Part shown: positions 1 through 42,155 of the stretch, one piece after another
Layout of the letters: each line of letters starts with the position of its first letter
Numbering within the stretch: the first letter of the stretch is position 1
Assembly (NCBI GenBank): GCA_022360815.1
Contig: JAKSCC010000257.1
Location: 1 to 42,155 of the forward strand
Reading direction: 5' to 3'
DNA: 42,155 bases
Source: Desulfobacterales bacterium
Lineage (GTDB): Bacteria; Desulfobacterota; Desulfobacteria; Desulfobacterales; Desulfolunaceae
Notes under the pieces: model-generated
Database searches by the model: none
Seen by the model: only the letters and a program-made list of their open reading frames with translations
What the model was told of the DNA's origin: nothing
Made by a program: the position numbers and the translations under genes

Positions 1-360
1 CCACCCGCGCAGAGGCTGGCCGATATCGATGGCCAGAATCAGCATGGCGGAACAGTAGCAGCAAAAACCGATGACCACCGCATAGTTGATGATATTTTTA
101 AGTTCCGATTTGCCCACCACATAGCGGAGAAAACCGGTAAAAAACGCGCCACCGCCGATGGCGATAACGGCAAGGTCCGCCCAGATCCACAGGGCGAATC
201 CGAACGAGTCGTTCATGTTGGTCTGGTTGAGGCCCTTGGCCCAGCAGAGGTAGGCTGCATAAAGTCCCCAGATCACCAGAGCTGCCGGAATCGCCAGCCC
301 AAGAGAGAACTTTTTAAGAGAGCAACGCTCAACACCTTCGGGTATCAAAGCAGAGTCCAT
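1..360 (-). CDS. qrcD: Qrc complex NrfD-like membrane subunit QrcD (partial)
   Basis: Only the first 120 codons lie in the window; the gene runs off the left edge. The translation has hydrophobic segments at about residues 20-42, 52-75 and 90-112, in the arrangement of NrfD/PsrC-type quinone-interacting membrane subunits. ATG at 360 is preceded by GAGGGG at suitable spacing. It is the fourth gene of a minus-strand set in the order cytochrome c, molybdopterin-oxidoreductase-like, ferredoxin-like, NrfD-like, which is the qrcABCD order known from Desulfovibrio. By family knowledge QrcD anchors the complex in the cytoplasmic membrane and carries the menaquinone site. The name rests mainly on gene order; a generic NrfD protein is the alternative. 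Confidence 0.85.
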   Translation of the reverse strand, partial: MDSALIPEGVERCSLKKFSLGLAIPAALVIWGLYAAYLCWAKGLNQTNMNDSFGFALWIWADLAVIAIGGGAFFTGFLRYVVGKSELKNIINYAVVIGFCCYCSAMLILAIDIGQPLRGW

Positions 361-376
361 GGTATTCTTACCCCTC

Positions 377-450
377 GTTGCCTAAAAAAGTTATTTTAAA
401 GGCAACCATTTATGAGTTGATGAAACGCCACGTAAAACAAAATGTGGCGT
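377..450 (-). other. Two tandem hairpins between qrcC and qrcD
   Basis: Two perfect 7-bp inverted repeats sit in the 108-nt gap: GTTGCCT (377-383) with AGGCAAC (400-406), and ACGCCAC (425-431) with GTGGCGT (444-450). Neither is followed by a strong T run on the minus strand, so they look more like intercistronic processing or stability elements than full terminators. Their role is inferred. Confidence 0.5.
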
Positions 451-468
451 CAAAGTCTCAGAAGGCAA

Positions 469-1290
469 TCAGTGCCCGCCTTTGGCTTTCTTTGCATAGG
501 CCCCAGGTCTTCCAGTGGGCTCTTCTTCGCTCAGATAGTTGTCTCCAGCCCGTCGAACCCACTCTCTTTCAGAAAGATAGTAAACCTTGGGATTGGTGTG
601 GAGACGCTCCAGAAGACGGAAGGCACGCTTGTCGTTTTTCAGGGTGTAGACCGCATGATCCGGGTTGTTCAAATCCCCAAAAGTGATGGCACCCGACGGG
701 CACGCCTGGGTGCACGCGGTCTGGTACTCCATCTCCTCCACTTCGCGCTCCTCCAGATAGGCCTTGTCCCTGGCCTTTTGGTAGCGGTGAAAGCAGAAAC
801 TGCACTTTTCCACCACACCACGCATCCTTGGAGAAACATCCGGAGAAAGGGACTCTTTCACATCCGCAGGCCAAACCGGATCCCACCAGTTAAAATAGCG
901 AGCGTGATACGGGCATGCGGCCATGCAGTATCGGCAACCAAAGCAGCGGGTGTAAATCTGGCTGACGATACCGGTGCTGTGATCGTAATCTGTGGCGGTT
1001 GCCGGGCAAACCGACACACAAGGGGAGTGACCGTGATCGCCTTCTCCGCCGCAATGCTGACAGGGACGGGGAAAGTAGCAGATCTCGGTGTCGGGAAAAT
1101 CTTTGCCGTTGGTGATGCGATAGACACGAATCCAGGTGGTGCTTAAAAGCTTGTCGCTCTCATCCTTGCGAACAGGCACGTTGTTTTCGGCCGAGCAAGC
1201 CACCATGCAGGATCCGCATCCGGTGCACTTGTCGAGGTCGATGACCATGCCAAATTTTTTGGGCCTCGTCTCTTGTGATTCTGTATTCAT
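469..1290 (-). CDS. qrcC: Qrc complex periplasmic iron-sulfur subunit QrcC
   Basis: A 273-residue ferredoxin-like electron-transfer subunit. Four cysteine groups are visible: C22-C25-C28-C32 at the N-terminus, a CQHC group followed by CVSVC, a CFGC-YC-AAC group, and a CSFC group paired with a later CTQAC. This is the DmsB/PsrB pattern for four cubane-type clusters. No signal peptide is visible, so it is expected to be exported together with the Tat-signal-bearing QrcB, as is usual for such partners. It starts 57 nt after the qrcB stop. In the Qrc model it relays electrons between the multihaem QrcA and the quinone site in QrcD. A different PsrB-like complex is possible, but the neighbours favour Qrc. 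Confidence 0.88.
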   Translation of the reverse strand: MNTESQETRPKKFGMVIDLDKCTGCGSCMVACSAENNVPVRKDESDKLLSTTWIRVYRITNGKDFPDTEICYFPRPCQHCGGEGDHGHSPCVSVCPATATDYDHSTGIVSQIYTRCFGCRYCMAACPYHARYFNWWDPVWPADVKESLSPDVSPRMRGVVEKCSFCFHRYQKARDKAYLEEREVEEMEYQTACTQACPSGAITFGDLNNPDHAVYTLKNDKRAFRLLERLHTNPKVYYLSEREWVRRAGDNYLSEEEPTGRPGAYAKKAKGGH

Positions 1291-1347
1291 AAAACACCTC
1301 GTGTGAGATGGGTTTTTTATCTAAAAATGTAAGGTCCGAGCCGGGCC

Positions 1348-3450
1348 CTACCCCTTGGCCAGAGCTGCTCGGGAGCCCCAAGTGCAGTTCAGGCCGCTTT
1401 CAGGGTCCACCATGGAGCCGGACAACGCCTTGTAGCTGGCGCCTTTGCCTCCGATAAAATCATCAAAGGCGCTGTGCCCCAAACCATCTGCCATGGCCAC
1501 CACCCCAGGCATCAGCCCGTCAAAGAGGCTCACCTTCACCGTGGCTTTGCCCGAAGGTGTGGAGAGTGTTGCCTTTTCACCGTCTTTAAGGCCCAGCTTT
1601 TTGGCTGTCTCCGGATGAAGTTCCACATGGGAAAACCCTTCAGAAAGCAAGTGGTCCGGAATGGTCTTCATGGTAAAGGGTGCATCGGCTACTGGGCCAC
1701 TTGAAATGCGAAGGGACGAAATGGGTACCAACGTCAAAGGATAAGTGGACTCAGCCCCCTCAGGTGCTGTATAAAGAGGCCCTTTGGGAATCACAAAGGT
1801 AAATTTTTCGCGGCTTCCCACAAGACGTTCCAACCCTCTTTTCCAGGTGATATCGCCCTGCCAGATGCCGGTTTCAGAAAGAGACTCCCACATCTCACCG
1901 CAGCTCTCTTCCACATACCCTTCAAAATCATCCCAGCCAAAGGCCTCTTCTCCTCCGTCAAAAGATTTGCCCACATTGATCAGCACATCGCCGGTATGGC
2001 GCGTGCTGTAGAGGGGCTCATACAAACAGGGAGTCGCAAGGGTGACCGTGGGCTTTTCAAAGCCTGCTTTCACCGGCACATCCTGAAGCTTTTCAAGGTG
2101 GGTGTGATCGGGCAGAATCAGATCGGCCATGGCGGCCGTTTCATCCATATAAGGAGAAAAGCTCACAATGGTCTCAATGCTCGCAAGCGATGCTTTCGCT
2201 TTTTCAGATGAAACCAGGGTGTAAAAGGGGTTGGTGCCCCAATCCATCAGAAGAGAGACCCTACCCGAAAAGAGCCCTTTGAGCTTTTCACCCATTCCTT
2301 TTGCTGATGCAGAGGCCGAAGCATAAGGGGCCGCAGCCACTTTCACCAAACCACCATCACGCTGGATGGATCCTTTAAGGGCATTCAGTGCAAAAATAGC
2401 CAGGGTTTCGGCCAGAGAAGTTGGGGTTTCGCCTTTGCCGCGCCCACAGATGGCCACAGGACGTTTGGCACCAGCAAAAGCCACGGCCACCTTCTTGGTC
2501 ATGGCCGGCTTGATACCGGTTATCTTCTCGGTTTTGGCCGGATCGAAGTTTCGAAGCAGCCAGGATTGAAACCCTTTAAAACCACGAGTGGATGTGCCCA
2601 CAAAGATGTGATCGTAGAGCTTCTCCTTCACCATGGAGGCCGCAACGGAAAGGGCAAAGATGCCTTCTGTGCCCGGCTTTGCAGGCACCCACATGTCGGC
2701 CATGGTGGCTGTGGTGGAGAGCCTGGGCTCCACGTGAATCATCTTTTTGGCTCCGGCCACCTTGACCATGCGAACCGGAGAGCCCCAGCCTTCAGCCACG
2801 GCACTGCCAAAGCTCAAGATGAGATCGCTGTTTTCAAAATCAAACCCCACCCCTTCGCCAGGAGCAAGGCCCATGGTCATCTCCATGGCCTGCTCAAAAA
2901 CCACATTTTGCGAAGGAAGGGTTAAAAAGTTATCGGAGCCGATCAGATCCAGCATGCGCTGAAAAAGAGTTGCCACGCTCCCTGAAGCCCAGGGAGAAAG
3001 CGCTGCCACACCCCTGGCATCTTTCACATTGGTCAGTTTTTCGGCCAAAAGGCTTTCGGCCTCATCCCAGTCGATCTCCTTCCACTTGCCTTCGCCTCGC
3101 TTGCCCACACGAACCATGGGACTTTTGATACGCGAGGGGCCGTAGAGAAGCTGAGGAGCCGAAATGCCCACACCGCAGGCATCGCCTGTGTTCACGGGGC
3201 TCTCTTCCGAGCCTTCAATTTTGACCACTCGATTGCCCACGGTACGAACCGACAGGCTGCAACCACCGGGGCACAGGGTACATGCGCCGCTTAGATAAAT
3301 GCTTTCACCGGTCTTGGGAACCGGTGTCCAAGACCAGTTTTGAGTCCAGATGGACACATCGTCCGTCAGCTTCCAAGGAAGAGGAGAGAGCAGTGTACCT
3401 GCTGTGGCTCCCATTCCCAGAGCGAGAAAGTGTCTCCTGTTGATCTTCAT
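1348..3450 (-). CDS. qrcB: Qrc complex molybdopterin-oxidoreductase-like subunit QrcB
   Basis: A 700-residue member of the molybdopterin oxidoreductase superfamily. The N-terminus has a Tat motif (NRRHFLA, residues 4-10) followed by a hydrophobic stretch, so it should be exported folded. Cysteines C57, C60, C64 and C92 form the family's CX2CX3C...C iron-sulfur motif. The remainder aligns by eye with the large subunit of this superfamily and ends in a C-terminal beta-barrel-like part. In Desulfovibrio, QrcB is known as a family member for which no molybdenum or tungsten was found; whether that holds here cannot be read from sequence. A Shine-Dalgarno-like AGGGTGA precedes the ATG. It follows qrcA by 65 nt. 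Confidence 0.88.
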   Translation of the reverse strand: MKINRRHFLALGMGATAGTLLSPLPWKLTDDVSIWTQNWSWTPVPKTGESIYLSGACTLCPGGCSLSVRTVGNRVVKIEGSEESPVNTGDACGVGISAPQLLYGPSRIKSPMVRVGKRGEGKWKEIDWDEAESLLAEKLTNVKDARGVAALSPWASGSVATLFQRMLDLIGSDNFLTLPSQNVVFEQAMEMTMGLAPGEGVGFDFENSDLILSFGSAVAEGWGSPVRMVKVAGAKKMIHVEPRLSTTATMADMWVPAKPGTEGIFALSVAASMVKEKLYDHIFVGTSTRGFKGFQSWLLRNFDPAKTEKITGIKPAMTKKVAVAFAGAKRPVAICGRGKGETPTSLAETLAIFALNALKGSIQRDGGLVKVAAAPYASASASAKGMGEKLKGLFSGRVSLLMDWGTNPFYTLVSSEKAKASLASIETIVSFSPYMDETAAMADLILPDHTHLEKLQDVPVKAGFEKPTVTLATPCLYEPLYSTRHTGDVLINVGKSFDGGEEAFGWDDFEGYVEESCGEMWESLSETGIWQGDITWKRGLERLVGSREKFTFVIPKGPLYTAPEGAESTYPLTLVPISSLRISSGPVADAPFTMKTIPDHLLSEGFSHVELHPETAKKLGLKDGEKATLSTPSGKATVKVSLFDGLMPGVVAMADGLGHSAFDDFIGGKGASYKALSGSMVDPESGLNCTWGSRAALAKG

Positions 3451-3515
3451 ATGTGAGTCACCCTAATCGTATGGATTCATCGTTGATGTTAAGATGCGTC
3501 AGACCGCAGGCGTTC

Positions 3516-4157
3516 TTACTTATGGCACTGAAAGCAGGGGCCTTTGCTGCCCATCTCTCTTTTGTGACACTCGCCGCAATCATCCATCTTCATGCGATCC
3601 CAGCTGTTCTTTTTGAAGCCGCCGATACTCTTGCCCCAGATATCCCGGCTGTAGCCGGTGATTCGGTTCTCTTCATAGGGCTTCAGGCTCTCGGACTCAC
3701 CGATATCACCGTGGCACTCGGCACACTCCATCCCGGCACCTTTCACATGGGCCGCATGGGAAAAGAAGACACAATCGGGCTGCTCTGAGTATATCTTCCA
3801 GGGGACTTCCTTCTCCTGCTCCACATACTCTTCAACGAAAATTCGTTCTGCTTCACTCTCTCCCTGTGCCTCTTCATGGCACTCAATGCACTGCTCAAGG
3901 GTCGGAACCCCGGCATAACTTCCATCCTCACGGAAAAAGTGACAGCTCTCACAGTCTCCCACGGCATCGGCATGGGTCACATGACTGAATTGGAAAGGCT
4001 GCTCACTTTTCGAGTAGAGAAGCTTGGGAAAGACAATCCACCCGAAGGCAAGGCTTGCCGCCAGGCCCGCGATAAAAAAGAGGGCCACCCATCCCGAGTC
4101 TCCCCCTCCTTTTGGATTCTGCTCACGACCAGTCTGTTTTTCATCAGGTAGGCTCAT
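3516..4157 (-). CDS. qrcA: Qrc complex membrane-anchored multihaem cytochrome c QrcA
   Basis: A 213-residue cytochrome c with one N-terminal membrane anchor (about residues 22-47) and a periplasmic part. Five CXXCH haem motifs are visible at residues 69-73, 90-94, 145-149, 194-198 and 208-212. A further lone cysteine, C129, sits in a DCVFFSHAAH context with several histidines. The Desulfovibrio QrcA is described as hexahaem, so this protein may have one fewer, or an atypical sixth site. Start chosen at 4157 because GGAG lies 6 nt upstream; an in-frame start 15 codons earlier has no better site. It is first in the operon and is the expected entry point for electrons from periplasmic type I cytochrome c3. 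Confidence 0.88.
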   Translation of the reverse strand: MSLPDEKQTGREQNPKGGGDSGWVALFFIAGLAASLAFGWIVFPKLLYSKSEQPFQFSHVTHADAVGDCESCHFFREDGSYAGVPTLEQCIECHEEAQGESEAERIFVEEYVEQEKEVPWKIYSEQPDCVFFSHAAHVKGAGMECAECHGDIGESESLKPYEENRITGYSRDIWGKSIGGFKKNSWDRMKMDDCGECHKREMGSKGPCFQCHK

Positions 4158-4844
4158 GAATACTCCACGCATTTGATGTTTAAACACCGACCGCTCCGAC
4201 AAATCATGTCGATGTGGCCATCCCGCCCTCTTTTCACCTTTTTGTCAAAGGCACCAAAAGGTGCAGGCATACAAAAAGCCCCTGGCCCCCAACCATTCGG
4301 GTGCTAACGGCTCTCTGCTCTATTACCCATCGGCGTTGTCTCCCTCATCCACCGATGAAATTATTTCCGGCCTTTTCATACGTCGTAACGCACACTTTTT
4401 CAAGGGTTTCCCCCTGTTAGACTGCCCCCAAAGCACAGGCAAACACCACCATTAACACGCTGGAAGAACAGACAAAAAGAAACATTGACAAACACCTTGA
4501 GGCAAGAGGGTTTTGATCCTGGCACCCGACTTTTTCCGCACACTCACACCAATTCTAAGCGTTTGGTCCCCATATGTTCAAAATTGCTGCCGGGCATCCA
4601 AAAGGGAAAACCAATCATCAGACCTCTTTTTTGCTCTGGCTCAAGCCCCCAAATACACGTTACGCATTTGCTCACAAATAAATTACAAACAATAAACAAA
4701 ACAAATTGTTAAATCGCAAGCAACGCAAACATAACACACGCTTTATGCTAACAGTGTTTCTATATAGTAACGCCGCGAGATCTGTCAATGGAAAGATCCC
4801 AACCTCCTGGCCATTCTTCGCTTGAAAACAGACAGCACCACAAT
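4158..4844. other. Long intergenic region / putative qrc leader
   Basis: About 690 nt without a credible gene; short open frames lack ribosome sites and coding character. It is A/C-rich on the plus strand. A small hairpin GCACC-AAAA-GGTGC lies near 4250-4265. If the promoter at 4761-4788 drives qrc, most of this region would be an unusually long 5' leader. I recognise no riboswitch class. Confidence 0.5.
4761..4788 (-). promoter_or_regulatory. Candidate sigma-70 promoter for qrcABCD
   Basis: On the minus strand TTGACA (4788-4783) is followed after 16 nt by TATATA (4766-4761). The -35 box is perfect and the -10 box differs at two bases. It points toward qrcA, whose start is about 600 nt downstream, which implies a long leader unless a nearer promoter exists. 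Confidence 0.55.
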
Positions 4845-4880
4845 AAAAAACGCCCCCCAGGAAAGCCCAGGCGGCGTTTT
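4845..4880 (-). terminator. Rho-independent terminator after the small coiled-coil gene
   Basis: AAAACGCC (4847-4854) pairs with GGCGTTTT (4873-4880). On the minus strand the stem is followed by a T run, 30 nt past the stop of the gene ending at 4910. Confidence 0.75.
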
Positions 4881-4909
4881 AAACACGTTTCACGTAAAAA
4901 TTTCGACTC

Positions 4910-5224
4910 TTAGCCTCCGAAATTCCCTCCTCCGACAGCCTTATCGCACTCTTCTGGGGTCAGGGCAAAGCAGGTGAGTTCCCCACCCGGCTCCATAATG
5001 TTATCGGCATTTTCCGGCTCCCACACCAGGGGACACATCTCCTTGAGCTGATCAATACGCTCGTCCATTTCGGCTTCCAGCATGCGAAAGTCTTCCACAA
5101 ACCCCTGCACCTGTTGCTTGTCTGCAGAAGACGCATTTGCAATGCGCTCGTTCTCCCTGTGGATGGCATCCCGCCATCTCATTAGCTCATTGCTCAGATT
5201 GTAGCAGTAATCTTTGGTATCCAT
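4910..5224 (-). CDS. Small conserved-looking protein, coiled coil, unknown function
   Basis: A 104-residue soluble protein that I do not recognise. Start placed at 5224 because the minus strand reads AAAGGAGAG six nt before the ATG; a longer open frame to 5479 lacks a ribosome site. Residues about 5-65 are charged and helical with heptad-like spacing (for example LMRWRDAIHRENERI and MLEAEMDERIDQLKEM), which suggests a coiled coil or helical hairpin. Three cysteines are scattered and do not form a metal motif. The C-terminus ends in a glycine-rich tail. It is monocistronic with its own terminator. Its ribosome site and terminator support a real gene; function is unknown. Confidence 0.7.
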   Translation of the reverse strand: MDTKDYCYNLSNELMRWRDAIHRENERIANASSADKQQVQGFVEDFRMLEAEMDERIDQLKEMCPLVWEPENADNIMEPGGELTCFALTPEECDKAVGGGNFGG

Positions 5225-5515
5225 GCGCTCTCCTTTGGGCAGGTTTCCCTGATAGGCAGACGATAAATCTGTCCCTTTTTTCACCAGCCCCCTCGTCATG
5301 TTTAAGAGTGGATCACTTAAATAAGGCTCGCCCCACATGGAGAGATGATCTCTTATTGTTAAAGACGGCCCTGTATACGAAGATTGGGGCGTTCCGGACA
5401 CGAGAGAGGCACGACAAAGCATAACGTGGTGTTTTTCAAGAGCCGTTGCATGGAAGGCGAACCGATTTGATCCGGGCACACCGTTTCTCTATCTTTGACC
5501 AAAGCCCCTAAGAAG

Positions 5516-5962
5516 TCAATAAGATGCCACACGCCCCGCCACATAAATCAAAAAGGCATACCGAACAAATTTTCCCAAAGACACCAACAGGGTGAACCGC
5601 CAAAATGGGATACCAAAAACTCCACTCACAAGACACAACGGATCTCCGAGCACCGGCATCCAGGCCAAAAGCAGAGACCACGCTCCCCATCGTTCATACA
5701 GAAGAGAGGCCCTCTCCCGAGAACGGGCATCCATCCGAAGAACCCGCTCCATCAGAAAAGGACCACCCCAAACACCGATCGTCCACGTGGTCAAAGCACC
5801 CAACACATTACCCGTGGTGGCAATGAACAACAAAAAAGTGGGATTCAGCCCCTTGACCAGCAGGGCCACCAAAAGCCACTCTGACCCCAAGGGGACCACT
5901 GTCGCCGCCAGAAAACTCAAGACAAACAGCGCAGGATAGCCATACGCCACAAGCCATTCCAT
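5516..5962 (-). CDS. DedA/YqaA-family membrane protein
   Basis: A 148-residue integral membrane protein with four or five hydrophobic helices. The N-terminal part has the family-like order PLGSEWLL, then a glycine-containing G-N-x-x-G-A motif (GNVLGAL) and a later block LLAWMPVLGDPLCLVSG, typical of the short YqaA branch of the DedA (SNARE-associated) superfamily. Start chosen at 5962 because AAGGAG lies about 9 nt upstream; an in-frame ATG at 5986 has no such site and overlaps the upstream terminator. DedA proteins are linked to membrane homeostasis and lipid-carrier scrambling, but the YqaA branch has no firm assignment. Confidence 0.82.
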   Translation of the reverse strand: MEWLVAYGYPALFVLSFLAATVVPLGSEWLLVALLVKGLNPTFLLFIATTGNVLGALTTWTIGVWGGPFLMERVLRMDARSRERASLLYERWGAWSLLLAWMPVLGDPLCLVSGVFGIPFWRFTLLVSLGKFVRYAFLIYVAGRVASY

Positions 5963-5986
5963 AATAAAAAGACTCCTTGCGAGCAT

Positions 5987-6012
5987 AAAAATACCCGCAA
6001 AAGCGGGTATTT
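5987..6012 (-). terminator. Terminator after acyl-CoA dehydrogenase
   Basis: AAATACCCGC (5989-5998) and GCGGGTATTT (6003-6012) form a perfect 10-bp stem with an AAAA loop. On the minus strand it is followed by a T-rich stretch. It separates the acyl-CoA dehydrogenase from the DedA gene. Confidence 0.85.
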
Positions 6013-6068
6013 ATCAACACCACCAGACGAAAGACTCATATCTCAAGTCTTATGCCCACGTAAAGCCC

Positions 6069-7388
6069 TTATTCTCCGCGAGTAAATGCCGTCTCAGGAA
6101 AGTGGCACACCGGACAGCTTTCCGGTGCCTCCTCTCCGTAGTGCAGGTGCCCGCACATGCGGCATCGCCAAGAGGTTTCCTTCTCCATGCTCGGATCTTT
6201 TCGGCGATGCACATGCAGCTCTTCCAAAGGCGGCATCACCGGCTTATACTCTGAGAGAAGCCAGCCCGAGACAATAAGACGCTGAATCTCGCTGGTCCCC
6301 TCGTAGATCCTTAGCAGCCGCACATCCCGAAGAAGCTTCTCCACAGGAAAAAGCTTGGTATACCCATATCCGCCCATAACCTGCATCGCTTCGTCCACCA
6401 CCTCCCAAGCCGCCTCACTCGCATAAAACTTGGCAACAGAAGCCGAGATGGTCGGGTCCTTCCCCTGATCTGCCCGCCAAGCCGCCTTCCAGGTAAGAAG
6501 CCGTGAGGTTTCCACCTTTTGATACATCTCTGCCAGCTTGAATTGGATCGCCTCAAACCCCGACAACGGAGAGCCAAAGGCCCGCCTCTTCTTAGCGTAC
6601 TCCAGAGCAAACTCCATGGCAGAACGGGCCGCTCCCACAGCAAAAGCACCTATAATAGGTCGGGTTCGAGCAAAAGTCCCCATGGCCAGAGCAAAACCGT
6701 CACCCGGTTCTGCCAGCACATGGGTCTTGGGAACCTTCACTCGGTCGAAGCGAACCCCAACCGTGTTGGAACAACGCTGCCCCATCTTTGGAATGGGCTC
6801 TCCCACGGTGATTCCTTTGCAACGCATGTCCACCAAAAAAGCGCCGATCCCGCTGTGCTTGGCCTTGGGGTCTTCCGTGGCAAAAACAGACATGTAATCG
6901 CACACCCCACCGTTGGTCACCCAATACTTGGTGCCGGTAAGCTCCCAGTGGTCCCCTCGCTCTGCGGCCAAACAGCGAAGGCCGGCCACGTCGGAGCCCA
7001 TGGTTGGCTCAGAGGTGGCAAAGGCAAAACGAATACCCGAAACCAAAGCTTCAGAAAACATCCTTTTTTTAAGCTCTTCGTTGCGACACAGAATCAGCGG
7101 CTCCATCCCAAGCGAGCTGTCAAAAATACTGGTGGCAAGGCCCGGGCAAGCGGCGGCCATCTCTTCGGTCACCACGGCGGCTTCCACCAAACCAAACCCA
7201 AGCCCACCGTACTCCCTCGGAATATCCGCATTGATAAAACCAGCGTCCATCGCCTTTTCAAGAACAGCAAGGGGGATTTCGTCTATCTCGTCATAGTACC
7301 AAGCCACGGGCAACACCTCTTCCCTTGCAAAGCGCCGGGCCCTGTCACGTAACGCCTTCTGTTCTGGGGAAAGCTGAAAGTCGAGCAT
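6069..7388 (-). CDS. Acyl-CoA dehydrogenase with C-terminal rubredoxin-like domain
   Basis: A 439-residue flavoprotein of the acyl-CoA dehydrogenase family: N-terminal helical domain, central beta domain (FATSEPTMGSDVAGL region with the WVTNGG block) and C-terminal helical domain. The expected catalytic base is E363 in IYEGTSEIQRL. After the usual family end it continues with a linker and a short rubredoxin/rubrerythrin-like knuckle, with cysteines C409, C412, C425 and C428 in two CXXC pairs. This tail probably binds one iron and may pass electrons to or from the flavin, replacing or assisting an electron-transfer flavoprotein; that is inference. AGGAGAGG precedes the ATG. It is monocistronic with its own terminator. 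Substrate chain length is not evident. Confidence 0.9.
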   Translation of the reverse strand: MLDFQLSPEQKALRDRARRFAREEVLPVAWYYDEIDEIPLAVLEKAMDAGFINADIPREYGGLGFGLVEAAVVTEEMAAACPGLATSIFDSSLGMEPLILCRNEELKKRMFSEALVSGIRFAFATSEPTMGSDVAGLRCLAAERGDHWELTGTKYWVTNGGVCDYMSVFATEDPKAKHSGIGAFLVDMRCKGITVGEPIPKMGQRCSNTVGVRFDRVKVPKTHVLAEPGDGFALAMGTFARTRPIIGAFAVGAARSAMEFALEYAKKRRAFGSPLSGFEAIQFKLAEMYQKVETSRLLTWKAAWRADQGKDPTISASVAKFYASEAAWEVVDEAMQVMGGYGYTKLFPVEKLLRDVRLLRIYEGTSEIQRLIVSGWLLSEYKPVMPPLEELHVHRRKDPSMEKETSWRCRMCGHLHYGEEAPESCPVCHFPETAFTRGE

Positions 7389-7701
7389 GCGTCCTCTCCT
7401 ATCATGTTTTTTCTCGTGAATTCATGAAGATCGCCAACACGCCATGTCCGCACTCTAACGATGTATCTCCTGCACCGGCTCACCTTTTTAGGATACCAGA
7501 TCCCAAGAAAAGAGAGCCCCAGCGAGAAGGCATGCAGACAAAAGGAGACGAAAATGGAAGATCACCGGCTAAGGCAGAAGGAAGCTTTAAAGAATTACCA
7601 GCAAGAGTCGCAGGGAGATGCCGGTGGAAACGTGGCGTTTAGTATACCACAGTGGTTAAAGGGGGGGCAAAGAGTGAAACGGTACAAGTGCGCAGGGAAC
7701 C
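7389..7701. other. Intergenic region upstream of acyl-CoA dehydrogenase
   Basis: About 310 nt with no supported gene. A weak minus-strand promoter candidate, TTGCCC (7670-7665), 18-nt spacer, TATACT (7646-7641), could serve the acyl-CoA dehydrogenase at a distance of some 250 nt. Nothing else is recognised. Confidence 0.35.
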
Positions 7702-8010
7702 TTATTTCCAGAACTCCCACCACCTCTTTTCAGCGTAGAAGGTGCGCTCCATATCAATACGGGAATCATCGTAGGTCACCTCCAGCTCCCAAAGGGTATG
7801 AAGGCTCACTTTTGGTGGGTTTTTACCTGGATTCAAGGTGATCGATTTCAGCTCTTTGTCATGCCAGATACGGGAGATGGCCTGACGTTCGGCCTGATCC
7901 GGGCTGTCGGCCTTGATGATCAGATTCTGGAAAAAACCCTGGCGTGAGATCTTTCCCCCAACATCCATCAAGTAGTTGCTGCCGTTCATCAGCAAACGGT
8001 ATTTTTTCAT
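7702..8010 (-). CDS. Hypothetical protein, 102 aa
   Basis: A small soluble protein of unknown function. It begins MKKYRLLMNGSNYLM, which suggests a beta hairpin, and ends in an aromatic tail (AEKRWWEFWK). The middle contains LIIKADSPDQAERQAISRIW and a predicted helix-strand mix. There are no cysteine or nucleotide-binding motifs. A GAGAG-type ribosome site lies just upstream of the ATG at 8010. The gap to the following 82-residue membrane protein gene contains that gene's terminator, so the two appear to be separate units. I judge it real from its compact composition and ribosome site, but I do not recognise a family. Confidence 0.65.
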   Translation of the reverse strand: MKKYRLLMNGSNYLMDVGGKISRQGFFQNLIIKADSPDQAERQAISRIWHDKELKSITLNPGKNPPKVSLHTLWELEVTYDDSRIDMERTFYAEKRWWEFWK

Positions 8011-8116
8011 GGTCTCTCATCTGTCATGGAAGAGGGTCAATAGGGTGCGACATCCTGAAAACGCGCGGCATCAAAAGAAAGGGAACATACCACAGGAGCC
8101 TCGCAAGAAAAAAGTG

Positions 8117-8148
8117 AAAAAAGAGGCGAAGCTTCTCAAAGAAGCCTC
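8117..8148 (-). terminator. Probable terminator after the 82-aa membrane protein
   Basis: GAGGC (8123-8127) pairs with GCCTC (8144-8148), with an inner GAAGC/GCTTC pairing. The minus strand then reads TTTTTT. The stem has alternative pairings, so confidence is moderate. Confidence 0.6.
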
Positions 8149-8184
8149 GGACACCTTAAAACCCCTTTATTTTCCAAAACAGAC

Positions 8185-8433
8185 CTATTGTCGCCTAAAA
8201 AAAGAGAACCACGCGCCCTTGATAAGATCACCGGACACTCGAAGGGGAAGGTAGAGAAGTGCCCCGAAGATGGGACCCATAAAAAAAGCAGCTGGCCAGA
8301 CAATCCAGGCCGGCCAGTCGGTAAACAGAAGGGGGATCAGAACCAGTACCACGCCAAGGGCCATCACCAGATAAAAGCCACGGCCCGACCGGGCCACTGC
8401 CGCTCGCATCTCACGCTCTTTTGCCGGTTCCAT
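8185..8433 (-). CDS. Small two-helix membrane protein, unknown
   Basis: An 82-residue protein with a charged N-terminus (MEPAKEREMRAAVARSGRG) followed by two hydrophobic segments at about residues 19-38 and 42-63 and a basic-aromatic end. A strong AGGAGG site lies 6 nt before the ATG at 8433. It has no recognised motif. It may be a small inner-membrane accessory protein, but nothing in the sequence ties it to the neighbouring cytochrome maturation genes, from which a terminator separates it. Confidence 0.7.
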   Translation of the reverse strand: MEPAKEREMRAAVARSGRGFYLVMALGVVLVLIPLLFTDWPAWIVWPAAFFMGPIFGALLYLPLRVSGDLIKGAWFSFFRRQ

Positions 8434-8519
8434 GCCATCCTCCTAAACCAAAGGTCTCACGTTACCATCTGTTTTCATCCTTGATGTTATAGTTGAAAAC
8501 CCTGTTTTCCGGCAACGCA

Positions 8520-8556
8520 AAAAAAACCCGCCTGAAGAGACGACACATCAGACGGG
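8520..8556 (-). terminator. Terminator after the cytochrome c synthase pair
   Basis: CCCGCCTGA (8527-8535) pairs with TCAGACGGG (8548-8556) with one mismatch. On the minus strand it is followed by at least six T residues. It lies just after the stop at 8568. Confidence 0.8.
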
Positions 8557-8567
8557 GTAAAGCAGGA

Positions 8568-9410
8568 TTACATGCTGCCGTAGCTGTGGAGCCCGGGAAG
8601 GTAGTTGACCCCGAAGTAGGTGAACATCACGGCGGCAAATCCCACAATGGAGATAATGGCAATTCTCGCTCCGCCCCAACCGCGCATGTAGCGAAGGTGA
8701 AGCATGATGGCATAAACAAACCAGGTGATCAGAGACCACGTCTCTTTGGGATCCCAGGTCCAGTAGGAACCCCAGGCTGAGTTGGCCCAGACAGAGCCAG
8801 TAATGATCCCGATGGTCAAAAAGAGAAAGCCAAACATCACCGTTTTTTGAATCAACTCATCCAGAACATACCCCTCAGGCATTCGAGAGATCAGCCCCCC
8901 CTCTTTTCCACCAAGGTGCTCTTTCACAAGATACATCACCCCGATGCCAAAGGCGGTGGCAAATCCGGCATACCCCAGAAAACAGGTGACCACATGGGCT
9001 GTCAACCAGTTGCTTTTCAAGGCAGGAATCAGAGGCTGAATCTTATCGCTGATACTGGGATTAAGTGAGGCGTAGGCCATGGCCAAAAAGGCAAGCGGCA
9101 TGGCAAAGGCGCTGATCATAAAATTGTTATAGCGCAGCTCAATAACAATGGCGATAAGGGCAATGGTCAGAGCAAAAAAGACCAGAGACTCATAAAGATT
9201 GGAGAGGGGAATATGGCCGTACCCATGACCATACGACTCGTACCACCTTAAAAGAAATCCCACCAGATTTCCGGCAATCCCCACAAGGCCGGTATAAAGG
9301 GCGATCTTCTCAGGGGTTCTGCTGTCAAAAATCCAGGCGGAGATATACATCACCGCCGAAAAGGCGTAGACAAACGTCACAATGGAGAGAATCATGGAAC
9401 TGTTGATCAT
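8568..9410 (-). CDS. System II cytochrome c synthase subunit, ResC/CcsA type
   Basis: A 280-residue multi-pass membrane protein of the haem-handling family. The tryptophan-rich WWD signature is clear in the stretch WANSAWGSYWTWDPKETW near residues 210-230, followed by histidine-containing helices. With ResB it forms the System II cytochrome c synthase, which moves haem to the outer face and attaches it to CXXCH motifs. Its ATG overlaps the resB stop by one base (TAATG), indicating translational coupling. Naming in databases varies (CcsA, CcsB or ResC); the protein type is certain, the symbol less so. It could serve QrcA and other multihaem proteins. A terminator follows directly. Confidence 0.93.
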   Translation of the reverse strand: MINSSMILSIVTFVYAFSAVMYISAWIFDSRTPEKIALYTGLVGIAGNLVGFLLRWYESYGHGYGHIPLSNLYESLVFFALTIALIAIVIELRYNNFMISAFAMPLAFLAMAYASLNPSISDKIQPLIPALKSNWLTAHVVTCFLGYAGFATAFGIGVMYLVKEHLGGKEGGLISRMPEGYVLDELIQKTVMFGFLFLTIGIITGSVWANSAWGSYWTWDPKETWSLITWFVYAIMLHLRYMRGWGGARIAIISIVGFAAVMFTYFGVNYLPGLHSYGSM

Positions 9411-10807
9411 TATTTCACCTGCCTTTCGGGGGTTCCCAACTCTTTTTTCAGGGACTCCGTCAGACGACGAATCACCATCTCCATCCCCAGCTTATTTTTG
9501 TTTGTATTGCCGTAAAGGGTCACAAGACTTCCCTTTCGATCCTTTTTCACTTCCACCATAAAACTCTTATGGCTCATAAAAAAGGTAACCCAGCATCCGG
9601 CAATCAACAGAACAAAGCCCGCATAAACCATCCAGACCCCCGGGTCTTTGGTTACCTGGAGCCCAGTATAATAACGCTCTTCAAAGTCGCTCACCGAAAT
9701 GACCACATCGCCTTTTCGCATGCGATCAAAGCCGGAGAAACGAACTGGAAGCACCAAGCGCAGGGGCTCTTTGCCCTCTTTTTCCAGAAGCCCCAGGACT
9801 GCGGCACCCACGGCATGGCCTCGAAAGCTGTAATTTCCCGAAAACTGCATGGGAGTAAAGGTACCCAGCCCTTCAGGAATTTTAATGGCTTCGCCAAAGC
9901 TGCCCGTCCGGGTATAGACCATGTTTGAAGCCCGACTCTTGAACGAGAACTCCGCCTTCTTCGGTGTCGCCTGCCCGTAACTGGCCTGATAAAAACTGAT
10001 CCCCTGATACCGCAAGGGATCGTTGACCACAATGCTCTTTTCAAGGAGCGTATCGCCTCCCTTAAGGACCACCAAATCGGAGCGGTACTCCTTGGGTGCA
10101 CCGGTGTCGTAATGCGAAAGCGTAAATTTATCACACCGAATCTGAAAATCGAGAGGCACCGTTCCATGGCCATTTTTCAGGGTCACCTCATTCAGGCTGC
10201 CCCCTTCGGGGATATTCATAAAGCCTTCGTAACCAAAAAGCGACCCCAGAAGGCCCCCGATAAGAAGCAAAAGCACACTGGCATGCACCACATAAACACC
10301 CAAACGGGTCCAGCGCCCTTTTTCGCTAAAAAGAAGCCGCGCTTCCGTCTCGTCTTGGGTAACCTGATCAAAAGATCCCATGGTGCCGGCCAGCCTCGCT
10401 TCAAGAAAAGCCGCCGCCTCCTCAGGAGAGCGGTCCATGGAAATGGACTCACCTGCTAGTGCACTCTGGTAAACCTTTGGGTTTTTCACCTGCTTTTTTT
10501 TCACAATTTTCATCACAGCTGGCAATCGATCCATTGAGCAGACCACCAGGTTGATGCCCAGAAGCACCAAGAGAAGCTGAAACCACCAGGAGTGGTACAT
10601 GTCAAAAAGATCGAGAAACGCAAAAATGCGGTAGATTCCCTCACCGTAGCTCTCCATGTATGCCATGGGTGACCCATTTTGGGGAATCACCGTCCCGATG
10701 ATCGAGGTGACGGCCAAAAGCGTCAGCACAATCACAGAGAGGCGAACCGACACAAAAAGCCCCCACAGGGTTTCTATCACGCCCTTTTCAGTCTGTTTGC
10801 TGTTCAT
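9410..10807 (-). CDS. System II cytochrome c biogenesis protein, ResB type
   Basis: A 465-residue ResB/Ccs1-family protein. Two hydrophobic helices at the N-terminus (about residues 18-38 and 72-92, the second ending LLGINLVVCSMDRLP) are followed by a third near 170, a large periplasmic domain and a final helix near 400 (VWMVYAGFVLLIAGCW). It acts with the ResC-type partner downstream, holding apocytochrome c and helping haem ligation outside the membrane. Its stop overlaps the next start by one base. AAAGGG lies upstream of the ATG at 10807. It is the first gene of a two-gene unit. I see no CcdA or ResA partner in this window. Confidence 0.92.
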   Translation of the reverse strand: MNSKQTEKGVIETLWGLFVSVRLSVIVLTLLAVTSIIGTVIPQNGSPMAYMESYGEGIYRIFAFLDLFDMYHSWWFQLLLVLLGINLVVCSMDRLPAVMKIVKKKQVKNPKVYQSALAGESISMDRSPEEAAAFLEARLAGTMGSFDQVTQDETEARLLFSEKGRWTRLGVYVVHASVLLLLIGGLLGSLFGYEGFMNIPEGGSLNEVTLKNGHGTVPLDFQIRCDKFTLSHYDTGAPKEYRSDLVVLKGGDTLLEKSIVVNDPLRYQGISFYQASYGQATPKKAEFSFKSRASNMVYTRTGSFGEAIKIPEGLGTFTPMQFSGNYSFRGHAVGAAVLGLLEKEGKEPLRLVLPVRFSGFDRMRKGDVVISVSDFEERYYTGLQVTKDPGVWMVYAGFVLLIAGCWVTFFMSHKSFMVEVKKDRKGSLVTLYGNTNKNKLGMEMVIRRLTESLKKELGTPERQVK

Positions 10808-11030
10808 ATATCCCTTTCACTATAGGTATGGTGAGGCAAACCCGTTGAATGCATCCACAGATACAGGTTCCCTTTTGCACCCTTTGGTGCCAGCGGTTGG
10901 GCATAATACCACATCTGCCCCCCGCGGAACAACGGCAAACGTATCAAAAATACCAGACACTTCTGCCTCTTTTTTCTGTCCCAAATAGTACAATCCTTTT
11001 CAAAGAATGCGGCATTGGGCGTTTCACAAC

Positions 11031-11060
11031 AAAAAAAGGGCCGGGCATACCACCCGACCC
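11031..11060 (-). terminator. Terminator after the Na/Pi transporter gene
   Basis: GGGCCGGG (11038-11045) pairs with CCCGACCC (11053-11060), with one G-U pair. On the minus strand seven T residues follow. It lies 28 nt past the stop at 11089. Confidence 0.85.
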
Positions 11061-11088
11061 CTCTTCAACCGAAATACCCGCAGCGAAA

Positions 11089-12741
11089 TCAGGTATCCCC
11101 CATAATCACCTGGGCAATGTTAAAGGCCTGGTCACCTGTCTTTTCAAGGTTGTTCAAGATGTCTACAAAGAGAATCCCTGTCTCCACAGAGCAGGTACCA
11201 CTCTGAAGCCTTGCAAGATGGCGTTTCTTAAATTTTTTACGCATCTTGTCGATAACATTTTCATCTTCCGTGTCGATGGCTCGGCTCTGGCCTCCGGCGT
11301 TATAGGCCGTCATCACATTTTCGGTAAACCGAATGGCAACACCAAAGATCTCCTCCATTTCACCCATCGCCTCTTCGGTAAAGGAGATCCCACTCTCCAT
11401 CAGCTTTTCTGTATAGGTGGCGATATTTTCCGCATAATCCCCGATCTTCTCCAGATCGTGAAGCACATGGAGCATGTTGTTGATCTCTCGAGAGGTCTGA
11501 GCACTGATCTGCTCCTGGTTCAGCCGCACCAGAAACATAGAGATATCTTTCTCCAGAATATCCACGGTATTTTCAAGCTGATAAATCTTATTCAGGGTCT
11601 TGGCGTCCCGAGAGAAGAAGGCGTCCCGGCTCAGCTTCAGCATATCCAGAGAGAGCCCAGACATACGGCTCACTTCCTTCTTGGCTTGGGCAATGGCAAA
11701 ATCCGGGGTCTCAATCAGACAATCATCCAGAAAGACCAGCCCATCCGAGCGTGAGGTTCCCTTGCCTGGAATCACCTTCTCGCAAAAACGCGCTAAGATA
11801 TGAAGCACCGGCATAAAAATCAAAAGGTTGATGATGTTAAAACCGGTATGCAGGTTTGCAATGTGGCGGGCAATGTAGGGCAGGCTTCCATTGGCATCCA
11901 CAAAGTTGGGATCTCCGGGGGTCATCACATCCACGGTCTGCATAAAAAACTTCAAGAAGATAAGCATGTAGCAGACACCCAATGCGTTGATCAAAAAGTG
12001 ACCAAAAGCCGCACGCCGTGCCGCCGGATTGGTGCCCAAAGCCGCCAAGTTGGCGGTGATGGTGGTCCCCACATTCTCACCCAAGACCAATGCACAGGCT
12101 GCATAGTAGTCGATAAGACCGGTGGAAGCCATGGCCACGGTAATACCGATGGTGGCTGAAGAGCTCTGAACGATCATGGTAAGAATCGCACCTGCAGCCA
12201 CAGCAAGGACGGGGTTGTGGGAAAAGGTGACAAACGCTTCTCTAAAGAAGGCACTGTGCTTCAGCGGAGCAAACCCATCTTTCATGATCTTCAGCCCCAA
12301 AAAGAGCAGACCGAATCCGATAAGCACCTCACCCCAATAGTGATGTTTTTTGTTGCTGCTGAACATGCGGAGAAACACGCCAACACCAATGGCCGGAAGG
12401 GCGAGCTTTCCAATCTTGAATGCGATCAGCTGTGCGGTGACGGTGGTCCCCACATTGGCACCGAGAACCACACTCAGCGCCTGAGCCAGGTTCATAAGCC
12501 CGGCGTTCACAAACCCCACCACCATAACGGTAGTGGCCGAGCTACTTTGGATGATGGCAGTAACCACCACACCCACAAAGGTCCCCACAACACGATTTGT
12601 GGTGAGTTTTTCAAGGATCGATCGCAGGCTGCTGCCTGCAGACTTCTGAAGGCCCTCGGACATCATCTTCATTCCGTAAAGAAAGAGACCGAGCCCGCCC
12701 ACCAGACCGTAGACAAGCGCTAACCAGTTCACTGATTCCAC
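11089..12741 (-). CDS. Na+/phosphate cotransporter family protein with PhoU-like C-terminus
   Basis: A 550-residue protein. The first about 310 residues are membrane helices containing two copies of the QSSSAT motif (AIIQSSSATTVMVV and MIVQSSSATIGITV), the hallmark inverted repeats of the NptA/PNaS sodium-phosphate transporters. The last about 200 residues are soluble helices with charged heptads, like PhoU. The start codon is GTG at 12741, chosen because AGGAGATATAA sits just before it. It is expected to move phosphate or a related anion across the inner membrane with sodium; direction in vivo is uncertain, since bacterial homologues have been linked to export. It is monocistronic with a strong promoter and terminator. 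Confidence 0.92.
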   Translation of the reverse strand: MESVNWLALVYGLVGGLGLFLYGMKMMSEGLQKSAGSSLRSILEKLTTNRVVGTFVGVVVTAIIQSSSATTVMVVGFVNAGLMNLAQALSVVLGANVGTTVTAQLIAFKIGKLALPAIGVGVFLRMFSSNKKHHYWGEVLIGFGLLFLGLKIMKDGFAPLKHSAFFREAFVTFSHNPVLAVAAGAILTMIVQSSSATIGITVAMASTGLIDYYAACALVLGENVGTTITANLAALGTNPAARRAAFGHFLINALGVCYMLIFLKFFMQTVDVMTPGDPNFVDANGSLPYIARHIANLHTGFNIINLLIFMPVLHILARFCEKVIPGKGTSRSDGLVFLDDCLIETPDFAIAQAKKEVSRMSGLSLDMLKLSRDAFFSRDAKTLNKIYQLENTVDILEKDISMFLVRLNQEQISAQTSREINNMLHVLHDLEKIGDYAENIATYTEKLMESGISFTEEAMGEMEEIFGVAIRFTENVMTAYNAGGQSRAIDTEDENVIDKMRKKFKKRHLARLQSGTCSVETGILFVDILNNLEKTGDQAFNIAQVIMGDT

Positions 12742-12835
12742 TTATATCTCCTGTAAAAACATTGCATTGGGTAAGTCGCAAACCTGTCATATCGTTAAGG
12801 CGCAACTCCTGCACGTCGTAAATGATTGTCAGGAC

Positions 12836-12864
12836 TATATAAATGATCAAAAGGGGGGTGTCAA
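12836..12864 (-). promoter_or_regulatory. Sigma-70 promoter for the Na/Pi transporter
   Basis: On the minus strand TTGACA (12864-12859), a 17-nt spacer and TATATA (12841-12836). This is one of the best sigma-70 matches seen here. The predicted start of transcription is near 12829, about 88 nt before the GTG start codon. Confidence 0.7.
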
Positions 12865-12956
12865 CACTGGATGCAAGGCTTTCAAAGACCCATCCATCAT
12901 ACGATAACCTTTGGTATTCTTAATGTTTTCCATACATTCTCATCCGCTAAAAATTC

Positions 12957-12988
12957 AAAAACCCCACTCAAAGGTTTCAAGTGGGGTT
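12957..12988 (-). terminator. Terminator after the M16 peptidase gene
   Basis: AACCCCACT (12960-12968) pairs perfectly with AGTGGGGTT (12980-12988). T residues follow on the minus strand. About 120 nt lie between it and the stop at 13107. The rest of the 365-nt gap 12742-13106 holds only the transporter promoter. Confidence 0.78.
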
Positions 12989-13106
12989 CTCTTTTTCTTT
13001 TGGGCGCACAGGCTCCACGCAATGCTGCTTCCGACGGCTCCTTTCACGCCATTTTAAAAACCAGCCTATCGCAGACGTTTCGCCGACGCATGGGTTTTTT
13101 ACGAAA

Positions 13107-16064
13107 TCAGTACGATTTCAAAGCCCTTTTCTTTGGCGAAACCACAATCACCGCTTCATGGCCTGTCTTTAAATAGTTTCGCGCCAAAACCTGAAGTTCT
13201 TCGGCTGTCACGGAACCATAATCCGTTAAAATATCTGTGGCCCATTTGAACTTCTCGGGCTTTAACGAAGAGCCGCGCATTACGCTCTCAAGCCAATAGA
13301 CATTGGTACGCCGATAGTCGGCAATTCGATTTACCAGAGGGTCCACCACACGCTGAACTTCGTCGGCTGTGGCCTTTTCTCCTCGAAGCCCATCGGCAAT
13401 GCTTGTAACCGCCTCAATCACTTCGTCACTTTTGTCAGGTGCAACGCTCACCACCGCCCTCAGCACACCATAATTGCGGTAGGTACTGCTGGATTGATTC
13501 CAAGCCGAAGGCGAGTAGGCAACCCCCAATTTTTCCCTCACCGTCTCTCGAAGGCGCTCTCGAAAGAGACCGCCCAAAACAGAAAGACGACGGGCTTTGT
13601 GAATATCCCACATGTCGGTGGTAAGCCAGCCCACGACCACCTCAGACCTCTCAATCTCCGTTGCCACCTGTCTTTCAAGTCGCTTCCCCTTGGGAAACCG
13701 AAGGGACACAGCCGAAGCGCCCAGCTCCACACGCCGCGGCAGGCTTCCCAACCACTTTCCACAAAGAGCAATCATCTCTTTCTCATTAAAATCGCCCACA
13801 ATGGAGAGCTCCAAAGGTGCTGTTTCAAGGGCGGGCATCACCATACGCTTCACATCCCCCAGGCCCATCTTGGCAAGCCGATCTTGTGAGGGAGCCCCGA
13901 AGCGCGCCTCATCCCCTGTGAGAAAAGCCTCGCCGTCGCGCCCCAACACACCATCGACCGTACGACCCATCTCATCAAGGGCCTGGGAAAACCTCTTTTT
14001 CGATAGCTGAAACGCCTCCTCTTTAAGCTGGGTATCCGTGACCATGGTGAAGAGAATCTGCATCAAATGCCCTGACTCTTCTGGAGTTGAAGCGCCGGAG
14101 ATAGAAAAGCGTCCCTGATCCACAACATAGCTAAAGCTTGTATTGGTACCCGCCAGGGCCCGAGCCGTCTCCTCACGAGTAAGCTTGCCAAGCCCACCGG
14201 CCTCAACCACCATGGAAGCAAGATTTCCCAGACCCGGGGTCACCCCACGACTGCGTGAGAGCCCACGGCCGAATTCAAGGGCATAGAGCACCTCCCCTTT
14301 TTTGAAATCGGTTTTTTTCAAATTTAGAACCAAGCCGTTTTCAAAAGTCACCACCTTAACCCCGAGCTTTTCAGGCTCAGAGATGGTGGCCACCCGGCCG
14401 AAAACCTTTGGAGCGGAAAGATAAGGAAACCCAACACCCGCCTGAGCCATCGGCTTCTTGGCGGGTATAGCCCGGCTCGTTTTATAAGCCGTTAAAATCG
14501 TCTGATCGGCTTGGCTCTCATCCAATTTGAGGTTGCCTTCCACCAGCACCAAACGATGATCCACATGCCACATCAACCGCAGGGCCTCGGCAAGCTCTTG
14601 GGGTGTGACCGAAGCAATTACCGGCTCGAAAAGCCTTCTGCGGTCCTCGGGTGAAACCACCACTTTTTTTCGAGTAAAACTCCCCACAAGGGTTGCGGCA
14701 AGATCCCGACTGTTTCGTGTGGGAGCCTTCTTTTCCCCTTGGATCAAGGCATTCAAACGCTCTTTTTTTACCCGATCCACCTCCTCTTTGGAAAATCCAT
14801 AGAGAAGGGCGCTTCTTAAAGCCTGGTCCAACTCGGCAAGGGTCTCCTTCCACATTTCCTGCTGGCACTCTCCAGTCAAAACACCGTAATCCACCTCCCG
14901 CATAAAAGTTCCCATGCCGACGCCAGCCGAGGTAAAAGGGGTTCCCTCTTTTCCAATGCGATCATCCAGACGATTCTCAAGAATCTGGCTGGCCATGGAA
15001 AGAATCAGCGCCCGCCTGCGGGTTTCAAATGTATCCGGTCGTGCGGCATGGTGACGAAGCACTTCAAGTGTCACCGTGGTGCTGCCAGCTTCCGGGTTAA
15101 AGGCGTAAAACACCTTAAACCCTTTGTGTGAAAAATGCCCCAAAGGAGATTCTTCCTTTTTGGGGACACGGGGTAAAAGGTCTTCAAACCGCTCTTTAAT
15201 CAACCCCACAGCATCGGCTGGATTCATATCGCCGACCACCACCACGGCCATCTTCTTCGGTCGATACCATGCATTGTAATACCCGCGTAATATCTGAGAA
15301 TCCATGACTTTGATGGTTTCCTCGAGACCAATGGGGTGGCGCTGATTCACTCGAACGCCTGGCAGTTCAAAGGCGATACTTCGTTTCTGATTGCGATAGG
15401 AGATCGAATCCCGATCCCTTTTTTCCGCCAAAATAACCCCCCGCTCTCGATCCACCTCAGACTCCAGAAGAAGGGCTCCGGCCGCATAGTCCCGCATCAC
15501 CAAAAGACCTTCGGCAAGACTCTTTTTGCTCCCCTCTTGAAGCACCACATCGTAGACCGTCTCAAAAAAGCCAGTATGGGCGTTGGCATCGCTCCCGAAG
15601 CTCATGCCGATCCGCTGAAAATACTTGATCAACTCACCCGGCGGAAAATGCTCTGACCCGTTAAAAAGCATATGTTCCAAAAAATGAGCGGCCCCTTGCT
15701 CTTTATCGGTTTCGTTTAACGATCCGCTGGCAACGGCCAAGTGCATACTGACCCGTCCCTTGGGCTCGCTGTTTTTCATCACCAGCCAACGCATGCCATT
15801 TGAAAGCGTTCCGGTAAGGACATTGGAATCCCAAGGCAGGTCAGACGGCGTCTCTTTGGAGCCTTTTACAAAACTCTGAGCCCCCACCTCCTCTTTTGCA
15901 GGAAGGATAGTCGGTACTTTGGAGACCTTTGATTTGACGACCACCGAAACGTCTGAAGAATCCGCCGGCTGAGGAGCCTCTCGAAGCATACATCCAGACA
16001 CAAACAAAATGATAAAAACCAGAAAAAAATAAGATATGCGCCTTAAAAAAGAGGGGTGATTCAT
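13107..16064 (-). CDS. M16-family zinc metallopeptidase, lipoprotein
   Basis: A 985-residue insulinase/pitrilysin-family protein. The start at 16064 is supported by AGGAG upstream and by a lipoprotein signal directly after it: a basic head, a hydrophobic core and the lipobox VSGC with C25. The inverted zinc motif HXXEH is HFLEH at residues 127-131, and a downstream glutamate in the ERGVILAE block (E207 or E214) should complete the site. It contains tandem M16 repeats as in single-chain periplasmic family members such as PqqL. The C-terminal half lacks a second HXXEH, as is normal for the inactive partner repeat. It is expected to be a membrane-anchored envelope protease degrading peptides; the substrate is unknown. 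Confidence 0.92.
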   Translation of the reverse strand: MNHPSFLRRISYFFLVFIILFVSGCMLREAPQPADSSDVSVVVKSKVSKVPTILPAKEEVGAQSFVKGSKETPSDLPWDSNVLTGTLSNGMRWLVMKNSEPKGRVSMHLAVASGSLNETDKEQGAAHFLEHMLFNGSEHFPPGELIKYFQRIGMSFGSDANAHTGFFETVYDVVLQEGSKKSLAEGLLVMRDYAAGALLLESEVDRERGVILAEKRDRDSISYRNQKRSIAFELPGVRVNQRHPIGLEETIKVMDSQILRGYYNAWYRPKKMAVVVVGDMNPADAVGLIKERFEDLLPRVPKKEESPLGHFSHKGFKVFYAFNPEAGSTTVTLEVLRHHAARPDTFETRRRALILSMASQILENRLDDRIGKEGTPFTSAGVGMGTFMREVDYGVLTGECQQEMWKETLAELDQALRSALLYGFSKEEVDRVKKERLNALIQGEKKAPTRNSRDLAATLVGSFTRKKVVVSPEDRRRLFEPVIASVTPQELAEALRLMWHVDHRLVLVEGNLKLDESQADQTILTAYKTSRAIPAKKPMAQAGVGFPYLSAPKVFGRVATISEPEKLGVKVVTFENGLVLNLKKTDFKKGEVLYALEFGRGLSRSRGVTPGLGNLASMVVEAGGLGKLTREETARALAGTNTSFSYVVDQGRFSISGASTPEESGHLMQILFTMVTDTQLKEEAFQLSKKRFSQALDEMGRTVDGVLGRDGEAFLTGDEARFGAPSQDRLAKMGLGDVKRMVMPALETAPLELSIVGDFNEKEMIALCGKWLGSLPRRVELGASAVSLRFPKGKRLERQVATEIERSEVVVGWLTTDMWDIHKARRLSVLGGLFRERLRETVREKLGVAYSPSAWNQSSSTYRNYGVLRAVVSVAPDKSDEVIEAVTSIADGLRGEKATADEVQRVVDPLVNRIADYRRTNVYWLESVMRGSSLKPEKFKWATDILTDYGSVTAEELQVLARNYLKTGHEAVIVVSPKKRALKSY

Positions 16065-16288
16065 GGTTACTCCTAAACAAAAAATCATAATCAGGGGCAG
16101 TGAAGGGGATGGGCCTCGCTTCAGATGGGACAGGTAAACTGGCAAAAAAACGAGCACACACCAGCCCATAGGCATCGTCGCAACCACAACGTCAGCGAAC
16201 ATGTATTGATTTTTTTAGTTCGAAAGGGTGCGTACAACCTGAAGAGAGCCATCAAAAACGCTTCACGACGCAACAAAAATCGACGGGG

Positions 16289-16516
16289 TTACCGAATAAA
16301 GGCGTACCAGATATACCCCGCAAAGATGCCAAGCCAGAGCAAGGCCGCAAGATAGCCCATCACGTTTATTGGCTTCTTAGCCAATCCCAAACGATTCACC
16401 CTGCCAACCCTCTTGTGGCAGCTGTGGCACGATTCGGCATTGAGCTTTAAGTTGACAAAACAGTATGGGCATCGCTTAAAGGGAAACACCCGGTCATTGG
16501 ATTTGGTCTTTCCCAT
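16289..16516 (-). CDS. Zinc-ribbon single-pass membrane protein
   Basis: A 75-residue protein. The N-terminal half has two cysteine pairs, C16-C19 (CPYC) and C30-C33 (CHSC), forming a probable zinc ribbon. The C-terminal half is one hydrophobic helix at about residues 52-73. AGGAG precedes the ATG at 16516 by six nt. Such small zinc-ribbon membrane proteins are common and rarely characterised, and no enzyme function is suggested. It lies between the foldase and the M16 peptidase on the same strand, but a terminator separates it from the foldase upstream and a 224-nt gap from the peptidase. Confidence 0.75.
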   Translation of the reverse strand: MGKTKSNDRVFPFKRCPYCFVNLKLNAESCHSCHKRVGRVNRLGLAKKPINVMGYLAALLWLGIFAGYIWYAFIR

Positions 16517-16718
16517 GGGAATCTCCTGAAATAGGGTTGAAAGGGTGTAAGGTGAGATTTTTACGCCCGATGGCTGCCCCTCTGGAAAACCGGATGATCA
16601 CACATTTAAAATATAGGGTCAGAAAACGTCGCTTTGGGGCACAAAAAAATTCTTCTAACATCCCCTGCCTTAAAATCAGGGGAGAAAAGCCATCTTTCAA
16701 TCATCTATCAATTTATCA

Positions 16719-16765
16719 CAAAAAAAACCCACTTATCAAGGAGATTGCCCTGACAAGTGGGTTTT
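16719..16765. terminator. Bidirectional-looking terminator after the PpiD-like gene
   Basis: AAAACCCACTT (16724-16734) pairs with AAGTGGGTTTT (16755-16765), with a partly paired loop. A long A tract on the 5' side gives a T run on the minus strand, and TTTT ends it on the plus strand. The surrounding 16517-16831 holds no other feature. Confidence 0.8.
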
Positions 16766-16831
16766 GAGATCTGTCAATTCACTCAAAAAAAGACGATGGA
16801 AAAAAGAATTTTAAGGGAACCCCGATGGGGG

Positions 16832-18733
16832 TTAAACCCCTTCACTTTGCAACTCGGCAAACCGAGAAGAACGGGTGATCTCGGCTTTGTCGCGAAGCTC
16901 TTTAAGCCAGACGCTAAACACTTCATTTCGCTTTTGAGAAAGCAGCTCCTGTTTCAGGGTCTCTTTGCTCTCAGAGAATTTCTCCAGAGTAGGAAACTTT
17001 CGCTCTTTAAGTTGAATCACATAAAATTTACCCTCAGCACTCACCGGTGCTTCGGGACGAGGCGTCTCAAGAGAGAGACCAAAAGCGGCCGAAACCACAT
17101 TGCGATCCAGACCCTTGGCATTTTTTCCGTCTCTTAAGAAAAGAGGTGAGGTCACCACTGAGGTATCGGAAGGGAAAGCGCCTGTCGCGCTTAGCTGATC
17201 CAGCAACGCTTGGGCCAGTTCTTTGGCTTTCTCCTCTTTGGCACGAGTCAGGGCGTCAGCCTCCACCTTTTCGCGAACTGTCGCAAGTTCTGGAACTTCC
17301 GGTTCCTTTCGTTCTGTTACCTGAATGATGTAGTTGGAACCGTTGTACTCCAAGATCTCGCTCATGCCACCTACAGCAAGGTTGAAGGCTTCGGCGGCGA
17401 TATTCAAACGATCCACCGCAGGGACCGCCTCAGGGCCTTTGCTTCGCGTGAAAAAATCGGTCTCTATTGTGGGGTATCCGCCCATTTCCGCAGACCCTTT
17501 AAGGGATTCACTCCCTATGACCGTATCAAAAGCATCATTGGCAACCTTATAGGCTTCATCCTCAGCACGCTTGGCCAGAAGAGACGCACGGATTTCGGAT
17601 TTCACCTCGTCCAACCCCTTTTCGCTTTCCGGCGTCATCTTCTCAAGCTTGATAATGTGCCAACCAAAGGAGGTGCGAACCGGCTTGCTTACAGTACCCT
17701 CTTCCATGGCGAAAACCGCATCTGCAAAGGGTTTGACAACCTGCTGACGGGTAAAGGGTCCTATAAGCCCGCCCTGCTCTTTACTGGGACCTTCAGAAAA
17801 CTCTTTGGCCAGGACGGAAAAATCAGCCCCTTTGGCCACGGCCTTGGTATAAACCTCTTCGGCGCGTGCTTTTACTGCGGCAACATCTTCCTCTGTCGCA
17901 TCGGCCTTGAGTTCGAAAAGAATATGACGCGCTTCTGCGGTTTCAGGAGTCTGGAACTCCTCCAGGCGATCTTCGTAGTAGAGGGCTACATCCTCATCGG
18001 TTACCGCCACCTTATCGGTATAGTCTTCACGGGCAAACCGAAGAATCGAAAGCTTTACCTCTGGTTCGGTTTCGTAGCGTGCACCGTTCTCCTTATAATA
18101 CGCCTCTACTTTGGCATCATCGACCCGCACCTCTTTTTGGGCGGCCGGATCAAAAACCGCATAGTCGATGGAGACCTCTGTATTTCTGTATTTGTAAAGC
18201 TCCTCAATCTCCCCTTCGGTCACCTGAGCACCAGCCTGCACGGTGTCACGAAGCTTATTGATCAAGATAGAACGCCTCTGCATGTCTTCATACTGCCCGT
18301 CGGTCAGGCCGTTGTACTTCAACAGAGTCTCATACCGCTCTTTGCTGAACACTCCGTCCACCTGAAAATCCGGTATCGCCTTGACCACCTGATTGAGTTC
18401 TTCCACCGAAACCACAAGCTTCTGCCTTTTGGCCTCTTCAAGCATGAGCTGGTCAGAAATCAGCTTTTCCAGCGCCTGTTCCCTTAGACGCAGTGCACGA
18501 ATCAGATCTTCAGACAAGGAGCCCCCAAACTGGCCCCGATACATCTCCACCATCCGATTATAGGTGGATTGATAGCTGTCCCAGCTGATCACCGTTTTAT
18601 TGACCTCTGCTGCAAAATCATTTGCGGCATTGCGGTCAGGACCAAGTCCGAGAAAAATGAACACCAGAACAATGACACCAAGCAGAATCTTGATAATCCA
18701 GGAACCGGCGTTGTCACGCATCATTTGTAGCAT
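16832..18733 (-). CDS. PpiD/SurA-like peptidyl-prolyl isomerase, membrane-anchored foldase
   Basis: A 633-residue protein with a single N-terminal membrane helix (about residues 13-32: IIKILLGVIVLVFIFLGLG), a SurA-type N-terminal chaperone region, a parvulin (PpiC-type) domain beginning near ARHILFEL and containing the GGLIGPF and FGWHIIKLE blocks, and a long C-terminal helical region. This is the PpiD architecture and length. It would fold or chaperone newly exported proteins at the periplasmic face near the translocon. The start is placed at the ATG at 18733, with GAGGT upstream; the preceding in-frame TTG is less likely. A second parvulin domain is not obvious. It appears monocistronic. 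Confidence 0.9.
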   Translation of the reverse strand: MLQMMRDNAGSWIIKILLGVIVLVFIFLGLGPDRNAANDFAAEVNKTVISWDSYQSTYNRMVEMYRGQFGGSLSEDLIRALRLREQALEKLISDQLMLEEAKRQKLVVSVEELNQVVKAIPDFQVDGVFSKERYETLLKYNGLTDGQYEDMQRRSILINKLRDTVQAGAQVTEGEIEELYKYRNTEVSIDYAVFDPAAQKEVRVDDAKVEAYYKENGARYETEPEVKLSILRFAREDYTDKVAVTDEDVALYYEDRLEEFQTPETAEARHILFELKADATEEDVAAVKARAEEVYTKAVAKGADFSVLAKEFSEGPSKEQGGLIGPFTRQQVVKPFADAVFAMEEGTVSKPVRTSFGWHIIKLEKMTPESEKGLDEVKSEIRASLLAKRAEDEAYKVANDAFDTVIGSESLKGSAEMGGYPTIETDFFTRSKGPEAVPAVDRLNIAAEAFNLAVGGMSEILEYNGSNYIIQVTERKEPEVPELATVREKVEADALTRAKEEKAKELAQALLDQLSATGAFPSDTSVVTSPLFLRDGKNAKGLDRNVVSAAFGLSLETPRPEAPVSAEGKFYVIQLKERKFPTLEKFSESKETLKQELLSQKRNEVFSVWLKELRDKAEITRSSRFAELQSEGV

Positions 18734-19031
18734 CAATCTACCTCTGTACTCTCTTGTGCTGTTAATCGTCTCAGGTTCATATCAGGGCACCCGAAAAAGC
18801 TTCATTTGCAACCTCTTTCGAGCAGAGCGATCTCCTCTCCCTGGCCACAGCAACCCTTTGTCCGAAAGGCTGCCATTTACCATCTGGAAACTCGAATACC
18901 TTTACCATTCATTGTTTTCAGAGTACAGATTTTATTTGCCCGTGTTGCCACATCTCAGTGCATTTCCAGGAGGTTTCCCCGTTCTTCTTTCCCGCTTTTC
19001 CACGCTTTTCAAAAAAGCCCTCGTTTTTTTA
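18734..19031. other. Intergenic region between foldase and tRNA
   Basis: About 300 nt with no supported gene; the plus-strand open frame here has no ribosome site and overlaps the foldase start. It should hold the foldase promoter on the minus strand, but no clear boxes stand out. Confidence 0.4.
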
Positions 19032-19060
19032 TTGACAGCACAATGGTGATGGTCTAAATA
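19032..19060 (+). promoter_or_regulatory. Promoter of tRNA-Ala
   Basis: A perfect TTGACA (19032-19037), a 17-nt spacer and TAAATA (19055-19060) as a weak -10. The mature tRNA starts about 40 nt further on. The -10 is poor, so the exact register may differ by one base. Confidence 0.6.
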
Positions 19061-19101
19061 GTCTCTCGTTTGTTGCTGAGCTTTTCAGCTTCAAATCACC
19101 T

Positions 19102-19177
19102 GGGGCTGTAGCTCAGCTGGGAGAGCGCATGACTGGCAGTCATGAGGTCAGGGGTTCGATCCCCCTCAGCTCCACCA
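19102..19177 (+). tRNA. tRNA-Ala (anticodon GGC)
   Basis: A full cloverleaf can be drawn. The acceptor stem GGGGCTG/CAGCTCC has one G-U pair, the D arm contains AGCTCAGCTGGGAGAGC, the anticodon stem CATGA/TCATG encloses the loop CTGGCAG with anticodon GGC, and the T arm is GGGGTTCGATCCCC. CCA is encoded at 19175-19177. It decodes GCC (and GCU) alanine codons. It stands alone, with its own promoter and terminator. Confidence 0.97.
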
Positions 19178-19190
19178 GGTTGCTTTTACA

Positions 19191-19222
19191 AGGTCCGCTG
19201 ATCATTCAGCGGACCTTTTTTG
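19191..19222 (+). terminator. Terminator after tRNA-Ala
   Basis: AGGTCCGCTGA (19191-19201), loop TCAT and TCAGCGGACCT (19206-19216) form a perfect 11-bp stem, followed by TTTTT. Confidence 0.92.
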
Positions 19223-19359
19223 TTTTAACACCAATCTTCAGCATTGCCCCCCATCCACACCGACCCATCTCATTGACGCCATTCCTCCAACAAAGTTATA
19301 CTTTTCCCACCACCCACCTTTCGAAGACCAAAACCTAACTAAATGGAGAATCGAATCGT

Positions 19360-19731
19360 ATGGGAAGCCTAAAAATAGTGCACACCAACTTCACGGTTTT
19401 TGACCTTGAAAAGAGCCTCGATTTCTACACCCGCGCCTTTGAATTTGAAGAGGTCCACCGCAAAGAGGCCGAGGACGGAAGCTACATTCTCGTCTACCTG
19501 GGAGATGGAAGCAGTTCTCACTTGCTGGAGCTAACCTGGCTCAAAGACCGAAAAGAGCCCTACAATCTCGGAGACAACGAGATCCATTTCGCCGTCACAA
19601 CCAACGACTATGACAACTGGCATGCGCGCCACAAAGAGATGGGACTCAACCTTTGGGAAAATGAGGCCATGGGCCTCTACTTTGTGGAAGACCCTGACGG
19701 CTACTGGATTGAAGTACTCCCCGTCAGATAG
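19360..19731 (+). CDS. gloA: Glyoxalase I-like VOC protein (lactoylglutathione lyase type)
   Basis: A 123-residue vicinal-oxygen-chelate protein. The four metal ligands of bacterial glyoxalase I are conserved in position: H8 (VHTNFTV), E57 (LLELTW), H76 (EIHFAV) and E118 (YWIEVLP). The VEDPDGYWIE block is characteristic. By family it isomerises the hemithioacetal of methylglyoxal and a thiol; glutathione may be scarce in a strict anaerobe, so the natural thiol cofactor is uncertain. GGAG lies about 11 nt before the ATG. It is followed by a GC-rich hairpin at 19749-19784 without a T run. Other small VOC enzymes with the same ligands are the main alternative. Confidence 0.85.
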   Translation: MGSLKIVHTNFTVFDLEKSLDFYTRAFEFEEVHRKEAEDGSYILVYLGDGSSSHLLELTWLKDRKEPYNLGDNEIHFAVTTNDYDNWHARHKEMGLNLWENEAMGLYFVEDPDGYWIEVLPVR

Positions 19732-20309
19732 AGAAGCACCCCAACCACGCGGACAGGGGTGAAGCTGGTACCCAGACTGTCCGCACCACACAACCACCCC
19801 TCCTGAGAATAGCGACAAAAAAGACGAAGCACCCGTACCCCCAAAGGTCCCAAACCGAGTCGGGTTCCCTTCAAAACCCCGATGCAAATTTCTCGCCCCT
19901 TTTTAAATTTTCTCAATATTGCACACAAAAAGCGTTACCACCCACAGAAACAGACCAAAAAACATCATAATTTTAACCAATTAACAACAATTCAACAACC
20001 CATACTTGGTCAAAAATTTTGAAGAAAATCCCCCCTTTTTTAAAAGTTTTTTACTACCTCATTTTCCTGTTGATCTTTTTGCCGTACAGGCAGATTATCA
20101 CCTTCACACGTCGGCCACGCACCAGCATAAATCTTTCGGATTTACAACGGGTTAACCTCGCAACCCAGAGCATCTCCGAACGGCTTTCGGTGTAATTATA
20201 ATCCTGACGTGGATTTAGCTGAAAGGCTGAATGAATGAAAAATTTTATTTCCATTTTCCGCTGCCATGCTTAATGGCAGTCACACACACTTCGTCTAACA
20301 GGGAGACGT
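19732..20309. other. Gene-poor region with small hairpins and a -10-like box
   Basis: No gene is supported in these 578 nt; a 66-codon minus-strand frame has no good ribosome site. Visible structures are the hairpin GCGGACAG/CTGTCCGC (19749-19756 and 19777-19784), the small stem TAAATC/GATTTA (20128-20144), GGGTT/AACCC near 20149-20166 and CCGAA/TTCGG near 20176-20190. TATAAT at 20197-20202 could be a -10 box for the gene at 20310, but no matching -35 is evident. The middle is very AT-rich. Confidence 0.45.
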
Positions 20310-20834
20310 ATGATGTACCAACACACAGCAGAGAGCCAACAGGTGTCCTTCAACCCCTCCATCTGCGTTGACAATGCCGATGAGGACCCCGGACCTATAA
20401 CCCCGATTCTGGCCTTTATTATCGGCCTCTTTCTTCTCATCGCAGCCACCATGACCCTCGCTTCACACCAGGTGCAAGCCACAGCCGCAACCCCCATTGT
20501 TTCAAAAGCCCCCTTCTCCAACTCTCAAATCGCTCGTGCTGCCTTGGCCACCGTATCCGGCCAGCCCCTTTTGGATATTGCCGTGGTGCGCCAGGAAAAT
20601 GGAGTGGTTTACACCGCCGAAAGCAACAAGAGCACGCAGCCCGGCTGGAAAAGCCGCTGCAAAGTCGAAGGCAACCGCATTGTACTGGCCACGGCCACCG
20701 GCCGTTGGAAAACGGATCTCCAAAATGAAAAAGTCACCTTTGCCGTCAAGGGCGAAACCCTGGCCGTTGCCTGCCTTCGCTCCGACGGATCCCTGACAGA
20801 AAGGAACTTTACGCTCCAGGAGCTCACCATCTGA
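20310..20834 (+). CDS. Single-pass membrane-anchored protein, unknown
   Basis: A 174-residue protein that I do not recognise. Residues 1-30 are polar, about 31-52 form one hydrophobic helix (PILAFIIGLFLLIAATMTLA), and the rest is a soluble domain of about 115 residues, probably periplasmic. The soluble part looks beta-rich (VVYTAESN, WKSRCKVEGNRIVLATATGRW, KVTFAVKGETLAVACL) with two cysteines that could form a disulfide. The last strand-rich block resembles small lipocalin-like or beta-sandwich folds, but I cannot assign one. GGGAG lies just before tandem ATG codons at 20310 and 20313. It has its own terminators. Confidence 0.7.
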   Translation: MMYQHTAESQQVSFNPSICVDNADEDPGPITPILAFIIGLFLLIAATMTLASHQVQATAATPIVSKAPFSNSQIARAALATVSGQPLLDIAVVRQENGVVYTAESNKSTQPGWKSRCKVEGNRIVLATATGRWKTDLQNEKVTFAVKGETLAVACLRSDGSLTERNFTLQELTI

Positions 20835-20842
20835 TCTGATAT

Positions 20843-20882
20843 CCTTGGGGCTAAAGTGCACTTCTTCTTGCCCCGAGGCTTT
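20843..20882 (+). terminator. Possible first terminator after the 174-aa gene
   Basis: CCTTGGGGC (20843-20851) pairs with GCCCCGAGG (20870-20878) through one T-G pair, followed by CTTTTA. The T run is short. Confidence 0.5.
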
Positions 20883-20937
20883 TACATATGCCATGCTCGC
20901 TCAACAGATGCCCATCAAACCACGCGAGCTTGAACTT

Positions 20938-20976
20938 AAAAAAAACGCTCAAGGCTCATGCCTTGGGCGTTTTTTC
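20938..20976 (+). terminator. Strong terminator before the dehydrogenase gene
   Basis: AAAACGCTCAAGG (20942-20954) pairs with CCTTGGGCGTTTT (20961-20973) with one wobble, flanked by an A tract and a T tract. It overlaps a longer upstream frame of the dehydrogenase and argues against a start there. Confidence 0.85.
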
Positions 20977-21023
20977 TTTTAACGCCGTGCCTTGCGACCC
21001 GGCAAACCTGGAGATATTTCATC

Positions 21024-21929
21024 ATGATCACCCTCACCAAAGAGACCCGCATTGGATGGATCGGCACAGGCGTCATGGGCCTGTCCATGTGCCGCCACCT
21101 CCTCAATCAGGGATACCCCTGCTCTGTTTACAATCGCACCCAATCTAAAGCCCAACCCCTGATCGACCAAGGTGCCATCTGGAGAGCCACCCCTCAGGAG
21201 GTGGCCAAAAATTCTGATGTTCTCTTTACCATTGTGGGACTTCCTGACGATGTGGAGGCGGTGTACTTTGGGGAAAAGGGAATCCTCAAAGGGGCTACCG
21301 AGAACACCATTGTGGTGGACATGACCACCACAAGCCCCTCTTTGGCAAAGCGCATCGACAAAGAAGCTCGGGCCCGTGGAGTTCATGCTGTGGACGCTCC
21401 GGTTTCAGGCGGGGATGTGGGGGCAAAAAATGCCACCCTCTCCATCATGGTCGGAGGGGACAAAGAAGTGGCGTCAGCCCTCTCTCCCCTTTTTCAAATT
21501 CTCGGAAAAAGTGCCATCTACCAAGGGAAGGCTGGAGCCGGACAACACACCAAGATGTGCAACCAAATTGTCATCTCTGGCACCATGATCGGCATGTGCG
21601 AATCCCTTCTCTATGGCCAAAAGGCCGGGCTCGACCTTGAAACCATGCTCCAAAGCATTACAGGAGGCGCTGCTGCCTGCTGGTCTCTTGACAATCTGGC
21701 CCCCCGCATCCTCAAAGGAGAAATGGATACTGGCTTTTTTGTAGAGCATTTTGTCAAAGACATGGGCATAGCCCTGGATGAAGCACGCAGAATGAACCTC
21801 GCCCTGCCTGGACTCGCCCTTGTCAAGCAGCTCTATCAAGCAGTCATGGCCCACGGAGGAAGCCGCCTCGGCACCCAATCCCTCTTCTTGGCTCTCAGCC
21901 AACTCAACAACATGCAAAACGTGACGTAA
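21024..21929 (+). CDS. 3-hydroxyisobutyrate dehydrogenase-family NAD(P)-dependent oxidoreductase
   Basis: A 301-residue beta-hydroxyacid dehydrogenase. The Rossmann motif GTGVMG lies at residues 14-19, the substrate-binding block DAPVSGG near 124-130, and the catalytic lysine is K177 in AGQHTKMCNQ, with N180 beside it. The C-terminal helical domain is complete. The family reduces or oxidises small beta-hydroxyacids such as 3-hydroxyisobutyrate, tartronate semialdehyde or succinic semialdehyde; the substrate cannot be read off here. Start at 21024 because GGAG lies about 10 nt upstream and an earlier ATG falls inside the preceding terminator. It is monocistronic between two terminators. Confidence 0.9.
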   Translation: MITLTKETRIGWIGTGVMGLSMCRHLLNQGYPCSVYNRTQSKAQPLIDQGAIWRATPQEVAKNSDVLFTIVGLPDDVEAVYFGEKGILKGATENTIVVDMTTTSPSLAKRIDKEARARGVHAVDAPVSGGDVGAKNATLSIMVGGDKEVASALSPLFQILGKSAIYQGKAGAGQHTKMCNQIVISGTMIGMCESLLYGQKAGLDLETMLQSITGGAAACWSLDNLAPRILKGEMDTGFFVEHFVKDMGIALDEARRMNLALPGLALVKQLYQAVMAHGGSRLGTQSLFLALSQLNNMQNVT

Positions 21930-21957
21930 AACCCCGGTAGACCATCTCCTCTCATCT

Positions 21958-21997
21958 TCAAAACGGCGCTCTCCCAGCTCGGAAAGCGCCGTTTTTT
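21958..21997 (+). terminator. Terminator after the dehydrogenase
   Basis: AAAACGGCGCT (21960-21970) pairs perfectly with AGCGCCGTTTT (21985-21995) and is followed by more T. The rest of the gap 21930-22262 is AT-rich with no recognised element. Confidence 0.88.
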
Positions 21998-22262
21998 GCT
22001 TCCATTTACCTGACGAAACATCTGTTGATAAACCATTTATAAAAATACGCCCCCACACCTAAGCACACGCCATTGTCACCACCCAGAGAACACCCATGCA
22101 ATGGCACCATTTTATTCCATTTAAACAAACACCCCTTCTTCGTTCTCACCTGTACCTCTTCCCCCTCATCACATACACTTTTCGCATTATCAACAGGAAT
22201 TCGCAAAACTCTGCGTTTCCTATCAACACTTTCATCCACATTTAAGAAAAGGAGTACTTGTG

Positions 22263-22880
22263 ATGACAAGAAAAGCCCCACCCCTCACCCTCACCCTGGG
22301 ACATCTTCCAGCCCCCTTCAAACCCCTTGCCATTGATATTTTTCTCCACGGATTTCACCCAAAAATAGAACACCTCATGCTCAGGCCCAAATCGTGGGAC
22401 CAGGCCCGCCGTATCTACCTTGACGGAGCCGACTTCTCCTCTGCCCTCTACGCCTTTTCAGGCAACACCCTTGTCGGGGTTCTGGGTATCCATCACCAAG
22501 AGACCCGATTCATCCACCTTCACTTTCCCACCCTCAAAAAAGAGTTTGGAATCATGGGAGGAGTGATACGCAAACTCACCGGTTCTGTCTTCAAAGACCT
22601 TCATCCGCTGGCCCGCAACGAGATGCGTGTTCAAGCCATCGCTGTCTCACCCGAAGCCAGAGGTCAGGGGGTTGGCACCGCGCTTCTGGATGCCTTTTTT
22701 AAACACGGATTTGACAAAGGATGCTCTGTGTTCCGCCTGGAGGTTGTCAACACCAACACCCGCGCAAAAGCCCTTTACAAAACCTTAGGGTTTAAAACCT
22801 GTGGCCAAATCCCCTTTGGCCCCATCGCATGGAGGGCCGGCTTCTCCAGCCAGTATCGCATGCGAAAACCCCTCCTGTAA
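22263..22880 (+). CDS. GNAT-family N-acetyltransferase
   Basis: A 205-residue protein. The C-terminal half has the GNAT core: AIAVSPEARGQGVGTALL contains the acetyl-CoA-binding R/Q-x-x-G-x-G/A signature, followed by LEVVNTNTRAKALYKTLGF, the usual motif B. The N-terminal half is less conserved. AGGAG lies 8 nt before this ATG and 5 nt before an in-frame GTG at 22260; the ATG is preferred. The acceptor substrate is unknown. It is followed 56 nt later by a second acyltransferase-fold protein on the same strand with no terminator between them, so the pair is likely co-transcribed. Confidence 0.88.
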   Translation: MTRKAPPLTLTLGHLPAPFKPLAIDIFLHGFHPKIEHLMLRPKSWDQARRIYLDGADFSSALYAFSGNTLVGVLGIHHQETRFIHLHFPTLKKEFGIMGGVIRKLTGSVFKDLHPLARNEMRVQAIAVSPEARGQGVGTALLDAFFKHGFDKGCSVFRLEVVNTNTRAKALYKTLGFKTCGQIPFGPIAWRAGFSSQYRMRKPLL

Positions 22881-22936
22881 CACCCATATTCTGCAAAAAA
22901 TCAAATTTTAATCACATGTTAAACAGGAAAAGACGT

Positions 22937-24082
22937 ATGAAAGCATTTACTCAATTCGGTTCTTTCACCATGGCATACTCCATCACCCACGATACCACCT
23001 TTCAAAAATTTCATACCCCAGATGGCTACATTGCCTACCAAGACACCCACGGCATCCGCATCTTCATCGGAGATCCCATCTGCCCCATGGAAGCACGAAA
23101 AAAACTCATCACTGCTTTTATCAAAGAGTCCAGCCTTTCAAACCGTTCTGTTTTTGGACTGCAGGCAAGCTTTGAGACAGCGGCCATCTACCACAGCCTC
23201 GGCTACCATGCCACCCACATGGGGGTAGAAACCCATATCCTATCCACCTGGTCCATCACGGGAAAAAAGGTGGGGCGGCGTATTCGTAAGGCCTTTAAAA
23301 AAGGGCTTATCGTCCAAGAGGCCTCCTGGGGTTCTTCTCCTGATCTACGTAAATCAGCCATGGATATCTCAACAAACTGGATGGCCACTCGAAAAACAAC
23401 CAAACCCCTCAACCTTCTTTTGCGGGAACCAGACTTCATGGATCGCCCCTATGAGAGAACTTTTTTTGCATGGATGCCATCTGAAAATGGAAAAAAAGAG
23501 CTTGTCGGCTACGTTACGTTTGAGGCCCTTTGCAGTGACGACCACTGCATCGGCTGGTATGCCAATATCAACCGAAGAGACGACTCATGGAACATCGCCA
23601 TCTTTGATGCCATCATTCACACGGCCTTTGAGACCTTCACAAGAGAGCCTCACTTCCAACGGCTCTCCCTGGGACTGGCCCCACTCTCCTACATGAGCAA
23701 CCCTTTTGGGTTTCACAACCCCCTTGTGGCGTGGATGAACCGCATGGGGTACGCCTTTGCCAACGATGTCTACAACTACCAAGGGATCTTCCAATCCAAA
23801 AAAGCTTACTGGCCCAAGCACCTCCACACCGAAAAGCCGGAAGTAGAAGCGATGGATACCTACTGCATTGGCACCGGAAGGGTTCCCTTCATCAAAGCGG
23901 TCCACGTCTTTATGGCCGTAGGTATTCTTCCCGAAGGGCTCCTGGCAACAACCCTTTTTGGCATGCGCATCCTGGCAAACGGCATCAGGACCCACTACGG
24001 TAAAATCCTGAAAGCCAAAACACACCAACTGGGTCTGCACCTCCGCTCTCTTTTTGGAGGGGTTACTACCAAGCTGCGTTAA
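22937..24082 (+). CDS. DUF2156 / LPG-synthase C-terminal-like protein
   Basis: A 381-residue soluble protein resembling the cytosolic C-terminal domain of phosphatidylglycerol lysyltransferase (MprF), a double GNAT-like fold. Supporting stretches are YIAYQDTHGIRIFIGDPICP, HMGVETHILSTWSITGKKVGRRIRKAFKKG, and the second-lobe block LSLGLAPLSYM. No membrane flippase domain is attached, and the C-terminus is instead a short hydrophobic stretch (VHVFMAVGILPEGLLATTLFGM) that could touch the membrane. Start at 22937, with AGGAAAAG upstream; the in-frame ATG at 22919 is less likely. In family members the domain transfers aminoacyl groups from tRNA to a lipid; here that is only a possibility. Confidence 0.78.
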   Translation: MKAFTQFGSFTMAYSITHDTTFQKFHTPDGYIAYQDTHGIRIFIGDPICPMEARKKLITAFIKESSLSNRSVFGLQASFETAAIYHSLGYHATHMGVETHILSTWSITGKKVGRRIRKAFKKGLIVQEASWGSSPDLRKSAMDISTNWMATRKTTKPLNLLLREPDFMDRPYERTFFAWMPSENGKKELVGYVTFEALCSDDHCIGWYANINRRDDSWNIAIFDAIIHTAFETFTREPHFQRLSLGLAPLSYMSNPFGFHNPLVAWMNRMGYAFANDVYNYQGIFQSKKAYWPKHLHTEKPEVEAMDTYCIGTGRVPFIKAVHVFMAVGILPEGLLATTLFGMRILANGIRTHYGKILKAKTHQLGLHLRSLFGGVTTKLR

Positions 24083-24098
24083 GCCCTGGTCTCCAAAA

Positions 24099-24114
24099 TG
24101 GCACGGGCTTTGCT
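24099..24114 (+). promoter_or_regulatory. Consensus sigma-54 promoter upstream of the radical SAM gene
   Basis: TGGCACGGGCTTTGCT matches the sigma-54 consensus TGGCACGRNNNTTGCW at every defined position, with the -24 GG and -12 GC exactly spaced. The predicted transcript would start near 24125, leaving a leader of about 155 nt before the ATG at 24281. Confidence 0.75.
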
Positions 24115-24155
24115 AATTCATTCAGTGAGCTTTTCCTGAAAAAAGGCAAAGCCCG
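24102..24155. repeat. Inverted repeat overlapping the sigma-54 promoter
   Basis: CGGGCTTTGC (24104-24113) is repeated inverted and perfectly as GCAAAGCCCG (24146-24155), separated by 32 nt. Neither side is followed by a T run, so a simple terminator is unlikely, though a weak one for the upstream gene cannot be excluded. The second arm would be a near-copy of the promoter core with spacing one base too long. Confidence 0.6.
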
Positions 24156-24193
24156 TTGCCGTGGTCTGATCTGTTATAAATTCACCCCGCTGC

Positions 24194-24232
24194 CTCTCCA
24201 CCCTTTCGGGTGGAGAGCGCCACTGGCGTATC
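24194..24232 (+). promoter_or_regulatory. Structured leader of the radical SAM mRNA
   Basis: A perfect 10-bp hairpin, CTCTCCACCC (24194-24203), loop TTTC, GGGTGGAGAG (24208-24217), is followed by CGCCACTGGCG and by GGCG-TATCG-CGCC, which ends in TTTT. The arrangement could be an attenuator or a ligand-binding leader. No known riboswitch class is matched with confidence. Confidence 0.45.
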
Positions 24233-24280
24233 GCGCCTTTTCAGCGCCCTTAGAAGAACTGCAAACAGGTATTTTAAAAT

Positions 24281-25378
24281 ATGCGAACCCAACCCGACCC
24301 AGAAAGCGCCCCCAGGGTGACTTCCATCATCAAACGGGGAGAAAAGGGAAAAGGCCTCACCAAAAATGAGACCGCCACCCTTTTAAGAAACATTCCCACC
24401 CAAGGCCCTCTGTTTAAAAGCCTTCTTGCTGCTGCCGACGGGCTCACTCGAAAACAATTTGGCAACACAGGCGAAATACACGGCCAAATTGGCCTCAACT
24501 GGGATCGCTGCAGTCAGGACTGCCAATTCTGCATCTTCAGCGAGAGCTGGGGAGAAGCTGGCACCCCAAATGAACTCTCTGAAGACGATGTGCTGAAACG
24601 CACCCAGAGTTTTGCAAAAGCAAAGGTGGCCTCCATCTCCATCATGAGCACAGCGGACTACCCTTTTGAGCGTTTCTTAAGAATGGGAACTCTTGTTAAT
24701 CGTGAGGTTTTGGGACGAATGCCCCTGTTTGCAAACTGGGGAGATTTGAGTTTCGAGCAGGCCTGCGAAGTAAAAAAAGCGGGATACACCTTCTACTATC
24801 ACGCCCTGCGTCTCGGCGAAGGGGTCACCACAAAAATCGACCCCTACAAACGCATGCAGACCATTGAAAATGCACACCGAGCAGGTCTTCTGGTGGGATC
24901 GTGCCTGGAGCCCATAGGACCCGAGCACAGCGTGGAAGAGCTGGTGGACACCTTAAGCATCATGCGAGATCTTAAGATTAGCTGGATGGCCACCATGAAA
25001 CGGATTGCTCTCAATGGCTCTCCTCTGGCCAAGTACGGAGAACTCACCGATGAGGAATTTGCCCGCGTTACCGCAGTCACTCGCCTCTTTTTTGGCAACA
25101 GAATCTTCACCATGGCAGCCCATGAGCCCTCCAGCCTCTGCCTGCATGCCGGTGCCAACTTTCTGGTGGCGGAGCTGGGAACCAACCCAAGGGACACCCA
25201 ATGTGAAACCGAATGGGGCAGAGCCTGGGATGTGGAATCCTGCAAAAAAATGCTTAAAGAAAATGGCTTTCGTACTTTTAAAGGCAACCTTTTCAAACGC
25301 TACGCCCGCTTATCCTTGAAAAACAGGCACCTCACCCACCTGCCGCGAATCATGACCAACAGACTCTTTGCACCCTAG
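24281..25378 (+). CDS. Radical SAM protein, BioB/HydE-like core, function unassigned
   Basis: A 365-residue radical SAM enzyme. The cluster motif CX3CX2C is C77, C81 and C84 in DRCSQDCQFCIF. An N-terminal extension of about 70 residues precedes it (LTKNETATLLRNI resembles the helical region before the motif in biotin-synthase-like enzymes). After the motif follow SIMSTADYPF and GSCLEPIGPEHS, which suggest the SAM-binding part of a TIM barrel. It resembles the BioB/HydE/PylB group in length and layout but has no clear hallmark of any one. Its likely sigma-54 promoter sets it apart from its neighbours. Its stop is only 3 nt from that of the convergent DUF2400 gene. It could be a HydE relative, as hydF lies in this window, but I do not claim it. 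Confidence 0.85.
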   Translation: MRTQPDPESAPRVTSIIKRGEKGKGLTKNETATLLRNIPTQGPLFKSLLAAADGLTRKQFGNTGEIHGQIGLNWDRCSQDCQFCIFSESWGEAGTPNELSEDDVLKRTQSFAKAKVASISIMSTADYPFERFLRMGTLVNREVLGRMPLFANWGDLSFEQACEVKKAGYTFYYHALRLGEGVTTKIDPYKRMQTIENAHRAGLLVGSCLEPIGPEHSVEELVDTLSIMRDLKISWMATMKRIALNGSPLAKYGELTDEEFARVTAVTRLFFGNRIFTMAAHEPSSLCLHAGANFLVAELGTNPRDTQCETEWGRAWDVESCKKMLKENGFRTFKGNLFKRYARLSLKNRHLTHLPRIMTNRLFAP

Positions 25379-25381
25379 CCC

Positions 25382-26182
25382 TTAACCGGTGATATCTCGA
25401 ATATCAAGCTCCCCTCGAATGCCAAAACGCGTCAAGCAAAAGTCATAGCGCACGGGATCGTCTGGAGCAAAGCGGGCCAAACTGCGGGTCACCTCCCGAG
25501 CGGTGGCAAGATCTGCCGCTTTTCTGGAGGTAAGCTTCAACGCCAAAGCGATTTTATGCATGTGGGTATCAAGGGGAACAATAAGCTTGGACGCCGAAAG
25601 AACGTCATCCCATCCTCCAGGATCCACGTCATCTCGTCTCACCATCCACCTCAAAAAAAGGTTGGCTTTTTTGCAGGCACTTTTTCCTTCGGGGTCGGCC
25701 AAAAGGTGGCCTGGAAGCTCTCCTTTCCTTTTGATCTCCTTCACAAAAAGGGAAAGGGCTGGAAGCAGGGTTTCGTGCTCCGGTGAAATTCCGTGGAGAA
25801 AACAGGCCTTCAATGAACCATGGGTTAAAATGGCCTGACGCATCCCCAAAAAAAGGGCATGCATGTGCTCTCCTCGAGTAAAGCGATAAACAAATCCTTT
25901 GCAAGCAGAGTCAATCTCTTCAGGGCTCTGATCCAGAAGCCAGCTTCGAGGAGAGGGGCCCATCATGGAAAGAATCTTTTCAATGCTTAAAAGAATCTGA
26001 CTCACCCGTCCGTAAGCAAGCCCTGAGGCCACCATCCCAACCACTTCACGCTCCAAAGGATCGGTGTAAGCGTAAAGGGTCTCCAAGGGGTCGGGGCTCA
26101 CATAAGCCTTTTGATTCCACTGCAGGTAGAGGGCATCCAGCTTCTCTTTGAGCTCCCGCTCTCTTTTTGTCAATTTTATCAT
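25382..26182 (-). CDS. DUF2400 / TIGR02757-family protein
   Basis: A 266-residue protein of the conserved DUF2400 family. Typical blocks are FVYRFTRGEHMHALF, a lysine-rich LFLRWMVRRDDVDPGGWD, LIVPLDTHMHKIALAL and a C-terminal DDPVRYDFCLTRFGIRG. The pattern of helices and the aspartate-rich DDVDPG loop recall helix-hairpin-helix DNA glycosylases, but no function is established. It begins 3 nt after the nitroreductase stop and is the last gene of the rubredoxin-nitroreductase set, so it is probably co-transcribed. A terminator between it and the convergent radical SAM gene is not visible. Confidence 0.88.
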   Translation of the reverse strand: MIKLTKRERELKEKLDALYLQWNQKAYVSPDPLETLYAYTDPLEREVVGMVASGLAYGRVSQILLSIEKILSMMGPSPRSWLLDQSPEEIDSACKGFVYRFTRGEHMHALFLGMRQAILTHGSLKACFLHGISPEHETLLPALSLFVKEIKRKGELPGHLLADPEGKSACKKANLFLRWMVRRDDVDPGGWDDVLSASKLIVPLDTHMHKIALALKLTSRKAADLATAREVTRSLARFAPDDPVRYDFCLTRFGIRGELDIRDITG

Positions 26183-26185
26183 CTC

Positions 26186-26815
26186 TTAAAATCGTACCAC
26201 AATGTCATCATAAGTCTTGCGCCACTTGGGCTCGGCCAACTCCTTCTCATCATTAAAGTAGCCCACTGAAAGAAGGAGGGGAATCCAGTAGTGATCGGGA
26301 ATGTGAAAAGCCTTTTTTACCCCTTCCATAGAAAACCCGTCCATGGGATGGGTGTGAAGCCCCACACTTCGAGCCGAAAGCATCAAGGCCATGGCAAAAA
26401 AACCCGTGTTTTTGGTGGCAAAGGCCACCTGAGATGCGTCGCTGGTGCCGTACAGATTGGTGCGAGCTTTGGAAAACCAACCCCTTTGGCTCTCTTTCAT
26501 GGCTCCTGCCTTCATCATCTCTGAAAAATTTCTCTCCACAAAGGGGCACTCGTCGGCCCACCCTCGGGTATCGGCCAAAACAATAAGGGTTACAGGTGCC
26601 TCACTCACTTTGGCCTGGCCCATGGCCTCCTTTTGGAGCCGCAGCTTCTCTTCTTTCTCCCGAAGCACCATCAAGCTCCAGGGTTGCAGGTTAAAAGAGG
26701 AGGGTGTGCTGGCTGCCATCTCCACCACCTGACGCAGCAGCGCATCCGGAACATCGCGATGGGAATCAAAGTGATTTACGGCACGCCGTGAGGATATCAC
26801 GTCAAAAAAATCCAT
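26186..26815 (-). CDS. Nitroreductase-family flavoprotein
   Basis: A 209-residue member of the FMN-dependent nitroreductase fold. Residues near the start, SSRRAVNHFDSHRDVP, match the conserved RRSxR-like phosphate-binding region, STPSSFNLQPWSLMVL is the usual second FMN block, and MLSARSVGLHTHPMDGFS is the later conserved segment. GAGAGGT precedes the ATG at 26815, preferred over an in-frame GTG two codons earlier. It follows the rubredoxin stop by only 14 nt, suggesting that the rubredoxin may supply electrons to the flavin. The physiological substrate is unknown; nitro compounds, quinones or enoates are all possible. Confidence 0.9.
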   Translation of the reverse strand: MDFFDVISSRRAVNHFDSHRDVPDALLRQVVEMAASTPSSFNLQPWSLMVLREKEEKLRLQKEAMGQAKVSEAPVTLIVLADTRGWADECPFVERNFSEMMKAGAMKESQRGWFSKARTNLYGTSDASQVAFATKNTGFFAMALMLSARSVGLHTHPMDGFSMEGVKKAFHIPDHYWIPLLLSVGYFNDEKELAEPKWRKTYDDIVVRF

Positions 26816-26829
26816 GGTCACCTCTCAGT

Positions 26830-27009
26830 TTATCCCAGGGGTTTAAAAGCCTTTTTGCTGGCACCACACACAGGGCAACGCCACTCTTCCGGCAGATCTT
26901 CAAAGGCAGTGCCTTTGGGAATCTTTCCTTTTCGCTCTCCCTTATCCGGGTTGTAAATACACCCACAATTGGCGATCTGACACTGGTACATCTCTTCGGG
27001 TTTGGCCAT
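26830..27009 (-). CDS. Rubredoxin with CX4C first knuckle
   Basis: A 59-residue rubredoxin. The second knuckle, CPVCGASKKAF (C45, C48), is canonical. The first knuckle is C10-Q-I-A-N-C15-G-C17, so the first pair is spaced CX4C rather than CX2C, and an extra cysteine, C17, follows. An enlarged first knuckle is known in the second rubredoxin of Desulfovibrio desulfuricans, where it shifts iron-site properties. YNPDKG and FEDLPEEWRCPVC fit the family. The strong site AAGGAGG lies just upstream. It heads a minus-strand set with a nitroreductase and DUF2400 and is likely their electron donor or a general carrier. Confidence 0.93.
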   Translation of the reverse strand: MAKPEEMYQCQIANCGCIYNPDKGERKGKIPKGTAFEDLPEEWRCPVCGASKKAFKPLG

Positions 27010-27074
27010 CGTCTAAACCTCCTTTTCATCAACCGTTCAATTGATCCAAAACAGCTCCATGTCAGGTGAGTTAT

Positions 27075-27090
27075 ATCAAACTCCGTGCCA
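27075..27090 (-). promoter_or_regulatory. Possible sigma-54-like promoter for the rubredoxin operon
   Basis: The minus strand reads TGGCACGGAGTTTGAT. The -24 half is perfect; the -12 half has GA in place of GC. The next bases, TATAAC, could alternatively be a sigma-70 -10 box. It lies about 65 nt before the rubredoxin ATG. Confidence 0.35.
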
Positions 27091-27162
27091 CCTTTGATGG
27101 TCAGGTACAAAAAACCATTTAATTTTATATGTTATCCCATCAAAAAGTCCACCAGGAGAGAC

Positions 27163-27226
27163 CTTGCCCCATTCAAAATGAGGCAAGTGTGTCTCAAAAA
27201 TTTCGTCTCATTTTGAATCTTGCCTC
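27163..27226. repeat. Nested, mutually exclusive inverted repeats between rubredoxin and DUF255 genes
   Basis: ATTCAAAATGAG (27171-27182) pairs with CTCATTTTGAAT (27207-27218), a perfect 12-bp stem. GAGGCAAG (27180-27187) pairs with CTTGCCTC (27219-27226), and CTTGCC at 27163-27168 can also pair with GGCAAG at 27182-27187. The arms overlap, so only some of these stems can form at once. No T run follows. Confidence 0.65.
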
Positions 27227-27526
27227 TTCGCATCTCCCCAAAGCCCGCCATCCACACCTCATCACACATGGCCCTGAACTTGCATACCTTTACTGTTTGT
27301 GACAGCCCTTTCTCCACTCGGAAAGAGCTTTCAACCAAAGGCTGGCTGATGAAAATGTTCTCTCGTTTCAAGAGATCACCACAAAACGAAAAACGACATT
27401 TTGTGAAGCCACAAGATGGAGGCGTCCATCCATTGGTGTCTGCCCGGTGGGGCCGGGCTGTCGCTCCCCTGTTTCTGGCAGACTCACCCAAGAGTCGATG
27501 CATACCCAAACGATAAAGAGAACGCC

Positions 27527-29767
27527 ATGCGCACACTCTCTCGTATCATCTGGATCGCCCTTGCCCTCTCCTCGGCCGAGGCTGGTCCCCTTTTCGCCGT
27601 CCAAGGAGGGCTTCCCATGTCTGTGGAAAAAAAGATTCAAGAAAAAGCAGCCCGCCTGGGCAGCACCTACGCCCCCCGTACCCGTCACTTAAATACCGAC
27701 GGCACACCCAAATTCACCAATCGCCTCTTTCTCGAACAGAGCCCCTACCTGCTTCAACACGCCCACAACCCAGTCAACTGGTACCCCTGGGGAGAAGAGG
27801 CTTTCGCACTGGCCCGCAAAACAGAGCGCCCCATTTTGGTCAGTATCGGATATGCCACCTGCCACTGGTGCCATGTGATGGAGGAGGAGTCCTTTGAAGA
27901 CCTTGAGATTGCAAAAGCCCTCAACACTCATTTTGTCGCCATCAAGGTGGATCGAGAGGAAAGGCCCGATATCGATGGCGTTTACATGAATGCCGTGCAG
28001 ATACTCACCGGTACAGGAGGCTGGCCCTTAAACGTTTTTCTTTTTCCCGATGGAAAACCATTTTATGGAGGCACCTACTTTCCGGCTCGCGATGGTGACC
28101 GCCCGCCCAACCCCGGATTTCTGACCCTTTTAAGTCGCATCACAGAACTCTACACCACCCAGCAAGAAACCCTTAGGGAGTCTGCTGACCGCCTCACAAA
28201 CGCTCTGCAAAGCCTCGAGAAAAAGACAGAGTCCATGGGGCCCCTCCCCAACAAAGAGTGGATCGAAAAAGCCATTGACGGGCTGACATCCCTCTATGAT
28301 CCTGCCAATGGTGGCACCAAAGGGGCTCCCAAATTTCCAGCCACCCTTCCGGTAGAACTTTTCCTCAGGCGCGCTTACAAAACCAAAAATGAGGCCTTTC
28401 GTCAGATGGCCCACCACACCCTCACGGCCATGGCCGATGGCGGCATCCACGATCAGGTGGGGGGCGGATTTCACCGCTACAGCACCGATGCAAAGTGGCT
28501 GGTACCCCATTTTGAAAAGATGCTCTACGACAACGCTCTTCTGGCAAGCCTCTACCTTGACGGCTACCTGGCAAACGGAGACGACCGGTTTAAAGAGGTG
28601 TGCCTCACCACGTTAGACTATCTGACTCGAGAGATGCAGCACCCTCACGGCGGGTTCTACTCAGCCACCGATGCCGATTCCCTTACCCCTTCCGGTCACA
28701 AAGAGGAGGGCTACTTTTTTACTTGGAGCAAAGAGGAACTTGAAAAGGCTCTGCCAGAGACAAAGTGGAAACCCTACTTCGAATTTTTTCAACTCAAAGG
28801 CGCGCCCCACTTCGAAGGACGGTATATTCCCCACCGAAACCAATCCAAAGAAGAGGTGGCCAAAGCACACGGCCTCAGCCTTCCAGAGATCGAGACACTC
28901 ATTAAAAAGGGACACCACCACCTCTACGAAGCCCGAAAGACCAGAAAAGCCCCTTTGACGGACCAAAAGATCGTTGCCGCCTGGAACGGACTGGCCCTAT
29001 CAGCCTTTGCCCGTGCTGGGCGTCATCTTCAAAGAGAGGATTACCTTAACGTAGCCAGGCGCACGGCCACCACCCTCTTAAAGCGCCTCATGCACGAAGG
29101 CAGACTGCATCGAAGTTTTCTGGAAGAGAGAGGTCCCAAAGGTTTTCTGGAAGACTACGCTTTTGTCACTCAGGGTCTTCTCGATCTTTTTGAGGCGACA
29201 GGAGAGGGAGAGTGGTTGGAGAAGGCAGTCCACCTCCAGCACGAAACCCAAAGGCTCTTTGCTGCACCCGATGGCGGATTTTTCATGGACGGCTCAGACA
29301 CACCTCACCTGGTGGCCCGGGAAAAACCCGGTCATGACGGCGCCACCCCTTCGGCCAACGGAGTGGCAGCCATGAATCTTTTTCGGTTCTACGCCCTCAC
29401 CACCGATACAAACTATCTTACCGCTGCAACAAAAACGGTCTCTGCCTTTCCTTCCATGAAGACCGCACCTGCGGCCTACACCGGCATTCTCGCGGCGCTG
29501 GAGTTTCACTTAAACGATCCGGTCACCCAGCTCCTCGTGTTGCCAAAGGTCACCACAGATACAGTAAGAGAGCGCAATGAAAGGGCCGAACAGAGCCTTT
29601 CCGGTCGATACAACCCCTATGCCATAGCGGTTCGACTGATGGAAAAGGAGCCCCCCCCTGAGCCCCTTAAAAAACTGGTTCAAGGAAAAAAGGCCATTGG
29701 CGGCAGCCCCACACTCTACCCATGCCAGAGCGGAATCTGCAGCAATCCCATCACCGATTTTCTTTAA
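27527..29767 (+). CDS. DUF255 thioredoxin-domain protein (YyaL/SSP411 type)
   Basis: A 746-residue protein. The N-terminus ([20 protein letters not shown]) looks like a signal peptide or anchor. The DUF255 thioredoxin-like domain follows with [19 protein letters not shown] and the redox motif CHWCHVME (C112, C115), both highly characteristic. The remaining about 550 residues are the (alpha/alpha)6-barrel, glycosidase-like part of this family ([40 protein letters not shown]). The biochemical role of the family is not settled; a redox or N-acylglucosamine-type epimerase activity has been suggested by fold. A leading signal is less usual than cytosolic forms and points to a periplasmic location. 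The ribosome site is weak (AAAGAG). Confidence 0.9.
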
Positions 29768-29837
29768 GGCTGCCGGTGCCTACAAGCAGATTACAAAATA
29801 GAAGGCCCACCCGTTGCTGATGAGCCAAAGAGTTGCC

Positions 29838-30434
29838 TTAGGAGAGAATAAAGGTCACCAAAACGGGCACGGCAATGGTGAGGACCACCCCGCTGAAAAG
29901 GGCAATGATGGCGTATCTCTTTCCAGAGTTCATGGTAATGATAGGAAGGGTGGTATCCATGGCTGTGGCTCCTGCAGACGCAATAGGAGCGGTTCGACCA
30001 AACCATGCCACCAGAAGCGGAGCCGAAAGCAGGGTAAAGATCTCCCTTAAAATATTGGAGAGAAGGGCCACGGTTCCCAAAACCTCTCCACGCATCTCGG
30101 TAATGTAGATGGATGAAATGCTGTAGTACCCAAGCCCAGAGCCAATGGCCATGGCATCCTTAAGGGTGATATCCTCCAAAAACAAACCCGCCACAGCCGC
30201 ACCGCCCAAAGATCCCGCAGCAATGGAGATCGGGATTAAAACAATACGAACATTGCTCTTTTTAAGAACAGAAAAGGTGGTGGAGTCCCCCCCAATACTG
30301 ATCCCGACAAAAAAAATCAGAAGATAAAGAACCCAAAGCGTTAAATCCGAATCCATGATAGCCGGGGAAAGATTCCCAAACAGCCCGGTAACCACTCCAG
30401 AGACAAAACAGAGAAGAATGATGAGACTACCCTT
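29838..30434 (-). CDS. LysO-family lysine exporter, C-terminal half
   Basis: A 198-residue membrane protein with five or six helices, matching the second part of LysO (formerly DUF340/YbjE): FFVGISIGGDSTTF, SGLGYYSISSIYI and LSNILREIFTLLSAPLL are typical. In E. coli the protein is one chain of about 300 residues; here it is split into two genes. The start at 30434 overlaps the end of the first half by 8 nt, so the pair is translationally coupled. It should form, with its partner, an inner-membrane exporter for lysine or its toxic analogues. The convergent DUF255 gene ends 70 nt away. Confidence 0.85.
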   Translation of the reverse strand, partial: KGSLIILLCFVSGVVTGLFGNLSPAIMDSDLTLWVLYLLIFFVGISIGGDSTTFSVLKKSNVRIVLIPISIAAGSLGGAAVAGLFLEDITLKDAMAIGSGLGYYSISSIYITEMRGEVLGTVALLSNILREIFTLLSAPLLVAWFGRTAPIASAGATAMDTTLPIITMNSGKRYAIIALFSGVVLTIAVPVLVTFILS

Positions 30435-30750
30435 CATGAGACACCTCCGACACCACAGCCTCACCGGTGCTGTCATCAAAGGTTCGAGCAAAAAAGAGCT
30501 TCCACACCAAACCGCAGCAAAAAATGCTCCCTGCAATGGCCCCAGCCGTTAGTACCAATGCATCCACACCAATCTTGTGAATGCTTGAAACCACGGTTTC
30601 ATTCAGCCCCACTGAAATACCAAGGACAAAAAGAAGAAGAAAGATCACCGCCATCACGATGCGATCAATAACGGCAAAAAGAGTCTCGACCCGCCGCAAA
30701 AGAAAACCCAGAACCATACCCAAAGCCATAATACCGAGAATTTCAACCAT
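30427..30750 (-). CDS. LysO-family lysine exporter, N-terminal half
   Basis: A 107-residue membrane protein with three hydrophobic segments (ILGIMALGMVLGFLL, IVMAVIFLLLFVLGISVGLN and VLTAGAIAGSIFCCGLVW). The LLLFVLGISVGLN block mirrors the FFVGISIGGD block of the second half, consistent with the internal symmetry of LysO. The start is put at 30750 because GGAG lies 6 nt upstream; longer in-frame starts lack a site. The polar tail overlaps the start of the second half by 8 nt. Split LysO pairs are known in other phyla, so this is not necessarily a frameshift. Confidence 0.8.
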   Translation of the reverse strand: MVEILGIMALGMVLGFLLRRVETLFAVIDRIVMAVIFLLLFVLGISVGLNETVVSSIHKIGVDALVLTAGAIAGSIFCCGLVWKLFFARTFDDSTGEAVVSEVSHEG

Positions 30751-30980
30751 TTCCTGCTCCACAAACATTGGGGGACACTTTACACACAAAAAAACCGGAC
30801 AAAACACGTTCCTTGGTAAGCCTCTTTATCAACCCATATTCCCAAGGATCTCAACTGTATGAGCGGGTATAGAAAAAGCGATGGGGAATGTCAACCAAAT
30901 AGCCTGAATTTAGGAGGGATTGTTATTGAACGGGTTTGGAAACCACCCCTTCTTCAAACGCTTCAAGGGTCACATCAATG

Positions 30981-31016
30981 AAAAGGGCCAAGGTGTTGAG
31001 AGCCGCCACCTGGCCC
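30981..31016 (-). terminator. Terminator after the propeller-like lipoprotein
   Basis: GGGCCAAGGTG (30985-30995) pairs with CACCTGGCCC (31007-31016) with one bulge, and TTTT follows on the minus strand. It lies 6 nt past the stop at 31023. Otherwise 30751-31022 holds nothing recognised. Confidence 0.7.
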
Positions 31017-31022
31017 TGGGAA

Positions 31023-32585
31023 TCACCTCACGCTCGATCTTTGAACCTCATAAAGAGTCACACTTCCACTCACCTCATTTGCCACGGCCAGAAGATCCTT
31101 TCCGCTTGGACTGTGCTTGGCTGGAATAAAGACGGCCCCTTCTGGCCCCAAATCCCCTGACCCTTTGCCGGGCTTTACGCCAAATCGACGAGGATTCTCA
31201 TAGGTTTTAAACTCTGGATGGAAAGGATCTGTGATGTCGTAAACCATAATACCTCCCATGCGCTCTATCAATATAAAGGCATAGGTGCGCCCATCCATGA
31301 CACCCAGGGTCACGCCTTCGGGCTCCGGACCTTTTTTGGGGCTGCGATTGTCAAAGGTGTTTTTGGTGTTGCTGGCGTTAAAATGGTCGGGAAACGCTTG
31401 GGCTATGTGCCGTTCCATGGCGTTTCCACTGTCATAAACACGCTCCATCTCTCTGTTCCAGATGGTAAAAGAGCGCCCCCCAAAACTGTAGAGGGCATCC
31501 ATGTCTCCATCACCATCCATATCGCCATCCCGCGCCGAAACCACCAGTCCGCCCAGATTGGATTCACGGGCCAGAAGCTCGCCATGGGGAAACGTCTCTG
31601 GGTCCAGCACCAGCTTTTTCATCTTAATCTCATCGGTGTAACCTGTGTACTCTCGTCCGTCCCCTTCATTGGCACTGACCAAAAAGAGCTGGCCATCCAC
31701 CTCGTAAGCTGCAATGGCGTCGGGCATGTACATGCCGTAAACCGGCCAGGGACGAATGCGGATGCCGTTGTCTTTTTTGCTGGCGTCAAATCCCATCCCT
31801 TTTTGGTTGTGATCTTTCACCCCAAGCCCCTTGACCACTTCCACCTCACCTTTTGGGATGTGGATACGCGCCATCGCATTGTTCTCCTGAAGCGAAACAT
31901 AGGCGTAAGTGCTGTCCGGGCTGACGGCGATATACTCCGGCTCCAGGTCCATGGCGATGGTGGTGCCGTGGGGACCTGTGATACGAACCCCACCTGAAAG
32001 GCTGACCCCTTTAAACGTCAGCGTTGTTGCATCTTCATTTGAAACCGCCTCCGCTCCTTTGGCCATGGAGATGATGGTCACCGAGCCTTCCGGGTCTTCG
32101 GCGTAATCCCCGCTTGGCTCCCCTTCGTTGGCCGTCAAAACATACCGCCCATCGGGAGTAAAACAGACCATATCCGGCAACGCCCCCACATCCACACTGC
32201 CACGAACCCGCCCCGACGGATCAAGAAAAATCACGGCTCCGGGGTCCTGTCTCTTCACCGCGGCAACAGCCACGGCAAGGGTGTCCCCATGAACGGCCAC
32301 ACTGTTTACGCTTCCGTGGAAACGAACCCGCTTGCGCATCCTGGGCTGAGCTGGGTCTGAGATATCCAGAAATGTAACGCCGCTGTCGTTGGCGCTGGTA
32401 AAGACAAGCTGCCGCGTTGCCGCATGGTAGCTAACAATCTCAGCAGCACTCTCATCGTAAACACCTGTCTCATAGGTCCCCAAAGGCTCCAGGACAAGGG
32501 ACACCGGCTCACCGACCCCCGTTTTTCCCATGGTGGTGCATCCCGCCGCAAGCAAGCACCCCACCACAGCGATCCACTTTTTCAT
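31023..32585 (-). CDS. Choice-of-anchor I-type beta-propeller lipoprotein
   Basis: A 520-residue protein. The start at 32585 follows AAAGGAGAG and gives a short lipoprotein signal ending in AAGC (C19). The body looks like a beta-propeller: repeated blocks such as SYHAATRQLVFTSANDSGV, VCFTPDGRYVLTANEGEPSG and IAVSPDSTYAYVSLQENNAM alternate strands and NEG loops, and the order matches the family annotated as choice-of-anchor I or alkaline-phosphatase-like. An acidic loop, DGDMDGDGDMDA, resembles a calcium site. A longer open frame extends upstream without a ribosome site. It is probably an outer- or inner-membrane lipoprotein on the periplasmic or outer face; no activity is established. Confidence 0.82.
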   Translation of the reverse strand: MKKWIAVVGCLLAAGCTTMGKTGVGEPVSLVLEPLGTYETGVYDESAAEIVSYHAATRQLVFTSANDSGVTFLDISDPAQPRMRKRVRFHGSVNSVAVHGDTLAVAVAAVKRQDPGAVIFLDPSGRVRGSVDVGALPDMVCFTPDGRYVLTANEGEPSGDYAEDPEGSVTIISMAKGAEAVSNEDATTLTFKGVSLSGGVRITGPHGTTIAMDLEPEYIAVSPDSTYAYVSLQENNAMARIHIPKGEVEVVKGLGVKDHNQKGMGFDASKKDNGIRIRPWPVYGMYMPDAIAAYEVDGQLFLVSANEGDGREYTGYTDEIKMKKLVLDPETFPHGELLARESNLGGLVVSARDGDMDGDGDMDALYSFGGRSFTIWNREMERVYDSGNAMERHIAQAFPDHFNASNTKNTFDNRSPKKGPEPEGVTLGVMDGRTYAFILIERMGGIMVYDITDPFHPEFKTYENPRRFGVKPGKGSGDLGPEGAVFIPAKHSPSGKDLLAVANEVSGSVTLYEVQRSSVR

Positions 32586-32744
32586 GCCACTCTCCTTTTC
32601 ATAGTCATGATGCCTGTAAACTGTCTGATCTCCATTTTTAGCCGTCATCGCACAACCTCTTGAGAGGAGTCCGGCCATCATGGCATCAAAAAAGTGTTGG
32701 AAATCCATAAGGATCGTGTTGGGTTTTTGTGTGATCTGAATGGC

Positions 32745-32790
32745 CAAAAAAAGAAGGGCTTGCGTCCTTATAATTCAGACGTAAGCCCTT
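32745..32790 (-). terminator. Terminator after the AidB-like acyl-CoA dehydrogenase
   Basis: AAGGGCTTGCGTC (32754-32766) pairs with GACGTAAGCCCTT (32778-32790) with one mismatch. On the minus strand seven T residues follow. It lies 30 nt past the stop at 32820. Confidence 0.85.
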
Positions 32791-32819
32791 ACGAGAAGTG
32801 GCGTACAATGAAAAAAGAC

Positions 32820-34409
32820 CTACTGCACCTCTTTGACAGCAAGATCTTGGTACGCGTGCGTCAAGTCATGGCAAAAACGGTCCCAGCGCTTGCAGACCGA
32901 AAGGGTCTTTTCATCCGGCCCGAAAAGGTTGGGGTGTGCCACCAGGGCCTCGGCCTCCTCCTGGAAGGCTTTCATCAGCGACGGCTCTGCGCCCTCCAGC
33001 ATGGAGGCGACCACCTCCTTGGGGGCAAACCAGGCCGACGCCCTTTGAAAATCGCGATGGATCTGAGTAAGCAACACGTTTCTCGGGCCTTCCCAAAGCT
33101 CGTTGATGGCAGAATCCCTATAAAGACGCGGAAAAGAAGAGAAATCTTCCATCACCCCGTGGCCTCCGAAAATCGACATACCAATTCGGACCACATCGGT
33201 GCTGTCCCAGGATGCCGTGATCTTTTGAAGCATCACAAGCTCCCGAATTTTAAAACGAAGCTTTTTCATCTCAAGGGGCTCGTCGGCGTCCATGCCTCGC
33301 GTAAGCCCCCCTTCCAGCCCAAGAAAATCCCCATAGAGTTTAAAGGCACCGGCCGTGGTGCGCTGCACCGCTTTCTCCATCTTCTCCAGCTGCATCTTCA
33401 CCAGAGGGAACTGGCCGATGGGCAGGGTAAAGGCCGTACGCATCGCCGCATAGGCTTGGGCCTCTCGTGTTACGCGAGCCATGGTGGAGGCCGCGCTGAT
33501 GCCGACTGTTAGGCGCGAGTAAGTCAAAACAATCCCCACCACATTGGCAAGCCCTTTCTCCAAAGGCCCCACAGGATAGGCCTCAGCCCCGTTAAATGAG
33601 ATCTCGGCCGTGGTCAGCTCGCTGGTGCCCATCTTCCACTTGATGCGGTTGATGGTGTAGCCGTTTCGAATCTCTTTTTCTTTGTTGCCTTCAAGCCACG
33701 ACGGCACCACAAAAAGGGCCACCTTCTCAGAGCCCTTTGGCTTGGCCGTCACCACCGCATAGTCGGCGTGTGTGGCCGAGCAGAAAAACTTATCACCATA
33801 AAGACGCCAGCCCCCCTCTTCTTCCACCGCTTCCACCCGATTGGCCGGCACATCTGAACCCCCTTGAATCTCCGAGAGATACTGAGCCCCAATGGCGATG
33901 TTACCGTCAAGCCCTTCTTTGCAATGGGTTAAAATCTTTAAGAGTTCAGGGGTATCGGCATAGCTTTCAAGAAGGGCGACCATCCCCTCGGTGCAAGTCA
34001 ATGGACAGCAGATACACGCTTCGCCGTTCTGATAGATGAGGTACATCTTTACCAGTTTTTCCATGGGAGATGTCTCATCGGAGAAGAGCTTTTCGCCGAA
34101 CACCTCCCGTTCCATGATGAGAGTCTCCCGAGGTCTGACAATGCGATCGATGCGATGGTTGTGCCCATCGTAGTGCTTTATGTAGGGCTGCTTTTCAGGG
34201 GTGGCCGCCTCTTCCGCCAAACGGCGCCACCTTTGGGACACTTTGGGAGAGAGAACCCGAGCTGCGGCATCAAGTCTCTCCCACTCATCTGCAGCGTAAT
34301 GCTTCACCACCTTTTGAAAGAAGGCATCCTCAAGATAATAATCGGCACCCTCGCGCCATGCGAGATAGTCATCAAAACTGTAGGGATTGTTTCGATCGGG
34401 AAGGGACAT
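32820..34409 (-). CDS. Acyl-CoA dehydrogenase, AidB-like long form
   Basis: A 529-residue acyl-CoA dehydrogenase family protein, longer than the usual 380-residue type. It carries the central domain motif AQYLSEIQGGSDVPAN and the flavin-region block GDKFFCSATHADYAVV. In the C-terminal domain the segment GHGVMEDFSSFPRLYRD leads to NELWEGPRNVLLTQ, where WEG replaces the IYEGT seen in the other dehydrogenase here. That layout matches AidB and related long forms, several of which have unknown substrates. Extra helices at both ends support this. Its ATG at 34409 is close to a divergent gene at 34598. It is likely an FAD enzyme of acyl-CoA metabolism; a nonenzymatic role is possible. Confidence 0.85.
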   Translation of the reverse strand: MSLPDRNNPYSFDDYLAWREGADYYLEDAFFQKVVKHYAADEWERLDAAARVLSPKVSQRWRRLAEEAATPEKQPYIKHYDGHNHRIDRIVRPRETLIMEREVFGEKLFSDETSPMEKLVKMYLIYQNGEACICCPLTCTEGMVALLESYADTPELLKILTHCKEGLDGNIAIGAQYLSEIQGGSDVPANRVEAVEEEGGWRLYGDKFFCSATHADYAVVTAKPKGSEKVALFVVPSWLEGNKEKEIRNGYTINRIKWKMGTSELTTAEISFNGAEAYPVGPLEKGLANVVGIVLTYSRLTVGISAASTMARVTREAQAYAAMRTAFTLPIGQFPLVKMQLEKMEKAVQRTTAGAFKLYGDFLGLEGGLTRGMDADEPLEMKKLRFKIRELVMLQKITASWDSTDVVRIGMSIFGGHGVMEDFSSFPRLYRDSAINELWEGPRNVLLTQIHRDFQRASAWFAPKEVVASMLEGAEPSLMKAFQEEAEALVAHPNLFGPDEKTLSVCKRWDRFCHDLTHAYQDLAVKEVQ

Positions 34410-34597
34410 GGGCTAAGCTCTCCTTATGATTTCTGATATCATGTGGTGCATCTTTACTTGAAAAAGAGGTAACAGCCACGCCGCGCTTTGTAAAGATTGT
34501 TCATCAAAGAAAACACAAAGAACTAAAATTGCCATCACACAACAGCTATGCTATCCATTTGTTTCGCAGATTAACTATTTTTCTATAGGAGAACAGT

Positions 34598-34786
34598 ATG
34601 CCCACCCACAATTGCGAAGTTTGTCCCCTTCGATCCCGTTACAACAAAAAACCCACCTCCCTTTTAGGCCGCCTCTGGCGATGGCATATTGGTTGGTGTC
34701 CGGGTTGGAAGCGATACATGAACGCACAGCCCCACGAAAAAAGAGAAGCGATCAAGACCCGTTACAACATCAAAAATCAAGAATAA
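34598..34786 (+). CDS. Small Cys/Trp-rich basic protein
   Basis: A 62-residue protein preceded by AGGAG six nt before its ATG. It has cysteines C6, C9 and C34 and a tight aromatic cluster in LGRLWRWHIGWCPGWKRYM, followed by a charged helix (HEKREAIKTRYNIKNQE). The spacing CEVC...C could bind a metal or form a disulfide with a partner. I have no family name. It is followed after 61 nt by a membrane protein gene, with no terminator seen between them. Its compact shape, clear ribosome site and aromatic motif argue for a genuine gene. Confidence 0.65.
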   Translation: MPTHNCEVCPLRSRYNKKPTSLLGRLWRWHIGWCPGWKRYMNAQPHEKREAIKTRYNIKNQE

Positions 34787-34847
34787 TTGAGCTCTAAAAA
34801 AACGACCGCTTCAGCAAAGCAAAAAATGAAAAATCCGGAGTCCAGAG

Positions 34848-35543
34848 ATGCCTGCCGTTGATATGAGAACCACCGTCTTAACCTACATTCTCGTCAACTA
34901 TCTCTACACTTTTGTGCTGGCTTTCACATGGTACCAAAGCAAAAATCACCGATGGGGAACAGGTTACATTCTTGCCGATTTCCTCTTCAAAGGCATCGGC
35001 ATGACCCTGGCCACATTTCGAGGGAGCATTTCGCCTTTCATCTCCATTGTTGTTGCCAACCTCTTTATGTTTGCGGGCACCATCTCAATGCTCTTCGGTA
35101 TGGCGCAATTTTTGAAGCAATCCCTTCAAAAGTGGCCCTATTTTCTTTACACTTTTGTCTTTACCCTGCTCTACAGTTGGTACGCCCTTGTTGAGGTCAA
35201 TGTGCGCATGCGCATCATCCTCTTTTCTGGTATGCTCGCACCCATCTTCATCTACATCACCTGGATGATATTTTTTAGAGCAGAACACAGCCTAAGAAAA
35301 CACGCTACCCATGCAGGGGTTACCTTTGCCCTTTTCGCTCTCGCTTTTCTGGGACGGGTTCTCTGTGCCATGGCGGGTGGGCCTGTTTCCCACTACTTCA
35401 ACCAGCCCATCTCTGACAGCCTCCTTGTTTTAACCTGCCAAGTGCTCTCCATCTACCTCGCCTACGCCATCTTGTTGATGATCAACAGCAAGCTCTTTGA
35501 GTTAACGGATTTGCATTTGGATACACATAAAAAAAGGCCTTGA
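34848..35543 (+). CDS. Multi-pass membrane protein, sensor-domain-like, unknown
   Basis: A 231-residue integral membrane protein with about seven hydrophobic helices, reminiscent of the membrane-embedded input domains found at the N-terminus of diguanylate cyclases and histidine kinases. Here no output domain follows; the C-terminus is a short basic tail. The starting ATG at 34848 has GGAG about 9 nt upstream. An alternative in-frame ATG is six codons further in. It lies downstream of the small Cys/Trp-rich gene and ends inside the left arm of a terminator. It could be a lone sensor half that works with another protein, or an unrelated small transporter. Confidence 0.65.
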   Translation: MPAVDMRTTVLTYILVNYLYTFVLAFTWYQSKNHRWGTGYILADFLFKGIGMTLATFRGSISPFISIVVANLFMFAGTISMLFGMAQFLKQSLQKWPYFLYTFVFTLLYSWYALVEVNVRMRIILFSGMLAPIFIYITWMIFFRAEHSLRKHATHAGVTFALFALAFLGRVLCAMAGGPVSHYFNQPISDSLLVLTCQVLSIYLAYAILLMINSKLFELTDLHLDTHKKRP

Positions 35544-35595
35544 TGAAACATCGCCTCTTCCACAGAAACGAAAACCTTCACCAAAGGCCTTTTTT
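35529..35595. terminator. Bidirectional terminator between convergent genes
   Basis: AAAAAAAGGCCTT (35529-35541) pairs with AAAGGCCTTTTTT (35583-35595) over a 41-nt loop that contains a smaller GATG/CATC stem. It flanks the stop of the membrane protein and that of the BCCT gene at 35628, with T runs on both strands. Confidence 0.72.
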
Positions 35596-35627
35596 AAAAA
35601 TCGTCTACAAAAAGCTCTGGTCTCCCT

Positions 35628-37205
35628 TTACGCTGCCCGCATAAGGGCTTTCACTCTCTTCTCTTTTTTCACGTCAAACTCTTCTTTCATAAATTTGACA
35701 TATCCTGCGCACATGGTAAGCCCCAAAGCCAGAATAGGCAGGCCGCATACCACAACGGATGTCTGAAGAGACTTCAGCCCACCACTCATCAAAAGCACAA
35801 AGGCCATAGCCGCCATAACACATCCCCAAAACACCTTCAGTATATTGGGTGCATCCTCATCGCTCTGATTCTTCTCATAAGCAGAAGAGGTCATGTTGGC
35901 AAGAGTCAGAGTCATGGACTCAGCCAGAGTCACAAAAGAGAACACAATGGCAAGAATCCCCAAAACAGCAAGGATCTTCGGAAGAGGAAAGTGCTTCAAA
36001 AACGCAAAGAGTGCCACTTCGATACCATGCTCGGCAATTTCAGAAGAGATGGCGATATTCTGAAAATGTTCCATAAAGATAGAAGACCCGCCAAACACGC
36101 CAAACCAAACCACAGCAAAGAGAGTGGGGGCAAAGCAGTTGACCAGCACAAACTCGCGAATGGTTCGCCCTTTGGCAAGCTTCACAAGAAAAAGGCCCAC
36201 CATGGGGGCAAAGGCAAGCCACCAGGACCAGTAAAAAATCGTCCAGCCCCCCACCCAGCCAGACTGAAGGGCCGGCTCAAGGTAAAGAGACTGCCGAGCA
36301 ATGGAGCTGATGTAATCCCCAAGGGCCGACGTGGTATTATTCAAAATATAGAGGGTGGGACCAAACAAAAACACCCATACGATAAGAATAAAATAGATAT
36401 AGACATTGAGATTGCTGATCAGGGCAATGCCTTTGTGCAGACCGGTGCACGCAGCCACAATGTAAAATACGGCAATGGCTGCAATAATGGCAAACCAGAG
36501 AAGAAGCACCGATTTAAAAGCAACGCCTGATATGTACCCAATACCACCGGCCAACTGCATGGCACCGATACCAAGAGAGGTTCCGATACCGGCAACAATA
36601 CTGAAAATACACAGCCCGTCAATGAGGTTGCCCACAAGACCGTTTACCCGATCCCCAAGCAAAGGGTAAAGACCGGTGCTCACCTTAAACGCACGCTTCT
36701 TGTTGTGAAAGAGAAACGCCACACAAATACCAAATGCGGTGTAAGTGGCATAAGGGTGAAATCCCCAGTGGAGAAGCACCGTTCGAAGAGCCCCTTCGGC
36801 AGCTTCGATGGAGCGTGGGGCAAGCCCTGTAAACGATGCAGGGTTTGTATAATTTCCCAAAGGCTCTGCCACACCATAAAAAACAATGCCAATGGCAATG
36901 CCTGAAGTCAGTGCAATGGCAAACCATGTAAAAAACGAAATTTCTGGTTCAGCATCTTCACCACCCAACCGAATATCCCCGTATTTACTAAAGCCTGCCC
37001 ACATAACAAAAAGCAGAAGAAAGCAGAGCCCAAGGGCATAGAACCAGCTGAAATATTTGATACAAAATTTAAACGCATGGTTTGCAGCAATCCCAAAGCC
37101 TTCGGGAAACATGGCACCAACCAACACCATGGAGACCAGTAACACCGCTGGAGGAAGAAAGATTTGCTTGTTGATGATACCTAAAAAGCCCTTCAAATCA
37201 CGCAT
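35628..37205 (-). CDS. BCCT-family betaine/carnitine/choline transporter
   Basis: A 525-residue transporter with twelve predicted helices. The BCCT glycine motif GIAIGIVFYGVAEPL and the conserved tryptophan-rich helix GWTIFYWSWWLAFAPMVG followed by KGRTIREFVL are diagnostic. It is expected to take up quaternary ammonium compounds such as glycine betaine, carnitine or choline by ion coupling or exchange. Start at 37205 because GGGAGG lies just upstream; a longer frame to 37250 has no ribosome site. It is immediately downstream of an MttB-family methyltransferase with no terminator between them, so uptake for catabolism is more likely than osmoprotection alone. Confidence 0.93.
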   Translation of the reverse strand: MRDLKGFLGIINKQIFLPPAVLLVSMVLVGAMFPEGFGIAANHAFKFCIKYFSWFYALGLCFLLLFVMWAGFSKYGDIRLGGEDAEPEISFFTWFAIALTSGIAIGIVFYGVAEPLGNYTNPASFTGLAPRSIEAAEGALRTVLLHWGFHPYATYTAFGICVAFLFHNKKRAFKVSTGLYPLLGDRVNGLVGNLIDGLCIFSIVAGIGTSLGIGAMQLAGGIGYISGVAFKSVLLLWFAIIAAIAVFYIVAACTGLHKGIALISNLNVYIYFILIVWVFLFGPTLYILNNTTSALGDYISSIARQSLYLEPALQSGWVGGWTIFYWSWWLAFAPMVGLFLVKLAKGRTIREFVLVNCFAPTLFAVVWFGVFGGSSIFMEHFQNIAISSEIAEHGIEVALFAFLKHFPLPKILAVLGILAIVFSFVTLAESMTLTLANMTSSAYEKNQSDEDAPNILKVFWGCVMAAMAFVLLMSGGLKSLQTSVVVCGLPILALGLTMCAGYVKFMKEEFDVKKEKRVKALMRAA

Positions 37206-37293
37206 TGCACCTCCCTTTATCTCACATATTAAAACAATCCGATTTAACACGCCCCGGCTCTTATGGTTCGCAAGACGAAACCATCTGTGGGGT

Positions 37294-37338
37294 GAAGCTG
37301 CTCTGCTTTTGATTTTTCACATTCCACATAGCAGCTTC
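37294..37338 (-). other. Hairpin between methyltransferase and BCCT genes
   Basis: GAAGCTGCT (37294-37302) and AGCAGCTTC (37330-37338) form a perfect 9-bp stem over a 27-nt loop, with no T run. It probably affects mRNA stability or relative expression inside the operon; it is not a clear terminator. Confidence 0.5.
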
Positions 37339-37352
37339 TTGGTTCAACGGTT

Positions 37353-38786
37353 TTACGCTGCTTTAAAAGAGGCCTTTCGCCCCTCAATATAAGCGATCAA
37401 AGCCTTTTCAACTTCTGGATCAATGGCTGGTCTCTCGTAAGCGGCAAAACGCTTTTCGAGCTCAACAGAGGCGGCATCTGCAAGGGAGAGCCCCCCGGAT
37501 TTCATCCATGCTGATGCATCAGACTTGTTATAAAATGAGGTCTTATAAAAAGCGGTACGGCAATGCTTCAGTGTGTCGGGGTCCATCAAGTAGTTGCCGC
37601 CAATACCAACCCGTTGAATAGCCTCGACCCCAATGCTCTCTTCGGTGACAGGGACCGTGCGCATCATGCTTCGAACCATCCCGCACATCTCCTCGTCAAT
37701 GATCCATTTCTCCATGTTGCACCCGATGTAGGTTCCGATCATGCCGCAGGAGTGAAGGATAAAGTTGGCACCATTTCGTACTGTGGTGCTCAAGCAGAGA
37801 GCCCCCTCTGCCATGGACTGTGCGTCTGGTATCAAAGAGTCTGTGATGCTTCCACCGGTTCGGCAGGGAAGATTATAGTAACGGGCGATCTGGGTGGTCC
37901 ACGCGTTGATGATATAGGTTTCGGGAGCACCAATGGTTGCTGCACCACTCTGCATGTTGGTGGGGCAGGAGGTGGTACCATAAACCACCGGGGTACCCGG
38001 ATTTACAAGCTGGGACAGCACAACACCGGCAAGAATTTCAGCATTCATAAGGGTCACAAGGCCCGGCAGACTCACGGGACCTGAAGTGCCCCCCATGATC
38101 ATATTGATGATCGCCATGGCTTGGCCGTTTCGAGCGTACTCTACGATGGCACCGGCCATCTCTTCACCGTATTTCAGGGGCGAGAGCACATTCACAAGGC
38201 CCAAGCAAACCACTTTCTCTTTAAGGGTCTCTCGCCCCCCAAAAAGGATGGAGAGCATCTCCATGGTATCCCGGCACGCCTCAATGGTGTCGGTGCTCCC
38301 CATAAAAGGCTTGTCGCACATCAGCATATTGGCCTGGAGCATATCAAGATAAGCGGTCTCTGTGGGAACGTCTGAGGGCTCCACCAACTTGAAGGCGTTC
38401 ATGTCAATGTAGGGAGATGTTTGAACCAGTTTGCAAATCGACTCGTAGTCGGCAAGGGTTCCAGGACGCTGGCTGCCATCTTTCTCACAAATGTACGGAG
38501 CACCATAGGTGGGAAGAAAAACCCAGTCGTCCTCACCAATGGAGACACTCTTTTCTGGATTCCTCCCTTCCACAACAAATTGTGAAGGGGTTGTTGAAAG
38601 GCTTTTTCGAACGTCTTCCTCGGTAAAATAAACCGTATTGCCTTCTACTCGAAACCCATGGGACTTGAATATTTCAAGGGCCTCTTCATACATAAAGGCA
38701 ACCCCGGTTTTCTCCAGTATATCCATGGAATTTTTATGAATAAGACCCAGCTCACTCTCAGACAATGAATGCATTCGATCGTACAT
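37353..38786 (-). CDS. MttB-family (non-pyrrolysine) quaternary amine methyltransferase
   Basis: A 477-residue member of the trimethylamine methyltransferase superfamily. The whole frame is uninterrupted by an amber codon, so it is of the pyrrolysine-free type that includes glycine betaine methyltransferase MtgB and relatives acting on proline betaine, carnitine or gamma-butyrobetaine. Typical blocks include ILEKTGVAF, GTSGPVSLPG and GSITDSLIPDAQ. Such enzymes pass a methyl group to a corrinoid protein. GAGGT precedes the ATG. It has a sigma-54 promoter upstream and a BCCT carrier downstream. Neither a corrinoid protein nor a MtgA-type second methyltransferase is in the window. The substrate is inferred, not read from sequence. 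Confidence 0.9.
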   Translation of the reverse strand: MYDRMHSLSESELGLIHKNSMDILEKTGVAFMYEEALEIFKSHGFRVEGNTVYFTEEDVRKSLSTTPSQFVVEGRNPEKSVSIGEDDWVFLPTYGAPYICEKDGSQRPGTLADYESICKLVQTSPYIDMNAFKLVEPSDVPTETAYLDMLQANMLMCDKPFMGSTDTIEACRDTMEMLSILFGGRETLKEKVVCLGLVNVLSPLKYGEEMAGAIVEYARNGQAMAIINMIMGGTSGPVSLPGLVTLMNAEILAGVVLSQLVNPGTPVVYGTTSCPTNMQSGAATIGAPETYIINAWTTQIARYYNLPCRTGGSITDSLIPDAQSMAEGALCLSTTVRNGANFILHSCGMIGTYIGCNMEKWIIDEEMCGMVRSMMRTVPVTEESIGVEAIQRVGIGGNYLMDPDTLKHCRTAFYKTSFYNKSDASAWMKSGGLSLADAASVELEKRFAAYERPAIDPEVEKALIAYIEGRKASFKAA

Positions 38787-38868
38787 TTGCTTACCTCACA
38801 ATTCTCGATGGCTGATAAATTAATGTAGCCCGTTTTAAAAAAAGCTAAAAAACACGCAACCAGGAATG

Positions 38869-38884
38869 AGCAATTGACATGCCA
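38869..38884 (-). promoter_or_regulatory. Sigma-54 promoter for the methyltransferase-BCCT operon
   Basis: The minus strand reads TGGCATGTCAATTGCT, matching TGGCACGRNNNTTGCW at all but two positions (sixth and eighth), with exact -24 GG and -12 GC spacing. Transcription would start about 70 nt before the ATG at 38786. Confidence 0.72.
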
Positions 38885-38956
38885 CCTTTTCATCACTCAG
38901 AGCTAAAACAAGCAATAACGGCACTCTCATTACCAAATTAACCCTTTGAGGAACCC

Positions 38957-39017
38957 AAAAAAATAAAATCCCTTTTTGCTTTTTAAGTCCAAAAGCAAAA
39001 AGGGATTTTATTTTTTT
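38957..39017. terminator. Long perfect bidirectional terminator
   Basis: A perfect 27-bp stem, 38957-38983 with 38991-39017, over a 7-nt loop. Core arms are ATCCCTTTTTGC and GCAAAAAGGGAT, flanked by A and T tracts. It lies 26 nt past the regulator stop on the minus strand and insulates it from the methyltransferase operon downstream. Confidence 0.88.
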
Positions 39018-39043
39018 GATCCTTTCATCAAATTTTCTTTATG

Positions 39044-40564
39044 CTATCCTGCCTTTTCCTTAAACGCCTTTCGACAGATGCCATACTTTTTAATTCGATA
39101 GTGTATTAGCTGAGGGGATATGCCCAAAATAGTGGCAGCCTTTGCAGCATTACCCCGGGTTTTTTCCAAGGCATCTCGAATGGCGTCAGACTCTTGGACG
39201 CGCTTTACCTCAGACCAGTCCAGCGCCTCGGCCTGGAAAGTCGGTGGTATAACGGAAAGCTGATCCTCCTCCACGGCCTCCAGGACACCCGGCTCTGTAA
39301 AGGCACCGTCATCGTGCCACCGAACCCCAACCAAGTGATGGGTATCAATGATTACATCCCCATGCATCATATTCATGGCCCCTTCGATGGTATGCTCCAA
39401 CTCACGGACATTTCCAGGCCAGGAGGACGATTCAAACATGGCCATGACTTTCTGGGAGACCCCTGCCACATTCATCCCCAAGGTTCTGTTCAAACGATGA
39501 ATAAAATGATGGGTTAAAAGCCCCACATCCAAAGGCCTCTTCCGCAAAGGCGGAATTTCGAGATAGACTGCCCCCAGACGATACATCAAATCTTTTCGAA
39601 AAAAGCCCTGCTCACAGGCACGATTTAAATCTTCATTGACAGTGCTGATAATTTTTAAATCAATGGGAAGCTCTCGCAGAGACCCCACACGCCGCACACA
39701 CCTCTCCTGAAGGGTTCGAAGCAGCTTGGCCTGAAGCCCAATGGCCATGGAGTTGACCTCGTCCAAGAGCAGGGTGCCTCCGTTTGCCTGCTCAAAAATA
39801 CCGGCCTTGTCCACAGCCCCGGTAAAAGCCCCCTTTGAGGTGCCAAAAAGAATGCCCTCCAAAAGATGCTCGGGAATGGCTGCGCAATTGATCGCCACAA
39901 AAGGCTCCTTGTGACGCGGTCCATTGTTGTGAATGGCCTGGGCAAAAAGCTCTTTACCTGTTCCTGTTTCCCCGGCAAGAATCGTAGACGACGGCGAGCG
40001 CGATGCCAAACGAGCAGAAGCCACCGTCTTTTTAAAAAGCGAATCTTCACCAATAATGCTGTCAAAGGTATACCGGGTCCCGTTTTCAAAACAGAGACTC
40101 TTCTCTTTCACCACTCGGGGTGAAATATTTTGAAGATTCACCATGCGTGCACTCTGACTCGCCATTTCCGTGTAATCCCGAACGTTCTGATACTCCCACA
40201 TAAAACAGACGGCTCCCATGTGACGGTTTTCGTCGAAGATGGGAAACACATTGCAAATGGAGTTCACCATTCGTCCCAGATGGGTTCGGTAATAACACGC
40301 AAGGTTGAGTTCCGGCTGCCCAGACTTCAACGATTTCATGGTGGGACTAACGCCCTCATCGACGCGGTAAAGCTCTGTCACTTTTCGTCCCAGCACATCC
40401 TCACGCTTCATATCATCCATATGGGCGGCCGCACGATTGTAGTAAACCACGCACCCTTCCAAATTTGATATCACCACAGCCTGATGGTAGTGATCCAGGA
40501 TAGACAACACAGACTTCACCGACATCACGCCCGATGGCGCAATTTCTCTGATACCACCCTTCAT
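39044..40564 (-). CDS. PAS-domain sigma-54-dependent transcriptional activator
   Basis: A 506-residue enhancer-binding protein. Residues about 20-130 form a PAS domain (AVVISNLEGCVVYYNRAA). The AAA+ domain has Walker A GETGTGKE (198-205), the sigma-54 contact loop GAFTGA (245-250) and Walker B TLLLDE (264-269). A Fis-type helix-turn-helix occupies about 463-495 (GNAAKAATILGISPQLIHYR). It should sense a small ligand or redox state through the PAS domain and open sigma-54 promoters. The methyltransferase operon next door has such a promoter, so it is the likely target. The radical SAM promoter at 24099 could be another. Start at 40564, with AGGTAGG upstream. Confidence 0.94.
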   Translation of the reverse strand: MKGGIREIAPSGVMSVKSVLSILDHYHQAVVISNLEGCVVYYNRAAAHMDDMKREDVLGRKVTELYRVDEGVSPTMKSLKSGQPELNLACYYRTHLGRMVNSICNVFPIFDENRHMGAVCFMWEYQNVRDYTEMASQSARMVNLQNISPRVVKEKSLCFENGTRYTFDSIIGEDSLFKKTVASARLASRSPSSTILAGETGTGKELFAQAIHNNGPRHKEPFVAINCAAIPEHLLEGILFGTSKGAFTGAVDKAGIFEQANGGTLLLDEVNSMAIGLQAKLLRTLQERCVRRVGSLRELPIDLKIISTVNEDLNRACEQGFFRKDLMYRLGAVYLEIPPLRKRPLDVGLLTHHFIHRLNRTLGMNVAGVSQKVMAMFESSSWPGNVRELEHTIEGAMNMMHGDVIIDTHHLVGVRWHDDGAFTEPGVLEAVEEDQLSVIPPTFQAEALDWSEVKRVQESDAIRDALEKTRGNAAKAATILGISPQLIHYRIKKYGICRKAFKEKAG

Positions 40565-40685
40565 TACAAAACCTACCTACCTAAAATTTAAGTCATTCAT
40601 CTAAGCAAAACATTGATTAATATACTATCACCCCACCAAAGCATCGCTGCAGCCTAAAGACAAACCCGTTCGGTAAAAAAGGCAC

Positions 40686-40719
40686 AAAAAAAGCCCGGCA
40701 ACATCGCCGGGCTTTTTTT
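40686..40719. terminator. Terminator after hydF
   Basis: AAAAAAAGCCCGGC (40686-40699), loop AACATC, and GCCGGGCTTTTTTT (40706-40719) form a perfect 14-bp stem. It lies 11 nt past the hydF stop and has T runs on both strands. Confidence 0.92.
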
Positions 40720-40730
40720 AAAAGGCTCGA

Positions 40731-41936
40731 TCAAGCAAGGCCAAAGGGCCGAATCACCCGTTCCAACACCCCCTGAACCTTGGAGATGGCCACCCCATAG
40801 TTGGTGATGGGCACCCCGCGTCTCTGGCACTCCCGGATGCGTCTGAGCATGGCCGTGCGGTTCAGCATGCAGCCTCCGCAGTGAATGGCCAGATCAAATT
40901 TCTCCAAATCGTCGGGAAAATCGTTGCCAGAATAGAACTCAAAATTGAGATCCAAGCCGGTGTAGCGGGTAATCCATCGAGGAATCTTCACACGGCCGAT
41001 ATCGTCTGCCACCTGGTGGTGGGAACACGCCTCGCCCATCAGAACCGTGTCCCCGTCTTTGAGCTTATCCAGCATCTCGGCCCCTTCAACAAGGGCTTCG
41101 AGCTCGCCTTTGTATCGGGCCATAAGGGTGGAGAAGGTGGTCATGGGAATATCCTGGGGCACGTCCGCATCCACCTTAAGAACCGCCTGAGAATCGGTAA
41201 TCACCAGAGCCGGCTTTCGCCCCATGGAGGCCAGGGTCTCTTCAATCTCCCGCTCCTTCACCACAAGGCCCACGGCGTCGGCATCCAAGATATCCCTTAA
41301 AACCATCACCTGGGGCAAAATGAGCCGCCCTTTGGGCGCAGCCAGATCAATGGGCACCACACAGACCACCCAATCTCCCTCGTTGATAAGATCTCGCACC
41401 AGAAGAGGCTCCTTGCGAAACTCCTCCGGGGCCATGTTGATGAGGCTCTCTTTGAGCTCGCGCACCCCGTCCCCACCTTGGGCAGAGACCGATAAAACCG
41501 GAACCTCTTCTTCGGCACACCAGGCAAGATCCCCTTCCATGTCGTCACGCAGGTCTCTTTTGTTCAAAGCCACAAGAAAGGAGAGCCCCATGCGGCGGAG
41601 CTCGGCTATGATCTCCTTTTCATACGAGGTGATCCCCTCTTCTCCCACCACCACCACAGCCACGTCGGTTCTGAAAAGAACCTTACGCGCCGCCTGGATG
41701 CGAAGCTCGCCCAGAACGCCTTCATCGTCGAGCCCTGCGGTGTCGTAAAAGGTGACCGGCCCCAAAGGCAAAAGCTCATGGTGCCGCGCAACAGGGTCTG
41801 TGGTGGTGCCCGGCATCTCCGAGACAATGGCGATCTCTTCGCCGCAAATGGCGTTGATCAGTGACGACTTTCCTGCGTTTCTGCGCCCGGTAAGCGTGAT
41901 CACCAACCGGACACCCTTGGGTGCTTTTGTTGCCAT
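40731..41936 (-). CDS. hydF: [FeFe]-hydrogenase maturation GTPase HydF
   Basis: A 401-residue HydF. The GTPase part has P-loop GRRNAGKSS (17-25), switch region TTTDP, DTAGLDD (65-71) and NKRD (125-128). The C-terminal part carries the iron-sulfur ligands C304-x-H306 (ACSHH) and C353-G-G-C356 (HCGGC), the CXH...CXXC pattern of HydF. HydF is the scaffold on which HydE and HydG build the 2Fe part of the H-cluster before delivery to HydA. Start at 41936 because GGGAG lies 5 nt upstream; a longer frame has no site. No hydE, hydG or hydA is seen here, though partners could lie beyond the right edge. Confidence 0.95.
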   Translation of the reverse strand: MATKAPKGVRLVITLTGRRNAGKSSLINAICGEEIAIVSEMPGTTTDPVARHHELLPLGPVTFYDTAGLDDEGVLGELRIQAARKVLFRTDVAVVVVGEEGITSYEKEIIAELRRMGLSFLVALNKRDLRDDMEGDLAWCAEEEVPVLSVSAQGGDGVRELKESLINMAPEEFRKEPLLVRDLINEGDWVVCVVPIDLAAPKGRLILPQVMVLRDILDADAVGLVVKEREIEETLASMGRKPALVITDSQAVLKVDADVPQDIPMTTFSTLMARYKGELEALVEGAEMLDKLKDGDTVLMGEACSHHQVADDIGRVKIPRWITRYTGLDLNFEFYSGNDFPDDLEKFDLAIHCGGCMLNRTAMLRRIRECQRRGVPITNYGVAISKVQGVLERVIRPFGLA

Positions 41937-42155
41937 GTTACTCCCGTTATTTTTTTGCCTTCGGCGACGAGGTGCGGACACCTCGAAACCATAAGGTGAA
42001 TGCGCGGACGGATCATATAACTCGCCCCGTTATCCATGGCATTCACGCGTTACCTGATGGCACTTCCACCGCGTCGGACAAGCATGGATTGCTGTTTTTT
42101 TCTGTGTCAAACAAGCCTTGAACGCCGTTGCGATGTGCCCTGAGGAACGAAGGGC
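41937..42155. other. Right-edge region upstream of hydF
   Basis: About 220 nt with no supported gene. A perfect hairpin, CGAGGTG (41968-41974), loop CGGA, CACCTCG (41979-41985), stands 32 nt before the hydF start on the minus strand and may be part of its leader or the terminator of a gene further right. GCCCT/AGGGC (about 42137-42155) is a second small stem. Confidence 0.4.

Follow-up and report, generated by a model that had tools for sequence, protein, structure and literature searches.

The window, a stretch of 42,155 nucleotides from the draft genome of a Desulfobacterales bacterium, carries genes for a sigma-54-dependent activator, an MttB-superfamily methyltransferase homologue and a BCCT-family carrier, which we read, with a probability of roughly 0.7, as an inducible satellite module for the corrinoid-dependent demethylation of a betaine. 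The most likely substrate would be a carboxylated betaine similar to glycine betaine; we lean modestly towards a compound other than glycine betaine itself. The locus is laid out as follows:

40685..40720, minus strand: terminator separating hydF from the activator gene (16-bp stem with 7 G-C pairs)
39044..40564, minus strand: PAS-AAA+-Fis sigma-54-dependent activator (506 aa ORF with Pfam profile matches)
38964..39010, no single strand: bidirectional intrinsic terminator in the gap between the activator gene and the mttB operon (20-bp stem, T tails on both strands)
38869..38884, minus strand: −24/−12 (sigma-54) promoter TGGCATGTCAATTGCT (pattern match that recurs in related modules)
37353..38786, minus strand: MttB-superfamily methyltransferase homologue without pyrrolysine (477 aa ORF, Pfam)
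35628..37205, minus strand: BCCT-family carrier (start taken as the ATG at 37205; the ORF opens with the GTG at 37250)
35528..35595, minus strand: probable terminator after the BCCT gene (inverted repeat with T tail and long loop, spotted by eye and without an entry in the terminator search)

The carrier gene was thus found directly downstream of the MttB homologue with a −24/−12 site in front, an arrangement already described in an earlier sequence-only reading of this DNA and with which ORFs and Pfam matches agree. The ATG at 37205, preceded by AAAGGGAGGTGCA, is a better start for the carrier than the upstream GTG. A role of HydF in the module was rejected, since the terminator cuts hydF off from the activator gene. 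No RNA element matched Rfam at the gathering threshold between positions 34000 and 42155.

The activator matches the Sigma54_activat profile (196 bits) as well as PAS and Fis-type HTH profiles, and it retains the GAFTGA and Walker A motifs; it therefore has the AAA+, Fis-type HTH and sensor domains of a bEBP, and profile and motif checks agree on the intact GAFTGA loop noticed earlier. It is likely the sensor of the module's substrate. Among the contigs of this genome that we fetched, the activator encoded on contig C23 is its closest relative (397 bits). The promoter TGGCATGTCAATTGCT (38884..38869, minus strand) begins 98 bp ahead of the MttB ATG and is one of two exact −24/−12 pattern matches in the window. 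When one mismatch was permitted the window held four matches, compared with a mean of 1.9 after shuffling, and since 10 of 100 shuffles also reached four, the site is weak taken alone. It nevertheless recurs: a −24/−12 site lies upstream of 17 of 19 modules in the sense orientation (window included; loci of our own choice, where the first gene was clear) and of 0 of 19 in the antisense orientation, and one is present in 5.8% of 3800 segments of 300 bp drawn at random from these loci. In a wider set of 27 upstream regions (450 bp), 22 had a site scoring at least 9, the misses being G005, G308 and this genome's contigs C84, C123 and C192, the last of which starts at the contig end. The promoter that the sequence-only reading called good is thus borne out by its recurrence, and the genome also encodes rpoN (455 bits), so that both the sigma factor and the recurring target expected for a bEBP are present.

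The MttB homologue matches the Pfam MTTB profile (PF06253) with 476 bits over residues 4–474. Its 477 aa frame is intact, with no interrupting stop codon, and Ile occupies the pyrrolysine column of the solved TMA methyltransferase, a column that holds Leu in MtgB. The full-length profile match and the lack of an amber codon place it among the pyrrolysine-free members of the MttB superfamily (COG5598), as had been proposed. Its best solved relatives are the glycine betaine methyltransferases 9yce and 2qne (403 bits over nearly the full length); identity to 9yce is 40.6% for the window enzyme and 47.3% for the C23 enzyme. The betaine pocket of DhMtgB, which derives from published docking rather than from a ligand-bound structure, comprises Tyr94, Asn199, Arg309, His345 and Phe353, the fifth being Tyr in Methanolobus (PMC6855144). 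At these predicted columns the window enzyme is identical at four and has the Methanolobus Tyr at the fifth, where the related G218 enzyme has His. The pocket residues are not specific, the first four being kept in 5, 9, 10 and 6 rows, respectively, of 14 more distant homologues. Beside the predicted pocket, the clade of the window enzyme shows two fixed changes, Thr93 (Gly in the C23 type) and Met349 (Ile in the C23 type).

When 14 homologues from this genome were compared, the nearest relative of MtgB was the C23 enzyme and not the window enzyme. For the tree, 104 matches were reduced to 58 distinct rows, including 14 of the genome's 16 MttB proteins (the other two are truncated at contig ends and were left out). 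The window enzyme falls in a clade of five rows (support 100/100) to which G218 is sister (100/98), and this clade and the C23 type are sister groups (93/89). The only characterised MtgB in the tree, 9yce, lies outside the 44-row clade that holds both types (100/100), on a weak joining branch (89/45). The activator tree splits the window type from the C23 type as the enzyme tree does, the activators being paralogues. In a class scan (389 genomes drawn, at most four candidates scored in each), window-type enzymes were found in six genomes, all of which also carry a C23-type enzyme. Two further matches are partial, at contig ends: G383 (56%) groups with the C23 type, and G270 (54%) was left out of the tree. 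A scan of named genomes gave a single relative, in Desulfamplus magnetovallimortis (67%); among the 8 genomes of the window's own family only the window itself exceeded 50%, and scans at family level covering 86 and 6 genomes (E 1e-173) added nothing to the class scan.

The carrier covers the whole Pfam BCCT profile (PF02028, 507 bits, residues 1–485 of 485), and its score against the NCBIfam glycine betaine BCCT model is 461 bits, below the cut-off of 650. TMA was considered as cargo, TmaT being the best solved BCCT match, and rejected: the close TmaT relative is the genome's own C263 carrier (52.7% identity) and not the window carrier (35.5%). In TmaT numbering the latter keeps Trp146, Tyr154, Trp325 and Trp326, with Trp151 changed to Tyr, Trp329 to Phe and GXGXG to GIAIG. 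It thus lacks two hallmarks of glycine betaine BCCT carriers, GXGXG in TM3 and Trp at position 329. The box Tyr151/Phe329/GIAIG is that of the window type, as against Trp/Trp with AIAAG or GMGIG. Residue 329 is Phe in the carriers of all six window-type modules and Trp in the carriers adjoining C23-type enzymes in each of the 21 genomes (34 examined) where one was found, counts that represent only about four carrier lineages rather than 27 independent events. Comparison of the sequences suggests that activator, carrier and enzyme diverged together, the betaine-residue columns being kept and the adjacent residues and the carrier's aromatic box altered.

The corrinoid protein and second methyltransferase had been described as absent locally, and indeed neither has a match on the window's contig, so that MtgC and MtgA are not co-encoded with the module; nor did either turn up in 19.9 kb of sequence surrounding the Desulfamplus orthologue. 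In three relatives (G212, G313 and G218), a corrinoid protein is encoded in the same locus as the window-type enzyme. The genome search that the sequence-only reading had called for located both partners on contig C23, in the order activator, BCCT, MttB, BCCT, MtgC-like corrinoid protein (219.5 bits, under the cut-off of 370) and MtgA-like methyltransferase II (315 bits, cut-off 259). Genome-wide there are six B12-binding and five pterin-binding domain matches, two RACo-type proteins, dsrA, and 16 MttB homologues, eight of them adjoining a BCCT gene. The draft assembly comprises 360 contigs, with a completeness of 93.1% and a contamination of 8.36%, so that C23 could in principle come from another organism. 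Of the two alternatives named earlier, borrowing of the partners from elsewhere or a different action of the enzyme, borrowing is therefore possible, since the genome encodes a corrinoid protein, a methyltransferase II and RACo-type proteins at other places, and it has a precedent in Eubacterium limosum, the sharing itself being what we presume.

We propose the following course. The PAS activator would sense the compound or its product and switch on the sigma-54 promoter of mttB-BCCT, and the carrier would take the compound up. The MttB homologue would then transfer one methyl group to the Co(I) corrinoid carried by a shared MtgC-like protein encoded elsewhere, most likely by contig C23, and an MtgA-like enzyme would pass it to tetrahydrofolate, to be oxidised for sulfate reduction; RACo-type proteins would re-activate the corrinoid. 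Protein families, promoter, parallel divergence, dsrA and partner genes all fit the dedicated system for sensing, importing and demethylating a quaternary amine in a sulfate reducer that was suggested earlier, but "quaternary amine" we retain as a supposition, partly because carriers encoded beside C23-type enzymes have a binding box unlike that of the window carrier. Tentatively, the module may be a copy of a glycine betaine module that was retuned, sensor, carrier and demethylase shifting together to a betaine without an assigned MttB enzyme, although we would give this well under an even chance. The neighbours in relatives' loci are an alanine-dehydrogenase-like (OCD-family) gene in three of six, a racemase-family gene in two and a second MttB gene in two, and on this reading they point to a chiral amino acid betaine, with alanine betaine (trimethylalanine) as first candidate, a proline-type betaine next and DMSP as an outsider. 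The alanine-dehydrogenase-like gene was absent from the 16 C23-type loci searched, several of them cut by contig ends, and no OCD-family gene was found in this genome.

The module could instead be a second glycine betaine system with the mechanism and substrate of C23 and another affinity, regulation or carrier coupling, which we consider rather unlikely; as it shares the mechanism of the satellite reading and differs in substrate, the odds of the two overlap. The predicted pocket residues, which match those of the C23 type and MtgB, the sister relation of the two enzyme types and the paralogous activators would suit it, but it leaves unaccounted for a separate clade standing beside a C23-type enzyme in six of six genomes, with its own Thr93 and Met349, its own carrier box and, in half of its loci, the alanine-dehydrogenase-like gene. 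Marine sulfate reducers demethylate DMSP to tetrahydrofolate, as is known from the older literature, and the substrate might be such a sulfonium zwitterion, making the module an anaerobic DMSP demethylase of sulfate reducers. Phe329, present in all six window-type carriers, has been proposed as a possible marker of DMSP carriers (PMC11708041). We nevertheless judge this improbable and rejected it as the main reading: the solved DddT pocket consists of Trp320, Trp321, Trp140 and Tyr324 (PMC13270143), and Tyr324 corresponds by spacing to position 329, which makes the marker weak; DMSP would account poorly for the amino-acid-type genes in the relatives' loci; and the substrates named for pyrrolysine-free MttB homologues are quaternary amines (PMC8604678, PMC12155760). 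Least probable of all, and very doubtful, is an MttB homologue without a catabolic methyltransferase role (a remnant, or with another role) in what is mainly an osmolyte importer. Osmolyte import is what BCCT carriers are best known for (PMC11708041), and the corrinoid protein is not beside the MttB gene, but the intact 477 aa frame, the kept pocket residues and sigma-54 site and the corrinoid gene in relatives' loci all speak against it.

The MttB superfamily comprises thousands of proteins (PMC8604678), of which six had an identified physiological substrate in a 2025 count (PMC12155760). The occurrence in one genome of a glycine-betaine-type module and a sister module with a different sensor, carrier and enzyme offers a clean route to a new substrate and to the residues that set specificity, and bears on betaine use by sulfate reducers. 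Among the matches listed in our literature search, judged by titles and the start of abstracts, there was no study of anaerobic alanine betaine demethylation and no paper on such a module in sulfate reducers, although one may exist outside these matches.

Several known systems resemble this one. MtgB (Desulfitobacterium hafniense 2qne, 9yce, Methanolobus MV8460) is a near full-length homologue of the window enzyme, with the predicted pocket kept and no pyrrolysine; however, the window enzyme lies in its own clade, whereas the C23 enzyme is nearer to MtgB and adjoins mtgC/mtgA-like genes. TmaT, BetP and DddT belong to the same BCCT family as the window carrier. In strain DCMF, the glycine betaine cluster encodes MtgB, MtgC, MtgA and two OpuD carriers; with carriers of the BCCT type encoded alongside MttB-superfamily enzymes, corrinoid proteins and methyltransferase II (PMC9768040), it recalls C23, whereas in the window there is a sigma-54 activator but neither mtgC nor mtgA. 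MtyB and MtcB of E. limosum (gamma-butyrobetaine and carnitine) are comparable in gene context: MtyB, like the window enzyme, is an MttB homologue encoded next to a transporter and a Fis-type regulator, with no corrinoid partner alongside. The mtyB gene adjoins a transporter and a RocR-related Fis homologue, a setting described as resembling that of MtcB, and its partners MtqC (corrinoid protein) and MtqA are encoded in other clusters (PMC8604678). Its transporter belongs to the major facilitator superfamily and its regulator is divergent, whereas the window has a BCCT carrier and a regulator on the same strand. That MttB homologues may use one common, separately encoded corrinoid protein is thus already published for E. 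limosum (PMC8604678); what appears new, as judged from the sequences, is the separate clade of the window enzyme beside the C23 type and the joint divergence of activator, carrier and enzyme.

The module under study (positions 35628..40564, reverse strand) has the following order from its upstream end, and the coordinates and protein length that the sequence-only reading had given for its genes proved correct.

40731-41981, reverse strand: hydF, ahead of the activator gene and followed by a terminator
39044-40564, reverse strand: PAS-AAA+-Fis activator, between the terminator after hydF and a bidirectional terminator
38884..38869, reverse strand: -24/-12 site, after the bidirectional terminator and ahead of the MttB homologue
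37353-38786, reverse strand: MttB homologue, next after the -24/-12 site
35628-37205 (by best start), reverse strand: BCCT carrier, followed by a probable terminator

Elsewhere in the window, two overlapping reverse-strand ORFs (29838-30536 and 30427-30807) together make a LysO-type lysine exporter.

As a single -24/-12 match within 42 kb is weak evidence, we examined 19 modules, the window's among them, searching ahead of the gene that comes next after the activator and counting sites that scored at least 9/12 with GG and GC fixed. Seventeen of the 19 modules, the window's included, had such a site on the sense strand and none had one on the antisense strand; among 3800 stretches of 300 bp drawn at random from these loci, 5.8% contained one. 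The two modules lacking a sense site were those of the relatives G005 (none) and G308 (8/12). The window's genome contains rpoN. A further -24/-12-like site, TGGCACGGGCTTTGCT (24099-24114, forward strand, 12/12), lies upstream of a radical SAM gene (24281-25378).

The MttB homologue has a reading frame without a stop, is covered by the MTTB profile over residues 4-474 and carries Ile at the pyrrolysine position of TMA methyltransferase. Its top solved relatives are the glycine betaine methyltransferase structures 9yce and 2qne (403 bits), with 40.6% identity to 9yce; 2qne is DhMtgB of Desulfitobacterium hafniense (PMC6855144). According to that source, docking assigned glycine betaine binding in DhMtgB to Tyr94, Asn199, Arg309, His345 and Phe353, the last being Tyr in Methanolobus (PMC6855144). 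The window protein keeps the first four residues of this predicted pocket and has Tyr as the fifth. All five predicted columns are alike (fifth Phe/Tyr) in the five-row window clade and in 34 rows of the C23 type, that is, homologues resembling the enzyme on contig C23 of the same draft genome. At the fifth column the enzyme of relative G218 has His; in the type on the genome's own contig C88, the first column is Trp and the fourth Gln. Of 14 homologues further removed, 5, 9, 10 and 6 retain the first, second, third and fourth residue, respectively.

Scanning 389 genomes of the class, the window's own among them, we found orthologues at 64-67% identity in four other genomes (G025, which agrees with the Desulfamplus magnetovallimortis locus, G212, G313 and G219) and one at 54% in G218; next came a large group at about 44-56%, C23 among them. 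In the tree, the window, Desulfamplus, G313, G212 and G219 enzymes form one clade (support 100/100) adjoined by G218 (100/98), and these six window-type enzymes are separate from the C23 type (34 rows, 84/83). Every one of the six genomes with a window-type enzyme has a C23-type one as well, called by tree in four (the window's own, G025, G212, G218) and by identity alone in two (G313, 50%; G219, 52%). A quick tree of the activators gave the same split, with the window, G218, Desulfamplus (first piece), G212 and G219 against the C23 type (SH-aLRT 97 and 90). The Desulfamplus activator is broken into two reading frames (5822-6727 and 6832-7452 of locus L059), either a true break or a sequencing error.

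Among the carriers, the window's keeps Trp146, Tyr154, Trp325 and Trp326 (numbering of the solved carrier TmaT) and differs in having Tyr151, Phe329 and GIAIG in TM3. Phe329 occurs in all six window-type modules, including those of Desulfamplus and G313 despite only ~26% identity to the window carrier, whereas Trp329 was found beside C23-type enzymes in 21 of the 21 genomes with such a carrier (34 examined; same strand, <400 bp from the enzyme, flanks short or long). Because about four carrier lineages lie behind these counts, the contrast is suggestive and not a statistic. Phe at 329 is also found in a further G175 carrier, beyond the activator on the opposite strand, and in the C14 carrier and one C123 carrier of the window's genome.

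The sequence-only reading had noted that a corrinoid protein and a second methyltransferase are absent from the window; both are present in the draft genome, for instance on C23, although its contamination of 8.36% is a caveat on assigning them to the window's organism. Contig C23 carries the series activator, BCCT, MttB, BCCT, corrinoid protein and methyltransferase II. The corrinoid protein is MtgC-like and, at 219.5 bits, falls short of the model cut-off (370); the methyltransferase II is MtgA-like and, with 315 bits, exceeds the cut-off of the methyltetrahydrofolate:corrinoid model. Among the genome's MttB homologues compared, the nearest MtgB relative, with a full gene set, is on C23 and is not the window enzyme. 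Genome-wide, B12-binding_2 is matched 6 times and the pterin-binding domain 5 times, in part probably by enzymes of other kinds; dsrA and two RACo-type proteins are encoded as well. The genome gives 16 MttB and 13 BCCT matches; eight of the MttB genes have a BCCT gene within 160 bp (C14, C23, C84, C88, C96, C123, C192, C226), a large expansion of carrier-demethylase pairs within one draft genome. On C123 (locus L048, 2394-3242) a ketopantoate hydroxymethyltransferase gene has a BCCT gene on one side and an MttB-BCCT pair on the other.

As to the compound, gene neighbourhoods with OCD-family, racemase-family and octopine-dehydrogenase-family members make an amino-acid betaine likelier than DMSP or choline, without naming it. 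The OCD-family gene (213-227 bits against its best model, that for archaeal alanine dehydrogenase, whose cut-off is 409) stands in three of six window-type loci (Desulfamplus, G212, G219); it was not found at the window or G218 loci, the G313 contig being only 4.4 kb long, nor did the C23-type loci yield it (16 in number, several truncated), and the window's genome gave no match. In G212 and G219, mttB is preceded by a racemase-family gene, and the OCD gene is followed by another, distant MttB gene. On the window genome's contig C167, one run (L050, 586-5784) comprises an octopine-dehydrogenase-family gene, a pair of MttB homologues and, behind these, a gene of the Asp/Glu racemase family whose product is like the racemase-family proteins of G212 and G219 (440 bits); the run looks like a further module, for the breakdown of an unusual methylated amino acid. 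Near the G212 cluster lies a Hydantoinase_A-family gene (L100, 754-2826); for strain DCMF, an N-methylhydantoinase A gene is described from the glycine betaine cluster (PMC9768040).

Altogether, the sequence-only reading was right on the sequence and, to the extent that computation can tell, on the kind of system, one that would sense, import and demethylate a quaternary amine. To it are added the partner genes, the recurring promoter, the nearest MtgB relative elsewhere and a separate sister module: the window module is a separately evolving sister of the C23 type and probably serves a betaine other than that of the C23-type module. In E. limosum, as described in PMC8604678, one corrinoid protein is common to separately encoded MttB homologues, and MtyB adjoins a transporter and a RocR-related Fis homologue.
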